Assembly: GCA_001512915.1 (NCBI GenBank)
Contig: LFTC01000068.1
Location: 1 to 46,522, forward strand
DNA length: 46,522 nt
Direction of reading: 5' to 3'
Source: Clostridiales bacterium DTU083
GTDB taxonomy: Bacteria; Bacillota; Clostridia; Caldicoprobacterales; DTU083
Part shown: in pieces, positions 1 through 46,522 of the stretch
Layout of the letters: every line of letters begins with the position of its first letter
Position numbering within the stretch: the first letter of the stretch is position 1
Notes under the pieces: model-generated
Database searches by the model: none
What the model was told of the DNA's origin: nothing
Seen by the model: the letters and a program-made list of their open reading frames with translations, nothing else
Position numbers and translations under genes: made by a program

Positions 1-71
1 ATAATTTAATGCAAATAAATGCTTCCATTTTATCCCATATGATAAAATGCTTTGTCATTTAAAAAGCAAAC

Positions 72-96
72 GGCGGAATTCAAATTGAATTCCGCC
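72..96 (-). terminator. Intrinsic terminator after the amidase gene
   Basis: An 11-bp perfect inverted repeat (GGCGGAATTCA and its complement around a short loop) lies just past the amidase stop codon. Read on the minus strand it is followed by a T-rich tract. Position and form fit a rho-independent terminator for the operon 114-3173. Confidence 0.75.
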
Positions 97-113
97 TGAT
101 ATTATATCCAAAA

Positions 114-1403
114 TTATGCTTCATATTGAGTTTTAGCCAATTCCAATAATCCGATTTTCTCTAATACTGACTCAGGCAGCATTAAGGTCAGATAAACAAA
201 ACCTGATACTCTTCCTATACCTACCTCACCACCTGCCGTACCCCTGTTTTTTATCTCTCCAATGCTGAGGCCTGTTAATCTGGAAGCGCGATGAACTGCA
301 ACATCTATAGCTTCATTTAAGCTAACCCCTGAACCTATCACCTGGATTGGATAGGATTTTTCTTTAAGTTCAGCACCATATTCTCTTAAAATCTTCTGTC
401 CAATTTCATATTCCTGGTCAGAAAAAGGCTGAAAACGGGGATTTAATTCGCTTTTTACCGGTATAATTACAGGGCCTTCGAGGCTTACATTTTTCAGTAA
501 GTGAACAGTGATTTCAACCTCTGCGCTGACATCCAAAGTATGGCCGGCCAGCTCACCGCAGCCCTGAATTAAATGGACATCGCCAAAATAGATGCCTGCA
601 CCTTCCACCAAAACCGGTGAAAGTATTATGCAGCCTTCACCTATGTGGCTTATATCCATGTGTGCATCATTAATTTCATTTAGGGAAGGCTGTTTAAAAA
701 GGGGCGTTTTCTTAACAGTATGCACATAATCGCCGGCATTCTTACTGGCTGGAATGGCCGATGCAGGACTGCATCCAATATTACCAATCATAGGATAGGA
801 ACGGACCAGTAAATCACTGAAATCCGCCCGCCCCAATATAGTGGCCAGATGCTGTTTGGAGTTTTCAGGCTTATACAATTTATTCCGGGCAGTATTCCTG
901 GCTATCTCTTCAGCTATTTCCTTATTCACTGCAACCGCTAAATTGTCCTCCTTGGAATACACGACCGTATATCCGTTTTCAAAGGTTTGGGGAATTATTG
1001 GATTGCCGCAGTTCTCACATCTTATGGCTTCTTCTCCGATTCCTTCTATATAAGTTTTCGGATTATGAATATTGCAGTGTGGACACTTGGCATACACGGA
1101 AGGATCACCATCAAACCTTTCAGGATAAGTTTTTCCTGTGCCTGATGTCGCCGCTTCGGAGAGAATTTCTATTTTTTTTATATAAATAGCAACCGTATCT
1201 CCCGGCATTGCGCCTTCCAGGTAAACAGGGGCTGTCACTTCATGGCCGCTGTACAATTCCGGCGTTATCATGGGCCCCCAACATCCCGGAGCCGTTGAAG
1301 CCGAAATTACTCCGCCGTCCTTAATATAGTATTCTTTGGTTATTTGTCCACCTATAATGCTGGTCAGCTTATCTACCCTGACATAATTGGATTTATCTTT
1401 CAT
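114..1403 (-). CDS. Acetamidase/formamidase family protein with zinc-ribbon-like insert
   Basis: A 429-residue member of the FmdA/AmdA family, which hydrolyses small amides to ammonia and a carboxylate; the actual substrate is not readable from sequence. Family features include the early STAPGCWGPMITPE segment and the central GEGCIILSP and GDVHLIQGCGE stretches. Between about residues 107 and 132 there are two CxxC pairs (CPHC and CENC) that look like a small zinc ribbon inserted into the fold. I start it at the ATG at 1403, preceded by AGAGG, rather than an in-frame TTG 21 bases upstream with no ribosome site. It is the last gene of an operon with a sodium symporter and a YhdT-like protein, which suggests that the imported solute, or a derivative of it, is the amide. 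Confidence 0.85.
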   Translation of the reverse strand: MKDKSNYVRVDKLTSIIGGQITKEYYIKDGGVISASTAPGCWGPMITPELYSGHEVTAPVYLEGAMPGDTVAIYIKKIEILSEAATSGTGKTYPERFDGDPSVYAKCPHCNIHNPKTYIEGIGEEAIRCENCGNPIIPQTFENGYTVVYSKEDNLAVAVNKEIAEEIARNTARNKLYKPENSKQHLATILGRADFSDLLVRSYPMIGNIGCSPASAIPASKNAGDYVHTVKKTPLFKQPSLNEINDAHMDISHIGEGCIILSPVLVEGAGIYFGDVHLIQGCGELAGHTLDVSAEVEITVHLLKNVSLEGPVIIPVKSELNPRFQPFSDQEYEIGQKILREYGAELKEKSYPIQVIGSGVSLNEAIDVAVHRASRLTGLSIGEIKNRGTAGGEVGIGRVSGFVYLTLMLPESVLEKIGLLELAKTQYEA

Positions 1404-1428
1404 ATTGCATAACCTCTTTACCAATGGG

Positions 1429-2901
1429 TTATTGGAATATCTCCTCTACAAAGGCTTTATAATCTTCATCCTCCACTTTGGTCAGTTTGCTTACAATTAC
1501 CATTACAATTGCCGATGTCACCAAACCCCAAATAAGTGGATTAAAGCCAAGCAAATTTGTGGGCACGGGCAATATGTACAAAGAAAGCATGGAAACAAAA
1601 CCAGCTATCATGGACCAGAGCCCGCCGGCAGGAGTGCTACCTTTCCAGAAGAATCCAAAAATAATTGGCATGGTAAATGATGCAGCAAAGCCGTTTATAG
1701 CGAACATAACAATATCTTGCAAGAACGCAGGCGGCTTAAGGGAGAAGAATATAATCAATATACAGAATACAATTGTAGCAATATAAGTAACTCTTTTCAC
1801 CTGCTCTTCTCTCATGCTCTTATTAAAATTTCTCTGGTATATATCCTTAATAACTGCACTGCTGCAAGATAAGGTTAATGAAGATACGGTGGACATAACT
1901 GCTGCAAAAGGAGCGCACATGAGTATGCCCGCCAGGAAAGTTCCCGTATATTTTATAACTATGGTTGGGAAAATCTGATCAGGAACTTCGATTGAAGGAA
2001 TTAAGGCTCTGGCAGCCTGCGCACTGATAAAGAGTGCAAAGAACCATATCATGCAAATAATGCTGATAAGAGCGCCTGCCCTTTTTAGAGAACCTGTATC
2101 CCTTACTGTAAATATCCTGGTCAACACATGAGGTTGGGCCATAACCGCAACGCCAAGCGTAAAGAAAGTAGAAAAGGCTGTGGCAATCGGCAGGTAATTA
2201 TCCGGCCCTGGTGGAACTATCAAGTTGGGATCCTGGGCTAATTGAGCCTGAGTTATGGCTCCAATGCCGCCTGCGCTTGACACCATAATGATGGCAAGTA
2301 CAACAGAGCCACCCAGCATAATAAAGCCCTGCAGGACAGCATTATACGCAACGCCGCGAATGCCGCCCAAAATTGTATAAATAGCAGAAACCAATGTAAA
2401 GACTATTATAGCTGTCTGATAATTAAGTCCGAAAAATGTCTCAAGTATTCTGGCAGCTGCTGTGTACTGGGAAACCAGATATGCTATACCAAACACGATT
2501 ATTGACAGTGCAGCCAGGGTTCCCATAACATTGCTTCTATATCTCTCATAGAATAAGTCCGGTAATGTTACACAATTATGTTCTGCTGCAAATGCAGCAA
2601 TTCTTCGCCCTATCATCAGCATGCCGCACATACCCAGTACAGCCGCCCCGGCCTGCCAAAGCAGCGTACCCCAGCCATAGGTATAATATATGGCCGGTGT
2701 TCCAATAAAAGTTCCTCCGCTTGTCCAGGATGTAGCCCAAGTAAAGGCAACAACCCATGCACCGAGAGACCTGGCGGCCACAAAGTATTCTTCCTGGAAA
2801 TTGGAAGCTTTTTTACGCCTAAAATAAGACCATAATGATATTAAAATTAATGCAATAAAATATGCCAGAAACACAAATTTGGTAATCGGCGATACGATCA
2901 T
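1429..2901 (-). CDS. Sodium:solute symporter (SSF family), PanF-like
   Basis: A 490-residue integral membrane protein with about 12-13 hydrophobic helices spread over its length, as expected for the SSF family of Na+-driven uptake carriers. The N-terminal FFVAARSLGAWVVAFTWATSW-like region (here EYFVAARSLGAWVVAF) and the GTFIGTPAIYYTYG segment are typical of the pantothenate-permease-like branch. Its ATG overlaps the stop of the upstream YhdT-like gene by four bases (ATGA), so the two are probably translated together. In Enterobacteria a YhdT protein sits beside the pantothenate carrier PanF, but here the neighbour is an amidase, so the substrate may be a different carboxylate or an amide. Substrate specificity is unassigned. 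Confidence 0.88.
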   Translation of the reverse strand: MIVSPITKFVFLAYFIALILISLWSYFRRKKASNFQEEYFVAARSLGAWVVAFTWATSWTSGGTFIGTPAIYYTYGWGTLLWQAGAAVLGMCGMLMIGRRIAAFAAEHNCVTLPDLFYERYRSNVMGTLAALSIIVFGIAYLVSQYTAAARILETFFGLNYQTAIIVFTLVSAIYTILGGIRGVAYNAVLQGFIMLGGSVVLAIIMVSSAGGIGAITQAQLAQDPNLIVPPGPDNYLPIATAFSTFFTLGVAVMAQPHVLTRIFTVRDTGSLKRAGALISIICMIWFFALFISAQAARALIPSIEVPDQIFPTIVIKYTGTFLAGILMCAPFAAVMSTVSSLTLSCSSAVIKDIYQRNFNKSMREEQVKRVTYIATIVFCILIIFFSLKPPAFLQDIVMFAINGFAASFTMPIIFGFFWKGSTPAGGLWSMIAGFVSMLSLYILPVPTNLLGFNPLIWGLVTSAIVMVIVSKLTKVEDEDYKAFVEEIFQ

Positions 2902-3173
2902 TCTTTTTCATCTCCTTTCATGATTCTGAACGCATACACGGTCGTGAATATTACCATGGCAATCCAGGGCAATACTACTCCAATTACAGCCCAGGCAGGT
3001 ATGCCTGCTATATAGGTCATATCCTCTCCTCTTGTGTTATAGCCCAATAAGTAAGAAAGGAGACAACTAATCAAAATGTAGCACGCTGTTGCAATTGCAG
3101 CGGTTTTAAAATCCTTCAGGCATAGTTTAAAAAATCCTTTTTTCTGCTTTATTCCTGTAGCTTTTTTATCCAT
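2898..3173 (-). CDS. YhdT-like small membrane protein (DUF997)
   Basis: A 91-residue protein with two predicted membrane helices (about residues 25-45 and 58-82). It resembles the DUF997/YhdT family, whose members are encoded beside SSF symporters and are thought to be accessory to them; no biochemical role is established. A full-strength GGAGGTGA ribosome site precedes the ATG. It is the first gene of the three-gene operon and overlaps the symporter gene by four bases. Confidence 0.8.
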   Translation of the reverse strand: MDKKATGIKQKKGFFKLCLKDFKTAAIATACYILISCLLSYLLGYNTRGEDMTYIAGIPAWAVIGVVLPWIAMVIFTTVYAFRIMKGDEKE

Positions 3174-3259
3174 CTCTTCACCTCCTTTTTTTACAAAAAC
3201 TAAATCCTTAAATGAACTATATAGCAGAAATTTTTTTACGCGTTCCAGGCATTTAGAAG

Positions 3260-3273
3260 TTGATCTTGGTCAA
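3260..3273. promoter_or_regulatory. Imperfect inverted repeat, possible operator
   Basis: TTGATCTTGGTCAA lies about 90 bases upstream of the YhdT-like gene and reads nearly the same on both strands. It could be a regulator site for the symporter/amidase operon. No regulator gene is adjacent and no clear promoter could be placed, so this is only a candidate. Confidence 0.25.
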
Positions 3274-3337
3274 GTGATATAAAGGATCGAACCTATAAGT
3301 TATATTTTAGAAAATATGTAATATTTTGCATGCAGTT

Positions 3338-3357
3338 TTTGTTAGATATATAACAAA
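3338..3357. promoter_or_regulatory. Perfect 7-6-7 inverted repeat, possible operator
   Basis: The sequence tttgttagatatataacaaa has 7-bp arms around a 6-bp centre and lies in the spacer between sodA and the symporter operon, about 165 bases upstream of the operon's first gene. The region is AT-rich, so chance is a real alternative. Confidence 0.3.
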
Positions 3358-3407
3358 TTCAACACTTAATCAGCAAATCCTGCTAAAACTAAATTATTTT
3401 GTAAAAT

Positions 3408-3438
3408 AAAAAGCAGCCTGTTTTTATCAGGCTGCTTA
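3408..3438 (-). terminator. Intrinsic terminator of sodA
   Basis: AGCAGCCTG pairs with CAGGCTGCT across a 7-base loop, and on the minus strand the stem is followed directly by TTTTTATTTT. It sits about 25 bases past the sodA stop codon. Confidence 0.85.
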
Positions 3439-3462
3439 GGCAGTATAGTTTTTTAAGTAAAT

Positions 3463-4068
3463 TTATCCTTTGAAATGTTCTTCTACTTTGCTCCAGTCAA
3501 CTACGTTAAACCAAGCATCGATGTAGTCAGCTCTCCTGTTTTGATAATTCAGATAATATGCATGCTCCCAGACATCTATGCCCAGCAGTGGAGTTTTTCC
3601 TTCTGTGACAGGGTTATCCTGATTAGGAGTGGAGGTAATTTCAAGCCTGCCGTCCTTGTTTTTAACAAGCCAAGCCCAGCCGCTGCCAAACCTTCCTAAT
3701 GCAGCTTTTTTGAACTCATTCTTGAAGTTTTCAAAGCTGCCGAATTCCTTTTTAATTCTTTCAGCCAACTCACCTGAGGGAATTCCGCCGCCGTTCGGAG
3801 ACATGATATTCCAGAAGAACTCATGATTCAGATGCCCGCCTCCGTTGTTTCTTACCGCGGTCCTAATCTCTTCCGGCAGTGAATTCAGGTCTGCAATCAA
3901 ATCCCGTATGTTCATGTTTTGGTATTTTTCGTATCCTTCCAAGGCTTTGTTCAAGTTGTCTACATAAGCCTGATGATGTTTTGTATGATGAATTTCCATT
4001 GTTCTCTTGTCAATGTATGGTTCCAATGCATCGTATGGATAGTTTAAAGTTGGTAACTTAAATGCCAT
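3463..4068 (-). CDS. sodA: Superoxide dismutase (Fe/Mn family)
   Basis: A 201-residue cytoplasmic enzyme that converts superoxide to hydrogen peroxide and oxygen. The whole family fold is present: the N-terminal [13 protein letters not shown], the first metal His in [12 protein letters not shown], the second in [10 protein letters not shown], and the C-terminal [18 protein letters not shown] motif that supplies the Asp and His ligands. Length is normal. The active-site surroundings look more like the Mn or cambialistic type, but metal choice cannot be settled here. AAGGAG precedes the ATG. It is a single-gene unit with its own terminator and a Fur-like box upstream, which suggests iron- or peroxide-responsive control. 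Confidence 0.96.
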
Positions 4069-4129
4069 CTCATTCTCTCCTTTACCTGTATTTATGATAT
4101 CTTTTACTATTTTATTAATACCCGTATTT

Positions 4130-4148
4130 GAGAATGTTAATCATTTTC
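4130..4148. promoter_or_regulatory. Fur/PerR-type box upstream of sodA
   Basis: GAGAATGTTAATCATTTTC matches the classical 19-bp Fur consensus (GATAATGATAATCATTATC) at 16 of 19 positions by direct comparison. On the minus strand a plausible -35 (TTAACA) lies inside it and a -10 (TAATAA) lies 17 bases further on, about 60 bases from the sodA start, so a bound repressor would block the promoter. Whether the regulator is Fur or PerR cannot be told from the site alone. Confidence 0.6.
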
Positions 4149-4200
4149 AATTATATTATTAATGTCATAAACCAAAGAAAACCATGTTACTTCTGCTCAG

Positions 4201-4229
4201 AAAAAAAGGGCTGCAGTTTCTGCAGCCCC
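4201..4229 (-). terminator. Intrinsic terminator of the membrane hydrolase gene
   Basis: GGGCTGCAG pairs with CTGCAGCCC over a 3-base loop and is followed on the minus strand by seven T residues. It lies about 30 bases past the stop codon at 4259. Confidence 0.85.
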
Positions 4230-4258
4230 GAAATAACCTATGAAATATGTGAAGATAA

Positions 4259-6055
4259 TCAGCCGCTGATTATCATGGCCAGACAGTTAGATGACACTAA
4301 GAAGTAGGCAATCAATGCAGCTCCTATTATCATACCTGGCCAAATTGTATTTGTTTTCTTCTTTAAATAGATTCCCAGTCCTGTAGCAACTACAAACTCA
4401 GGTATAACTGCCTCAAGCAATGTCATATAGAAATGAGCAAAATTTCCAGTGTAGAACGGTCCAATTGCAGTAAAGCGAAGAAGAATCTGGAATACTGCAT
4501 AAAGGATTATTAATCCCACTACACCAACTAAGGACCCAAATACAACAGATTTCCAAATGGTTTTTCCTTCATCTGAATCTTCCGTTGTGAAGTTCAGTCC
4601 ATTGCTTGCCAGCATCAATGCAAAGAAATAAGGAATAAGCGCTATAAAATACCAAGGATATGTTGAGAAACGTGCACCATTCAATGGTCTTATGCTTAAA
4701 ACAATTAAATGAAGATCTGTTTTACCATAATAGAATATAAGCAACAGCAGGGCATATGCACTTGCAAGGATAACCGCACAAAAAGCAATTGTACGTATTA
4801 TATAACCAGCTGTAATTCTGCTTCCATTATCTACAGTTGCTATGCCATAACTCTTCAAACCGCCATTTTGCTTTTTGCCGAAGGTAAAATGATATATTAT
4901 GAAGAAAACCAATACAGCTATGGCACTAACCAATGCCCATGTCATATATCCGTTTGGTGTTGTGCCAAGCTTAAACAGATTATTAGACATCATGCGGTTT
5001 CCTATAGCTGTTCCTGGGAAGAAAGTTGCAACAGGTATCAGTGTAAGAATTGCTGCATAGATCCACCAGCCTGATTTTCCGAATTCAAATCCCACTCTTG
5101 CTCCCGGCTGCAGTACCATCTTGCTAAACAGCCCGGTTTTCAGTAACAGGCTTGCAAGGCTGAACATGAATAGTACCATACCTGAAATTGCGATGAAAAG
5201 GCCGAGTATTTTCCAACCGTAAATCAGATTACCAGCATCCAGATTACTACCTGTAGGCATAGCCAATGTTACACATTCCACCATGCGTGAAATCAGCTGA
5301 GGTGATATCATATCATCCTGATGGGTCTGATTGAATTCGTAGAATACTCTTGCCGTGTTGTCTTCCCACGACCCATAGAGTTTACCCGGTTCAATTCTGT
5401 CTACACCGAACAGACCTGTCAATAAAGGATCTGTATAAACATCTTCATATTTGGATACCCTCGATAGGATGCCTTCATCATGAATGGCAGTAAGTTGAAC
5501 AAAGTTAAAATTATAATCTGGGAGTTCATCCATGAAAATAACATCCGAAACAACAACATTTACTTTACGATGCAATGCCAACCTGTAACTGTATAAAGAA
5601 CCCATCGAGTGGCCGCCGGCACCTATTCTGTTTTGGTCTACAAATCCCAACGATGCCAGATAATCATAACCAGTGCTTAAGTGCATGGTACCATTGGCGC
5701 CCCAGTACTGTTCGCTCATGTTGACTTCAGTATCACCAGCACCTGTGTAATCCATGGTCAGCGTTACATATCCGCGGCGTGTCAGTTCAATTGCCCAAGG
5801 AGCTGCAATATCTGCCGTACAATCTCCACCAGGTACTACAATCATGGCAGGAGCAGGATTTTCTGATGTAGCTGTATTTGGGATACGTAGAACAGCTGAT
5901 ACGGTATACCCGTCCTTGTCCACCAATTTTAAGCGTTCAATTTTTACAGTTCCCCAATTAGTATCAACAGCGTAGGACAAGAGTGTACCAATCAAAATAA
6001 GTATCAATGAGATAACAAGAAAAAGCAGAGATTTTGATCTTTTTACATCTGACAT
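4259..6055 (-). CDS. Alpha/beta hydrolase fused to a multi-pass membrane domain
   Basis: A 598-residue two-part protein. Residues 9-30 form a membrane anchor; residues about 40-270 form an alpha/beta-hydrolase-like domain with the nucleophile elbow G-H-S150-M-G and the upstream VVPGGD strand. From about residue 285 to the end there are seven or eight hydrophobic helices with short loops. The topology suggests the hydrolase domain faces outside and is tethered to a membrane domain, but the substrate is unknown. AGGGGG precedes the ATG and is contained in the last codons of a small upstream ORF (6060-6197), so translation of the two may be coupled. A MarR regulator is encoded upstream on the same strand. 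Confidence 0.75.
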   Translation of the reverse strand: MSDVKRSKSLLFLVISLILILIGTLLSYAVDTNWGTVKIERLKLVDKDGYTVSAVLRIPNTATSENPAPAMIVVPGGDCTADIAAPWAIELTRRGYVTLTMDYTGAGDTEVNMSEQYWGANGTMHLSTGYDYLASLGFVDQNRIGAGGHSMGSLYSYRLALHRKVNVVVSDVIFMDELPDYNFNFVQLTAIHDEGILSRVSKYEDVYTDPLLTGLFGVDRIEPGKLYGSWEDNTARVFYEFNQTHQDDMISPQLISRMVECVTLAMPTGSNLDAGNLIYGWKILGLFIAISGMVLFMFSLASLLLKTGLFSKMVLQPGARVGFEFGKSGWWIYAAILTLIPVATFFPGTAIGNRMMSNNLFKLGTTPNGYMTWALVSAIAVLVFFIIYHFTFGKKQNGGLKSYGIATVDNGSRITAGYIIRTIAFCAVILASAYALLLLIFYYGKTDLHLIVLSIRPLNGARFSTYPWYFIALIPYFFALMLASNGLNFTTEDSDEGKTIWKSVVFGSLVGVVGLIILYAVFQILLRFTAIGPFYTGNFAHFYMTLLEAVIPEFVVATGLGIYLKKKTNTIWPGMIIGAALIAYFLVSSNCLAMIISG

Positions 6056-6059
6056 TTTT

Positions 6060-6197
6060 TTACCCCCTATACTTTATCAACCTGAACACTAAATTCCCTG
6101 GCTTCATATAATTATAGGCTATCCATATTTTCACAGTTGAACAGTAATTCACTTTACACCCCCTTTTTAAATATTTGTATTTTAATTTAGAATCCAT
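6060..6197 (-). CDS. Small basic protein or leader peptide, 45 residues
   Basis: This short ORF begins with ATG preceded at 5 bases by AAGGGGG and ends four bases before the start codon of the membrane hydrolase. An internal in-frame GTG at 6152 also has its own AAAGGGGG site, which would give a 30-residue form. The product is rich in Lys, Arg and Tyr with no clear membrane helix. The last sense codons (AGG GGG) are themselves the ribosome site of the hydrolase gene. I do not recognise it. It may be a real small protein or a coupling/leader peptide; conservation in relatives would decide. Confidence 0.45.
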   Translation of the reverse strand: MDSKLKYKYLKRGCKVNYCSTVKIWIAYNYMKPGNLVFRLIKYRG

Positions 6198-6562
6198 TAG
6201 CACCCCCTTAGGCACATAAGTAATAATGTATTTCTATCAAGATTTGTTGCTATTTTGGTTATATGCAAATGTCCATTAATGTAGACAGTGAATGCTTGGA
6301 TGATTTGTTGGTAAATGTGATACTCATATATTTAATTGATAAGAGGAGCAAATTCACATTGAGCTCTTTGATGAATCAGAAAAAGAAACCTTATGATATT
6401 CTATATTCTATATAATTTATTTATATTCTTTGTGTTAATTATATATTCTGTAGAATATATTAATAATATAAAATAATAGTTATAAAAAGTCAATGAATTT
6501 AAACACATAATGAAAAAATTTTAGATATAAAAAAGAAGCTGAGCCAAGGCTCAACCTCTTTT
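6198..6562. other. AT-rich spacer between the small ORF and the MarR gene
   Basis: About 365 bases of very AT-rich sequence with no ORF that has a convincing ribosome site. It holds the MarR-gene terminator at its right end, a perfect 20-base palindrome at 6441, and several further TATTCT/AGAATA half-sites at about 6398-6430. The promoter of the hydrolase unit must lie here. Confidence 0.5.
6441..6460. promoter_or_regulatory. Palindrome, candidate MarR operator
   Basis: The sequence atatattctgtagaatatat has perfect 8-bp arms around TGTA, with more TATTCT half-sites just to its left. MarR-family dimers bind palindromes of this size, and the neighbouring gene encodes one. It lies about 240 bases upstream of the small ORF and 385 bases upstream of the hydrolase start, in the region that should contain their promoter. 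Confidence 0.4.
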
Positions 6563-6564
6563 TT
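6528..6564 (-). terminator. Intrinsic terminator of the MarR gene
   Basis: On the minus strand a stem of AAGAGGTTGAGCC with GGCTCAGCTTC is followed by six T residues. It begins at the MarR stop codon. Confidence 0.8.
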
Positions 6565-7069
6565 AAGTGATTTTAATAAGTTTATCATCCGATTCGGTTT
6601 CAATTGTACTAAAAAGACTATCATTCAGCGCTTTTATTGCTTCTGCAGTTAATTCAATATCCTGGTCAGATAAAGGTTTAAGTATCTCAAACGTTCTGTA
6701 AAAAATATATTGGTAAAGAATCCTGGAATGATGATTATATATTTCTCTTCCTTTTTTAGATGCTTTTAATATTACATCTTTTTTGTTATTACTGCTCTTA
6801 TACTTATTTACCAATCCAAGTTCTACTAGTTTCTTGATGCACTTAGAAAATGAGCTTTGCGGAATTCCTAATCTTTGCGCATATTTGCTCATATTTAACC
6901 TGTCATTTTCATACTCAATTATATATTCAAGCGTTTGCCATTGTTGTGCAGACAATTTAATATTAGGATATATTTCATGCTCTTTATGCATTATTCTGGC
7001 ACAAACATTGGAATGTCTAACAAGCTGCGCCACTAATTCCCTATATCGTCCCATCCACGATTTATCCAT
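6563..7069 (-). CDS. MarR-family transcriptional regulator
   Basis: A 168-residue winged-helix DNA-binding protein. The central part reads as the family helix-turn-helix and wing: LSAQQWQTLEYI, then MSKYAQRLGIPQSSFSKCIKKL (recognition helix), then LVNKYKSSNNKKDVILKASKKG (wing). Flanking helices provide the dimer interface. I place the start at the ATG at 7069, because the in-frame TTG 33 bases upstream has no ribosome site. MarR proteins usually repress nearby transport or efflux genes in response to small ligands; the adjacent membrane hydrolase unit is the obvious target, but a separate terminator lies between them. Confidence 0.88.
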   Translation of the reverse strand: MDKSWMGRYRELVAQLVRHSNVCARIMHKEHEIYPNIKLSAQQWQTLEYIIEYENDRLNMSKYAQRLGIPQSSFSKCIKKLVELGLVNKYKSSNNKKDVILKASKKGREIYNHHSRILYQYIFYRTFEILKPLSDQDIELTAEAIKALNDSLFSTIETESDDKLIKIT

Positions 7070-7160
7070 AATGCTACTCTTCCACCTTTTATGTTTATAC
7101 AATAAATATAAGTTAACAAAATAATGATGTCAAATGCGATAGAAAAGCAATTTAATTTAT

Positions 7161-7200
7161 AAAAAAGAGTTGACTGATATAAATTATCCTTCAACTCTTC
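7161..7200 (-). terminator. guaA: Intrinsic terminator of guaA
   Basis: AAGAGTTGA at 7165 pairs with TCAACTCTT at 7191; on the minus strand the stem is followed by six T residues. It closes the long minus-strand run that ends with guaA. Confidence 0.75.
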
Positions 7201-7240
7201 TTATCATATGAATGCATTGTGATAATAAGAATTTATACAC

Positions 7241-8632
7241 TTATTCCCATTCTATTGTTGCCGGCGGCTTGCCGGTTATATCATACACCACACGGCTGAC
7301 ATTTCTCACTTCATTTACTATGCGTTTGGATGTTCTGTCCAAAACGTCAAAGGGAATTCTGGCCCAGTCCGCTGACATGGCATCCATGCTGGTGACTGCC
7401 CTCAGAGCGATGGTATAGTCATAAGTTCTTCTACCATCCGATACACCTACACTGCGCATATTGGTCAACACAGCAAAATATTGCCAGATTTCCTGGTCCA
7501 GCCCGGCTTTTGCAACTTCATCACGGAATATGGCGTCTGCCTCACGCAGAATTTCAAGTTTATCTTCCGTTACTTCCCCTATAACCCGGACAGCAAGCCC
7601 CGGTCCGGGAAAGGGCTGGCGCCATACTAATTCCCTGGGAATTCCCAGCTCTTCTCCCAGCTTTCGCACTTCATCTTTGAACAGGCTTTTCAAGGGCTCT
7701 ATTATTTCCTTGAACTCTATGTGTTCCGGCAGGCCTCCTACATTGTGATGGCTTTTTATAGTTGCTTTATCCCCAAATCCGCTCTCTATTACATCGGAAT
7801 AAATGGTGCCCTGTACCAGGTAATCCACAGCACCAATTTTTTCAGCCTCTTCTTCAAAAACGCGTATGAATTCCTCGCCAATTATTATGCGTTTGGTTTC
7901 CGGATCAACAATGCCTTTCAGGCGATCAAGAAAACGTTTTTGTGCATTTACACGAATCAAGTTGAGGTTAAACTGCTCTCTAAAGGTTTTCTCCACCTGA
8001 TCAGCTTCGTTTTTGCGAAGTAAACCATGATCAACAAAGATACAGATCAGGTTGCTGCCTATTGCTTTATGCAGCAAGACAGCTGCAACCGAACTGTCAA
8101 CGCCGCCTGAAAGAGCGCATAAAACCTTCCTGTTCCCTATCTGTTCCTTATAATATTCAATGGACTGGCGGGCATAATTTGCCATAGTCCAATTTCCTTT
8201 ACAGCTGCATGCTTGTAACAGAAAAGCCCTGAGTATCCTGCTGTCCAATTCAGTCTCAAAGCTTTCCGGTTGAAACTCAATGCCAAAAAGCTTATTTTCA
8301 GCATCCCCGAAAACTGCTGCCGAACCGGTTTCCTCTGCCTTAATTGCCTTCCCGCCCAATTGCATGCTGATTTCCTGAGCGCCCTGGCCGACAAACAAAA
8401 CAGGAACGCCCAATTCATATAATTCTTTGCTGTTGACTGCGGATTCAATGCATGCTTCTGAATTATCGCTTGTGATGATTAATCCCTTGGGCTTCTTTGC
8501 TTTAATTTGCTGGATTGAACCATGGAAGGGCAATATTTCACAATATACCCCGGCTTCCCTTATTCTGCGGGCAACCAGCTGGCTTTGCTGCCCGCCCAGA
8601 TCCAGCACAAAAACAATTTCCTGTGATTTCAA
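7241..8632 (-). CDS. guaA: GMP synthase with degenerate glutaminase domain
   Basis: Converts XMP to GMP with ATP and ammonia. The C-terminal two thirds are normal: the P-loop LSGGVDSS near residue 175, and the dimerisation domain ending in the usual KPPATIEWE. The N-terminal class I amidotransferase domain is abnormal. It keeps the first strand ([18 protein letters not shown]) but the nucleophile loop reads LFVGQGAQE instead of GICYGMQ, putting Gly82 where the Cys should be. The conserved QFHPE reads EFQPE, with Gln121 for the catalytic His and Glu123 kept. The segment that normally holds the W-M-S-H-G-D motif is missing, so the protein is 463 residues instead of about 510-525. It should not hydrolyse glutamine and probably uses free ammonia. 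Start: TTG at 8632, seven bases after GGGAGG. Confidence 0.93.
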
Positions 8633-8664
8633 TATAACGCCTCCCGTATATGGCAAATTTCCGT

Positions 8665-10179
<1,515 letters not shown>

Positions 10180-10213
10180 TTAGAAGTAAGTTTAACAAAT
10201 GGCAGAACCAGTG

Positions 10214-10942
10214 TCAAGACAACAAATTCATTAGTTTTTCAGCCAATTCTGCCAATGAAAAATAAATAGGCGGAATTAAAATGGCAGGAAGCAAATTGCC
10301 GATATTGAACTTTTTTATTTCAAGCATGGACAGGCCAATGCCCAAAATCAATATGCCGCCCACGGCTGTCATCTCCGCTATAACCATATCGGATAAAAAG
10401 CGGGCCAGCACTCCTGAAGCCAGTGTTATGGCTCCCTGGTATGCCAACACCGCTGCGGCTGAAAATGCTACCCCGATTCCCAGGGTAGAAGCCAAAACTA
10501 TGGAAGTTATACCGTCCAGCATGGATTTGGCGTAAAGGGTCATGTATTCCTTTTTAAGACCGGCATCCAGCGAACCCACAATGGCCATTGCTCCTACACA
10601 GAATATGAGGCTGGCGGTGACAAACCCCTGGGATACGGTGCTGTTTTCATTGCCTCCCAGCTTTCTTTGCATATAGTTTCCCAGGGAATCCAGTTTATCT
10701 TCTATGCCTGCAGCCTGTCCTGCAACTCCGCCTATTACCAGGCTGATAATAACAAGGAGCATATTTTGAGTCTCCAAAGCATTGGATACTCCAATCATTA
10801 CAACAGACAGGCCGATACCCTGCATTAAAATGCTCTTTACCCTGTCTGTGATTCTTATGCTGCCGATTATTCCCTTATTGATCATTACTCCAAGCAAAGA
10901 ACCGGCCAGAATGGCTGCCGCATTTACTATTGTACCCCACAA
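10214..10942 (-). CDS. DUF554 family membrane protein
   Basis: A 242-residue membrane protein of the YdfK/YqgA (DUF554) family, with about seven hydrophobic helices. The start MWGTIVNAAAILAGSLLGV and the internal GSLDAGLKKEYMTLYAKSMLDGI region are typical. Function is unknown in the family; a transporter or channel has been guessed. It begins with TTG, about ten bases after GGAG, and lies 7 bases after the ogg gene, so it is part of the long minus-strand run. Confidence 0.85.
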   Translation of the reverse strand: MWGTIVNAAAILAGSLLGVMINKGIIGSIRITDRVKSILMQGIGLSVVMIGVSNALETQNMLLVIISLVIGGVAGQAAGIEDKLDSLGNYMQRKLGGNENSTVSQGFVTASLIFCVGAMAIVGSLDAGLKKEYMTLYAKSMLDGITSIVLASTLGIGVAFSAAAVLAYQGAITLASGVLARFLSDMVIAEMTAVGGILILGIGLSMLEIKKFNIGNLLPAILIPPIYFSLAELAEKLMNLLS

Positions 10943-10949
10943 AGCATTT

Positions 10950-11828
10950 CTACTCCTTACCTATTTGCATCTCCCTTGCATAATAAAACAGATATTGCTG
11001 CGCGAGCCCCGCATGCTTTCCGAAACGCTCTCCGGCCATTAATTTGATTTGCTTTGGCGGCATGGGCTTATCTGTGTAGAAATATTCCATTACTCTCCTT
11101 AACCATACGTCTACCGGGAAAGCTTCCGTTTTTTCCATGGAAAACAATAGAATACAATCTGCCACCTTGGGTCCGACTCCTGGAAAACGAAGCAATTCCT
11201 TATGGGCTTCTTCATATGGCAGTTTCTTTATCTTATAAGGTGAAAGAATGCCGTCCGCCACCATGCGGGCAGTTTCTTTAATATAGGGTCCGCGGTATCC
11301 GCATCCGCATGCCCTTAAGTCCTCTTCCCGGGCACTTGCCAGAGCCTCCGGTGCCGGGAAGGTATAATACAGCTTGCCTTCCCATTCAATTTCATTTCCA
11401 TAATGCTCTGACAGTTTTTCAATTATGGTTTGAATTCGCTTTATGTTATTGTTGGCGGATATAATGAAAGAAATCAGAGTTTCCCAGGGATCCTGGTTCA
11501 AAACTCTGATGCCCCAGCCATGCCGCACAGCGGCTTTCATTACTTTATCGGCGGACAGTTCTTTCTTTATCCTTGCATAGTCCCTGTCCAGGTCAAAGTA
11601 ATGCTTCCAATGGCTCTCATATTCCTCCAGGGTGCAATTGTCAAGGATTAAAACCTTATCATCCTCATTATACTTTGCACGCACTGCCTTGTTTCCTACA
11701 ACCCCTGTGTAGCTGCCGCTGTCCTCCTTATTCCAGCGGAAAGCCTGGCCGCATTCAAAGATATGCTGCAGGCAAAAATCCCCAACATCATGTATCCAAA
11801 CGGAATGTCCCTTGTTAACAGTTTTCAA
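10950..11828 (-). CDS. ogg: 8-oxoguanine DNA glycosylase (OGG1-like)
   Basis: A 292-residue base-excision repair enzyme that removes 8-oxoguanine and nicks the DNA backbone. The N-terminal domain has the OGG1-type CGQAFRWNKE stretch; the C-terminal HhH-GPD domain reads RFPGVGPKVADCILLFS with catalytic Lys221, followed 19 residues later by Asp240 in FPVDVWLRR, the same spacing as human OGG1 Lys249/Asp268. DPWETLISFIISANNNI is the family helix preceding it. Start is a TTG with a weak GGGG site. It follows nfnB by about 50 bases. Confidence 0.92.
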   Translation of the reverse strand: MKTVNKGHSVWIHDVGDFCLQHIFECGQAFRWNKEDSGSYTGVVGNKAVRAKYNEDDKVLILDNCTLEEYESHWKHYFDLDRDYARIKKELSADKVMKAAVRHGWGIRVLNQDPWETLISFIISANNNIKRIQTIIEKLSEHYGNEIEWEGKLYYTFPAPEALASAREEDLRACGCGYRGPYIKETARMVADGILSPYKIKKLPYEEAHKELLRFPGVGPKVADCILLFSMEKTEAFPVDVWLRRVMEYFYTDKPMPPKQIKLMAGERFGKHAGLAQQYLFYYAREMQIGKE

Positions 11829-11879
11829 TTCAATACCCCGCTACATCGCAATTAAAGTAGAATTACGCTTATTCACCAA

Positions 11880-13265
11880 TCATTGATTGGATAGCTTTTC
11901 ATGAATGGCCTTGGCAGCCCTTTTTCCGGCACCCATGGCCAGGATAACCGTGGCAGCTCCGGTAACCGCATCGCCGCCGGCGTAAACACCTTCCTTGCTG
12001 GTTGCACCGGTTTCTTCATCTACCACTATACCTCCCCAGCTGGTGGTCTCCAGGCCGGGCGTTGAATTCTTTATCAATGGATTCGGGCTGGTGCCAATTG
12101 CCATGATAACTATATCCGCTTCCATAATAAACTCTGAACCCGGAACGGGAATCGGCCTTCTGCGCCCGGATGAATCGGGTTGGCCCAGTTCCATGCGGAT
12201 GCATTTTATGCCCTTTACCCAGCCCTCTTCACCTATAATCTCAACCGGATTGGTCAGAACATCAAAAATAATGCCTTCTTCCCTGGCATGATGCACCTCT
12301 TCCAGCCTGGCCGGCATTTCCTGCTCCGAGCGCCTGTACACAATATGCACCTCATCGGCTCCCAGGCGAAGAGCGCTCCTGGCCGCATCCATGGCAACAT
12401 TTCCGCCGCCCACCACAAATACCTTTCTGCCTTTCTTTACTGGTGTATGGCTTTGAGGAAAATCATAAGCCTTCATTAAATTAATACGGGTCAGGTATTC
12501 ATTGGCGGAATATACCCCATTCAGGTTCTCTCCCGGTATGTTCATAAACTTGGGAAGGCCTGCGCCGCTTCCGACAAATACAGCTTCATATCCGTATTCA
12601 AACAGTTCATCTATAAGTATGGTTTTACCCACCACCACATTGGTCCGGAAGGTAACTCCCAGATCTTTCAGTTTTTCCACTTCCTTCTTGACCACAGCCT
12701 TGGGCAGCCGGAATTCGGGAATGCCGTAAACCAGCACGCCGCCCAGCTCATGAAAGGCTTCAAAAACAGTTACATCATAACCTAATTTGGCCAGGTCAGC
12801 AGCCGCTGTCAGGCCGGCAGGCCCTCCTCCTACTATGGCCACCCTTTTTCCATTGGGGGAAGCAGGTCTTTCGGCCGGCTCCTCTCTGTCCATAAAATAA
12901 TCCGCAGCAAAACGTTCCAGCCTGCCTATGGCCACGCTGTCCCCTTTTCTTCCCAGTACGCATTTTTTCTCACACTGTTCTTCCTGGGGACATACCCGGC
13001 CGCATACAGCCGGAAGATTGTTGGTTTCCTTTATTATCTTAAGCGCTTCTTCCACATCTCCCTGTGCCAGGGCATTGATAAACTGAGGAATCTGTACATT
13101 TACAGGGCAGCCTGTGACACACATGGGCTTTTTGCACTGTATGCACCGCTTTGCTTCCTGGATTGCCTCTTCCAAGGTATATCCCAAAGCCACTTCCTTG
13201 AAGTGATGCCTTCTTTCCTGCGGGTCCAGCTCCCGCATCGGTGTCTTTTCCAGTTTCAATGCCAT
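11880..13265 (-). CDS. nfnB: NADH-dependent ferredoxin:NADP+ oxidoreductase, large subunit
   Basis: A 461-residue flavoprotein of the GltD-like family. The N-terminus carries two [4Fe-4S] sites (Cys 41, 44, 49, 53 and Cys 88, 92, 98, 102), followed by an FAD fold with AIVGGGPAGLTAA and an NADPH fold with VFVVGGGNVAMDAARSAL. Alone it would be called glutamate synthase small chain, but it overlaps the end of the NfnA-like gene by one base (TGATG) and no glutamate synthase large chain is near. The pair therefore most likely forms the electron-bifurcating NfnAB complex, which makes NADPH from NADH and reduced ferredoxin in the cytoplasm of anaerobes. Confidence 0.9.
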   Translation of the reverse strand: MALKLEKTPMRELDPQERRHHFKEVALGYTLEEAIQEAKRCIQCKKPMCVTGCPVNVQIPQFINALAQGDVEEALKIIKETNNLPAVCGRVCPQEEQCEKKCVLGRKGDSVAIGRLERFAADYFMDREEPAERPASPNGKRVAIVGGGPAGLTAAADLAKLGYDVTVFEAFHELGGVLVYGIPEFRLPKAVVKKEVEKLKDLGVTFRTNVVVGKTILIDELFEYGYEAVFVGSGAGLPKFMNIPGENLNGVYSANEYLTRINLMKAYDFPQSHTPVKKGRKVFVVGGGNVAMDAARSALRLGADEVHIVYRRSEQEMPARLEEVHHAREEGIIFDVLTNPVEIIGEEGWVKGIKCIRMELGQPDSSGRRRPIPVPGSEFIMEADIVIMAIGTSPNPLIKNSTPGLETTSWGGIVVDEETGATSKEGVYAGGDAVTGAATVILAMGAGKRAAKAIHEKLSNQ

Positions 13266-14095
13266 CAGATTCTTCCCCCTATTTTGCAGTCATGTTCCTG
13301 TCTTTCTTCTTCCTTATACATTTGAGATCTTCTCAGGGCTTCATCAAAATCCACCAAATGTCCGTCAAAATCCGGTCCGTCAACACAGGCATAGCGGACC
13401 TGGCCGCCGACAGTGACCCTGCAGCCGCCGCACATGCCGGTGCCGTCTACCATGATGGGATTCATGCTTACAGTGGTAGGAATGCCGTATTCTTTGGTTA
13501 ATCTGCACACCATCTTCATCATGACAAGGGGGCCGATGGCTATGACATGGTCGTATTTCTTCCCGCTTTCTATCAACTGCTTTAAAACATCGGTTACAAA
13601 ACCCTTGTGGCCGTAAGAACCGTCATCGGTAGCCACATAGAGATTATTGCACATGCCGCGTATTTGGTCTTCCAATATCACATAGTCCTTGCTTCTGGCC
13701 CCGATTATTACATCCACCTGCTTGCCCTTTTCGTGCAGATACTTGATTTGCGGATGCAGGGGCGCTATGCCCACTCCTCCTCCAATACAAAGGACATTGT
13801 CCAGCTCATCCAGATCCGAAGCTTTTCCCAAAGGGCCCACAAAGTCCAGTATGAATTCTCCTTCTTCCAGCCTGCCCAGATCACGGGTGGTTTCACCAAC
13901 TTCCTGAAAGATAATGGATACCCAGCCCTCATGCTGATCACTATCGGCTATGGTCAGCGGAATCCGCTCTCCTTCTTCCATAACGCGGAGTATGATAAAC
14001 TGGCCGGGCATGGCTTTTCTGGCCACCAAAGGAGCATCCACCTTCATGAATTTTATGGCAGGTGCCAATGCTTTTTTTTCTAAAATTTTATACAT
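13265..14095 (-). CDS. nfnA: NADH-dependent ferredoxin:NADP+ oxidoreductase, small subunit
   Basis: A 276-residue ferredoxin-NADP reductase-like protein. An FAD-binding barrel is followed by a nucleotide-binding domain (NVLCIGGGVGIAPLHPQIKYL) and a C-terminal [2Fe-2S] site in MVDGTGMCGGCRVTVGG with a later Cys in RYACVDGPDFDG. This is the NfnA/SudB pattern. The ATG at 14095 overlaps the stop of the preceding P-loop/Asp23 gene by eight bases and has a GGGGGGCGG site, which indicates coupled translation; an ATG 30 bases upstream lacks a usable spacing. It partners with the gene downstream. Confidence 0.9.
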   Translation of the reverse strand: MYKILEKKALAPAIKFMKVDAPLVARKAMPGQFIILRVMEEGERIPLTIADSDQHEGWVSIIFQEVGETTRDLGRLEEGEFILDFVGPLGKASDLDELDNVLCIGGGVGIAPLHPQIKYLHEKGKQVDVIIGARSKDYVILEDQIRGMCNNLYVATDDGSYGHKGFVTDVLKQLIESGKKYDHVIAIGPLVMMKMVCRLTKEYGIPTTVSMNPIMVDGTGMCGGCRVTVGGQVRYACVDGPDFDGHLVDFDEALRRSQMYKEEERQEHDCKIGGRI

Positions 14096-14942
14096 AAATC
14101 CGCCCCCCATCTTCTGATTGCTCATCCTTTAAGAGCATAACTCTTCTAGCAGTGACGTTGACAGCCAATATATTCAGGCTGGTTGCATATCCGACTTCCT
14201 CTGCCACCTGCTCTTGTACTTCCCTCAAAATTCTGTGGATCGGATATCCATATATAACCGTAACATCCATTTCGATGGTAATACCCTCTTCCCGGCTGTA
14301 TACCTGGCAATTCTGTACCTTATATACACCGGAAATATTTTGAGCACAGTATATGGCTATTGATTCAATAGCCGAATCAGCTATAAAAAACTTTCCAAAA
14401 TAACTGTAAGTAGGACGAACCACGGTCTTTTCCATGGTTACTATCCGCTTTTCCCTGCCCAGCACCCGGAAAATACGCAAAGGATCGATAAAAAATCCGG
14501 AAAAATCCTTTCTGACTTCAAAGGTAGGCACCGGAATAATATGTTTTCCCTGCTCAGTGCGCTGCCTTCGAGCCAGGCGGATTTCCCTATGACTTGCTAT
14601 ATCTTCAATCCTTATGATTTCTTTCACTGGCGGCAGCTGCAGACGCTGGACAATTTTTTCAATCATAGGAACGGAGGTGCCCAATATTAGAATTGAAGAG
14701 GGGTTTTCTGCACGAATTGCATTGATTACCTGTTCGGCATGAGCCGATTCCATGAACAGAGCCCTGCGAACGGCTGCCAGCTTGGTATTCTCCTTTTTTG
14801 CAGAAATGCCTGCCAGGATCCTGGTTCCTTTAATCAATACCCCATCGTCAATGATACAGGAGATTCCTCTGCTATTGGCAACCCAGCCCGCATGGTAGCT
14901 TTTGCCGGTACCGCTGGTTCCGACGAATCCATATACTTCCAA
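14088..14942 (-). CDS. P-loop ATPase-like protein with Asp23-like C-terminus
   Basis: A 284-residue protein with a Walker A motif right at the N-terminus (GFVGTSGTGKS, residues 6-15) and a C-terminal part (about residues 175-275) that resembles the Asp23/Gls24 alkaline-shock fold, including EMDVTVIYGYPIHRI and VGYATSLNILAVNV. Its role is unknown. I start it at the TTG at 14942, nine bases after AGAAGGGAG and immediately after the nth stop; a longer start would overlap nth by about 100 bases. Its stop overlaps the nfnA start by eight bases. The combination of a nucleotide-binding domain with a membrane-stress-type domain, coupled to Nfn, is worth attention. Confidence 0.75.
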   Translation of the reverse strand: MEVYGFVGTSGTGKSYHAGWVANSRGISCIIDDGVLIKGTRILAGISAKKENTKLAAVRRALFMESAHAEQVINAIRAENPSSILILGTSVPMIEKIVQRLQLPPVKEIIRIEDIASHREIRLARRQRTEQGKHIIPVPTFEVRKDFSGFFIDPLRIFRVLGREKRIVTMEKTVVRPTYSYFGKFFIADSAIESIAIYCAQNISGVYKVQNCQVYSREEGITIEMDVTVIYGYPIHRILREVQEQVAEEVGYATSLNILAVNVTARRVMLLKDEQSEDGGRIYV

Positions 14943-14958
14943 CAGCTCATGCTCCCTT

Positions 14959-15663
14959 CTATTGGATGGATTCGGACTGCTCCAAAACTTGTCCCTCATT
15001 TCGGTACTTGCACAGGTGTTGGAGGAAACAATTTTCACAATCCGGTTTTTTTGCATTACATACCCTTCGGCCGTGGTAAATCAACCAATGATGTGCCTTA
15101 GACCATTTATTCTTTGGTATATTCTTCATCAGTTGCTGCTCAGTTTTGAAAACATCCTTTGCATTGGCCAGCCCAAGACGATTGGACACTCTGAACACAT
15201 GGGTGTCTACTGCAATAGCGTCTTCTCCGAAAGCATTGCTTAATACAACATTGGCGGTTTTTCTTCCCACGCCGGGCAAGCTGGTAAGGGATTTCATATC
15301 CCTTGGAACCTCACCGCCATACTTAGACAATAATATTTTGCATGTTTCAATTATATTCCTGCTTTTGGTTTTGTAAAAACCGCAGCTGTAAATTTCTTTC
15401 TCCAGCTCTTCCGGTTTGAGAACTGCCATTTCGGCAGGGCTGGGGTACTTTCTAAACAGCTCCGGCGTAACTTTGTTTACCTGCCTGTCGGTGCATTGGG
15501 CTGCCAAAATGGTGGCAATCAGCAGTTCGAAAGGATTTTTGTACTTGAGCTCGGTTGTTGCATCCGAGTAATGCTTTTCCAAAAGCCTTAGAATTTCCTT
15601 TATTTTTGCTTGTTTATCGCTGCTGTAATCTATATGATTTGTATTATTCTTTTTCTTGCTCAT
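14959..15663 (-). CDS. nth: Endonuclease III
   Basis: A 234-residue DNA glycosylase/AP lyase that removes oxidised pyrimidines. The helix-hairpin-helix reads LPGVGRKTANVV with catalytic Lys135, and Asp153 follows in AVDTHVFRVSNRLGL at the E. coli spacing of 18. Four cysteines (202, 209, 212, 218; C-x6-C-x2-C-x5-C) form the C-terminal [4Fe-4S] cluster. AGGAG precedes the ATG and a sigma-A-like promoter lies just upstream, so this gene probably begins the transcript that runs on into nfnAB. Confidence 0.96.
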   Translation of the reverse strand: MSKKKNNTNHIDYSSDKQAKIKEILRLLEKHYSDATTELKYKNPFELLIATILAAQCTDRQVNKVTPELFRKYPSPAEMAVLKPEELEKEIYSCGFYKTKSRNIIETCKILLSKYGGEVPRDMKSLTSLPGVGRKTANVVLSNAFGEDAIAVDTHVFRVSNRLGLANAKDVFKTEQQLMKNIPKNKWSKAHHWLIYHGRRVCNAKKPDCENCFLQHLCKYRNEGQVLEQSESIQ

Positions 15664-15696
15664 TCTATGCTCCTATATATCATTGCTTGACTAGTT

Positions 15697-15725
15697 ATTA
15701 TACTATATTGAAAAATATACGTCCA
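15697..15725 (-). promoter_or_regulatory. Sigma-A-like promoter of nth
   Basis: On the minus strand TGGACG is followed after 17 bases by TATAAT, about 35 bases before the nth start codon. The -10 is perfect and the -35 matches four of six consensus bases. Confidence 0.55.
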
Positions 15726-15749
15726 GATAAGGAATCCGCCAAATATATC

Positions 15750-16958
15750 CTATATGCGGGCAACACCGCTTTTTCTTGCTGCCTCGGCAACAGCTTCGGC
15801 AACAGCCTTCCCCACCCTGTTATCGAAAGCCAGGGGCAGTATGTACTCTGAATTAAGTTCCCTTTCATCTATCAGGCCTGCCAATGCATAGGCTGCTGCA
15901 ATTTTCATTTCGTCATTAATATCTCTTGCCCGAACGTCAAATGCACCTCTGAAGATTCCGGGGAAAGCCAATACATTGTTGACCTGATTGGGGAAATCCG
16001 AGCGGCCGGTGGCTACAATAGCGGCACCGCCCGCTTTGGCATCATCAGGATAAATTTCAGGAACAGGATTGGCGCAGGCAAATACAATAGGATCTTCTGC
16101 CATTGTTTTGACCATTTCCGCTGTAAGAACATTGGCAACGCTTACTCCTATAAAAACGTCTGCGCCTTTAATTATGTCCGCAAGGGTGCCTTTTTCCTTG
16201 TTCCGATTGGTCAGCATTGCTATCTCATCTTTTGCTGAATTCATATCTTCACTGCGCCCATGGTAAAGTGCCCCCGTTTTGTCGCAAAGTATAATATTTT
16301 CTATACCGTCGCTTAATAGGAGTTTTGCTATTGAAATGCCTGCGGCACCTGCGCCATTTATAACCACCCGGATGTCTTCCTTTCTTTTGCCGGTTATTTT
16401 CAAAGCATTTATAAGGCCGGCAAGGGTGACTACAGCCGTTCCGTGCTGGTCATCATGAAAGATTGGAATGTCACATTTTTCCTTTAGTTTTTTCTCTATC
16501 TCAAAACAGCGGGGAGAGGCAATATCCTCAAGATTCACTCCGCCAAAACTGCCCGATATAAGGTAAATTGTATTTACTATTTCATCAACATCATTGCTTT
16601 TTATGCAAATGGGAAAGGCATCCACATCAGCAAATTCCTTAAAAAGAACACATTTTCCTTCCATAACCGGCATGGCAGCTTCAGGCCCTATGTTGCCAAG
16701 CCCCAAAACAGCGGAACCGTCTGTCACAACCAGGCAAAGATTCCAGCGTCTGGTAAGGTCAAAGCTCCTGTTAATGTCTTTCTGTATTTCAAGGCATGGT
16801 TGGGCAACTCCCGGGGTATAGGCCAGCGACAGGTCCTTTTTGGATTCAACAGGAACAGTGCTTACAACTTCTATTTTTCCTTTCCATTCCTCATGCAGCC
16901 TTAAAGATTCCTTGGCATAATCCATTTTATTGCTTATATCCCCTCTTTTGTATGGCAT
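15750..16958 (-). CDS. NAD(P)-dependent malic enzyme
   Basis: A 402-residue cytoplasmic enzyme that decarboxylates malate to pyruvate with reduction of NAD(P)+. The short bacterial form is complete: SLAYTPGVAQPCLEI near the start, the VVTDGSAVLGLGNIGPEAAMPVMEGK segment, the metal-site region FHDDQHGTAVVTLAG, and the nucleotide-binding VVINGAGAAGISIAKLL. GGAGG lies nine bases before the ATG. Its own promoter overlaps the end of the glycosyltransferase gene. Cofactor preference cannot be read here. Confidence 0.95.
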   Translation of the reverse strand: MPYKRGDISNKMDYAKESLRLHEEWKGKIEVVSTVPVESKKDLSLAYTPGVAQPCLEIQKDINRSFDLTRRWNLCLVVTDGSAVLGLGNIGPEAAMPVMEGKCVLFKEFADVDAFPICIKSNDVDEIVNTIYLISGSFGGVNLEDIASPRCFEIEKKLKEKCDIPIFHDDQHGTAVVTLAGLINALKITGKRKEDIRVVINGAGAAGISIAKLLLSDGIENIILCDKTGALYHGRSEDMNSAKDEIAMLTNRNKEKGTLADIIKGADVFIGVSVANVLTAEMVKTMAEDPIVFACANPVPEIYPDDAKAGGAAIVATGRSDFPNQVNNVLAFPGIFRGAFDVRARDINDEMKIAAAYALAGLIDERELNSEYILPLAFDNRVGKAVAEAVAEAARKSGVARI

Positions 16959-16991
16959 AATGGTTAACCTCCGATTAAATTAATTATTCTT

Positions 16992-17020
16992 ATTATAATT
17001 CTTTTCCAGATTAATCTGAA
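16992..17020 (-). promoter_or_regulatory. Promoter of the malic enzyme gene with palindrome
   Basis: On the minus strand TTCAGA is followed after 17 bases by a perfect TATAAT. A 12-bp perfect palindrome, CAGATTAATCTG (17007-17018), covers the -35 and part of the spacer, so it could be an operator. The -35 end overlaps the last codons of the glycosyltransferase gene. Confidence 0.5.
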
Positions 17021-18087
17021 TAAAATTTTGGCGAAACTGGGAAAGTCTGCGTGTAAAACACTCCGCCGCTTTCCGGTTCATAATCTTCTGCCAGCACCTC
17101 TTTGTATGCATCTAAAGTGTCCCTTGCGGCCTTGTCCCAGGTAAATCGATCCTTAATATATTCTTTTATTTCTTCAAGCTTGCCGCTCGCTGTATTCTGC
17201 TTTAAAGCAGCAATTATGCCTGCCCTGATGGAATCCAAACTATCCGGTTCCACATATGCTGCCTTGTCTTTTAAATATTCCCGTGCAGCCCCCCAGGCTG
17301 TTATTGCCACCGGCGTCCCCGCTGCAGCAGCCTCCAGGCTTGACAGGCCCGCTGTCTCAAACCAGCTGGGCTGAACGTGAACACCAGCAGCATGATAAGC
17401 GGAAGCCAACTCCTTCTGATTCATGGGCGGAATATACTTTACCCGGCCCTGTGCCTCCCTGGCACATTTAACTGCATAGTCCCTGTTATTTACCGGCCCG
17501 ATAAGCACTATTGGAATCTTAAGATCCCCGGCCGCCCGAATCAGTGAAAGCTGATTCTTTATGGGGGAAAGCCTTCCTGCGCATAGAATAAAACCACTAA
17601 GCCCATATTTATTTATAAACCATTTTTCGTCGGCATCAAAGAAAATCGGCTCTACTCCGTGATATATAATTCTTGCCCTTGTATCAACCATGAGGGTATT
17701 TCTTATCCACTCCAGCTCCATGTTTGAGTTTGGCAGCAGCATATGACTGCCCTGAAATATTTCTCTTCGCAGCAGGTTCTCCGCCCGCCAGGCAGCCAGC
17801 CTGGCGGGTTTGTTTCTATAATAGAAGTGCATGTCTAAAAAAACAGGAGTAACTACAATTCTCTTTTTCTGATAAACAGCATTCCTATAAAACCCATATG
17901 CTTCAGAAACCCGAGCGGTGTTAAAAATATGTATTATATCAAAATCTCTCAGATCGAGATTCTGTTTGGAGCTTACTTTAACCTCCACTCCAAGCTTTTC
18001 AAGATAGGTTTTGGTCATTTGCATCTGAATGCTGTCGCCGGCCGGGGCATCCCGGCTCCCCGGCCATATTTGAAACAATACCCTCAT
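17011..18087 (-). CDS. Glycosyltransferase family 4 (GT-B fold)
   Basis: A 358-residue protein of the GT4 type, which transfers a sugar from an activated donor to a glycan or lipid. The C-terminal donor domain has ILCAGRLSPIKNQLSLIRAAG, and the donor-site region QPSWFETAGLSSLEAAAAGTPVAITAWGAAREYL with the usual E-x7-E pair. The N-terminal acceptor domain starts MRVLFQIWPGSRDAPAGDSIQM. No signal peptide. GGAGG precedes the ATG. It is divergent from the CAP-domain gene. Acceptor and product are unknown; a cell-surface glycan is likely. Confidence 0.88.
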   Translation of the reverse strand: MRVLFQIWPGSRDAPAGDSIQMQMTKTYLEKLGVEVKVSSKQNLDLRDFDIIHIFNTARVSEAYGFYRNAVYQKKRIVVTPVFLDMHFYYRNKPARLAAWRAENLLRREIFQGSHMLLPNSNMELEWIRNTLMVDTRARIIYHGVEPIFFDADEKWFINKYGLSGFILCAGRLSPIKNQLSLIRAAGDLKIPIVLIGPVNNRDYAVKCAREAQGRVKYIPPMNQKELASAYHAAGVHVQPSWFETAGLSSLEAAAAGTPVAITAWGAAREYLKDKAAYVEPDSLDSIRAGIIAALKQNTASGKLEEIKEYIKDRFTWDKAARDTLDAYKEVLAEDYEPESGGVFYTQTFPVSPKFYSD

Positions 18088-18130
18088 ATGCTTTCCTCCA
18101 TTTTACCATAAATTACATGCATAAAATTAG

Positions 18131-18159
18131 TTGACATAATTATTTTCACATGTTACGAT
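18131..18159 (+). promoter_or_regulatory. Sigma-A-type promoter of the CAP-domain gene
   Basis: A perfect TTGACA is followed after 17 bases by TACGAT, 57 bases before the ATG of the secreted CAP-domain protein. Confidence 0.7.
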
Positions 18160-18215
18160 TTTATTACAAATTTATTACACCATATTCTATGTCTACTAGA
18201 AAGCGAGGATCTTTT

Positions 18216-18929
18216 ATGATTAAAAGACTGAAAACTATTGCTGTAATAGCAGCCGTCATGACATTATTGCTGGTACCTATGCAAAGCGCAATGGCTGCCA
18301 ATTATGTAAATTACAACGGCGTTAAGGTTTACTATGGCAGCAATGCCGGACAGCAGACCCAAAATCGCGGCATCAACGTCATATATAATTGGATTAATAA
18401 TTTTGTAACATATTACAGGCAGCCTGCTCAGCCAACACCGGTGCCGACTCCGACCCCAAAGCCTGCCCCGCAGCCAACACCTGCACCAAGTCCTAAACCC
18501 GCTCCTGCACCTGCTCCCTCACCTTCAACCGGTACGGGAGGATCTGCCAGCTATCAGCTAAACGCCTCTGAGCAGAAGATGATTGACTTGGTAAACCAGG
18601 AGCGTGCCAAAGCAGGCGTTGCCCCTTTGAAGGTAGACCTGGAATTATGCCGTGTTGCACGGATTAAGTCACAGGATATGAAGGACAACAATTACTTTTC
18701 CCATACTTCACCCACCTATGGCAGTCCTTTTGAAATGATGAAAAGCTTTGGAATCAGCTACCGCACGGCAGGCGAAAACATAGCCAAGCACAGCAGCGTG
18801 GAAAGCGCTCATGCAGGCCTGATGAACTCTGAAGGCCACAGAAAGAATATTCTGAACCCTAGTTTTACCCATATCGGAGTTGGCATCGTAGACAACAGAT
18901 ATTACACCCAGATGTTTGTTGGCAGATAA
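18216..18929 (+). CDS. Secreted CAP-domain (SCP/PR1-like) protein
   Basis: A 237-residue exported protein. It opens with a clear signal peptide (MIKRLKTIAVIAAVMTLL, then an AMA cleavage site), followed by a short N-terminal region, a proline/alanine-rich linker (about residues 78-108) and a CAP domain from about residue 115 to the end. The domain has MIDLVNQERAKAGVAPL, the NYFSHTSPTYGSPFEMM region, the GENIAKHS strand and HAGLMNSEGHRKNILNP, all typical of the bacterial YkwD group. The function of these proteins is largely unknown; wall association through the linker is likely. Start chosen at the ATG with GAGG seven bases upstream. Confidence 0.9.
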   Translation: MIKRLKTIAVIAAVMTLLLVPMQSAMAANYVNYNGVKVYYGSNAGQQTQNRGINVIYNWINNFVTYYRQPAQPTPVPTPTPKPAPQPTPAPSPKPAPAPAPSPSTGTGGSASYQLNASEQKMIDLVNQERAKAGVAPLKVDLELCRVARIKSQDMKDNNYFSHTSPTYGSPFEMMKSFGISYRTAGENIAKHSSVESAHAGLMNSEGHRKNILNPSFTHIGVGIVDNRYYTQMFVGR

Positions 18930-18945
18930 AAATAGAACCCTGCAA

Positions 18946-18980
18946 GAGAAAAGCCGGTTTAACCGGCTTTTCTCTTTTGG
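18946..18980. terminator. Bidirectional intrinsic terminator
   Basis: GAGAAAAGCCGGTT is directly followed by its complement AACCGGCTTTTCTC, giving a 14-bp perfect stem. It separates the convergent CAP-domain gene and the minus-strand gene that ends at 18981. Confidence 0.85.
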
Positions 18981-19613
18981 TTAAAGTATGCAGTCATCCA
19001 GCTGCGGCGGGAAAAATTCCGGCAAGGGTTTGGTTTCGAATAGATCACATACATCCTCCGGTGAGAATTCAACGCATTCACGAGGCGGAGGACAATACCC
19101 AAAGGATTGAACCAGCAGCTGCACATGTCCGACAACCTTCACAATGATAAACACACCTATGGCAAGAATGACCTGTTCTCCGACCAGCTGTTTACTCAGC
19201 GTTTCACTCCGTGTTTCAATTACAATGCGAAAAGAGAATTCTGAAGGCGCCTGCGGCAGATAAACCTCAATATCTTTAGGGAATTCTACATAATCACTTA
19301 TAGTAACCGGTTCCTTTTTTTCTTTATCATAAGCAGTTACCGTGAAAGGTACTCGGAAGATAAATCGCACTCTTGCAAAGTTTTCCCGTATGGGAGTGAT
19401 ATCTAAAGTACCGTCTACAATAAAACCTGCTCCATAAACCACATTAACATCGCCCAATGTGCTCTTGCAGGGAAGATCCACCACTTTGGAAGGCTCGCAT
19501 TCTCTTTGGAAACATGCATCAAAAACCTTATCCGTCAATATGCACTCGGGACGAAGCTCATATGGGTCATGTGCGATTTCAAAATCTTCTAACATATCTT
19601 TCTCATAATCCAT
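18981..19613 (-). CDS. Uncharacterised protein, possibly spore-coat related
   Basis: A 210-residue soluble protein I do not recognise with certainty. It starts with an acidic stretch, then TDKVFDACFQRECEP, a pattern reminiscent of clostridial spore-coat or SPOCS-type proteins. The middle looks like beta strands (VRFIFRVPFTVTAYD, VTISDYVEFPKDIEVYL), and the C-terminus is rich in Pro, Phe, Cys and Asp. Six cysteines are present. GGGGGG precedes the ATG at eight bases. It stands alone between a terminator and a divergent gene. A spore-surface role is only a guess. Confidence 0.6.
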   Translation of the reverse strand: MDYEKDMLEDFEIAHDPYELRPECILTDKVFDACFQRECEPSKVVDLPCKSTLGDVNVVYGAGFIVDGTLDITPIRENFARVRFIFRVPFTVTAYDKEKKEPVTISDYVEFPKDIEVYLPQAPSEFSFRIVIETRSETLSKQLVGEQVILAIGVFIIVKVVGHVQLLVQSFGYCPPPRECVEFSPEDVCDLFETKPLPEFFPPQLDDCIL

Positions 19614-19773
19614 CTGCTTAACCCCCCTTTATTCCAATACTATGGATTGTTTTTTCGGTAATCATTTACAATTCCATAATATGAATTAATCCACAAATGG
19701 TGCAGGATTAGTAATATATTGTTTTCCCCATATATATATATTATTTAGAGGCTTGTATAAGGTGGTGAAATAT

Positions 19774-21192
19774 ATGGGTGCCAGTAACAAGACCCATCAT
19801 CTTGTAAGATTCAGCAGCGGTGAAATCTGGTGCTTCAGCTTCGATTATAACCGGGGGATAATAATTAAACGGTTAGGCAGGGACGGTATATGGAAACCGC
19901 TGTATGATTTGATTCCTGATGCTCATGAAGATTTCTTTGTAAATATCGACGACAAGGACCGACTGCATTTGATATGCTGTTCCAAAAAAGGAGAACTGTT
20001 ATATATGCTGTACACGGGCACAGAATGGTCTAAACAAGTCCTTTCCATTTTTGAACCTGCTCTCTATACCATCCGCTATCCCATGGTAATTCCTTCGGGC
20101 AGTAAGATTCATATCCTCTTTGCCATCGGTAAGGCATTTAACACAGGTTACTGGTCTTTACAGCATTATTACCGGGAAAAATCGGAATGGCATGCCAGTG
20201 AAATAACTAAGATTACTTCAGGGTACCGGCTGAGCCCTTTTTACACAGATTTGTCCGAAAAATACCTGCACTTGACATACCGGAGCCTGGCTGGTGACAA
20301 ATATCAGATATTTTATTGCAGATATCATATTGAACATAATATATGGAGTTCTCCGGAAAACGTAACCTATGACTCCAATGATTGCAACATGCCGTCAATC
20401 TTAATCAGGGACGACATACTGCACCTGGCTTGGACTTCCCTGCACAGAAATGATTTAATTGTTAAATACAAAAACAGGCCGGTCAGAAATGAAGGAAAAA
20501 CTGGATGGAGCCCGGAAATCCAGTTAAACAGCCAGGGAACCAATGCTGCCCTTCCCAGGCTGATCTGGGCAGGAGGGAAAGTCTGGTGTATCTGGCATCA
20601 GAACGATATCCTATATGCCAGCAGTTCAGAAGACCAGGGAAAAAACTGGAGTGCCCCGGCAGAGCTTTCCGATGTCACAGGCATCGGCTTTCAATATATT
20701 CATTATTCTTCCAATTATCCCAAAGACAAGGAATGTATTCAGCTGCAATGGACTTATGGGAGCGCAAAAGACGGACTGTTACTGCCTGTTGCGGGGGAAG
20801 ACATGGATTTGCCCGGGTATAATGCATCCGCGGCCATTCGCGAAATAAAGGATCAGGGTTTTAAGGAAAAAACCCCCTATAGGTCCATCCACTCTGCCTT
20901 GGACAGAGAGACTGCGCCCGTTATGGCTGCTCCTCACAGGAAGCTTGAGAATATACTGCTCGATGAATTTGACAGACAGGAGGAGTTATATCATTCCCTT
21001 ATAAGCAAAATGGATGAAAGCTCCGAACTGGGCAGGAGAATAATCGATGAGAACAAGCAGATTATGGTCTGCATAAGGGAAAACACAGAAATGCTCCAGT
21101 CTTTGAAAGAAGACATGGAGCAAATCAAACAATACGCAAAGCAGCTCAAGTCTGAAGGCTTGCTGCGCCGGTTCTTCTACCGCGGCAGTTAA
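19774..21192 (+). CDS. Uncharacterised beta-propeller-like protein with C-terminal coiled coil
   Basis: A 472-residue protein without signal peptide. Residues about 1-350 are built of repeating aromatic strands, with at least one Asp-box-like motif (SSEDQGKNW) as found in sialidase and other BNR propellers, and recurring W-x-x-P segments. From about residue 395 to the end it is charged and helical with heptad-like spacing (EELYHSLISKMDESSEL, MLQSLKEDMEQIKQYA), probably a coiled coil. No catalytic motif is evident. Start at the ATG at 19774, eight bases after AAGGTGG. Its stop overlaps the convergent DUF3343 gene by four bases. Function unknown. Confidence 0.7.
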   Translation: MGASNKTHHLVRFSSGEIWCFSFDYNRGIIIKRLGRDGIWKPLYDLIPDAHEDFFVNIDDKDRLHLICCSKKGELLYMLYTGTEWSKQVLSIFEPALYTIRYPMVIPSGSKIHILFAIGKAFNTGYWSLQHYYREKSEWHASEITKITSGYRLSPFYTDLSEKYLHLTYRSLAGDKYQIFYCRYHIEHNIWSSPENVTYDSNDCNMPSILIRDDILHLAWTSLHRNDLIVKYKNRPVRNEGKTGWSPEIQLNSQGTNAALPRLIWAGGKVWCIWHQNDILYASSSEDQGKNWSAPAELSDVTGIGFQYIHYSSNYPKDKECIQLQWTYGSAKDGLLLPVAGEDMDLPGYNASAAIREIKDQGFKEKTPYRSIHSALDRETAPVMAAPHRKLENILLDEFDRQEELYHSLISKMDESSELGRRIIDENKQIMVCIRENTEMLQSLKEDMEQIKQYAKQLKSEGLLRRFFYRGS

Positions 21193-21461
21193 ACCGGTAT
21201 ACGGATTATTTCGGAATCGGCACCTGTCCTTACTACATGATAGCATCCGGTAATAGGGCTGTTGACCTGTTTGTATATTCTCAAAACCCTGCTTCTCACA
21301 TGGGGAGAAAACCTTACAGATAATCCACAGCCCAATGAAATTTCCTTGGGAGTTGACATTATTTGTGAACTAATCCCATGATTCCGCAGAATATGGCTGA
21401 AATGAAAAGCATGCTGTCTGGATCTAAAAGCGATAATGTCGAACCTTTCCTGGAAAGGCAT
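21189..21461 (-). CDS. DUF3343 protein (putative Se/S carrier-like)
   Basis: A 90-residue protein of the DUF3343 type. It opens with a strand-helix (FDIIAFRSRQHAFHFSHIL) and has a single conserved Cys45 in LGCGLSVRF. Members of this family are found next to cysteine desulfurases and selenium genes in Clostridia and have been proposed to carry sulfur or selenium on that Cys. Here a cysteine desulfurase starts 99 bases away on the other strand, which fits. AAAGGAG lies eight bases before the ATG. Confidence 0.8.
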   Translation of the reverse strand: MPFQERFDIIAFRSRQHAFHFSHILRNHGISSQIMSTPKEISLGCGLSVRFSPHVRSRVLRIYKQVNSPITGCYHVVRTGADSEIIRIPV

Positions 21462-21560
21462 CCGCCTCACTCCTTTATTTTCGCAGGTGTAATTTGCCGT
21501 ATACCTTACTAATATATTTGCGGTAGAAAAATTTTGTTACATTCACACAGGAGGTTACAC

Positions 21561-22700
21561 ATGATCTATATGGACAATGCAGCCACCAGCTGGCCCAAGC
21601 CCCCTGAGGTAATTCATGCAGTGGTCAGGTGCATGAAGAAATACGGAGCCAATCCAGGCCGGTCAGGCCACAGGATGGCTGTGCAGGCAGGCCAGATCCT
21701 TCTCTACGCCCGGGAGATGCTGTGCGAATTATTTAACCTGCGCGACCCGTTTCAGATCATATTTACATATAATTGCACTGATGCATTGAACCTGGCTATA
21801 AAGGGCAGCGTATTGCCCGGCGATCATGTGATAACCACATCCATGGAGCACAATGCCGTGGTACGCCCCTTAAAGGAGCTGGAAAAACAAGGATTGGAAC
21901 TGACTATAGTTCCGGCAAGCCCGGATGGGGTTGTTGACCCGAATGACATCAGAAAAGCCATTAAGCCTAACACCCGTCTGATAGTTACCACCCATGCCTC
22001 CAATGTTACCGGTACAATAATGCCTGTTGAGGAAATCGGCAAAATTGCGAGAAGCCATGGCATACCATACCTGGTTGATGCTGCGCAGACTGCCGGGGTG
22101 CTGCCCATTGATCTTTCCAAGCTTCCCATAGATATGCTGGCCTTTCCGGGACATAAAGGGCTTCTCGGGCCTCAGGGCACAGGAGGGCTGTATATTTATC
22201 CAGGCACCAAACTGCGCCATATCCGGGAAGGAGGAACCGGCAGCCAGTCGGAAAGCCTGTTCCAGCCTGATATACTGCCTGACAAGTATGAGTCCGGCAC
22301 CATGAACACCCCCGGCATTTCAGGTTTAGGCGCTGCTGTGAAGGAAATATTAAAGCATGGACAGAGAAAGATTTATTTCCATGAAAAAAGACTGGGAAAG
22401 TTTTTTTGGGAAGCCCTGTCCCAATTAAAGAAAATTAAGCTTTACGGCCCTGCTGATCCGTTTATGCGAACCGGCATCATTTCCATAAACATCGGCAATA
22501 AGGATTCATCCGAAGTGTGCAACCTGCTGGATGAAAGATACAGGATTGCCGTGCGAGGAGGCCTTCATTGCGCGCCTCTTGCCCATAAGACCATTGGTAC
22601 CTTTTGCCAGGGCACAATTCGTTTCAGTTACGGATTTTTCAACAGCCTGGACGAAATAAAATACTGCATCCGTGCATTAGAGGAGATCAGCCGGGAGTGA
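21561..22700 (+). CDS. Cysteine desulfurase, class V aminotransferase family
   Basis: A 379-residue PLP enzyme that takes sulfur (or selenium) from cysteine (or selenocysteine). It has MDNAATSWPKPP at the start, the PLP Lys in FPGHKGLLGPQG, and the catalytic Cys in AVRGGLHCAPLAHKTIGT. It belongs to a different branch from the SufS at 37060, which has its own SufU. Paired here with a DUF3343 protein, it probably serves a separate sulfur or selenium pathway. AGGAGG precedes the ATG by six bases. Its end overlaps the convergent kinase gene by 14 bases. Confidence 0.92.
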   Translation: MIYMDNAATSWPKPPEVIHAVVRCMKKYGANPGRSGHRMAVQAGQILLYAREMLCELFNLRDPFQIIFTYNCTDALNLAIKGSVLPGDHVITTSMEHNAVVRPLKELEKQGLELTIVPASPDGVVDPNDIRKAIKPNTRLIVTTHASNVTGTIMPVEEIGKIARSHGIPYLVDAAQTAGVLPIDLSKLPIDMLAFPGHKGLLGPQGTGGLYIYPGTKLRHIREGGTGSQSESLFQPDILPDKYESGTMNTPGISGLGAAVKEILKHGQRKIYFHEKRLGKFFWEALSQLKKIKLYGPADPFMRTGIISINIGNKDSSEVCNLLDERYRIAVRGGLHCAPLAHKTIGTFCQGTIRFSYGFFNSLDEIKYCIRALEEISRE

Positions 22701-23682
22701 CCTTTGCTTCTTTTTTGTAAATATATTTAATTACTTCTTTCCATGTTGCTGCATCCGCCGCCATGGTGCCAATCCTTCCTTCAACGGCAGATACGGTCTC
22801 ATTGGCAGCCATGCATGATACTTCCAAAGACGCGCCCTGGACTGTTGCCATTGCCAATGCGGCCAGAAAAACATCTCCTGCACCTGAGATAAAAGCCGAG
22901 CGCTTCTCATTTCGACGGGGATAATGGATCCATTCTTTATCATTCCGAAACAAGACAGCCCCATTGCAGCCCCAAGTTATTATACATGCTTTACAAGCGC
23001 TTGCAGAAAAAATCAAGCCTGCGGCCTTCTGCATTTCATCAAAATCACAGATTTCTTTTCCATACAGAATTTCCAGTGAACGAAAATTTGGTACAAGCAA
23101 ATCTGCTTCCCTGTATTTTCCATATTCGGTTCCGCTGGGATTCACAAAAACAGGTATGTTCCTGGATCTGCATATCTCACTGACAACAGATATAAGCTTC
23201 TCTGTAACTACACCTTTATCATAATCGGAAACAGCCACCAGTTTTACATCTTCCAGTAAAAGTGCAACAACTCTTATAATATCATGAAAAATCCCCTGAG
23301 AAATCTCCTTAGCTACTTCCCTGTCCACCCTGACTATCAATTGATCCCTGGTTCCAATACGCTTTTTTACAATAGTGGGCCTGCCTGAATCCACCCCCAG
23401 TACTGTAGGGATATCCAGGCGGCTGAGAATTTTTCGGAGGAATTCTCCTTCTTCATCTTTTCCGATTACACCGGCCAGAATCACCTGACCTCCCATACCC
23501 TTGATATTCGCCGCTACATTAGCTGCTCCTCCGGGAAAATAATAGGTTTCTGCCTCTTCGATGATGGGAACAGGAGCCTCTGAGCACAATCGCTTTGCTC
23601 TGCCGATGACATATTCATCCAGCATAATGTCACCAATCACCAGTATTTTATTGGCTGATCCGCCATCATTCCAATATGCCAC
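22687..23682 (-). CDS. PfkB-family kinase, HldE/RfaE N-terminal domain-like
   Basis: A 331-residue sugar kinase that resembles the heptose-7-phosphate kinase half of HldE: GDIMLDEYVIGRAKRLCSEAPVPI, the FPGGAANVAANI motif, and the catalytic GAGD at residues 267-270. The cytidylyl/adenylyl-transferase half of HldE is absent. One conserved spot differs: the family's VDPKG reads VNPSG (residues 180-184). In a Gram-positive cell such a kinase could act in heptose synthesis for an S-layer or capsule glycan, but the substrate is not certain. Confidence 0.85.
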   Translation of the reverse strand: MAYWNDGGSANKILVIGDIMLDEYVIGRAKRLCSEAPVPIIEEAETYYFPGGAANVAANIKGMGGQVILAGVIGKDEEGEFLRKILSRLDIPTVLGVDSGRPTIVKKRIGTRDQLIVRVDREVAKEISQGIFHDIIRVVALLLEDVKLVAVSDYDKGVVTEKLISVVSEICRSRNIPVFVNPSGTEYGKYREADLLVPNFRSLEILYGKEICDFDEMQKAAGLIFSASACKACIITWGCNGAVLFRNDKEWIHYPRRNEKRSAFISGAGDVFLAALAMATVQGASLEVSCMAANETVSAVEGRIGTMAADAATWKEVIKYIYKKEAKVTPG

Positions 23683-23749
23683 AAAGCGCCTCCTCCTTAC
23701 CTGGTGCTACATAATCAATATATTCTGAATACAAGGTTTGGTGAAAGCA

Positions 23750-23776
23750 AAAGAAAAGCGGGAGCATGACTCCCGA
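23750..23776 (-). terminator. Intrinsic terminator of the subtilase gene
   Basis: CGGGAG pairs with CTCCCG around a 5-base loop, followed on the minus strand by CTTTTCTTTT. It begins a few bases past the stop at 23782. Confidence 0.7.
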
Positions 23777-23781
23777 AAATG

Positions 23782-25035
23782 CTAGTTAAGATTCAGGCAT
23801 TTCCGAATATCCAGAATCCCGCTTCCTTGAGCATATTTATTAACACCGCTCATTGCGAATGTGCTTTTCATCAGCATTTCCTTTACTTCAGAAGGTGTCA
23901 TATTTGGATACTTATCCAAAAGCAGGGCTGCTGCACCTGAAACCACCGGTGTAGCAACCGATGTGCCGGACATTTGCGTGTAGGGATCTTTCATATGCTG
24001 CGGACGCAGTCCCCCGACATAGCTTTTGTCGGTTTTTGCAGCTGTTATATTGACGCCAGGCGCAACCAAGTCCGGTTTCACCTGTCTTCCATTTACAGGC
24101 CCCCGGCTGGAAAAATCCGCTATTACATCATCTTTGTAATCCGGAGTTCTCTTGTCATCCACTGCCCCTACAGTCAGAATCATCGGGCTGATACCAGGGG
24201 TAGCAATGGTGTTTTGTTTCGGACCCGAATTCCCTGCTGCTGCAACTACAACTATGCCCTTTTTCCAAACCGCCTCAACCGCCGCCGCAAGAGGATCAAA
24301 CCGGGAATTGGAAGGCTTTGCTCCTAGTGAAAGGGACATTATTCTGACATTGTATTCCTGCTGATGGTCCACTACCCATTGCATACCTGCTACAATATCG
24401 GATGAATTTCCCGAACCATCCTTATCCATAACTTTGACGCCGATAATATTGGCCTCAGGTGCAATTCCTCTATACTTGCCGCCAGATGAATATCCGTTTC
24501 CGGCGGCCACGCCTGCCACAAAGGTACCGTGTCCATGATCATCATAAGGACTTTGCCGGTTATTCACAAAGTCGCGAAAAGCCACAATCCGATTCCGCGG
24601 TCTTGTAAAATCCTGGTGTGGATAAATTCCGGTATCCAGTATGGCGATTCCTATCCCCCTTCCCAGATAACCGGTATCATTTGCAATGCTTGCCCCAACC
24701 TCCTGGGCGGCTACATTTAAAAGTGCGCTCATTTTTACATCATCGGATATATATTCTACTATATCTGATCTGGCAGTATCTTCCAATTTGCCGCCGTCTA
24801 TTTTAACGGCATAAGCATTAATCAAAGGTAATTCATACTTTATTTCAATACCCTTGCTTTCTAGAAATTTCCTGCATAATTTTCTTTTTCCTTCCTTCGA
24901 AAAAATGATAGCCGGAACTTTGCTTTCTCCAAGGGTTCTGGTTTTTTTCAGCAATCTGCTGTCTATTTTTTCTCTGCCCTTACCGTATGAATGAATCAGA
25001 AAGGGCAGCAGTAACATTCCCGATAACAGTTTCAA
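23782..25035 (-). CDS. Subtilisin-like serine protease (S8)
   Basis: A 417-residue protease. A hydrophobic N-terminus of about 16 residues (weak signal or anchor) is followed by an I9-like propeptide (about residues 38-105, ending in VEYISDDVKMSAL) and the S8 domain. Catalytic residues are all present: Asp134 in AILDTGIYPHQDF, His169 in DDHGHGTFVAG, Asn269 in AAAGNSG and Ser359 in MSGTSVATPVVSGAAA. No extra domains follow. The start is TTG after GGGGGGAG. It is likely secreted or cell-surface, with possible roles in spore or wall processing. It stands alone with its own terminator. Confidence 0.93.
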   Translation of the reverse strand: MKLLSGMLLLPFLIHSYGKGREKIDSRLLKKTRTLGESKVPAIIFSKEGKRKLCRKFLESKGIEIKYELPLINAYAVKIDGGKLEDTARSDIVEYISDDVKMSALLNVAAQEVGASIANDTGYLGRGIGIAILDTGIYPHQDFTRPRNRIVAFRDFVNNRQSPYDDHGHGTFVAGVAAGNGYSSGGKYRGIAPEANIIGVKVMDKDGSGNSSDIVAGMQWVVDHQQEYNVRIMSLSLGAKPSNSRFDPLAAAVEAVWKKGIVVVAAAGNSGPKQNTIATPGISPMILTVGAVDDKRTPDYKDDVIADFSSRGPVNGRQVKPDLVAPGVNITAAKTDKSYVGGLRPQHMKDPYTQMSGTSVATPVVSGAAALLLDKYPNMTPSEVKEMLMKSTFAMSGVNKYAQGSGILDIRKCLNLN

Positions 25036-25110
25036 GGATCTCCCCCCTTCCTATCTCGCCTTGTATATCTTATGTATATACAGGCGAAACTGTTAAAGGG
25101 GGCATTGAAA

Positions 25111-25335
25111 TTAATACTGCAGTTCCTCCATAAGCTTTTTGATTTTACGCTTTTGTTCGCTGGTCAGCATGGGCATGATTGCCTGAAACATCTGCATTGC
25201 CTTTTGTGGAGTCAGACCGCCTTGTCCGCTGCGAATCATATCTGCCAGTTCGCTGATCACTTTATCTTCCGATTTTCCCTGCATTCTTTGGGCAATCTCA
25301 GACATGTTTTTAATATCCTGGGTGCGAAAATCCAT
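25111..25335 (-). CDS. Small helical protein with one 'P-M-L-x-x-E-Q' repeat unit
   Basis: A 74-residue, mostly helical protein I do not recognise. Residues 45-74 (KAMQMFQAIMPMLTSEQKRK, then IKKLMEELQY) match the unit repeated four times in the protein encoded divergently at 25472. Two ribosome sites are possible; I use GGAGGAGG seven bases before the ATG at 25335. The divergent arrangement and shared repeat indicate that the two genes belong together. Confidence 0.7.
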   Translation of the reverse strand: MDFRTQDIKNMSEIAQRMQGKSEDKVISELADMIRSGQGGLTPQKAMQMFQAIMPMLTSEQKRKIKKLMEELQY

Positions 25336-25471
25336 TTGTCTTCCTCCTCCCATCCTTCCTCCTTACCATCCTATTCAGCTCCTTTGCAATTGACACAATT
25401 CTTCCAGTTTTCATGGCACACAGAAGGCAGCACTGCGTATTATAGATTAGGAGTTTGTGAGGAGGAGTAGC

Positions 25472-26410
25472 ATGATACAGAAAAGCAATCCCCGTTGGGA
25501 GCGTAAAGAGCCCTGGAAGTTCGTACCAAGGCGGGATTTATTTCCTGACGCAGAAATGCCTGCAAAATCGGATAAAAACAAACACATAATTAAATCTTCC
25601 AAACAAGGCACACAAATTATAAAGAAAGGGTACTTAGCGGAGAAAAGTTCCGTAAAGCCTGTAAAACCATGGCCAAAAAGCCTTGCAGCACAGCCTGAAC
25701 TGTTACTTCTGCTGTTTGCACTTATTTTCCTTAAGAGCTCCAGCAGGACACAATTAAAAGTTCTGGACCAGCCACAAAGCATTCAAATGCTTAAATCAAT
25801 AGGACCTTATCTGGATGAAAGGGAACAGAATATTGCATACACCGCAGCCGGTATAATGGAAGCAGCCCAATTAATCAGGGATATAGCCAGCCATACTTAC
25901 CATCATAAAAACAAAGCAGCTTTACTGCATGTACCTTCCAGTCCTGCCGCCCGGAGGATAGAAGCATTGAAAGCAATCAAGCCTTATATTGCCAAGGAAA
26001 ACAGGAAACAACTGGACAGGTTTTTGAATTTTTATGAAGGAGTCAGAAAGGTACAAAGCAACCTCTCCCTGTATAAAGACAAGAAAGGGATTTCAGATGA
26101 ACAAGGGGCCGCACCCCTGAAAAAGGCAGGCGAGTTTCTGGAGCTGATACATCCCGTTCTGCCTGATGAGCAAAGACAAAGAATAGACAGGGTCATGCAA
26201 ATGATAAAAATGGTGGAAGTGATGGGAAATGCGGAAAAAGCTGCTCATGATAAAAACAAGCGGAATGAGGAAATCAAAAAAGAAGCGGCTAATAATAATG
26301 AACAGTCAGAAAAAATAATGGATTCCCTTGCCCCCATGCTGAATGAAGAGCAAAAGGAATCCATGAATATGATTATTAAAATGGCCCAACTATTATCCCA
26401 GCCGGATTAA
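25472..26410 (+). CDS. Repeat protein with four helical units at a 58-residue period
   Basis: A 312-residue protein of unknown function. The first 70 residues are basic and disordered-looking; residues 75-88 are hydrophobic (ELLLLLFALIFL) and may anchor it to the membrane. Then come four related units starting near residues 105, 163, 221 and 281, each with the pattern h-x-x-h-x-P-h-h-x-x-E-(Q/N) followed by an amphipathic helix (SIGPYLDEREQ, AIKPYIAKENR, LIHPVLPDEQR, SLAPMLNEEQK). The last two linkers are charged. The start is the ATG at 25472 after GAGGAGGAG. Its end overlaps the convergent ECF gene by four bases. Confidence 0.72.
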   Translation: MIQKSNPRWERKEPWKFVPRRDLFPDAEMPAKSDKNKHIIKSSKQGTQIIKKGYLAEKSSVKPVKPWPKSLAAQPELLLLLFALIFLKSSSRTQLKVLDQPQSIQMLKSIGPYLDEREQNIAYTAAGIMEAAQLIRDIASHTYHHKNKAALLHVPSSPAARRIEALKAIKPYIAKENRKQLDRFLNFYEGVRKVQSNLSLYKDKKGISDEQGAAPLKKAGEFLELIHPVLPDEQRQRIDRVMQMIKMVEVMGNAEKAAHDKNKRNEEIKKEAANNNEQSEKIMDSLAPMLNEEQKESMNMIIKMAQLLSQPD

Positions 26411-26943
26411 AGATCTTCAATCGCCTTTTTTAATACAGGCAGGATAATAAGGGCAAGAATACCTCCGATGGCTGCAGTAATCAATTGAGGCCAGCTGAAC
26501 TGGACTGAAAGAACCGTTTTCATCTGTTCAGGTGCATTAGCCGGCAGGAAAAAAGGCACCACAATTTTTACAACGCCAAGATAAAGAGCAAAAAATTTAA
26601 GAACAGCCCCGGCAGCAAAGGCCAGCAGATTGCTTCTCTTATGCAGAAGGGCAACAACAATAACCAATACCAGGTTTCCCAAGGCTATCGGAACCACAAG
26701 CACAGGCACAGGAGTGAAACCCTGAAGATAAGCAATTACAGGCGCTATGACTGCAACCACAAGCCCGCCCCTGATGCCTGTAATTATGGCTGCCAAAATC
26801 AGGCATAAGTTCACCAGCGAACCCACCACAAATTGACTGACATTGGCAGGCATCACGGGGATCAGTACCCTTAATGACTGGAACAATACTGACAGTGCCA
26901 ATAGAATGGCAGTTCTTGTTATCCATTTTACTGTTGACTTCAT
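26407..26943 (-). CDS. ECF transporter S component
   Basis: A 178-residue membrane protein with five or six helices, of the type that binds a vitamin-like substrate for an energy-coupling factor transporter. The N-terminal TRTAILLALSVLFQSLRVLIP and the following NLCLILAAIITGIRGGLVVA are typical of the general S-component family. The ATPases and T subunit are not in this window, so it is probably a group II component using a shared module. The substrate is not readable and no riboswitch is seen upstream. It follows the MASE3 phosphatase by 17 bases and is probably cotranscribed. Confidence 0.8.
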   Translation of the reverse strand: MKSTVKWITRTAILLALSVLFQSLRVLIPVMPANVSQFVVGSLVNLCLILAAIITGIRGGLVVAVIAPVIAYLQGFTPVPVLVVPIALGNLVLVIVVALLHKRSNLLAFAAGAVLKFFALYLGVVKIVVPFFLPANAPEQMKTVLSVQFSWPQLITAAIGGILALIILPVLKKAIEDL

Positions 26944-26960
26944 ATCAATTCATATCCCCT

Positions 26961-28676
26961 TTATAGTATATTGACTTTTTCTATTCTGCTCTCTGATTCC
27001 TTCTGGCCTTCATGAACATTCATTACCAATACGGTAACGTCATCGATCATATTTCTGTCACCAAGTATGGTTTCATATAACTCAAACATATAATCAGCTG
27101 TATCATAAGCGGTGGTGCTTTTTATGCCGCGAAGATACTCCATCAAGTGTATTTCGGTAAAGTATTCAGGCCGTTTTCTGTCTATTTCAATTAATCCGTC
27201 GGTATATAAGAGCAGGCTGTCACCCGCTTCCAGCTGCAGAGTTCGGTTTTCATAAGAAGGATTTACCAGTCCGCCAAGTTTGCAGATCGGCAGCCCTTCA
27301 ACGGGAATAGCTTTTATTGCCCCGTTTTTCTGCAATACCAGCGGCTGGGTGTTCATCCCCGCAGAGCAATAAGTAAATACACGGTTTTCTACATTATAAA
27401 TTCCGTAAAGCATAACAGTATAAATTTCTTCTGGGAAGTTCATCCTGTTGTATACATAGAACAAATTGGTCAATACCTGTTTAGGTGTTAAAATGCGTAT
27501 ACGCCCGTCGTCATATTCTCTGCGCACATGAATGTGCTGATTTATAAAGACAGTGATCATTGCCGCAGATACCCCATGGCCAGCAACGTCTCCGATCAAA
27601 ATTCCGATATTATCCTCATCCAGGCGAAAAATGTTATAAAAATCTCCACCTATTTTTTCGCAGGGAAGATACTTGGCTGCAAAATCAACCTTGCTAAACT
27701 GGGGCAACGTATCAGGCAGCAATGCATTCTGAATGTTGCGGGCATAATCTATGTCTTTAATCAGCTTTTCATTGGCTGCCGTAATCTCGGCAGTCCGCTT
27801 CATAACCAGCTTCTCCAGGTTGTTTGCATATTCTGCCACCTGCTGTTTAGCTTCATGCAATTCCAGATAAGGTTTTTGTACATTCAGAACAAACTTGGCC
27901 TTAAATATCAAATAATAAGTAATTATCTTATAAATATGGCCAAGTAAGTTGTAAGTATCATAGACGCTTGTATATATGGTAAACGACAACTCGCTGAATA
28001 CACTCAAAAGCATGGCCAGAATAATATACTTATATTCCTCTGCCTCTTCCCTCCTGTTATAAATCAGGAAAAACAGGATAATGCTTACCAGCTTCATGGT
28101 TATAATAGCATATTCCAGATTAACTTTTGTCCGGGTAAGACCGACTCCTTCCACATACAAAGTAGGCAGGTATTCATGCCTGCTGATGATTACATAAGAA
28201 AGAATGGCTGTATACACCAGGGAAATTATAACAAGAATAAACCTGTGTATCTTTGACGGCCGATTGCGTTGAATTGATCCGGCAGCCACCAAACCAATGG
28301 ATTCTGTAATTCTGGCTGCAATCCAGAATGAGGTGGATACTGCTACAGATGAAACTCCAAAAATGCCCGGCATACCGTTGTAGGTTAAGGTGTGCAGGGT
28401 ATCCAGCAGGCCGACAGAAAAAAAGGTGCACATGAATACGATCGTTCTCAGGTTTTTGTCTCTGGCAATGGTATAATAGGATATAAAAAAAATACAGAAG
28501 GACATGACTATGCTCATGCCTTCAAAACCTATATGCCAATTCAAAAAGGCACTCCTTTGAAAAACACGATACAGATAGGTTTCGTACCATTGAACTGCAC
28601 TGAAGACAAAAATCGACAACAGCAGTACGGCAATAAATACTGCCGCATCTTTTTTTAGATTCTTCTTAACCCCCAT
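26961..28676 (-). CDS. MASE3 membrane sensor with SpoIIE-type PP2C phosphatase
   Basis: A 571-residue signalling protein. Residues 1-270 hold about eight membrane helices with the MASE3 sensor pattern (MCTFFSVGLLDTLHTLTYNGM), then a short coiled coil (about 275-310, LVMKRTAEITAANEKL), then a PP2C/SpoIIE phosphatase domain with metal-binding Asp residues in KIGGDFYNIF, IGILIGDVAGHGVSAAM, LLLYTDGLIEI and MIDDVTVLVM. Such proteins dephosphorylate anti-sigma-factor antagonists in response to a membrane signal; the target is not in this window. GGAGG lies eight bases before the ATG. Confidence 0.92.
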   Translation of the reverse strand: MGVKKNLKKDAAVFIAVLLLSIFVFSAVQWYETYLYRVFQRSAFLNWHIGFEGMSIVMSFCIFFISYYTIARDKNLRTIVFMCTFFSVGLLDTLHTLTYNGMPGIFGVSSVAVSTSFWIAARITESIGLVAAGSIQRNRPSKIHRFILVIISLVYTAILSYVIISRHEYLPTLYVEGVGLTRTKVNLEYAIITMKLVSIILFFLIYNRREEAEEYKYIILAMLLSVFSELSFTIYTSVYDTYNLLGHIYKIITYYLIFKAKFVLNVQKPYLELHEAKQQVAEYANNLEKLVMKRTAEITAANEKLIKDIDYARNIQNALLPDTLPQFSKVDFAAKYLPCEKIGGDFYNIFRLDEDNIGILIGDVAGHGVSAAMITVFINQHIHVRREYDDGRIRILTPKQVLTNLFYVYNRMNFPEEIYTVMLYGIYNVENRVFTYCSAGMNTQPLVLQKNGAIKAIPVEGLPICKLGGLVNPSYENRTLQLEAGDSLLLYTDGLIEIDRKRPEYFTEIHLMEYLRGIKSTTAYDTADYMFELYETILGDRNMIDDVTVLVMNVHEGQKESESRIEKVNIL

Positions 28677-28720
28677 ATATTTTTCCTCCGGTAAGCGATG
28701 GGCAACAAAAACCTACATTT

Positions 28721-28750
28721 ATCTTAACATAAATCCATAATATCTTACAA
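28721..28750 (-). promoter_or_regulatory. Candidate promoter of the MASE3 phosphatase gene
   Basis: On the minus strand TTGTAA is followed after 18 bases by TAAGAT, about 45 bases before the start codon. Confidence 0.45.
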
Positions 28751-28791
28751 ATATCTGCCGTATTGAAACTTGTATTTTTTCTTTAGATAGA

Positions 28792-29055
28792 TTATAAATA
28801 TACGTTTTTCTTGGTGCTTCCCTCCACCTTCCCGACCCCGTAGCCCAGGGAAAAGCTCTGCATCATGCTGCCGGCAATAATATCAGTCAGCAGCTGCTTT
28901 TCTTCAATATTGAGGCCTATATCTCCTCTCAGAATAAAACTGCCTGCTTTTTCTTCTGCTATCAAACGAATTGCTTCCTTGGTACCATTAAACTGATCAT
29001 CCAATTTTACGTTAGCTTCTACTATGTACTCCCTGATCAGGTCCCCGATTTTCAC
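28792..29055 (-). CDS. Uncharacterised small protein
   Basis: An 87-residue soluble protein with an alpha/beta pattern (MKIGDLIREYIVEANVKLDD, AIRLIAEEKAGSFILRGDIG, then a Gly-rich YGVGKVEGSTKKN tail). I do not recognise a family. A GTG start at 29055 with GCGAGG upstream seems best; a second GTG 12 bases earlier is possible. It lies between a CPBP protease gene and the phosphatase gene on the same strand. Confidence 0.5.
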   Translation of the reverse strand: MKIGDLIREYIVEANVKLDDQFNGTKEAIRLIAEEKAGSFILRGDIGLNIEEKQLLTDIIAGSMMQSFSLGYGVGKVEGSTKKNVYL

Positions 29056-29127
29056 TCTTTGATACACCTCGCTTGGGAAAGTTTTACACTACTTTAATCC
29101 TTTCCCAAGATCGAATCTTTATACCTC

Positions 29128-29967
29128 CTATATTGTCATGCTTTGCTCCAATAACAAAGTTGACGGGATAATCAGGGTATTAAACAAGGAATGGGCTAAA
29201 ATGCTGTGTTCCAACCCTTTTTTGCGGTTTATCCATCCGAAAACTACTCCCGCGGGCAAGATCTGCATTATCTTTATCCAATCATCGGTCACAACACCTG
29301 CATGAGCTATTGCAAATACCAATGAGCTTACCCATATATTCAGCACCACAGCCGCTTTGCTGCTTCCAAACCATCTGGCAAGAAGCCCCATTACAAAGTG
29401 CCGGTACAGTATCTCCTCGGTAACAGGTGCCAGTATTGACGCTGTGAAAAAAGTATAGATATAATTCATAGGGCTGTTCCCTTCGGGAGTGGAAGCAAGT
29501 GCCAGATCCGTAGGTTCCGGCGAAGCAATAGCAAACCAGATAAAAGTCCAGGCAATCAGCAGGGGAATGGGCAGCAAAACTGTTTTCCAACTGATGCTTT
29601 TTGACACTCTTCCCTGGCTCAGAAGGATGCTGCCCGGCAGACCGCTGGAAAGTGCCAGGCCTTGTCCTGTCCTTAAATATAAATAATATGTAAAAAATGA
29701 TAACAAGGCAGATGTAAGATTTGTTATGAGATAAAAGTTTGAATTAAGATTGTAACCTCCGACTTCAGGAAACTGCACCACATAACGCATCATCAAGGCA
29801 TTGAGGATGCCGCCAATACAGATGAGGCCTGAACAAAATAAGCTTGTTTTTTTATTCTCCTGGAAGTGATGTTTTTCTTTTAAGTAATAAATTAGAGCGG
29901 AAACAAATAGTGAAACTGAAATTAAGCCGTTGATTATGAGCAGCAGAATAAGAGTAAAATCAAACAA
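29128..29967 (-). CDS. CPBP-family intramembrane metalloprotease
   Basis: A 279-residue membrane protein with about seven helices. The C-terminal half has the family motifs: the EE pair in APVTEEILYRHFV, the His in LVFAIAHAG, and the last His in ILAHSLFNTLI. In the family these form a metal site for cleaving membrane-bound peptides such as prenylated proteins or bacteriocin leaders. No bacteriocin or immunity gene is near, so the substrate is open. Confidence 0.88.
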   Translation of the reverse strand: MFDFTLILLLIINGLISVSLFVSALIYYLKEKHHFQENKKTSLFCSGLICIGGILNALMMRYVVQFPEVGGYNLNSNFYLITNLTSALLSFFTYYLYLRTGQGLALSSGLPGSILLSQGRVSKSISWKTVLLPIPLLIAWTFIWFAIASPEPTDLALASTPEGNSPMNYIYTFFTASILAPVTEEILYRHFVMGLLARWFGSSKAAVVLNIWVSSLVFAIAHAGVVTDDWIKIMQILPAGVVFGWINRKKGLEHSILAHSLFNTLIIPSTLLLEQSMTI

Positions 29968-30007
29968 ATATGTATACCCCCAGTGGTATGGGATGAAGGG
30001 GAAATAG

Positions 30008-30040
30008 AAAAAATAAAGAAGATCCTGGCTAATCTTCTTC
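30008..30040 (-). terminator. Possible intrinsic terminator overlapping the HPr gene end
   Basis: On the minus strand AAGAAGAT pairs with ATCTTCTT across an 8-base loop, followed by TATTTTTTC. The stem includes the stop codon of the HPr-like gene. Confidence 0.5.
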
Positions 30041-30298
30041 GTAAAAGTTGTTCTCTATTAACTGGGTTATTTTATACATTGCTGCTACTTCGTCAGAACC
30101 ATCAATGCGTACCTTAACCTTGGTTCCCTTATATACGCCTAGCGCCAAAACAGATAAAAGGCTCTTTGCATTGCCCACCTTATTACCCCGGATAATACTG
30201 ATGTCAGATGAGAAACTGCTGGCCTCCTTAATCAGCCTTGCAGCCGGCCTGGCATGTAAACCGGACTCATTTTCAATGATAAATTCTTTTTCTATCAT
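30029..30298 (-). CDS. HPr-family phosphocarrier protein
   Basis: An 89-residue HPr-like protein. The phosphorylatable His15 lies in ESGLHARPAARL and the regulatory Ser46 lies in GNAKSLLSVLALG, so it carries both the PTS and the HPrK site. It is not beside ptsI, so it may be the general HPr or a paralogue. GGGGAAG precedes the ATG. Its promoter (30391-30419) sits back to back with the glyS T-box promoter. Confidence 0.9.
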   Translation of the reverse strand: MIEKEFIIENESGLHARPAARLIKEASSFSSDISIIRGNKVGNAKSLLSVLALGVYKGTKVKVRIDGSDEVAAMYKITQLIENNFYEED

Positions 30299-30390
30299 TT
30301 ACTTCCCCTTCTTCATCAGAATTTGTGTTTGTAATAATGATGCATATACGACATTTATTTCTGGATTATTAAATGAAAATGATTAGCTAT

Positions 30391-30419
30391 ATTGTACATG
30401 ATAATAAGAAAAAGGGCAA
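30391..30419 (-). promoter_or_regulatory. Promoter of the HPr-like gene
   Basis: On the minus strand TTGCCC is followed after 17 bases by TACAAT, about 90 bases before the start codon. Confidence 0.55.
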
Positions 30420-30426
30420 GTTTTAC

Positions 30427-30456
30427 TTGACAATTCTTAACGAATTAGGTCATAAT
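30427..30456 (+). promoter_or_regulatory. Promoter of the glyS T-box transcript
   Basis: A perfect TTGACA at 30427 is followed after 18 bases by CATAAT. Predicted start is near 30463, right at the foot of T-box stem I. Only seven bases separate its -35 from that of the divergent HPr promoter. Confidence 0.6.
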
Positions 30457-30459
30457 AAT

Positions 30460-30666
30460 GGGTGATATTGACGGTAATGACAGGGAGGAGTAGTATCCTG
30501 CCTCTGCCATCAGCGAGCTGGGGACGGTGGAAGCCTGGCGGTACGCAGATATGAAGGCACCCTGGAACCGATGAATAAAAGAGTGGGTTCCCGTATTGGG
30601 AATCAAAAAGGGTGGAACCGCGGAAGATGAGTCTTTCGTCCCTTTGCCGGGATGAAAGACTTTTTG
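30460..30666 (+). promoter_or_regulatory. Glycine T-box riboswitch
   Basis: A leader upstream of glyS that senses uncharged tRNA-Gly. The conserved T-box/antiterminator sequence AAGGGTGGAACCGCGG lies at 30608-30623. It is followed by a terminator hairpin (AGTCTTTCGTCCC with GGGATGAAAGACT, then TTTTT) at 30630-30666. The stem I foot can pair GGGTG (30460) with CACCC (30558), and a GGC at 30556-30558, a glycine codon, sits at the expected specifier place. The specifier assignment is by eye. Confidence 0.9.
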
Positions 30667-30710
30667 TATTACCGGCAAATATCATCTGCATGAAAGGAGA
30701 TTAAGGAAGT

Positions 30711-32102
30711 ATGGCTGTTGAAAACAAAATGGAAAAAATAACGGCTCTGTGTAAAGGCAGAGGTTTTATTTTCCCGGGCTCAGAAATATACGGGGGCCTG
30801 GCAAACAGCTGGGATTACGGTCCTCTGGGCGTAGAACTCAAAAACAATATTAAAAAGGCCTGGTGGAAAAAATTTATTCAGGAAAGCCCATATAATGTAG
30901 GCATGGATTCTGCCATACTTATGAATCCTCAAACCTGGGTGGCATCAGGTCATGTAAGCGGCTTCAATGATCCGCTGATGGACTGCAGGGAGTGTAAATC
31001 CAGGTTCAGGGCTGACAAGATAATTGCGGATTACATTGCCGGCCGGAATGAGCAGGACGAAGTGATAGACGGATGGCCGGATGAAAAAATGGAAAACTAC
31101 ATCAAAGAAAACAAAATCCCCTGCCCTGAATGCGGAAAATCCAACTTTACTCCCATCAGAAAGTTCAATCTTATGTTCAAAACTTTCCAGGGAGTAACCG
31201 AAGATTCCCAATCTGAATTGTATCTACGTCCGGAAACTGCCCAGGGCATCTTTGTGAACTTCAAAAATGTTCTGCGCACAACCAGAAAGAAACTGCCCTT
31301 CGGCATTGGCCAGATAGGAAAATCGTTCCGAAATGAGATAACACCCGGCAACTTCATATTCCGCACCCGCGAATTCGAACAGATGGAACTGGAATTTTTC
31401 TGTAAGCCGGGTGAAGATCTGGAATGGTTCGAATACTGGAGAAGTTTCTGCAGAGAATGGCTGATTAATCTGGGTATCAGCGAAGACAACATTAAGATGC
31501 GGGATCATGAAAAGGAAGAGCTGTCACATTACAGCAAAGCAACAACCGACATAGAATATCTCTTCCCCTTCGGCTGGGGCGAGTTGTGGGGCATTGCAGA
31601 CCGGACTGACTTTGATCTTAAACAGCATGCGGAGCATTCCGGTGAAAACTTCAACTACCTTGATCCTGCAACCAATGAGCAGTTCATTCCCTACTGCGTT
31701 GAGCCTTCCGTAGGCGTTGACCGGTTAATGCTGGCCTTCCTTTGCGAGGCATATAATGAAGAAACCCTGGATAAGGGAGATACGCGGGTGGTAATGAAGC
31801 TCCATCCTGTGCTGGCACCTTTCAAGGCAGCAGTTCTTCCTTTGAGCAAGAAGCTGAGTGAACCTGCACAGGAACTGTACAGAAAGCTGGTTGGCAGATT
31901 CAATGTGGATTATGATGAAACAGGAAGCATAGGAAAACGCTATCGCAGGCAGGATGAAATAGGCACTCCCTATTGCATAACCGTGGATTTTGATACCCTG
32001 GAAGACCGGTGCGTAACAATAAGAGACAGGGACACCATGGAGCAGATACGCGTGCCGATTGATGAAGTTGTTCCGTATCTGGAAGAAAAAACAGAATACT
32101 AA
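30711..32102 (+). CDS. glyS: Glycyl-tRNA synthetase, single-chain
   Basis: A 463-residue class II synthetase that charges tRNA-Gly. Motif 1-3 regions are evident: the start [27 protein letters not shown], a zinc-ribbon-like [11 protein letters not shown] with later CPECGKSN, motif 2 in [25 protein letters not shown], and motif 3 in [18 protein letters not shown], followed by the anticodon-binding domain. It is the homodimeric alpha2 form, not the GlyQS form. Expression is set by the T-box upstream. A terminator follows. Confidence 0.97.
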
Positions 32103-32116
32103 ACTAAAAAACTAAA

Positions 32117-32145
32117 AAAAACCACTGCGTGAAAGCAGTGGTTTT
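32117..32145. terminator. Intrinsic terminator between glyS and ferredoxin
   Basis: AAAACCACTGC pairs with GCAGTGGTTTT around GTGAAA, with A and T runs on both sides. It can serve both convergent genes. Confidence 0.85.
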
Positions 32146-32146
32146 A

Positions 32147-32338
32147 TTATTCTATTTCGGAAATTGCTTCTGTGGGACAACTTTCAATAGCTTCCTTAAC
32201 CGAATCCTCCAGCTCTTCAGGAACCTCCTCGTCAATGGCCTGGGCTTTGTCATCATCATTCCAGGAGAATACTTCTTCGCAAATACTGATGCACAGCCCG
32301 CAGCTTATGCATAAATCCTGATCTACATATGCCTTCAC
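32147..32338 (-). CDS. Single-cluster [4Fe-4S] ferredoxin
   Basis: A 63-residue acidic electron carrier. Cys10, 13, 16 and 54 match the four ligands of Thermotoga-type ferredoxin; Cys20 remains from the usual disulfide pair while its partner is missing. Typical stretches are VDQDLCISCGLC and ESCPTEAI. I take the GTG at 32338, seven bases after GGAGG, because the ATG two codons earlier is too close to the ribosome site. It may serve NfnAB and the radical enzymes. Confidence 0.93.
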   Translation of the reverse strand: MKAYVDQDLCISCGLCISICEEVFSWNDDDKAQAIDEEVPEELEDSVKEAIESCPTEAISEIE

Positions 32339-32396
32339 ACTCATTCCTCCTTATAAACCTTGCATATATCCCTATATTACCCCGGCTTAGTATTGA

Positions 32397-34175
32397 TTAA
32401 ACAACCTTTAAATAATTTTTGATTCTGCCCAGCAGTACCTCATCCACTTCAACTTCCATATGGATTCCTTCCGGAACAAATTCCTCCGACAGAATTGTCC
32501 CCTCTTCATGCAGCATGGAACGCAGATTGCCCTGTTCATAAGGAAGCAATATAGTTACCCGATGCATTCTCTTTGGTATGTTTTCCTGAATCAATTTAAG
32601 CAGCTGTTCCAGACCTTCGCCTGTTTTGGCCGAAATGTAAGCCTGGGGCTTTTGGGCAGGCAGCAGGGTTGCATCCTGGACCAGATCCATTTTATTAAAG
32701 ACAGTTATAATTTGCTGGTTGGCTCCCAGCATCCTCAATACCCTTTTTACCACCATTATCTGTTCGGCCAGATTTTCCGAGCTGGCATCTACCACATGAA
32801 GCAACAGGTCCGCCTCCACAACTTCCTCCAAAGTTGAGTGAAAGGCTTCCACCAGATCATGGGGCAGTTTATCAATAAAACCTACCGTATCCACCAATAA
32901 TACCTTTTGTCCGTCAGGCAGGACAACGCCCCTGGATACAGGGTCCAGGGTAGCAAAAAGTTTATTTTCCACCAGAACATTGCTGCCTGTTAAGGCATTC
33001 AGAAGGGTGCTTTTGCCGGCATTGGTATATCCGGTAAGGGCACATATGGGTATCCTGTTCTTCTTACGCTTGGTCCGCAGGGCATTTCTGTGTTCCTTTA
33101 CCCTGGACAACTCAGCCTCAATTTCACGAATCCGGCGCCGTATATGTCTGCGGTCGGTTTCCAGCTTTTTTTCACCTGGACCTCTGGTTCCAATGCCGCC
33201 TCCCAGCCTGGAAAGGGTTTGACCCAAGCCTGTCAGCCGGGGCAGGCGGTACTTAAGCTGCGCCAGCTCTACCTGAAGCTTTCCTTCCTTGGATATGGCG
33301 CGTCTGGAGAATATATCCAGAATCAGGGCAGTACGGTCTATTACCCTGACCCCGAGTATTTGCTCCAGATTTCTTATCTGCACTGCAGATAATTCATCAT
33401 CGCAAATTACCAGATTGGCATTGGATGATTGGCACAGAAGAGAAAGCTCAGCTGCTTTTCCTCTGCCTATATAGGTAGCCGGTTCAGGCATCTTTTTGTT
33501 TTGTATAACCTTATGCAGCACTTTGGCGCCGGCCGTTCTGGCCAATTCTTCAAGCTCATTGACAGAACGGATTCCCTCTCCCCTGTCGTCCAGCCCAACC
33601 AGAATTGCCCTTTCTTCTTCATCCTCCTGTGTTTCAACAGTTTCAGGCAAAGCTATCAAAGGGTCCAGCCGAAAAATTTCCTGCTGGAATTCTTCCCCGC
33701 AAAGTTCCCCCATGGTTAAAGGACCGTATATAGCAAAGGGTTCGACCTCGCCGGGAGGATTTAAAAATGCAGCATATGCACCTGCAAACTTCCCATCCTG
33801 CACGCCTATGGCTGTCATGGCATCAAAACGCAAAGCTTTAAGGGAATTGAGATCCACGCCGGATAACTTTCCGCTGCCGCCGGGGTGGGTATGGAAACAG
33901 CGCACACCGCTTAGGCGCACTGAACTCCGCCTCAGATTTACATATGGCAGAGAAACCTGGCCGGCTTCCCCTACCGACACATCTATAACTTCTCCCCTGC
34001 GATTCAGGTAAATGGAAATTTCCCGGTTTATCTCACCTGTAAGTTCGCATATAAGAGCCACGATTTCCTCGGAGAGAAACCTTTCCCTCTCCACTGCCAT
34101 TTCATATATACTTTCAAGCCGAAGCAGGATCTGCTTGGACAAACCCTCTATATTGCCGTTTATCATGAAGGGCAA
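32397..34175 (-). CDS. hflX: GTPase HflX with N-terminal JAMM-like domain
   Basis: A 592-residue protein, about 170 residues longer than usual HflX. Residues about 185-592 are a standard HflX: the N-domain with GKLQVELAQLKYRLPRL and GIGTRGPGEKKLETD, then the G domain with GYTNAGKST, DTVGFIDKLP and NKMDL. HflX rescues stalled ribosomes by splitting subunits. Residues 1-180 form an extra domain with H95-T-H97-P-x6-S105-x2-D108, the exact spacing of the JAMM/MPN+ metal site (HxHPx6SxxD), with a candidate Glu at 52. A TTG start six bases after GGAAAGG is used. See the finding for this fusion. Confidence 0.93.
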   Translation of the reverse strand: MPFMINGNIEGLSKQILLRLESIYEMAVERERFLSEEIVALICELTGEINREISIYLNRRGEVIDVSVGEAGQVSLPYVNLRRSSVRLSGVRCFHTHPGGSGKLSGVDLNSLKALRFDAMTAIGVQDGKFAGAYAAFLNPPGEVEPFAIYGPLTMGELCGEEFQQEIFRLDPLIALPETVETQEDEEERAILVGLDDRGEGIRSVNELEELARTAGAKVLHKVIQNKKMPEPATYIGRGKAAELSLLCQSSNANLVICDDELSAVQIRNLEQILGVRVIDRTALILDIFSRRAISKEGKLQVELAQLKYRLPRLTGLGQTLSRLGGGIGTRGPGEKKLETDRRHIRRRIREIEAELSRVKEHRNALRTKRKKNRIPICALTGYTNAGKSTLLNALTGSNVLVENKLFATLDPVSRGVVLPDGQKVLLVDTVGFIDKLPHDLVEAFHSTLEEVVEADLLLHVVDASSENLAEQIMVVKRVLRMLGANQQIITVFNKMDLVQDATLLPAQKPQAYISAKTGEGLEQLLKLIQENIPKRMHRVTILLPYEQGNLRSMLHEEGTILSEEFVPEGIHMEVEVDEVLLGRIKNYLKVV

Positions 34176-34227
34176 TCACAACCTTTCCGCTAATGGTACT
34201 CCAATCATAACACATTTTCTTTTCTTC

Positions 34228-35946
34228 TCATACTCTATTCAAAAAAGCTGTCATATCCTCTGTGCCAAGGCAGTTCAGTATATCCTCCTTTTCACACCAG
34301 CCTTTCCGGGCTATGGCTAAGCCGTATTGCGTATGAGAAATGGTTTCGATGCTGTGAGCATCCGGATTGATCATAAGTTTTACTCCTATTTCCTTGGCCC
34401 TCTTGATCCAACGCCAGTCCAGGTCCAGCCGGTGTGGATTGGCATTGATCTCCAGAACTGTTCCTCTCTCCGCTGCTTTTGCCAAAATCTGCTCCATATC
34501 CGCTTCATATGGATCCCTGGACAGGAGCAGCCTTCCGCTTGGATGGCCCAGCATGGTTGCGGCAGGATGATCCATGGCTTTCAGTATTCTCCTTGTCATG
34601 CTTTCACGGTCCATGCGGAACTGAGAATGTACAGATATAATTACATAATCAAAACCTCTAAGAAATTCATCAGGATAATCCAGGGAACCATCCGGCAATA
34701 TGTCTGATTCTATTCCTTTGAATATATGAAAATCTTCATATTGCTCATTTAAAGCATCGATTTCCTCATGCTGCCTTATAACATCATCTTCACTCAGGCC
34801 CCCGGCATAGTAAGCAGACCGGCTGTGATCCGCAATTCCGATGTATTGATAACCCTGCCTGCGGGCTTCTTCTGCCAGTTCCTTAATGGAGTTAATGCCA
34901 TCGCTGTAGCAGGTGTGTATATGAAAGATACCTTTTAAATCATCCCTTTCAACCAGGTCAGGCAGCCTGTTTTCCATTGCTGCTTCAATTTCGCCCGTAT
35001 CCTCCCTGAGTTCAGGCGGAATATAGGCCATACCCAGGGCCTTGAATAGTTCCTCTTCATTGCTGCAGGGAATCCTGCTGCCGTCTGCTTCCCGGAACAG
35101 CCCATACTCATTCATTTTCAGACCCAAAGATTTTGCTGTATGCCTCATCTTTGTATTGTGTTCCTTGCTGCCCGTAAAGTGATGCAGGGCATAGGGGTAC
35201 TGTTCAGGTGAGACTACCCGCAGATCAACAGCTATGCCTTTCTGTAAACGCACACTGGCTTTAGTCGGGCCCCTGCCAATGATATCTGCCACATCTGGCA
35301 GGGCAACAAAACAATCCATTACTCTTTCTGCCTGATCCGAGGCTGCAAGAATATCGATATCTTTAATGATTTCCTTTTTCCTGCGAAGGCTTCCCGCTAT
35401 ACTCAGAGAGTTTACTTCCGGACATTCCTTCAACCCGTTGAAAACACCCAGCGCCATGTCTTCTGCCTCATGAAGCAGATACCTGCCGGACGCAGTGCGT
35501 ACAAGGGATATGCCTTTTAATATATTTTCCTGGGTTTTCTGCCCAAACCCGGGCAGCTCAAGCAAGCGGTTCTCCTTGCAGGCATATTCCAGTTCGCCGA
35601 TGGTTTCAATACCCAGCGTTTCATATAAAAGCCGGATCTTTTTTGCACCCAGGCCCGGAATTTTGAACAGTTCAAACAAACTGGCCGGAAACTCTGCTTT
35701 CAGCTTATTATAATATTCCAGGTTTCCCGTGGTGACCAGCTCAGTTATTTTTTCTTCTAAAGCTTTTCCTATCCCCTTTATGGTGCCAAGCCGTTTTTCA
35801 CGAACCAAAACTTCCAAATCTTCATCCAAAGCCTGAATTATCCTTGCCCCATTTTCATAGGCACGTATCTTGAAAAGGTTCTCTCCTTTTAGTTCAAGAT
35901 ACAGGGCAATCTCACCAAGGATATCGGCAACCCTGCGCTTATCCAT
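34228..35946 (-). CDS. polX: DNA polymerase X family (PolX) with PHP domain
   Basis: A 572-residue repair polymerase with 3'-5' exonuclease. The N-terminal 8-kDa-like and fingers parts contain two HhH motifs (KGIGKALEEKI and PGLGAKKIRLL), the palm has AGSLRRKKEIIKDIDILA with the catalytic D-x-D and a third Asp in VAVDLRVV, and the C-terminal PHP domain has HIHTCYSDGINS, IADHS, GIESDIL, HSQFRM, GHPSGRLL and NPDAHS. The polymerase and exonuclease sites appear intact. The start is the ATG at 35946 after GGAG. It ends 52 bases before hflX begins. Confidence 0.95.
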   Translation of the reverse strand: MDKRRVADILGEIALYLELKGENLFKIRAYENGARIIQALDEDLEVLVREKRLGTIKGIGKALEEKITELVTTGNLEYYNKLKAEFPASLFELFKIPGLGAKKIRLLYETLGIETIGELEYACKENRLLELPGFGQKTQENILKGISLVRTASGRYLLHEAEDMALGVFNGLKECPEVNSLSIAGSLRRKKEIIKDIDILAASDQAERVMDCFVALPDVADIIGRGPTKASVRLQKGIAVDLRVVSPEQYPYALHHFTGSKEHNTKMRHTAKSLGLKMNEYGLFREADGSRIPCSNEEELFKALGMAYIPPELREDTGEIEAAMENRLPDLVERDDLKGIFHIHTCYSDGINSIKELAEEARRQGYQYIGIADHSRSAYYAGGLSEDDVIRQHEEIDALNEQYEDFHIFKGIESDILPDGSLDYPDEFLRGFDYVIISVHSQFRMDRESMTRRILKAMDHPAATMLGHPSGRLLLSRDPYEADMEQILAKAAERGTVLEINANPHRLDLDWRWIKRAKEIGVKLMINPDAHSIETISHTQYGLAIARKGWCEKEDILNCLGTEDMTAFLNRV

Positions 35947-36085
35947 CAAAACCCGCTCCAATTAACTAAGTCATGTGTATTCTTAAACCATTAAAAAAGT
36001 TTAATCCATATGTTAGTATATCAGATTAAAACCCGCTTTTTAAGAAAAGATAATATTGTTACTTTTAACATTGGAGGAAGGATAT

Positions 36086-36655
36086 ATGCAAAAAAGTGAG
36101 AAAGAAAAAATGTTGTCCGGTGAATATTATTTCGCAGGTGATCAGGTATTAGCTGCTGAAAGAGACTATGCCAGAAGTTTGATATATGAATACAATAATA
36201 CTAAACCAAATGAAAAAGAAAAAAGACGGGAGATTTTAAATAGGCTGATCAAGGCAAAAGGGCCGCTTAATATAGAACCGCCTTTTTATTGTGATTATGG
36301 GAATAACATAGAAACAGGCGGCAATTTTTACGCAAACTTCGGCTGCGTAATACTGGATGTTAACAAAGTTATAATAGGTGATAATGTATTGCTGGGCCCC
36401 AACGTGCAGCTTTATACTGCCATGCACCCCCCCGATCCCATAAAGCGGCTTTCCGGGGTGGAAAATTCGAAGCCAATTATAATTGGAAATAATGTATGGA
36501 TCGGCGGCGGTGCTATAGTATGCCCTGGCGTGAAAATCGGGGACAATGTAACTATAGGGGCAGGGAGCGTTGTAACCAAGGACATGCCCAGTAATGTTAT
36601 TGCTGCAGGCAATCCATGCAGGATTGTTAAGGTCATTCAAAATAGGTTTCACTGA
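36086..36655 (+). CDS. Maltose/galactoside O-acetyltransferase family
   Basis: A 189-residue left-handed beta-helix acetyltransferase. The N-terminal helical part (MLSGEYYFAGDQVLAAERDYA) and the hexapeptide repeats with VLLGPNVQLYTAMHPPDP, which supplies the catalytic His, match the LacA/Maa group, which acetylates sugars with acetyl-CoA. The start is an ATG after GGAGGAAGG. It stands alone and its end overlaps the convergent sufU gene by 23 bases. Confidence 0.92.
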   Translation: MQKSEKEKMLSGEYYFAGDQVLAAERDYARSLIYEYNNTKPNEKEKRREILNRLIKAKGPLNIEPPFYCDYGNNIETGGNFYANFGCVILDVNKVIIGDNVLLGPNVQLYTAMHPPDPIKRLSGVENSKPIIIGNNVWIGGGAIVCPGVKIGDNVTIGAGSVVTKDMPSNVIAAGNPCRIVKVIQNRFH

Positions 36656-37070
36656 GGGCTTCCTTTAATGTATGCCAGGCCAAAACGGCGCATTTTACCC
36701 TGGCAGGCATATTTGAAATACTTTGGAAGACAATTAAGTCTTCCAGCCCTTCAAGCTCTTTTTCATCTGTAACTTCCTTTTTTATCATGCCCAGGAATGT
36801 TTCCGCCAGTTTCGTTGCTTCATCCAGACCTCTGCCCTTGATTAAATCTATCATCATAGAGGCAGATGCCTGGGAAATGGCGCATCCAACTCCTTGAAAG
36901 GAAGCATCTTCTATTTGACCATCCTTAATCTTCAGCTGCAGGGTAATATCATCACCGCAGCTGGGATTATGGCCTCTTTCCACGATATTTGGATTATCCA
37001 AAGGCCTTTTGTTATGACCGCTTTTATTGTGCTCCATTATAAGCTGAGTATATATTGAACTAAGATCCAT
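36633..37070 (-). CDS. sufU: SufU, sulfur-transfer protein
   Basis: A 145-residue protein that receives sulfur from SufS and passes it into cluster assembly. Zinc-site residues Cys38, Asp40, Cys63 and Cys127 lie in NPSCGDDI, GVGCAISQAS and RVKCAVLAW, as in B. subtilis SufU. It is the last gene of the suf operon and overlaps sufS by 11 bases. Confidence 0.95.
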   Translation of the reverse strand: MDLSSIYTQLIMEHNKSGHNKRPLDNPNIVERGHNPSCGDDITLQLKIKDGQIEDASFQGVGCAISQASASMMIDLIKGRGLDEATKLAETFLGMIKKEVTDEKELEGLEDLIVFQSISNMPARVKCAVLAWHTLKEALSETYFE

Positions 37071-38298
37071 ATCCTAACCACTTCCTAACCTTTTTTAAAC
37101 CTTCAAGAAACTGGTCGACATCTTCCTTTGTATTATAAAGATAAAAGCTTATCCTGGATGTAGCAGGCAGATTCAAATATCTCATAAGGGGCTGGGCACA
37201 ATGGTGGCCTGCCCTGACGGCTACCCCATAGGAGTCCAGTATGGTTGCAACATCATGAGGATGTGCATCATCTATAGTAAAGGAAATGATGCCGCCTCTC
37301 ATATTCAGATCCTTGGGTCCTTGAATATTTACATAGGATAGAGACAACATCCTATCCAAGGCATATTCAACCAGTTCTTTTTCATGAGCTTCAATCTTAT
37401 CAAGCCCCGTCTTTTCCAAATAGTCCATGGCAGCCCTTAAGCCAACTGCCCCTTCAACATTTTGAGTACCCGCTTCAAAGGTATAAGGCAGAGGGGCAAA
37501 GCTTGCATGGTCTTCGTAGACGTATTCTATCATATCACCGCCCATAAGAAATGGGGGCATCTTCTCCAGTATTGCCTTTTTCCCGTAAATCACTCCAATC
37601 CCCATGGGTCCAAGCATCTTGTGGCCTGAAAATACATAGAAATCTGCATCGAGCTGTTGAACGTCCACCTTAATGTGGGGAGTGCTTTGGGCTCCGTCTA
37701 TGAGCACTTTAGCGCCTATTTTATGGGCATGGGCAATTATTTCTTCAATTGGATGGATAGTTCCCAGAACATTGGACATATGTGCTATGGATACTATTTT
37801 TGCCTTGCTGGTAATCTTTTTCCTTATTTCTTCCAAAGATATCCTTCCATCTTCGTTTATATACATATATTTCAAAACAGCCTTTTTTTCTGCTGCCAGC
37901 CTTTGCCAGGGAAGAATATTGCTGTGATGTTCCGAAATTGCCAGTACGATTTCATCTCCTTCTTCAACAAAGGCTTTTCCAAAGGAATGGGCTATAAGAT
38001 TTATGGATTCGGTGGTATTCCTGGTGAAAACTATTTCCTCAGCGGATCCTGCGTTTATAAACTTTTTAACTCTTTCCCTGGCCGATTCATATTCTTCTGT
38101 CGCTCTTATGCTTAGCTGATGAGCCCCCCTGTGAGGATTGCCGTAAGCTCTTGTATTGTAATTATAGACAGCCTCGAGGACCTGGACGGGCTTAAGGGTA
38201 GTAGCCCCGTTATCCAGGTATGCCAGCCTGCGGCCGTTGATTTCTTGCTCAAATATGGGGAAATCTTTTTTTATTTCCTCCGGCTTCAGCTTATGCAT
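37060..38298 (-). CDS. sufS: Cysteine desulfurase SufS
   Basis: A 412-residue PLP enzyme that removes sulfur from cysteine for Fe-S cluster assembly. It has AYLDNGATTLKP near the start, the PLP Lys in YVFSGHKMLGPMGIG, and the catalytic Cys in RAGHHCAQPLM. The ATG at 38298 follows AGAAGGAG and overlaps the sufD stop by eight bases. Its partner SufU is directly downstream. Confidence 0.96.
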   Translation of the reverse strand: MHKLKPEEIKKDFPIFEQEINGRRLAYLDNGATTLKPVQVLEAVYNYNTRAYGNPHRGAHQLSIRATEEYESARERVKKFINAGSAEEIVFTRNTTESINLIAHSFGKAFVEEGDEIVLAISEHHSNILPWQRLAAEKKAVLKYMYINEDGRISLEEIRKKITSKAKIVSIAHMSNVLGTIHPIEEIIAHAHKIGAKVLIDGAQSTPHIKVDVQQLDADFYVFSGHKMLGPMGIGVIYGKKAILEKMPPFLMGGDMIEYVYEDHASFAPLPYTFEAGTQNVEGAVGLRAAMDYLEKTGLDKIEAHEKELVEYALDRMLSLSYVNIQGPKDLNMRGGIISFTIDDAHPHDVATILDSYGVAVRAGHHCAQPLMRYLNLPATSRISFYLYNTKEDVDQFLEGLKKVRKWLGYGS

Positions 38299-39358
38299 CG
38301 GCAAATCTCCTTCTGATTTCACCATTGATAATCTGTCTTAAGCTTTCTATGGGAATCTTGTCTACAATCGGCATTAATGACCCTTCTATAATCAGCTTTT
38401 CAGCCTCTTTTTCGCGCAAGCCGCGGCTCATCAGGTAGAAGAGCTGATTTTCATTGATCTGGCCTGCGCTGGCAGCATGCTCTCCTTCAACATCATCTTC
38501 TTCGCATAAAAGCCCGGGTATTGAGTCAGCTTTCACTGTTGGATCAAGCAGAAGTACATATTCTTCCTCTGATCCTTTAGCGTGCTTTGCTCCCCTCCTA
38601 AAATCCAGATTGCCTCTAAAAACCTTCCTGGAATTATCCATCAGGGCTCCTCTGGCTTCTATATGGCTTATGCTTCTCCTGCCCCTGTGAATCATGGAAT
38701 AGGACATGTCCATTTTACGTTCTCCGTCTCCCATATATATTGAGGACAGGTATCCCTGGCTTGACTCTTCGTCCAAATATGTTGTGTAATTGGTCCCGCT
38801 TATTTGGCTGCCCAGCTCCACTGTTATCCAGTTAACCCTTCCCCCGCCTTTTACATAGGCCACATTGGTATCAAAATTATGCGACAGGCTGTTCATCCTC
38901 TGAATCTTGATGATTGTTAAAGAAGAGTTTTCCTTGGCATAGATTTCTGTAAAGCCGTTGTGAAAGGCTTCAACTTCTCCATCTGTACTGTACTGGAAAA
39001 CTATTACGGCTTGGCTGCCGGGCTGTGCCACTATGATGTTTTTATCAACTACCGCCGGGTTTTCCTTTTCCATAATGAAGTCTGCCATTATAGGCTTGTC
39101 TACGACTGTATTCTTTTCAAGATACAAAGATATTCCGCTGTTGTAGGATTCATTTACGTAAGATATAAAGTCCTTACCCAGGCCTTTATCTTCCCTGATA
39201 CTTGACCAATTAATCTTTATGCTGTTTATTGCATTGCAGGTTTTATCCAGCCTTGCTCCTGGCGGAAGCCCTTCCTCCAGGTTTATATATTCCTTCTTAT
39301 ATTCATCCACCAATGGGAAGGTATAATTTTTCAGATTAATTCTTTTCCAGGTAATCAT
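38291..39358 (-). CDS. sufD: Fe-S assembly protein SufD
   Basis: A 355-residue member of the SufB/SufD family, the non-catalytic partner in the SufBC2D scaffold. It shares the beta-helix core (GRRSISHIEARGALMDNSRK) and the C-terminal SRGLREKEAEKLIIEG helix with SufB. It is shorter than E. coli SufD. It lies 11 bases after sufB. Confidence 0.93.
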   Translation of the reverse strand: MITWKRINLKNYTFPLVDEYKKEYINLEEGLPPGARLDKTCNAINSIKINWSSIREDKGLGKDFISYVNESYNSGISLYLEKNTVVDKPIMADFIMEKENPAVVDKNIIVAQPGSQAVIVFQYSTDGEVEAFHNGFTEIYAKENSSLTIIKIQRMNSLSHNFDTNVAYVKGGGRVNWITVELGSQISGTNYTTYLDEESSQGYLSSIYMGDGERKMDMSYSMIHRGRRSISHIEARGALMDNSRKVFRGNLDFRRGAKHAKGSEEEYVLLLDPTVKADSIPGLLCEEDDVEGEHAASAGQINENQLFYLMSRGLREKEAEKLIIEGSLMPIVDKIPIESLRQIINGEIRRRFADA

Positions 39359-39369
39359 TCTCAGCCCTC

Positions 39370-40779
39370 CTATCCTATGGTGCCTTCCAGCTCTATATTG
39401 ATCAGGTTGTTTAATTCCACGGCATATTCCAAAGGCAGCTCTTTGGTAACAGGCTCAACAAAGCCCCTTACAATCATGGCCTTTGCTTCTTCCTCGCTGA
39501 TGCCTCTGCTCATAAGGTAAAAAATGGCTTCATCGCTTATCCTGCCTATTTTCGCCTCGTGGCCGATATCAACATCATCATTGTTTATCTCAATGATCGG
39601 CAATGTGTCGGATTTAGACTCATTGTCAAGCATTAAAGATTCACAGGATACGGAGGCTTTGCAGCCATAAGCATTGGGGGCTATGTGCAGCTGCCCCCTG
39701 TAAAAAGCATAGCCGCCGTCTTTGGATATTGACCTTGAATTTACCGTTGAAGAGGTATGAGGAGCCAGATGAACCACCTTGGTTCCGGTATCCAGATGCT
39801 GGCCTTTAGAAGCAAAGGTAATGCCGGTAAACTCAGACCTTGCGCCTTCGCCTCTCAATATGCTCATGGGATAGAGCATGGAAACTTTTGAGCCAAATGA
39901 ACCTGAAACCCATTCAATTGTCCCGTTTTTATCCACCAAAGCCCTTTTAGTGTTTAGGTTGTACATATTTTTAGACCAATTCTCTATGGTGCTGTACCTT
40001 AAGGTTGCATTCTCCTTTACAAACAGCTCCACACACCCGGCATGGAGGTTATTTACCTTATACTTGGGAGCAGAACAGCCTTCTATAAAGTGGAGCCTGG
40101 AACCTTTCTCAACAATTATCAGTGTGTGCTCAAACTGTCCTGCTCCAGGTGCATTAAGCCTGAAATATGACTGCAGCGGGATATCCACGTTTACACCTTC
40201 CGGAACATAAACAAAAGATCCGCCTGACCAGACAGCCCCGTGCAGGGCGGCAAACTTATGGGCAGATGGTGGAACCAGGGTCATGAAGTATTTCCTGACA
40301 ACATCTTCATATTCCACCAGGGCAGTTTCCATGTCCATGTAGATCACTCCCTGATCTACCAGTTCCCTCCTGATGTTGTGGTAAACCACTTCCGAATCAT
40401 ACTGGGCTCCAACCCCTGCCAGGGCTTCCCTTTCAGCCTGCGGAATGCCCAGAAGTTCAAAAGTCATCTTTATTTCCTCTGGCACATCATCCCAGCTGTG
40501 TTTCATGTCCGTATTGGGCCTTATATAGGTTATGATTTCATCCATGTTTAGGTCCGACAGGTCCGGGCCCCAGGCCGGCATAGGCATGCTGTTGTATATC
40601 TCCAGAGATTTGAGCCTGAAATCGGTCATCCATTGAGGCTCATTTTTCTCCTTTGAAATGGCCTCTACTATTTCAGCATTCAAACCCTTGTCAGCTTTGT
40701 AATCGTAGGTAAATACATTTTTTATATCATAAATTCCCCTGTCTACATCTTCCACGTAAGTTTTTTTTCTTCTTTCCAT
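39370..40779 (-). CDS. sufB: Fe-S assembly protein SufB
   Basis: A 469-residue scaffold on which new clusters are built. Typical parts include AALHGAVWSGGSFVYVPEGV, the CSAPKYKVNNLHAG stretch, and C-terminal IGRISDEAIFYLMSRGISEEEA. The ATG at 40779 is seven bases after AGGAG. It begins 10 bases after sufC. Confidence 0.96.
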   Translation of the reverse strand: MERRKKTYVEDVDRGIYDIKNVFTYDYKADKGLNAEIVEAISKEKNEPQWMTDFRLKSLEIYNSMPMPAWGPDLSDLNMDEIITYIRPNTDMKHSWDDVPEEIKMTFELLGIPQAEREALAGVGAQYDSEVVYHNIRRELVDQGVIYMDMETALVEYEDVVRKYFMTLVPPSAHKFAALHGAVWSGGSFVYVPEGVNVDIPLQSYFRLNAPGAGQFEHTLIIVEKGSRLHFIEGCSAPKYKVNNLHAGCVELFVKENATLRYSTIENWSKNMYNLNTKRALVDKNGTIEWVSGSFGSKVSMLYPMSILRGEGARSEFTGITFASKGQHLDTGTKVVHLAPHTSSTVNSRSISKDGGYAFYRGQLHIAPNAYGCKASVSCESLMLDNESKSDTLPIIEINNDDVDIGHEAKIGRISDEAIFYLMSRGISEEEAKAMIVRGFVEPVTKELPLEYAVELNNLINIELEGTIG

Positions 40780-40789
40780 CTTCTCACTC

Positions 40790-41545
40790 CTATGCATGCG
40801 CATAACTTAATCTGATGTTTTCGTATCCTTCTTCATCGATTTCCTTTGCCAATTCAATGCCGCCGGTTTTGACTATTTTACCGTCGATAAGAATATGAAC
40901 ATAGTCCGGCTCCAGAAAATCCAACAGTTTATTATAATGGGTTATAACCAATATGGATCTCGTTTCATCCTTGATCCTCTTTACGCCTTCTGCAACAATC
41001 TTTATGGCATCTACATCAAGGCCCGAATCGGTTTCATCCAGGATGGCAAGTTTGGGCTCCAGGATGGACATTTGAAGTATCTCATTCTTTTTCTTTTCTC
41101 CTCCTGAAAATCCGACATTAAGATACCTGGAAGCGTATTCATCCTTGATTTCCAATAAATCCATCTTCTCCTTTAACAGCCTCCTGAAGGCCATTATTCC
41201 TTGCGGCCGGCCTGTTACTGATGTTTTGGCAGTCCTTAAGAAGTCTTCTACTGTAACCCCGGGTATTTCCTCCGGATACTGGAAGGAAAGAAAGATGCCT
41301 TTTCTGGCTCTTTCATCAGCCTTCATATCATTTATTACCTCGCCCTCAAATTCAACAGTGCCATTGGTGATACTATATTCCGGATGGCCCATAAGGGTAT
41401 ATGCCAAGGTTGACTTACCGCCGCCATTTGGGCCCATAATTACATGTATTTCACCCTTATCTATTTCAAGGTCCAAACCCTTCAGAATTTCCTGCTCATC
41501 AACGCTGACCTTTAAGTTCCTGATGCTTAGCAACTTGTTTCTCAT
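40790..41545 (-). CDS. sufC: Fe-S assembly ATPase SufC
   Basis: A 251-residue ABC-type ATPase that powers the SufBCD scaffold. Walker A is GPNGGGKST, the signature is VGFSGGEKKKNEI and Walker B is LAILDETDSGLD, all usual for SufC. GGAGG lies seven bases before the ATG at 41545. It is the first gene of sufCBDSU. Confidence 0.97.
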   Translation of the reverse strand: MRNKLLSIRNLKVSVDEQEILKGLDLEIDKGEIHVIMGPNGGGKSTLAYTLMGHPEYSITNGTVEFEGEVINDMKADERARKGIFLSFQYPEEIPGVTVEDFLRTAKTSVTGRPQGIMAFRRLLKEKMDLLEIKDEYASRYLNVGFSGGEKKKNEILQMSILEPKLAILDETDSGLDVDAIKIVAEGVKRIKDETRSILVITHYNKLLDFLEPDYVHILIDGKIVKTGGIELAKEIDEEGYENIRLSYAHA

Positions 41546-41606
41546 ATCTGTTCCTCCATTGATAAATATATTCATATGATAATAGTTTTCATTTATACAT
41601 TTATAT

Positions 41607-41635
41607 ATAATACCAATTTAATTCCTAGAAGTCTA
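41607..41635 (-). promoter_or_regulatory. suf operon promoter
   Basis: On the minus strand TAGACT is followed after 17 bases by TATTAT, about 60 bases before the sufC start codon. The -35 is inside the inverted repeat at 41620-41644. Confidence 0.5.
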
Positions 41636-41644
41636 CTTGGAATT
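41620..41644. promoter_or_regulatory. Inverted repeat, candidate suf operator
   Basis: AATTCC and GGAATT are separated by 13 bases and straddle the -35 of the suf promoter. An Rrf2-type (IscR/SufR) or other dimeric repressor is plausible, but no such regulator gene is in the window and I cannot match a known consensus. Confidence 0.4.
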
Positions 41645-41778
41645 GGGTTTAAATTTATAAAATTTCAATGCTTTGCTAATTCAGAATTGAATTGCTTCAG
41701 GCAGCATCAGATTTCACCTTAATTAATTTCAAAAGCCTGGCTAAAAAATTTAATGGCAAGATAAACACAGCATGGCTA

Positions 41779-41807
41779 TTGTAATAAAATTGTTTCCATG
41801 CTATAAA
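41779..41807 (+). promoter_or_regulatory. Promoter of the ALDH-activase-GRE cluster
   Basis: TTGTAA is followed after 17 bases by TATAAA, 73 bases before the aldehyde dehydrogenase start. It is the only clear promoter before the three co-oriented genes. Confidence 0.55.
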
Positions 41808-41879
41808 GTGTGTAACAGCAAATAATTCAATTTAATAGAGCGGTTATTGTTAAACAAGGATTGAAGGGGGCACAGCATA

Positions 41880-43244
41880 ATGAGTATTGAAGATTTAGTT
41901 GCAAAGCAGCGGACTTTTTACAACGCAGGCGCCACAAGATCAGTTGAATTCCGCCTGGATGCACTGAAACGACTGAAAACAGGCCTTAAGCAATTTGAAG
42001 ATAACTTCTTCCAGGCTCTCAAAGCAGATCTGAACAAGCATAAAATGGAGACATATATGACAGAAATAGGTATGGTGCTGGAAGAATTGAATTTTCACAT
42101 TAAGCACATAAGAAGATGGACCCGCCCCAAAAGAGTGCCCACACCGCTGGCCCAGTTTCACGGAAAAAGCTTTATACTGCCTGAGCCCTATGGATTGGTT
42201 TTGATTATTGCTCCCTGGAATTATCCTGTTCAATTATGCCTGACACCTCTGATTGGAGCTATTTCTGCAGGAAATTGTGCCATAATCAAGCCTTCCGCAT
42301 ATGCACCTGCTGCCAGCCGTGCCATAGCGGAACTTATCAAATCCATTTATCCCCCTGAGTATATTGCAGTGGTGGAGGGCGGACGGAAAGAAAACAGCGC
42401 TCTGCTGGACCAGAAATTTGACTATATTTTCTTTACAGGCAGCCCTGCAGTAGGCCGGATTGTTATGGAAGCTGCATCTAAGCACCTTACCCCTGTTACC
42501 CTGGAACTTGGCGGCAAAAGCCCGGTTATAATTGATAAAACAGCAGACTTAAAACCCGCCGCCCGCCGCATTGCTTTCGGAAAGACCATCAACGCAGGCC
42601 AGACCTGTGTTGCTCCCGACTACATTCTAATACATAAGGACATACGAGATGATTTTATCGGGCATTTTCGCACGGCCTTGGAAGAATTCTTTCCCGATGG
42701 AGACATGAAGAATATGCCTGTAATTATTAATGAAAAGCACTTTGAGCGCGTTTGCGGCTTGCTTGGAAGCGGCAAAGCAGTTATAGGCGGAAACACAGAT
42801 ACATCGCGCCGGTTTATTGAACCCACGGTACTGGTGGATGTATCTCCGGATTCTCCTGTTATGCAGGAGGAAATCTTCGGGCCGGTATTGCCAGTGCTCA
42901 CCTACCGGCAGCTGGAAGAAGCAATAGGTTTTATCAATTCACGGCCAAAACCTTTGGCCCTATACATATTCACAAATGATAAGCACACAGCTGAAACCGT
43001 GCTGAACCGTACATCCAGCGGCGGAGCATGCTGGAATGATACCATCATACACATTGCCAGCACCAGAATGGGTTTCGGCGGCGTAGGTGAAAGCGGCATG
43101 GGAAGCTACCATGGAAAGCATTCATTTGATACCTTTACTCATTATAAAAGCGTTGTAAAAAAATCCAACTTCATTGATCTGCCCATTCGTTATCATCCTT
43201 ACACAAACAGAAAGCTGAGTATTATCCGCAGGTTCATGAAGTGA
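41880..43244 (+). CDS. Aldehyde dehydrogenase, class 3-like
   Basis: A 454-residue NAD(P)-dependent enzyme that oxidises aldehydes to acids. The general base Glu209 is in TLELGGKSPVI and the nucleophile Cys243 is in NAGQTCVAPDY. The short N-terminus and the PFDTFTHYKS-like end (here SFDTFTHYKSVVKKS) place it in the class 3 (YwdH-like) group rather than the CoA-acylating group. AAGGGGG precedes the ATG. It is followed on the same strand by an activase and a glycyl-radical enzyme, so it may act on an aldehyde they make. Confidence 0.93.
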   Translation: MSIEDLVAKQRTFYNAGATRSVEFRLDALKRLKTGLKQFEDNFFQALKADLNKHKMETYMTEIGMVLEELNFHIKHIRRWTRPKRVPTPLAQFHGKSFILPEPYGLVLIIAPWNYPVQLCLTPLIGAISAGNCAIIKPSAYAPAASRAIAELIKSIYPPEYIAVVEGGRKENSALLDQKFDYIFFTGSPAVGRIVMEAASKHLTPVTLELGGKSPVIIDKTADLKPAARRIAFGKTINAGQTCVAPDYILIHKDIRDDFIGHFRTALEEFFPDGDMKNMPVIINEKHFERVCGLLGSGKAVIGGNTDTSRRFIEPTVLVDVSPDSPVMQEEIFGPVLPVLTYRQLEEAIGFINSRPKPLALYIFTNDKHTAETVLNRTSSGGACWNDTIIHIASTRMGFGGVGESGMGSYHGKHSFDTFTHYKSVVKKSNFIDLPIRYHPYTNRKLSIIRRFMK

Positions 43245-43314
43245 TAGAATTTTCTATTATTGCCTGTATCTTGATCCAGTGTTATTATTTAATAAAAAGC
43301 GGAGCTATATATCT

Positions 43315-44160
43315 ATGAGTTCAGGTACTATATTCGATATTAAAGAATTTGCTGTTTATGATGGCCCGGGAATCAGATTAACTGTATTCTTTAAGGGTTG
43401 TCCTATAAAGTGTAATTGGTGCCATAATCCCGAAGGTCAGAATCCACATCCGGAATTAATGGTAAACAAGGCATCGTGCATATCATGCGGCCAATGTAAG
43501 GAAGCATGTACCCAAGAGAAATGTATTGCATGCGGTAAATGTATAACCTGCTGCCCCTTGAATCTTCGCAAAATATGCGGCTATACTCTGACAGCTGAAG
43601 AATTGGCTGAATACATTAATGACAAAAGCGATTATTATGCCAAATATGGAGGCGGAGTAACATTTTCAGGCGGCGAACCCTTGATGCAGCCGCAATTTCT
43701 TACAGACACACTCTCATTGTTGAAAGACATTCATACAGCAGTTGAAACCTCCGGTTATGCGGACAATCGTATATTCACTTCAGTAGCAGAAATGGTAGAC
43801 TACGTAATAATGGACGTCAAATTGATCGACAGTAAACTTCATCTAAAATATACAGGAGTAGATAATAGAATAATACTTGAAAACCTTGAATCATTATGCA
43901 AGGGCAACACAAAATTTGTTGTACGAATTCCTGTCATTCCCGGGGTAAATGATAACGCATCTACATACAGGTCTGTTGCAAAGCTGATTAAAGATGCACC
44001 AATGCTTGAACAAATCGAACTTCTTCCATATCACAAAACTGCTGGAGCAAAATACGAAATGATCAACAGAAAATATGAACCCATATTTGATGTCAACCGA
44101 CCGGTTTTCATAAACCAGGACATATTCTCACAATACGGGATAAGGAGTGCAGTTTTATGA
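43315..44160 (+). CDS. Glycyl-radical enzyme activating protein (radical SAM)
   Basis: A 281-residue activase that makes the glycyl radical on its partner using SAM. The radical-SAM cluster is C29-x3-C33-x2-C36 in GCPIKCNWCHNPEG. A ferredoxin-like insert follows with two CxxCxxCxxxC sets (Cys 55, 58, 61, 65 and 70, 73, 76, 80) separated by only four residues, which is compact. VTFSGGEPLMQPQF is the usual SAM-contact motif. GGAGC precedes the ATG. Its stop overlaps the start of the glycyl-radical enzyme by four bases (ATGA), so it is surely that enzyme's activase. Confidence 0.94.
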   Translation: MSSGTIFDIKEFAVYDGPGIRLTVFFKGCPIKCNWCHNPEGQNPHPELMVNKASCISCGQCKEACTQEKCIACGKCITCCPLNLRKICGYTLTAEELAEYINDKSDYYAKYGGGVTFSGGEPLMQPQFLTDTLSLLKDIHTAVETSGYADNRIFTSVAEMVDYVIMDVKLIDSKLHLKYTGVDNRIILENLESLCKGNTKFVVRIPVIPGVNDNASTYRSVAKLIKDAPMLEQIELLPYHKTAGAKYEMINRKYEPIFDVNRPVFINQDIFSQYGIRSAVL

Positions 44161-46232
44161 GAAAGCGGATACAGGAGCTGCGCAAGTTTTTTGTTTATGA
44201 TAAGGCTCACCATTTGTACAGGCAAAAGCCGTTTGATCCTATGCTATTAGCAGCCGAATTCCAGCGCAATAATATCCCTGATACAGACAGGGCAGTTATA
44301 CGTCTGAAATACATGCTGGATAATGAAAAGACTATTGTATTCGAAAACGAAAAGATTGCCTTAATGCGTACAATACCAAGTCCTCCGGAGCTTTTTACAG
44401 AAGAGGAAATGAAGAGAATAAAATCATCCTTTAGGATTCATGAACGCGGCGAAGTCTGCAATATAAATGTTGATTATTCCATGCTGCTTGATAAAGGATT
44501 TAATGCAAAACGCAAGGAAATAAATGAGCATATCAGAAGATTTCAAATTCATAATGACCCGGCATCGGTTCATTATCTGAAACAGCTGATATCAATACTG
44601 GATTCCGTTGAAGCCCTTGCGGACAGATACAGAAGAGCGGCTGAGAAAGCAGGCAATAGGACAGTTGCTGAAAGCTTTTCTCATATATCGGCAAATCCGC
44701 CTGCCACTTTTCTCCAGGCTCTGCAAATGCTTCGTCTGCTTCATTTCACCATGTGGTGCGGCAACAACTACCATAACACCCTCGGACGTTTCGACCAATA
44801 TATGTACAAATATCTGAAAAGGGACCTGGATAATGGACTTCTGGATTATGATGATGCTCTTGAACTGGTGGAAGAGTTCTTTTTGTCTCTTAACAGGGAC
44901 AGCTACCTGTATCCGGGCATGCAGCAGGGCGACAACGGCCAAAGCATGGTTTTGGGCGGCTTGAATGAAGACGGTTCAGACAGCTATAACATGCTGTCAG
45001 AAATCTGCCTGAAAGCCAGTTTGGAATTAAAACTGATAGATCCGAAAATTAATTTGCGTGTAAGCAAGAATACTCCTCTTGACCGCTATATACTGGGCAC
45101 ACAGCTTACCAGGCAAGGGCTGGGTTTTCCGCAGTATTCAAATGACGATGTTGTTATCGACGGCCTTATAAGGTTGGGTTATGACAGGAAAGATGCCTGT
45201 AACTATGTAGTTGCAGCCTGCTGGGAATTTATAATCCCCGGGCGGGGAATGGATATACCGAATATAGATGCTTTGTCATTTCCCAAAGCGGTTGAAGAAG
45301 CAGTTTTTACCGATTTGATGCACACCAGAAGTTATGAGGAGTTTTTCAGTTATGTAAAGGATAATATCAAAAAACAGGCGGATGAAATCTGTGAAAATAC
45401 AAAAAACCTATACATATTTCCTGCACCATTCATCTCCCTGATGATGGAAGGCTGTGTGGAAAATGCAAGGGATATTTCCCTTGGCTGCCGCTATAACAAT
45501 TACGGCATACATGGAACGGGAATTTCAACAGCGGTAGATTCACTGGCTGCAATAAAAAAGTATGTACTTGAAACCGGAGAAATCAGCCCGGAAACAATGA
45601 TTATGGCTCTGAAAAATAATTTTAAGGGTTATGAACAAATTCGAAACAAACTCAGATATCATGCCCCAAAATTCGGTAATGACGATGATTACGCAGACAG
45701 CATAGCCGTTTCGCTTCTGGATTCCTTTGCTGAATCATTGAAAAACAAGAAAAATGAACGCAATGGCATCTTCAGGCCAGGCACCGGTTCAGCAATGTAT
45801 TATATCTGGCATTCACAGAATACTCCTGCCACTCCTGACGGCAGGGACAGAGGTGAAGAGTTTGCAGCCAATTACTCCCCCAGCTTGTTTGCACGTTTAA
45901 AAGGCCCGGTATCCATTATAAAATCCTATACCAAGCCTGATTTAAGAAAGGTAATTAACGGAGGCCCTCTTACCCTTGAACTTCACGATACCGTATTCCG
46001 GACTCCTGAGGCTGTTGAGAAGGTTGCAATGCTGGTTAAATCCTTCATAGATATGAACGGTCATCAACTGCAGCTTAACGCTGTAAACCGCGATACCCTG
46101 CTGGATGCCCAGAAACATCCGGAAAAATATCGCAATCTTATTGTAAGAGTTTGGGGTTGGAGCGGATATTTTGTGGAGTTGAGCAAAGAATACCAGGATC
46201 ATATAATTAAGCGTACAGAGCTTATTCTTTAA
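44157..46232 (+). CDS. Glycyl-radical enzyme of unassigned function
   Basis: A 691-residue member of the pyruvate formate-lyase-like superfamily. The thiyl Cys355 and base Glu357 are in VVAACWEFIIPG, equal to the GCVE site of the dehydratase and lyase classes. The glycyl loop at 664-672 is RVWGWSGYF, with Gly667 the likely radical site; most classes read RVxGYxxxF. It is about 100 residues shorter than typical dehydratases. It lacks the adjacent Cys-Cys of true pyruvate formate-lyase, so that reaction is unlikely. No microcompartment genes are seen. The aldehyde dehydrogenase upstream hints at an aldehyde product, but substrate is open. Confidence 0.9.
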   Translation: MRKRIQELRKFFVYDKAHHLYRQKPFDPMLLAAEFQRNNIPDTDRAVIRLKYMLDNEKTIVFENEKIALMRTIPSPPELFTEEEMKRIKSSFRIHERGEVCNINVDYSMLLDKGFNAKRKEINEHIRRFQIHNDPASVHYLKQLISILDSVEALADRYRRAAEKAGNRTVAESFSHISANPPATFLQALQMLRLLHFTMWCGNNYHNTLGRFDQYMYKYLKRDLDNGLLDYDDALELVEEFFLSLNRDSYLYPGMQQGDNGQSMVLGGLNEDGSDSYNMLSEICLKASLELKLIDPKINLRVSKNTPLDRYILGTQLTRQGLGFPQYSNDDVVIDGLIRLGYDRKDACNYVVAACWEFIIPGRGMDIPNIDALSFPKAVEEAVFTDLMHTRSYEEFFSYVKDNIKKQADEICENTKNLYIFPAPFISLMMEGCVENARDISLGCRYNNYGIHGTGISTAVDSLAAIKKYVLETGEISPETMIMALKNNFKGYEQIRNKLRYHAPKFGNDDDYADSIAVSLLDSFAESLKNKKNERNGIFRPGTGSAMYYIWHSQNTPATPDGRDRGEEFAANYSPSLFARLKGPVSIIKSYTKPDLRKVINGGPLTLELHDTVFRTPEAVEKVAMLVKSFIDMNGHQLQLNAVNRDTLLDAQKHPEKYRNLIVRVWGWSGYFVELSKEYQDHIIKRTELIL

Positions 46233-46268
46233 TTAATTATCGGGAAAAGCTTTTTATATAATAACGAG

Positions 46269-46294
46269 AAAAAGCCTGCAACTGCAGGCTTTTA
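46269..46294. terminator. Intrinsic terminator after the glycyl-radical enzyme gene
   Basis: AAAAGCCTGCA is followed by its complement TGCAGGCTTTT over a 2- to 4-base loop. It separates two convergent genes. Confidence 0.8.
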
Positions 46295-46306
46295 GCAATA
46301 CACAGA

Positions 46307-46522
46307 TTATGACGCCGGCCCTATATTCTGCCAGGATGCAATCTCTTGCAGGACCTTCTGGTTTTCTTCAGCCCTGGTTATCTGTCCTGCCGCAAGCACC
46401 GTGCCGTCCATCCTGAGTCCTATAATGAACCCCGGCCCTACAGACACGGAAACAATATCCTGCCACTTTTCTGCTTCTTTCTGCCCCTTTCTGTCATCCC
46501 CGGCTACCAACACTGTTCCATC
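46307..46522 (-). CDS. RCC1-like repeat protein, C-terminal fragment
   Basis: The gene runs off the right edge; only its last 71 codons are present. They hold two partial repeats of the RCC1/BNR-propeller type: DGTVLVAGDD at the edge and WQDIVSVSVGPGFIIGLRMD followed by GTVLAAG. Bacterial proteins of this kind are long, often secreted propellers of unknown role. The fragment ends in WQNIGPAS. Start and total length are outside the window. Confidence 0.75.
   Translation of the reverse strand, partial: DGTVLVAGDDRKGQKEAEKWQDIVSVSVGPGFIIGLRMDGTVLAAGQITRAEENQKVLQEIASWQNIGPAS

Follow-up and report, generated by a model that had tools for sequence, protein, structure and literature searches.

A divergent gene pair encodes a 312-residue protein with tandem helical hairpins and a 74-residue protein that ends, by profile comparison, in the same module, and the pair quite probably serves sporulation. 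In the window, the whole 46,522-nucleotide stretch of DNA analysed here, a sigma-K type promoter precedes the long gene and a subtilase gene follows the small one. Chances are about even that this is a clostridial sporulation module, active late in the mother cell and at the spore envelope, and made of a membrane repeat scaffold, a small partner and a protease. The observations behind this view are the repeats, the conservation of the pair, the sigma-K type promoter, the subtilase linkage and the association with spore formers.

The long protein and its repeats

The long protein and its parts are placed as follows.

25472–26410, plus strand: long protein gene, 312 aa (ORF 25472–26407), supported by orthologues and an AlphaFold2 model
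25694–25747, plus strand: membrane-like hydrophobic stretch, about residues 75–92 (model helix 75–88, conserved hydropathy)
25772–25891, plus strand: repeat unit 1, residues 101–140 (hhalign profiles and AlphaFold2)
25943–26092, plus strand: repeat unit 2, residues 158–207 (hhalign profiles and AlphaFold2)
26114–26275, plus strand: repeat unit 3, residues 215–268 (hhalign profiles and AlphaFold2)
26294–26398, plus strand: repeat unit 4, residues 275–309, degenerate outside family f1 (hhalign profiles and AlphaFold2)

The frame starts with ATG and has a perfect AGGAGG ribosome site. A basic, proline-rich N-terminus is followed by a short hydrophobic helix and then by four helical-hairpin units. 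The sequence-only reading had proposed four in-register helical repeats, and these stand with a spacing of 57–60 residues and a weaker unit 4. The unit prolines lie at residues 112, 171, 231 and 288 (spacings 59, 60 and 57), and that of unit 4 is mostly lost outside family f1. AlphaFold2 with the 28 orthologues places the hairpins at 101–113/116–140, 158–172/175–207, 215–229/232–268 and 275–289/292–309. The mean pLDDT is 62.7 and the pTM 0.30; the predicted hairpins are credible, their packing against one another is not. Hydropathy finds a hydrophobic segment of 13–17 residues preceding the repeats in almost all orthologues and distant relatives, which upholds the membrane stretch earlier suggested at residues 75–88.

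The small protein and the shared module

The small gene lies on the other strand.

25111–25335, minus strand: small protein gene, 74 aa, two helical hairpins (ORF 25114–25335; relatives' starts, model pLDDT 85)
25117–25209, minus strand: C-terminal hairpin of the small protein, residues 43–73, the module common to the long-protein units (hhalign)

The most likely start of the small protein is 25335, because the ATG there comes after GGAGGAAG and aligns with the starts of the relatives, which begin with MEF, MDF or MN at this downstream ATG. An alternative upstream ATG at 25353 would give 80 aa. AlphaFold2 folds the 74-aa form as two hairpins with good confidence (pLDDT 85). The single intergenic region of the divergent genes spans 25336–25471 and measures 136 bp, as first read. 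A 132-aa frame antisense to the small gene (25072–25470, plus strand) is very likely spurious, given the conserved small gene.

The units were compared by hhalign with profiles from the 28 orthologues, using 60 column shuffles and reversed profiles as controls. This profile comparison of the five units had been called for at the outset; units 1–3 and the small C-terminus beat every shuffle, and unit 4 is weaker. The hhalign probabilities are 94.7% for U1–U2, 94.0% for U2–U3, 93.6% for U2–small, 93.2% for U3–small and 72.5% for U1–small, scores reached by 0 of 60 column shuffles. The weakest pair among units 1–3 and the small protein is U1–U3, at 15%, above 60 of 60 shuffles and nearly equalled by its reversed control. 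For unit 4, the U3–U4 (42%) and U4–small (35%) comparisons both exceed all 60 shuffles, U1–U4 is marginal (1 of 60 as high) and U2–U4 is no better than chance (14 of 60 as high).

As judged from these profiles, the module occurs in three clear copies and one degenerate copy in the long protein and in one copy in the small protein. The values for U2 and U3 agree with the original view that the small protein ends in one copy. Two copies in the small protein were considered and rejected, since its first hairpin has no detectable similarity to the module.

No curated Pfam or NCBIfam family scores over its cut-off for either protein. Homology of the small protein with ribosome recycling factor was rejected at 19.7 bits against a cut-off of 29.7; the similarity draws in apparent RRF genes (frames of 185–205 aa) as weak false positives. 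Foldseek with the low-confidence long-protein model gave no match at E <= 0.001, and a fold search with the small-protein model gave nothing significant. PDB profile searches returned helical matches at chance level only. The tandem hairpins of the long protein resemble HEAT, ARM and TPR repeats and would offer a plausible docking surface, but the module here has a short helix of ~13 and a long helix of ~25 residues with a 57–60 residue period. No Pfam repeat matched, nor did any fold, the latter with the low-confidence long-protein model.

Promoters

Two conserved elements lie between the genes.

25418–25444, plus strand: promoter of sigma-K type before the long gene, AC-N16-CGTATTATA (supported by 26 of 28 genomes and by controls within the lineage)
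25368–25396, minus strand: promoter-like element conserved before the small gene, GTGTC-N15-GAATAGGAT (upstream alignment across the order)

The intergenic region has diverged across the order, yet a block 5′ of the long gene is nearly invariant. The pattern AC-N16-C(A/G)TAnnnT(A/G) precedes the long gene in 26 of the 28 orthologues (a set that includes the more distant L029), with G as the second −10 base in family f1. Of the remaining two, one has a 17-bp spacer and the other departs from the pattern at its last base. According to the published consensus for C. difficile, promoters of sigma-E and of sigma-K have a similar −10 and differ in the −35, which is ATA for sigma-E and AC for sigma-K (PMC3789822). 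We counted an element as sigma-K type when it had a −35 AC, a 16–17 bp spacer and a −10 CATAnnnT, and the long gene carries such an element.

Controls within the lineage separate the two factors. AC-N17-CATAnnnT is found upstream of sigK in 10 of 10 genomes, and a sigma-K type element upstream of spoIVA, a sigma-E gene, in 0 of 10. The host genome itself carries spoIVA and sigK (G000:C12, 2.5e-106, over the cut-off). In other orders, 15 of 42 genes of the module, counting those for long, small, subtilase and tiny membrane proteins, have a sigma-K type element 44–85 bp upstream; 7 of 131 neighbouring genes have one (p = 3e-6), and in the reversed upstreams of the module genes it occurs in 0 of 42. 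Scanned across the whole genome, the pattern is no more frequent than its reversed control, and the promoter is therefore called from the conservation and these controls.

The small-gene element can also be read as GTGTCA-N17-TAGGAT. It was not assigned to sigma-G or sigma-F: the SASP upstreams have GTGTA/GTATA-N17/18-CANATTA and the spoIIR upstreams GTATA-N14-GTCAATACT, both unlike GTRTC-N15-GAATAGGAT.

Distribution

Of 30 genomes of the order, which includes Caldicoprobacter, 28 carry the long gene, each in a single copy, and every one of these has the small gene next to it in divergent orientation. Caldicoprobacter oshimai and C. algeriensis are among the named carriers. One genome of the order (G023, 98% complete) has sigK and spoIVA, lacks the long gene and has no credible small gene.

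Across the class we searched a sample of 391 genomes with both profiles; the long profile matches 39 and the small profile 61. Frames of 185–205 aa, apparently ribosome recycling factor, were left out of the small-protein carriers. More diverged pairs exist elsewhere in Clostridia, divergent in families f22, f70 and f74 and on the same strand in f25. Outside the order, spoIVA is present in 30 of 31 robust small-gene carriers against 234 of 341 non-carriers (p = 2e-4, the genomes not being independent), and the sole robust carrier without it is a genome 78% complete. These counts support, outside the order, the restriction to spore formers raised in the sequence-only reading, and the sigma-K type promoter sharpens that link further.

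Short proteins with a single similar module (NLLYALKPYMSATRERQIDNAIKMLRM) were seen at L085:6321–6617, L086:9530–9913 and L092:6462–6875. They suggest a much wider clostridial family.

The linked subtilase and other neighbours

Two further genes of the window were followed.

23782–25035, minus strand: S8 subtilase, 417 aa, 3′ of the small gene on the same strand (PF00082, 8.7e-60, synteny)
26961–28676, minus strand: MASE3-SpoIIE-type membrane phosphatase, a neighbour kept in several families, its functional link uncertain

The subtilase gene follows the small gene after 75 bp, and the two likely form one operon. The sequence-only reading had left this gene unnamed, and it alters the view of the locus. 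The Asp (DTG), His (HGTF) and Ser (SGTS) motifs are readable in its sequence, and an N-terminal pro-region is present, aligning from residue 27 to a longer relative. A subtilase is linked to the pair in families f1, f2, f4, f22, f25, f33, f39 and f40, and in f64 the linked gene is truncated. The protease is not obligatory for the pair, because family f3 keeps the pair without it and has a cysteine desulfurase directly next instead. In f70 and f74, no subtilase was found within the fetched flanks of the pair.

In family f25, the genes of the subtilase, of a one-module protein carrying a membrane helix at its C-terminus, and of the small and long proteins sit tightly together on one strand, and several of them have sigma-K type elements before them. 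In f2, f22, f33 and f40, tiny hydrophobic proteins of the LLFFFLLLVILF type are encoded 5′ of the long gene. Those of ~45–65 aa and the SLLFFFLLLVILF type lie beside it at L083:7586–9051, L093:1538–2186, L078:1910–2080 and L088:5880–6026. Several of the tiny-protein genes beside the long gene carry sigma-K type elements, and no Pfam family scores over its cut-off for these proteins. In f1 to f4 and in the distant f25 the phosphatase gene lies close to the pair; it was not found in the fetched flanks, some of them short, of f22, f33, f39, f40, f70 and f74.

In one genome, the subtilase gene is split at the codons of the catalytic histidine by a 45.6-kb element (45,552 bp; G015:C1, about 125744–171309, L205–L207). 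A 14-bp direct repeat, CATGGTACCTTTGT, bounds the element, which encodes a large serine recombinase of 531 aa at its right end and ParA at the opposite end. Joining the flanks gives an open reading frame. From its sequence the element looks like a skin-type element: like the skin element of sigK, it splits a gene between short direct repeats and has a large serine recombinase near one end. It differs from the skin element in that its gene content gives the impression of a conjugative rather than a phage-like element, and its excision is putative. Similar elements interrupt sporulation genes elsewhere (PMC5025042, PMC4191935, PMC5595907). By this analogy, the interrupted gene supports a mother-cell use of the subtilase, short of proof.

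In another family, a subtilase frame stops at the identical HGT codons beside a serine recombinase (G183:C22, L081:4185–6018). This recombinase is 42% identical to the one above, and the other half of the subtilase was not found on the contig.

Discussion

The preferred explanation would run as follows. Sigma-K would turn on the long protein, which would enter a membrane via its short hydrophobic helix, most likely that of the mother cell or the outer forespore membrane. Its row of helical hairpins would then serve as a docking scaffold. The small protein, with its one hairpin copy, would be made together with the S8 subtilase and might either dock on the scaffold or hold the protease. Proteolysis of envelope proteins, the presumed substrates, would thereby be limited to the spore surface and to late development.

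This scaffold–protease mechanism is proposed tentatively, as one possibility that falls somewhat short of an even chance. In this order, the promoter of the small/subtilase operon differs from that of the long gene, so the three proteins may not be co-produced. The genome of the order with sigK and spoIVA yet neither protein also counts against the explanation.

Two other readings keep the sporulation setting and deserve weight, each being rather unlikely. In the somewhat better placed of them, both proteins are structural building blocks of the coat or exosporium with no enzymatic partner, and the subtilase is an independent late-sporulation neighbour. The sigma-K type promoter, the retention of the pair where the subtilase is lost, the tiny hydrophobic proteins transcribed in the same clusters and the failure of either protein to match a catalytic family all agree with this. 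That the subtilase is linked to the pair again and again, in families that differ in gene order, speaks instead for a joint role. The chief role of the small protein might otherwise be that of a dedicated inhibitor of the subtilase or of its partner in folding, with the long protein as its membrane anchor or substrate and sporulation as the time of use. In most families the small gene lies directly 5′ of the subtilase and shares its strand, which fits such a partner, as does the tight f25 cluster of subtilase, one-module membrane protein, small and long genes. Yet this account, the less probable of the two, has to face f3, where small and long genes persist with a cysteine desulfurase directly after them and no subtilase, and the f70 and f74 pairs, which have none in the fetched flanks; moreover, the subtilase has its own N-terminal pro-region.

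Sporulation would be incidental if the pair were a vegetative or stress-signalling module tied to the MASE3-SpoIIE phosphatase, whose gene is close by in f1 to f4 and f25. The sigma-K type promoter and the spore-former distribution argue against it, as does the phosphatase's absence near the pair in the other six families surveyed (fetched flanks, some short), and we regard it as highly improbable.

The late mother-cell module favoured here can be compared with known spore proteases. The CspB, CspA and CspC germination subtilases are likewise spore-associated S8 proteases of Clostridia, but the neighbour subtilase scores ~79 bits, far under the Csp cut-offs of 1250 and 675, and the Csp proteins are not known to have a repeat partner. 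Our impression is that it falls in the AprX/thermicin subgroup, with which it shares the S8 domain (PF00082), the catalytic motifs and a pro-region. To our knowledge, subtilases of that subgroup have no repeat-protein partner. For AprX of bacilli, the absence of a signal peptide has been described (PMC9549277).

The coat protease YabG would be a parallel, if the proposal is true, in its late mother-cell action on spore-surface proteins, but the neighbour subtilase belongs to another protease family. YabG-like CD3569 is under sigma-K control in C. difficile (PMC3789822). In the order studied here, YabG over the cut-off is found in 0 of 30 genomes. It is conceivable, if on balance doubtful, that a sigma-K-controlled membrane scaffold and its one-module partner place and gate a dedicated subtilase that replaces the missing YabG, with the protease gene as a repeated site of skin-like insertion.

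For anaerobic spore formers, the set of genes that act late in the mother cell has received little description. C. difficile shares few of the coat proteins of Bacillus (PMC3789822). Sigma-K dependent spore-envelope loci are a known kind, and a limited literature search found no description of this module and arrangement. If true, the proposal would describe a new spore-maturation protease system. With its recognisable protein module, its promoter and its protease partner, the locus is open to direct testing. The split subtilase may be a new case of a developmentally excised element, and the locus hints at how an order without YabG might process its spore surface.
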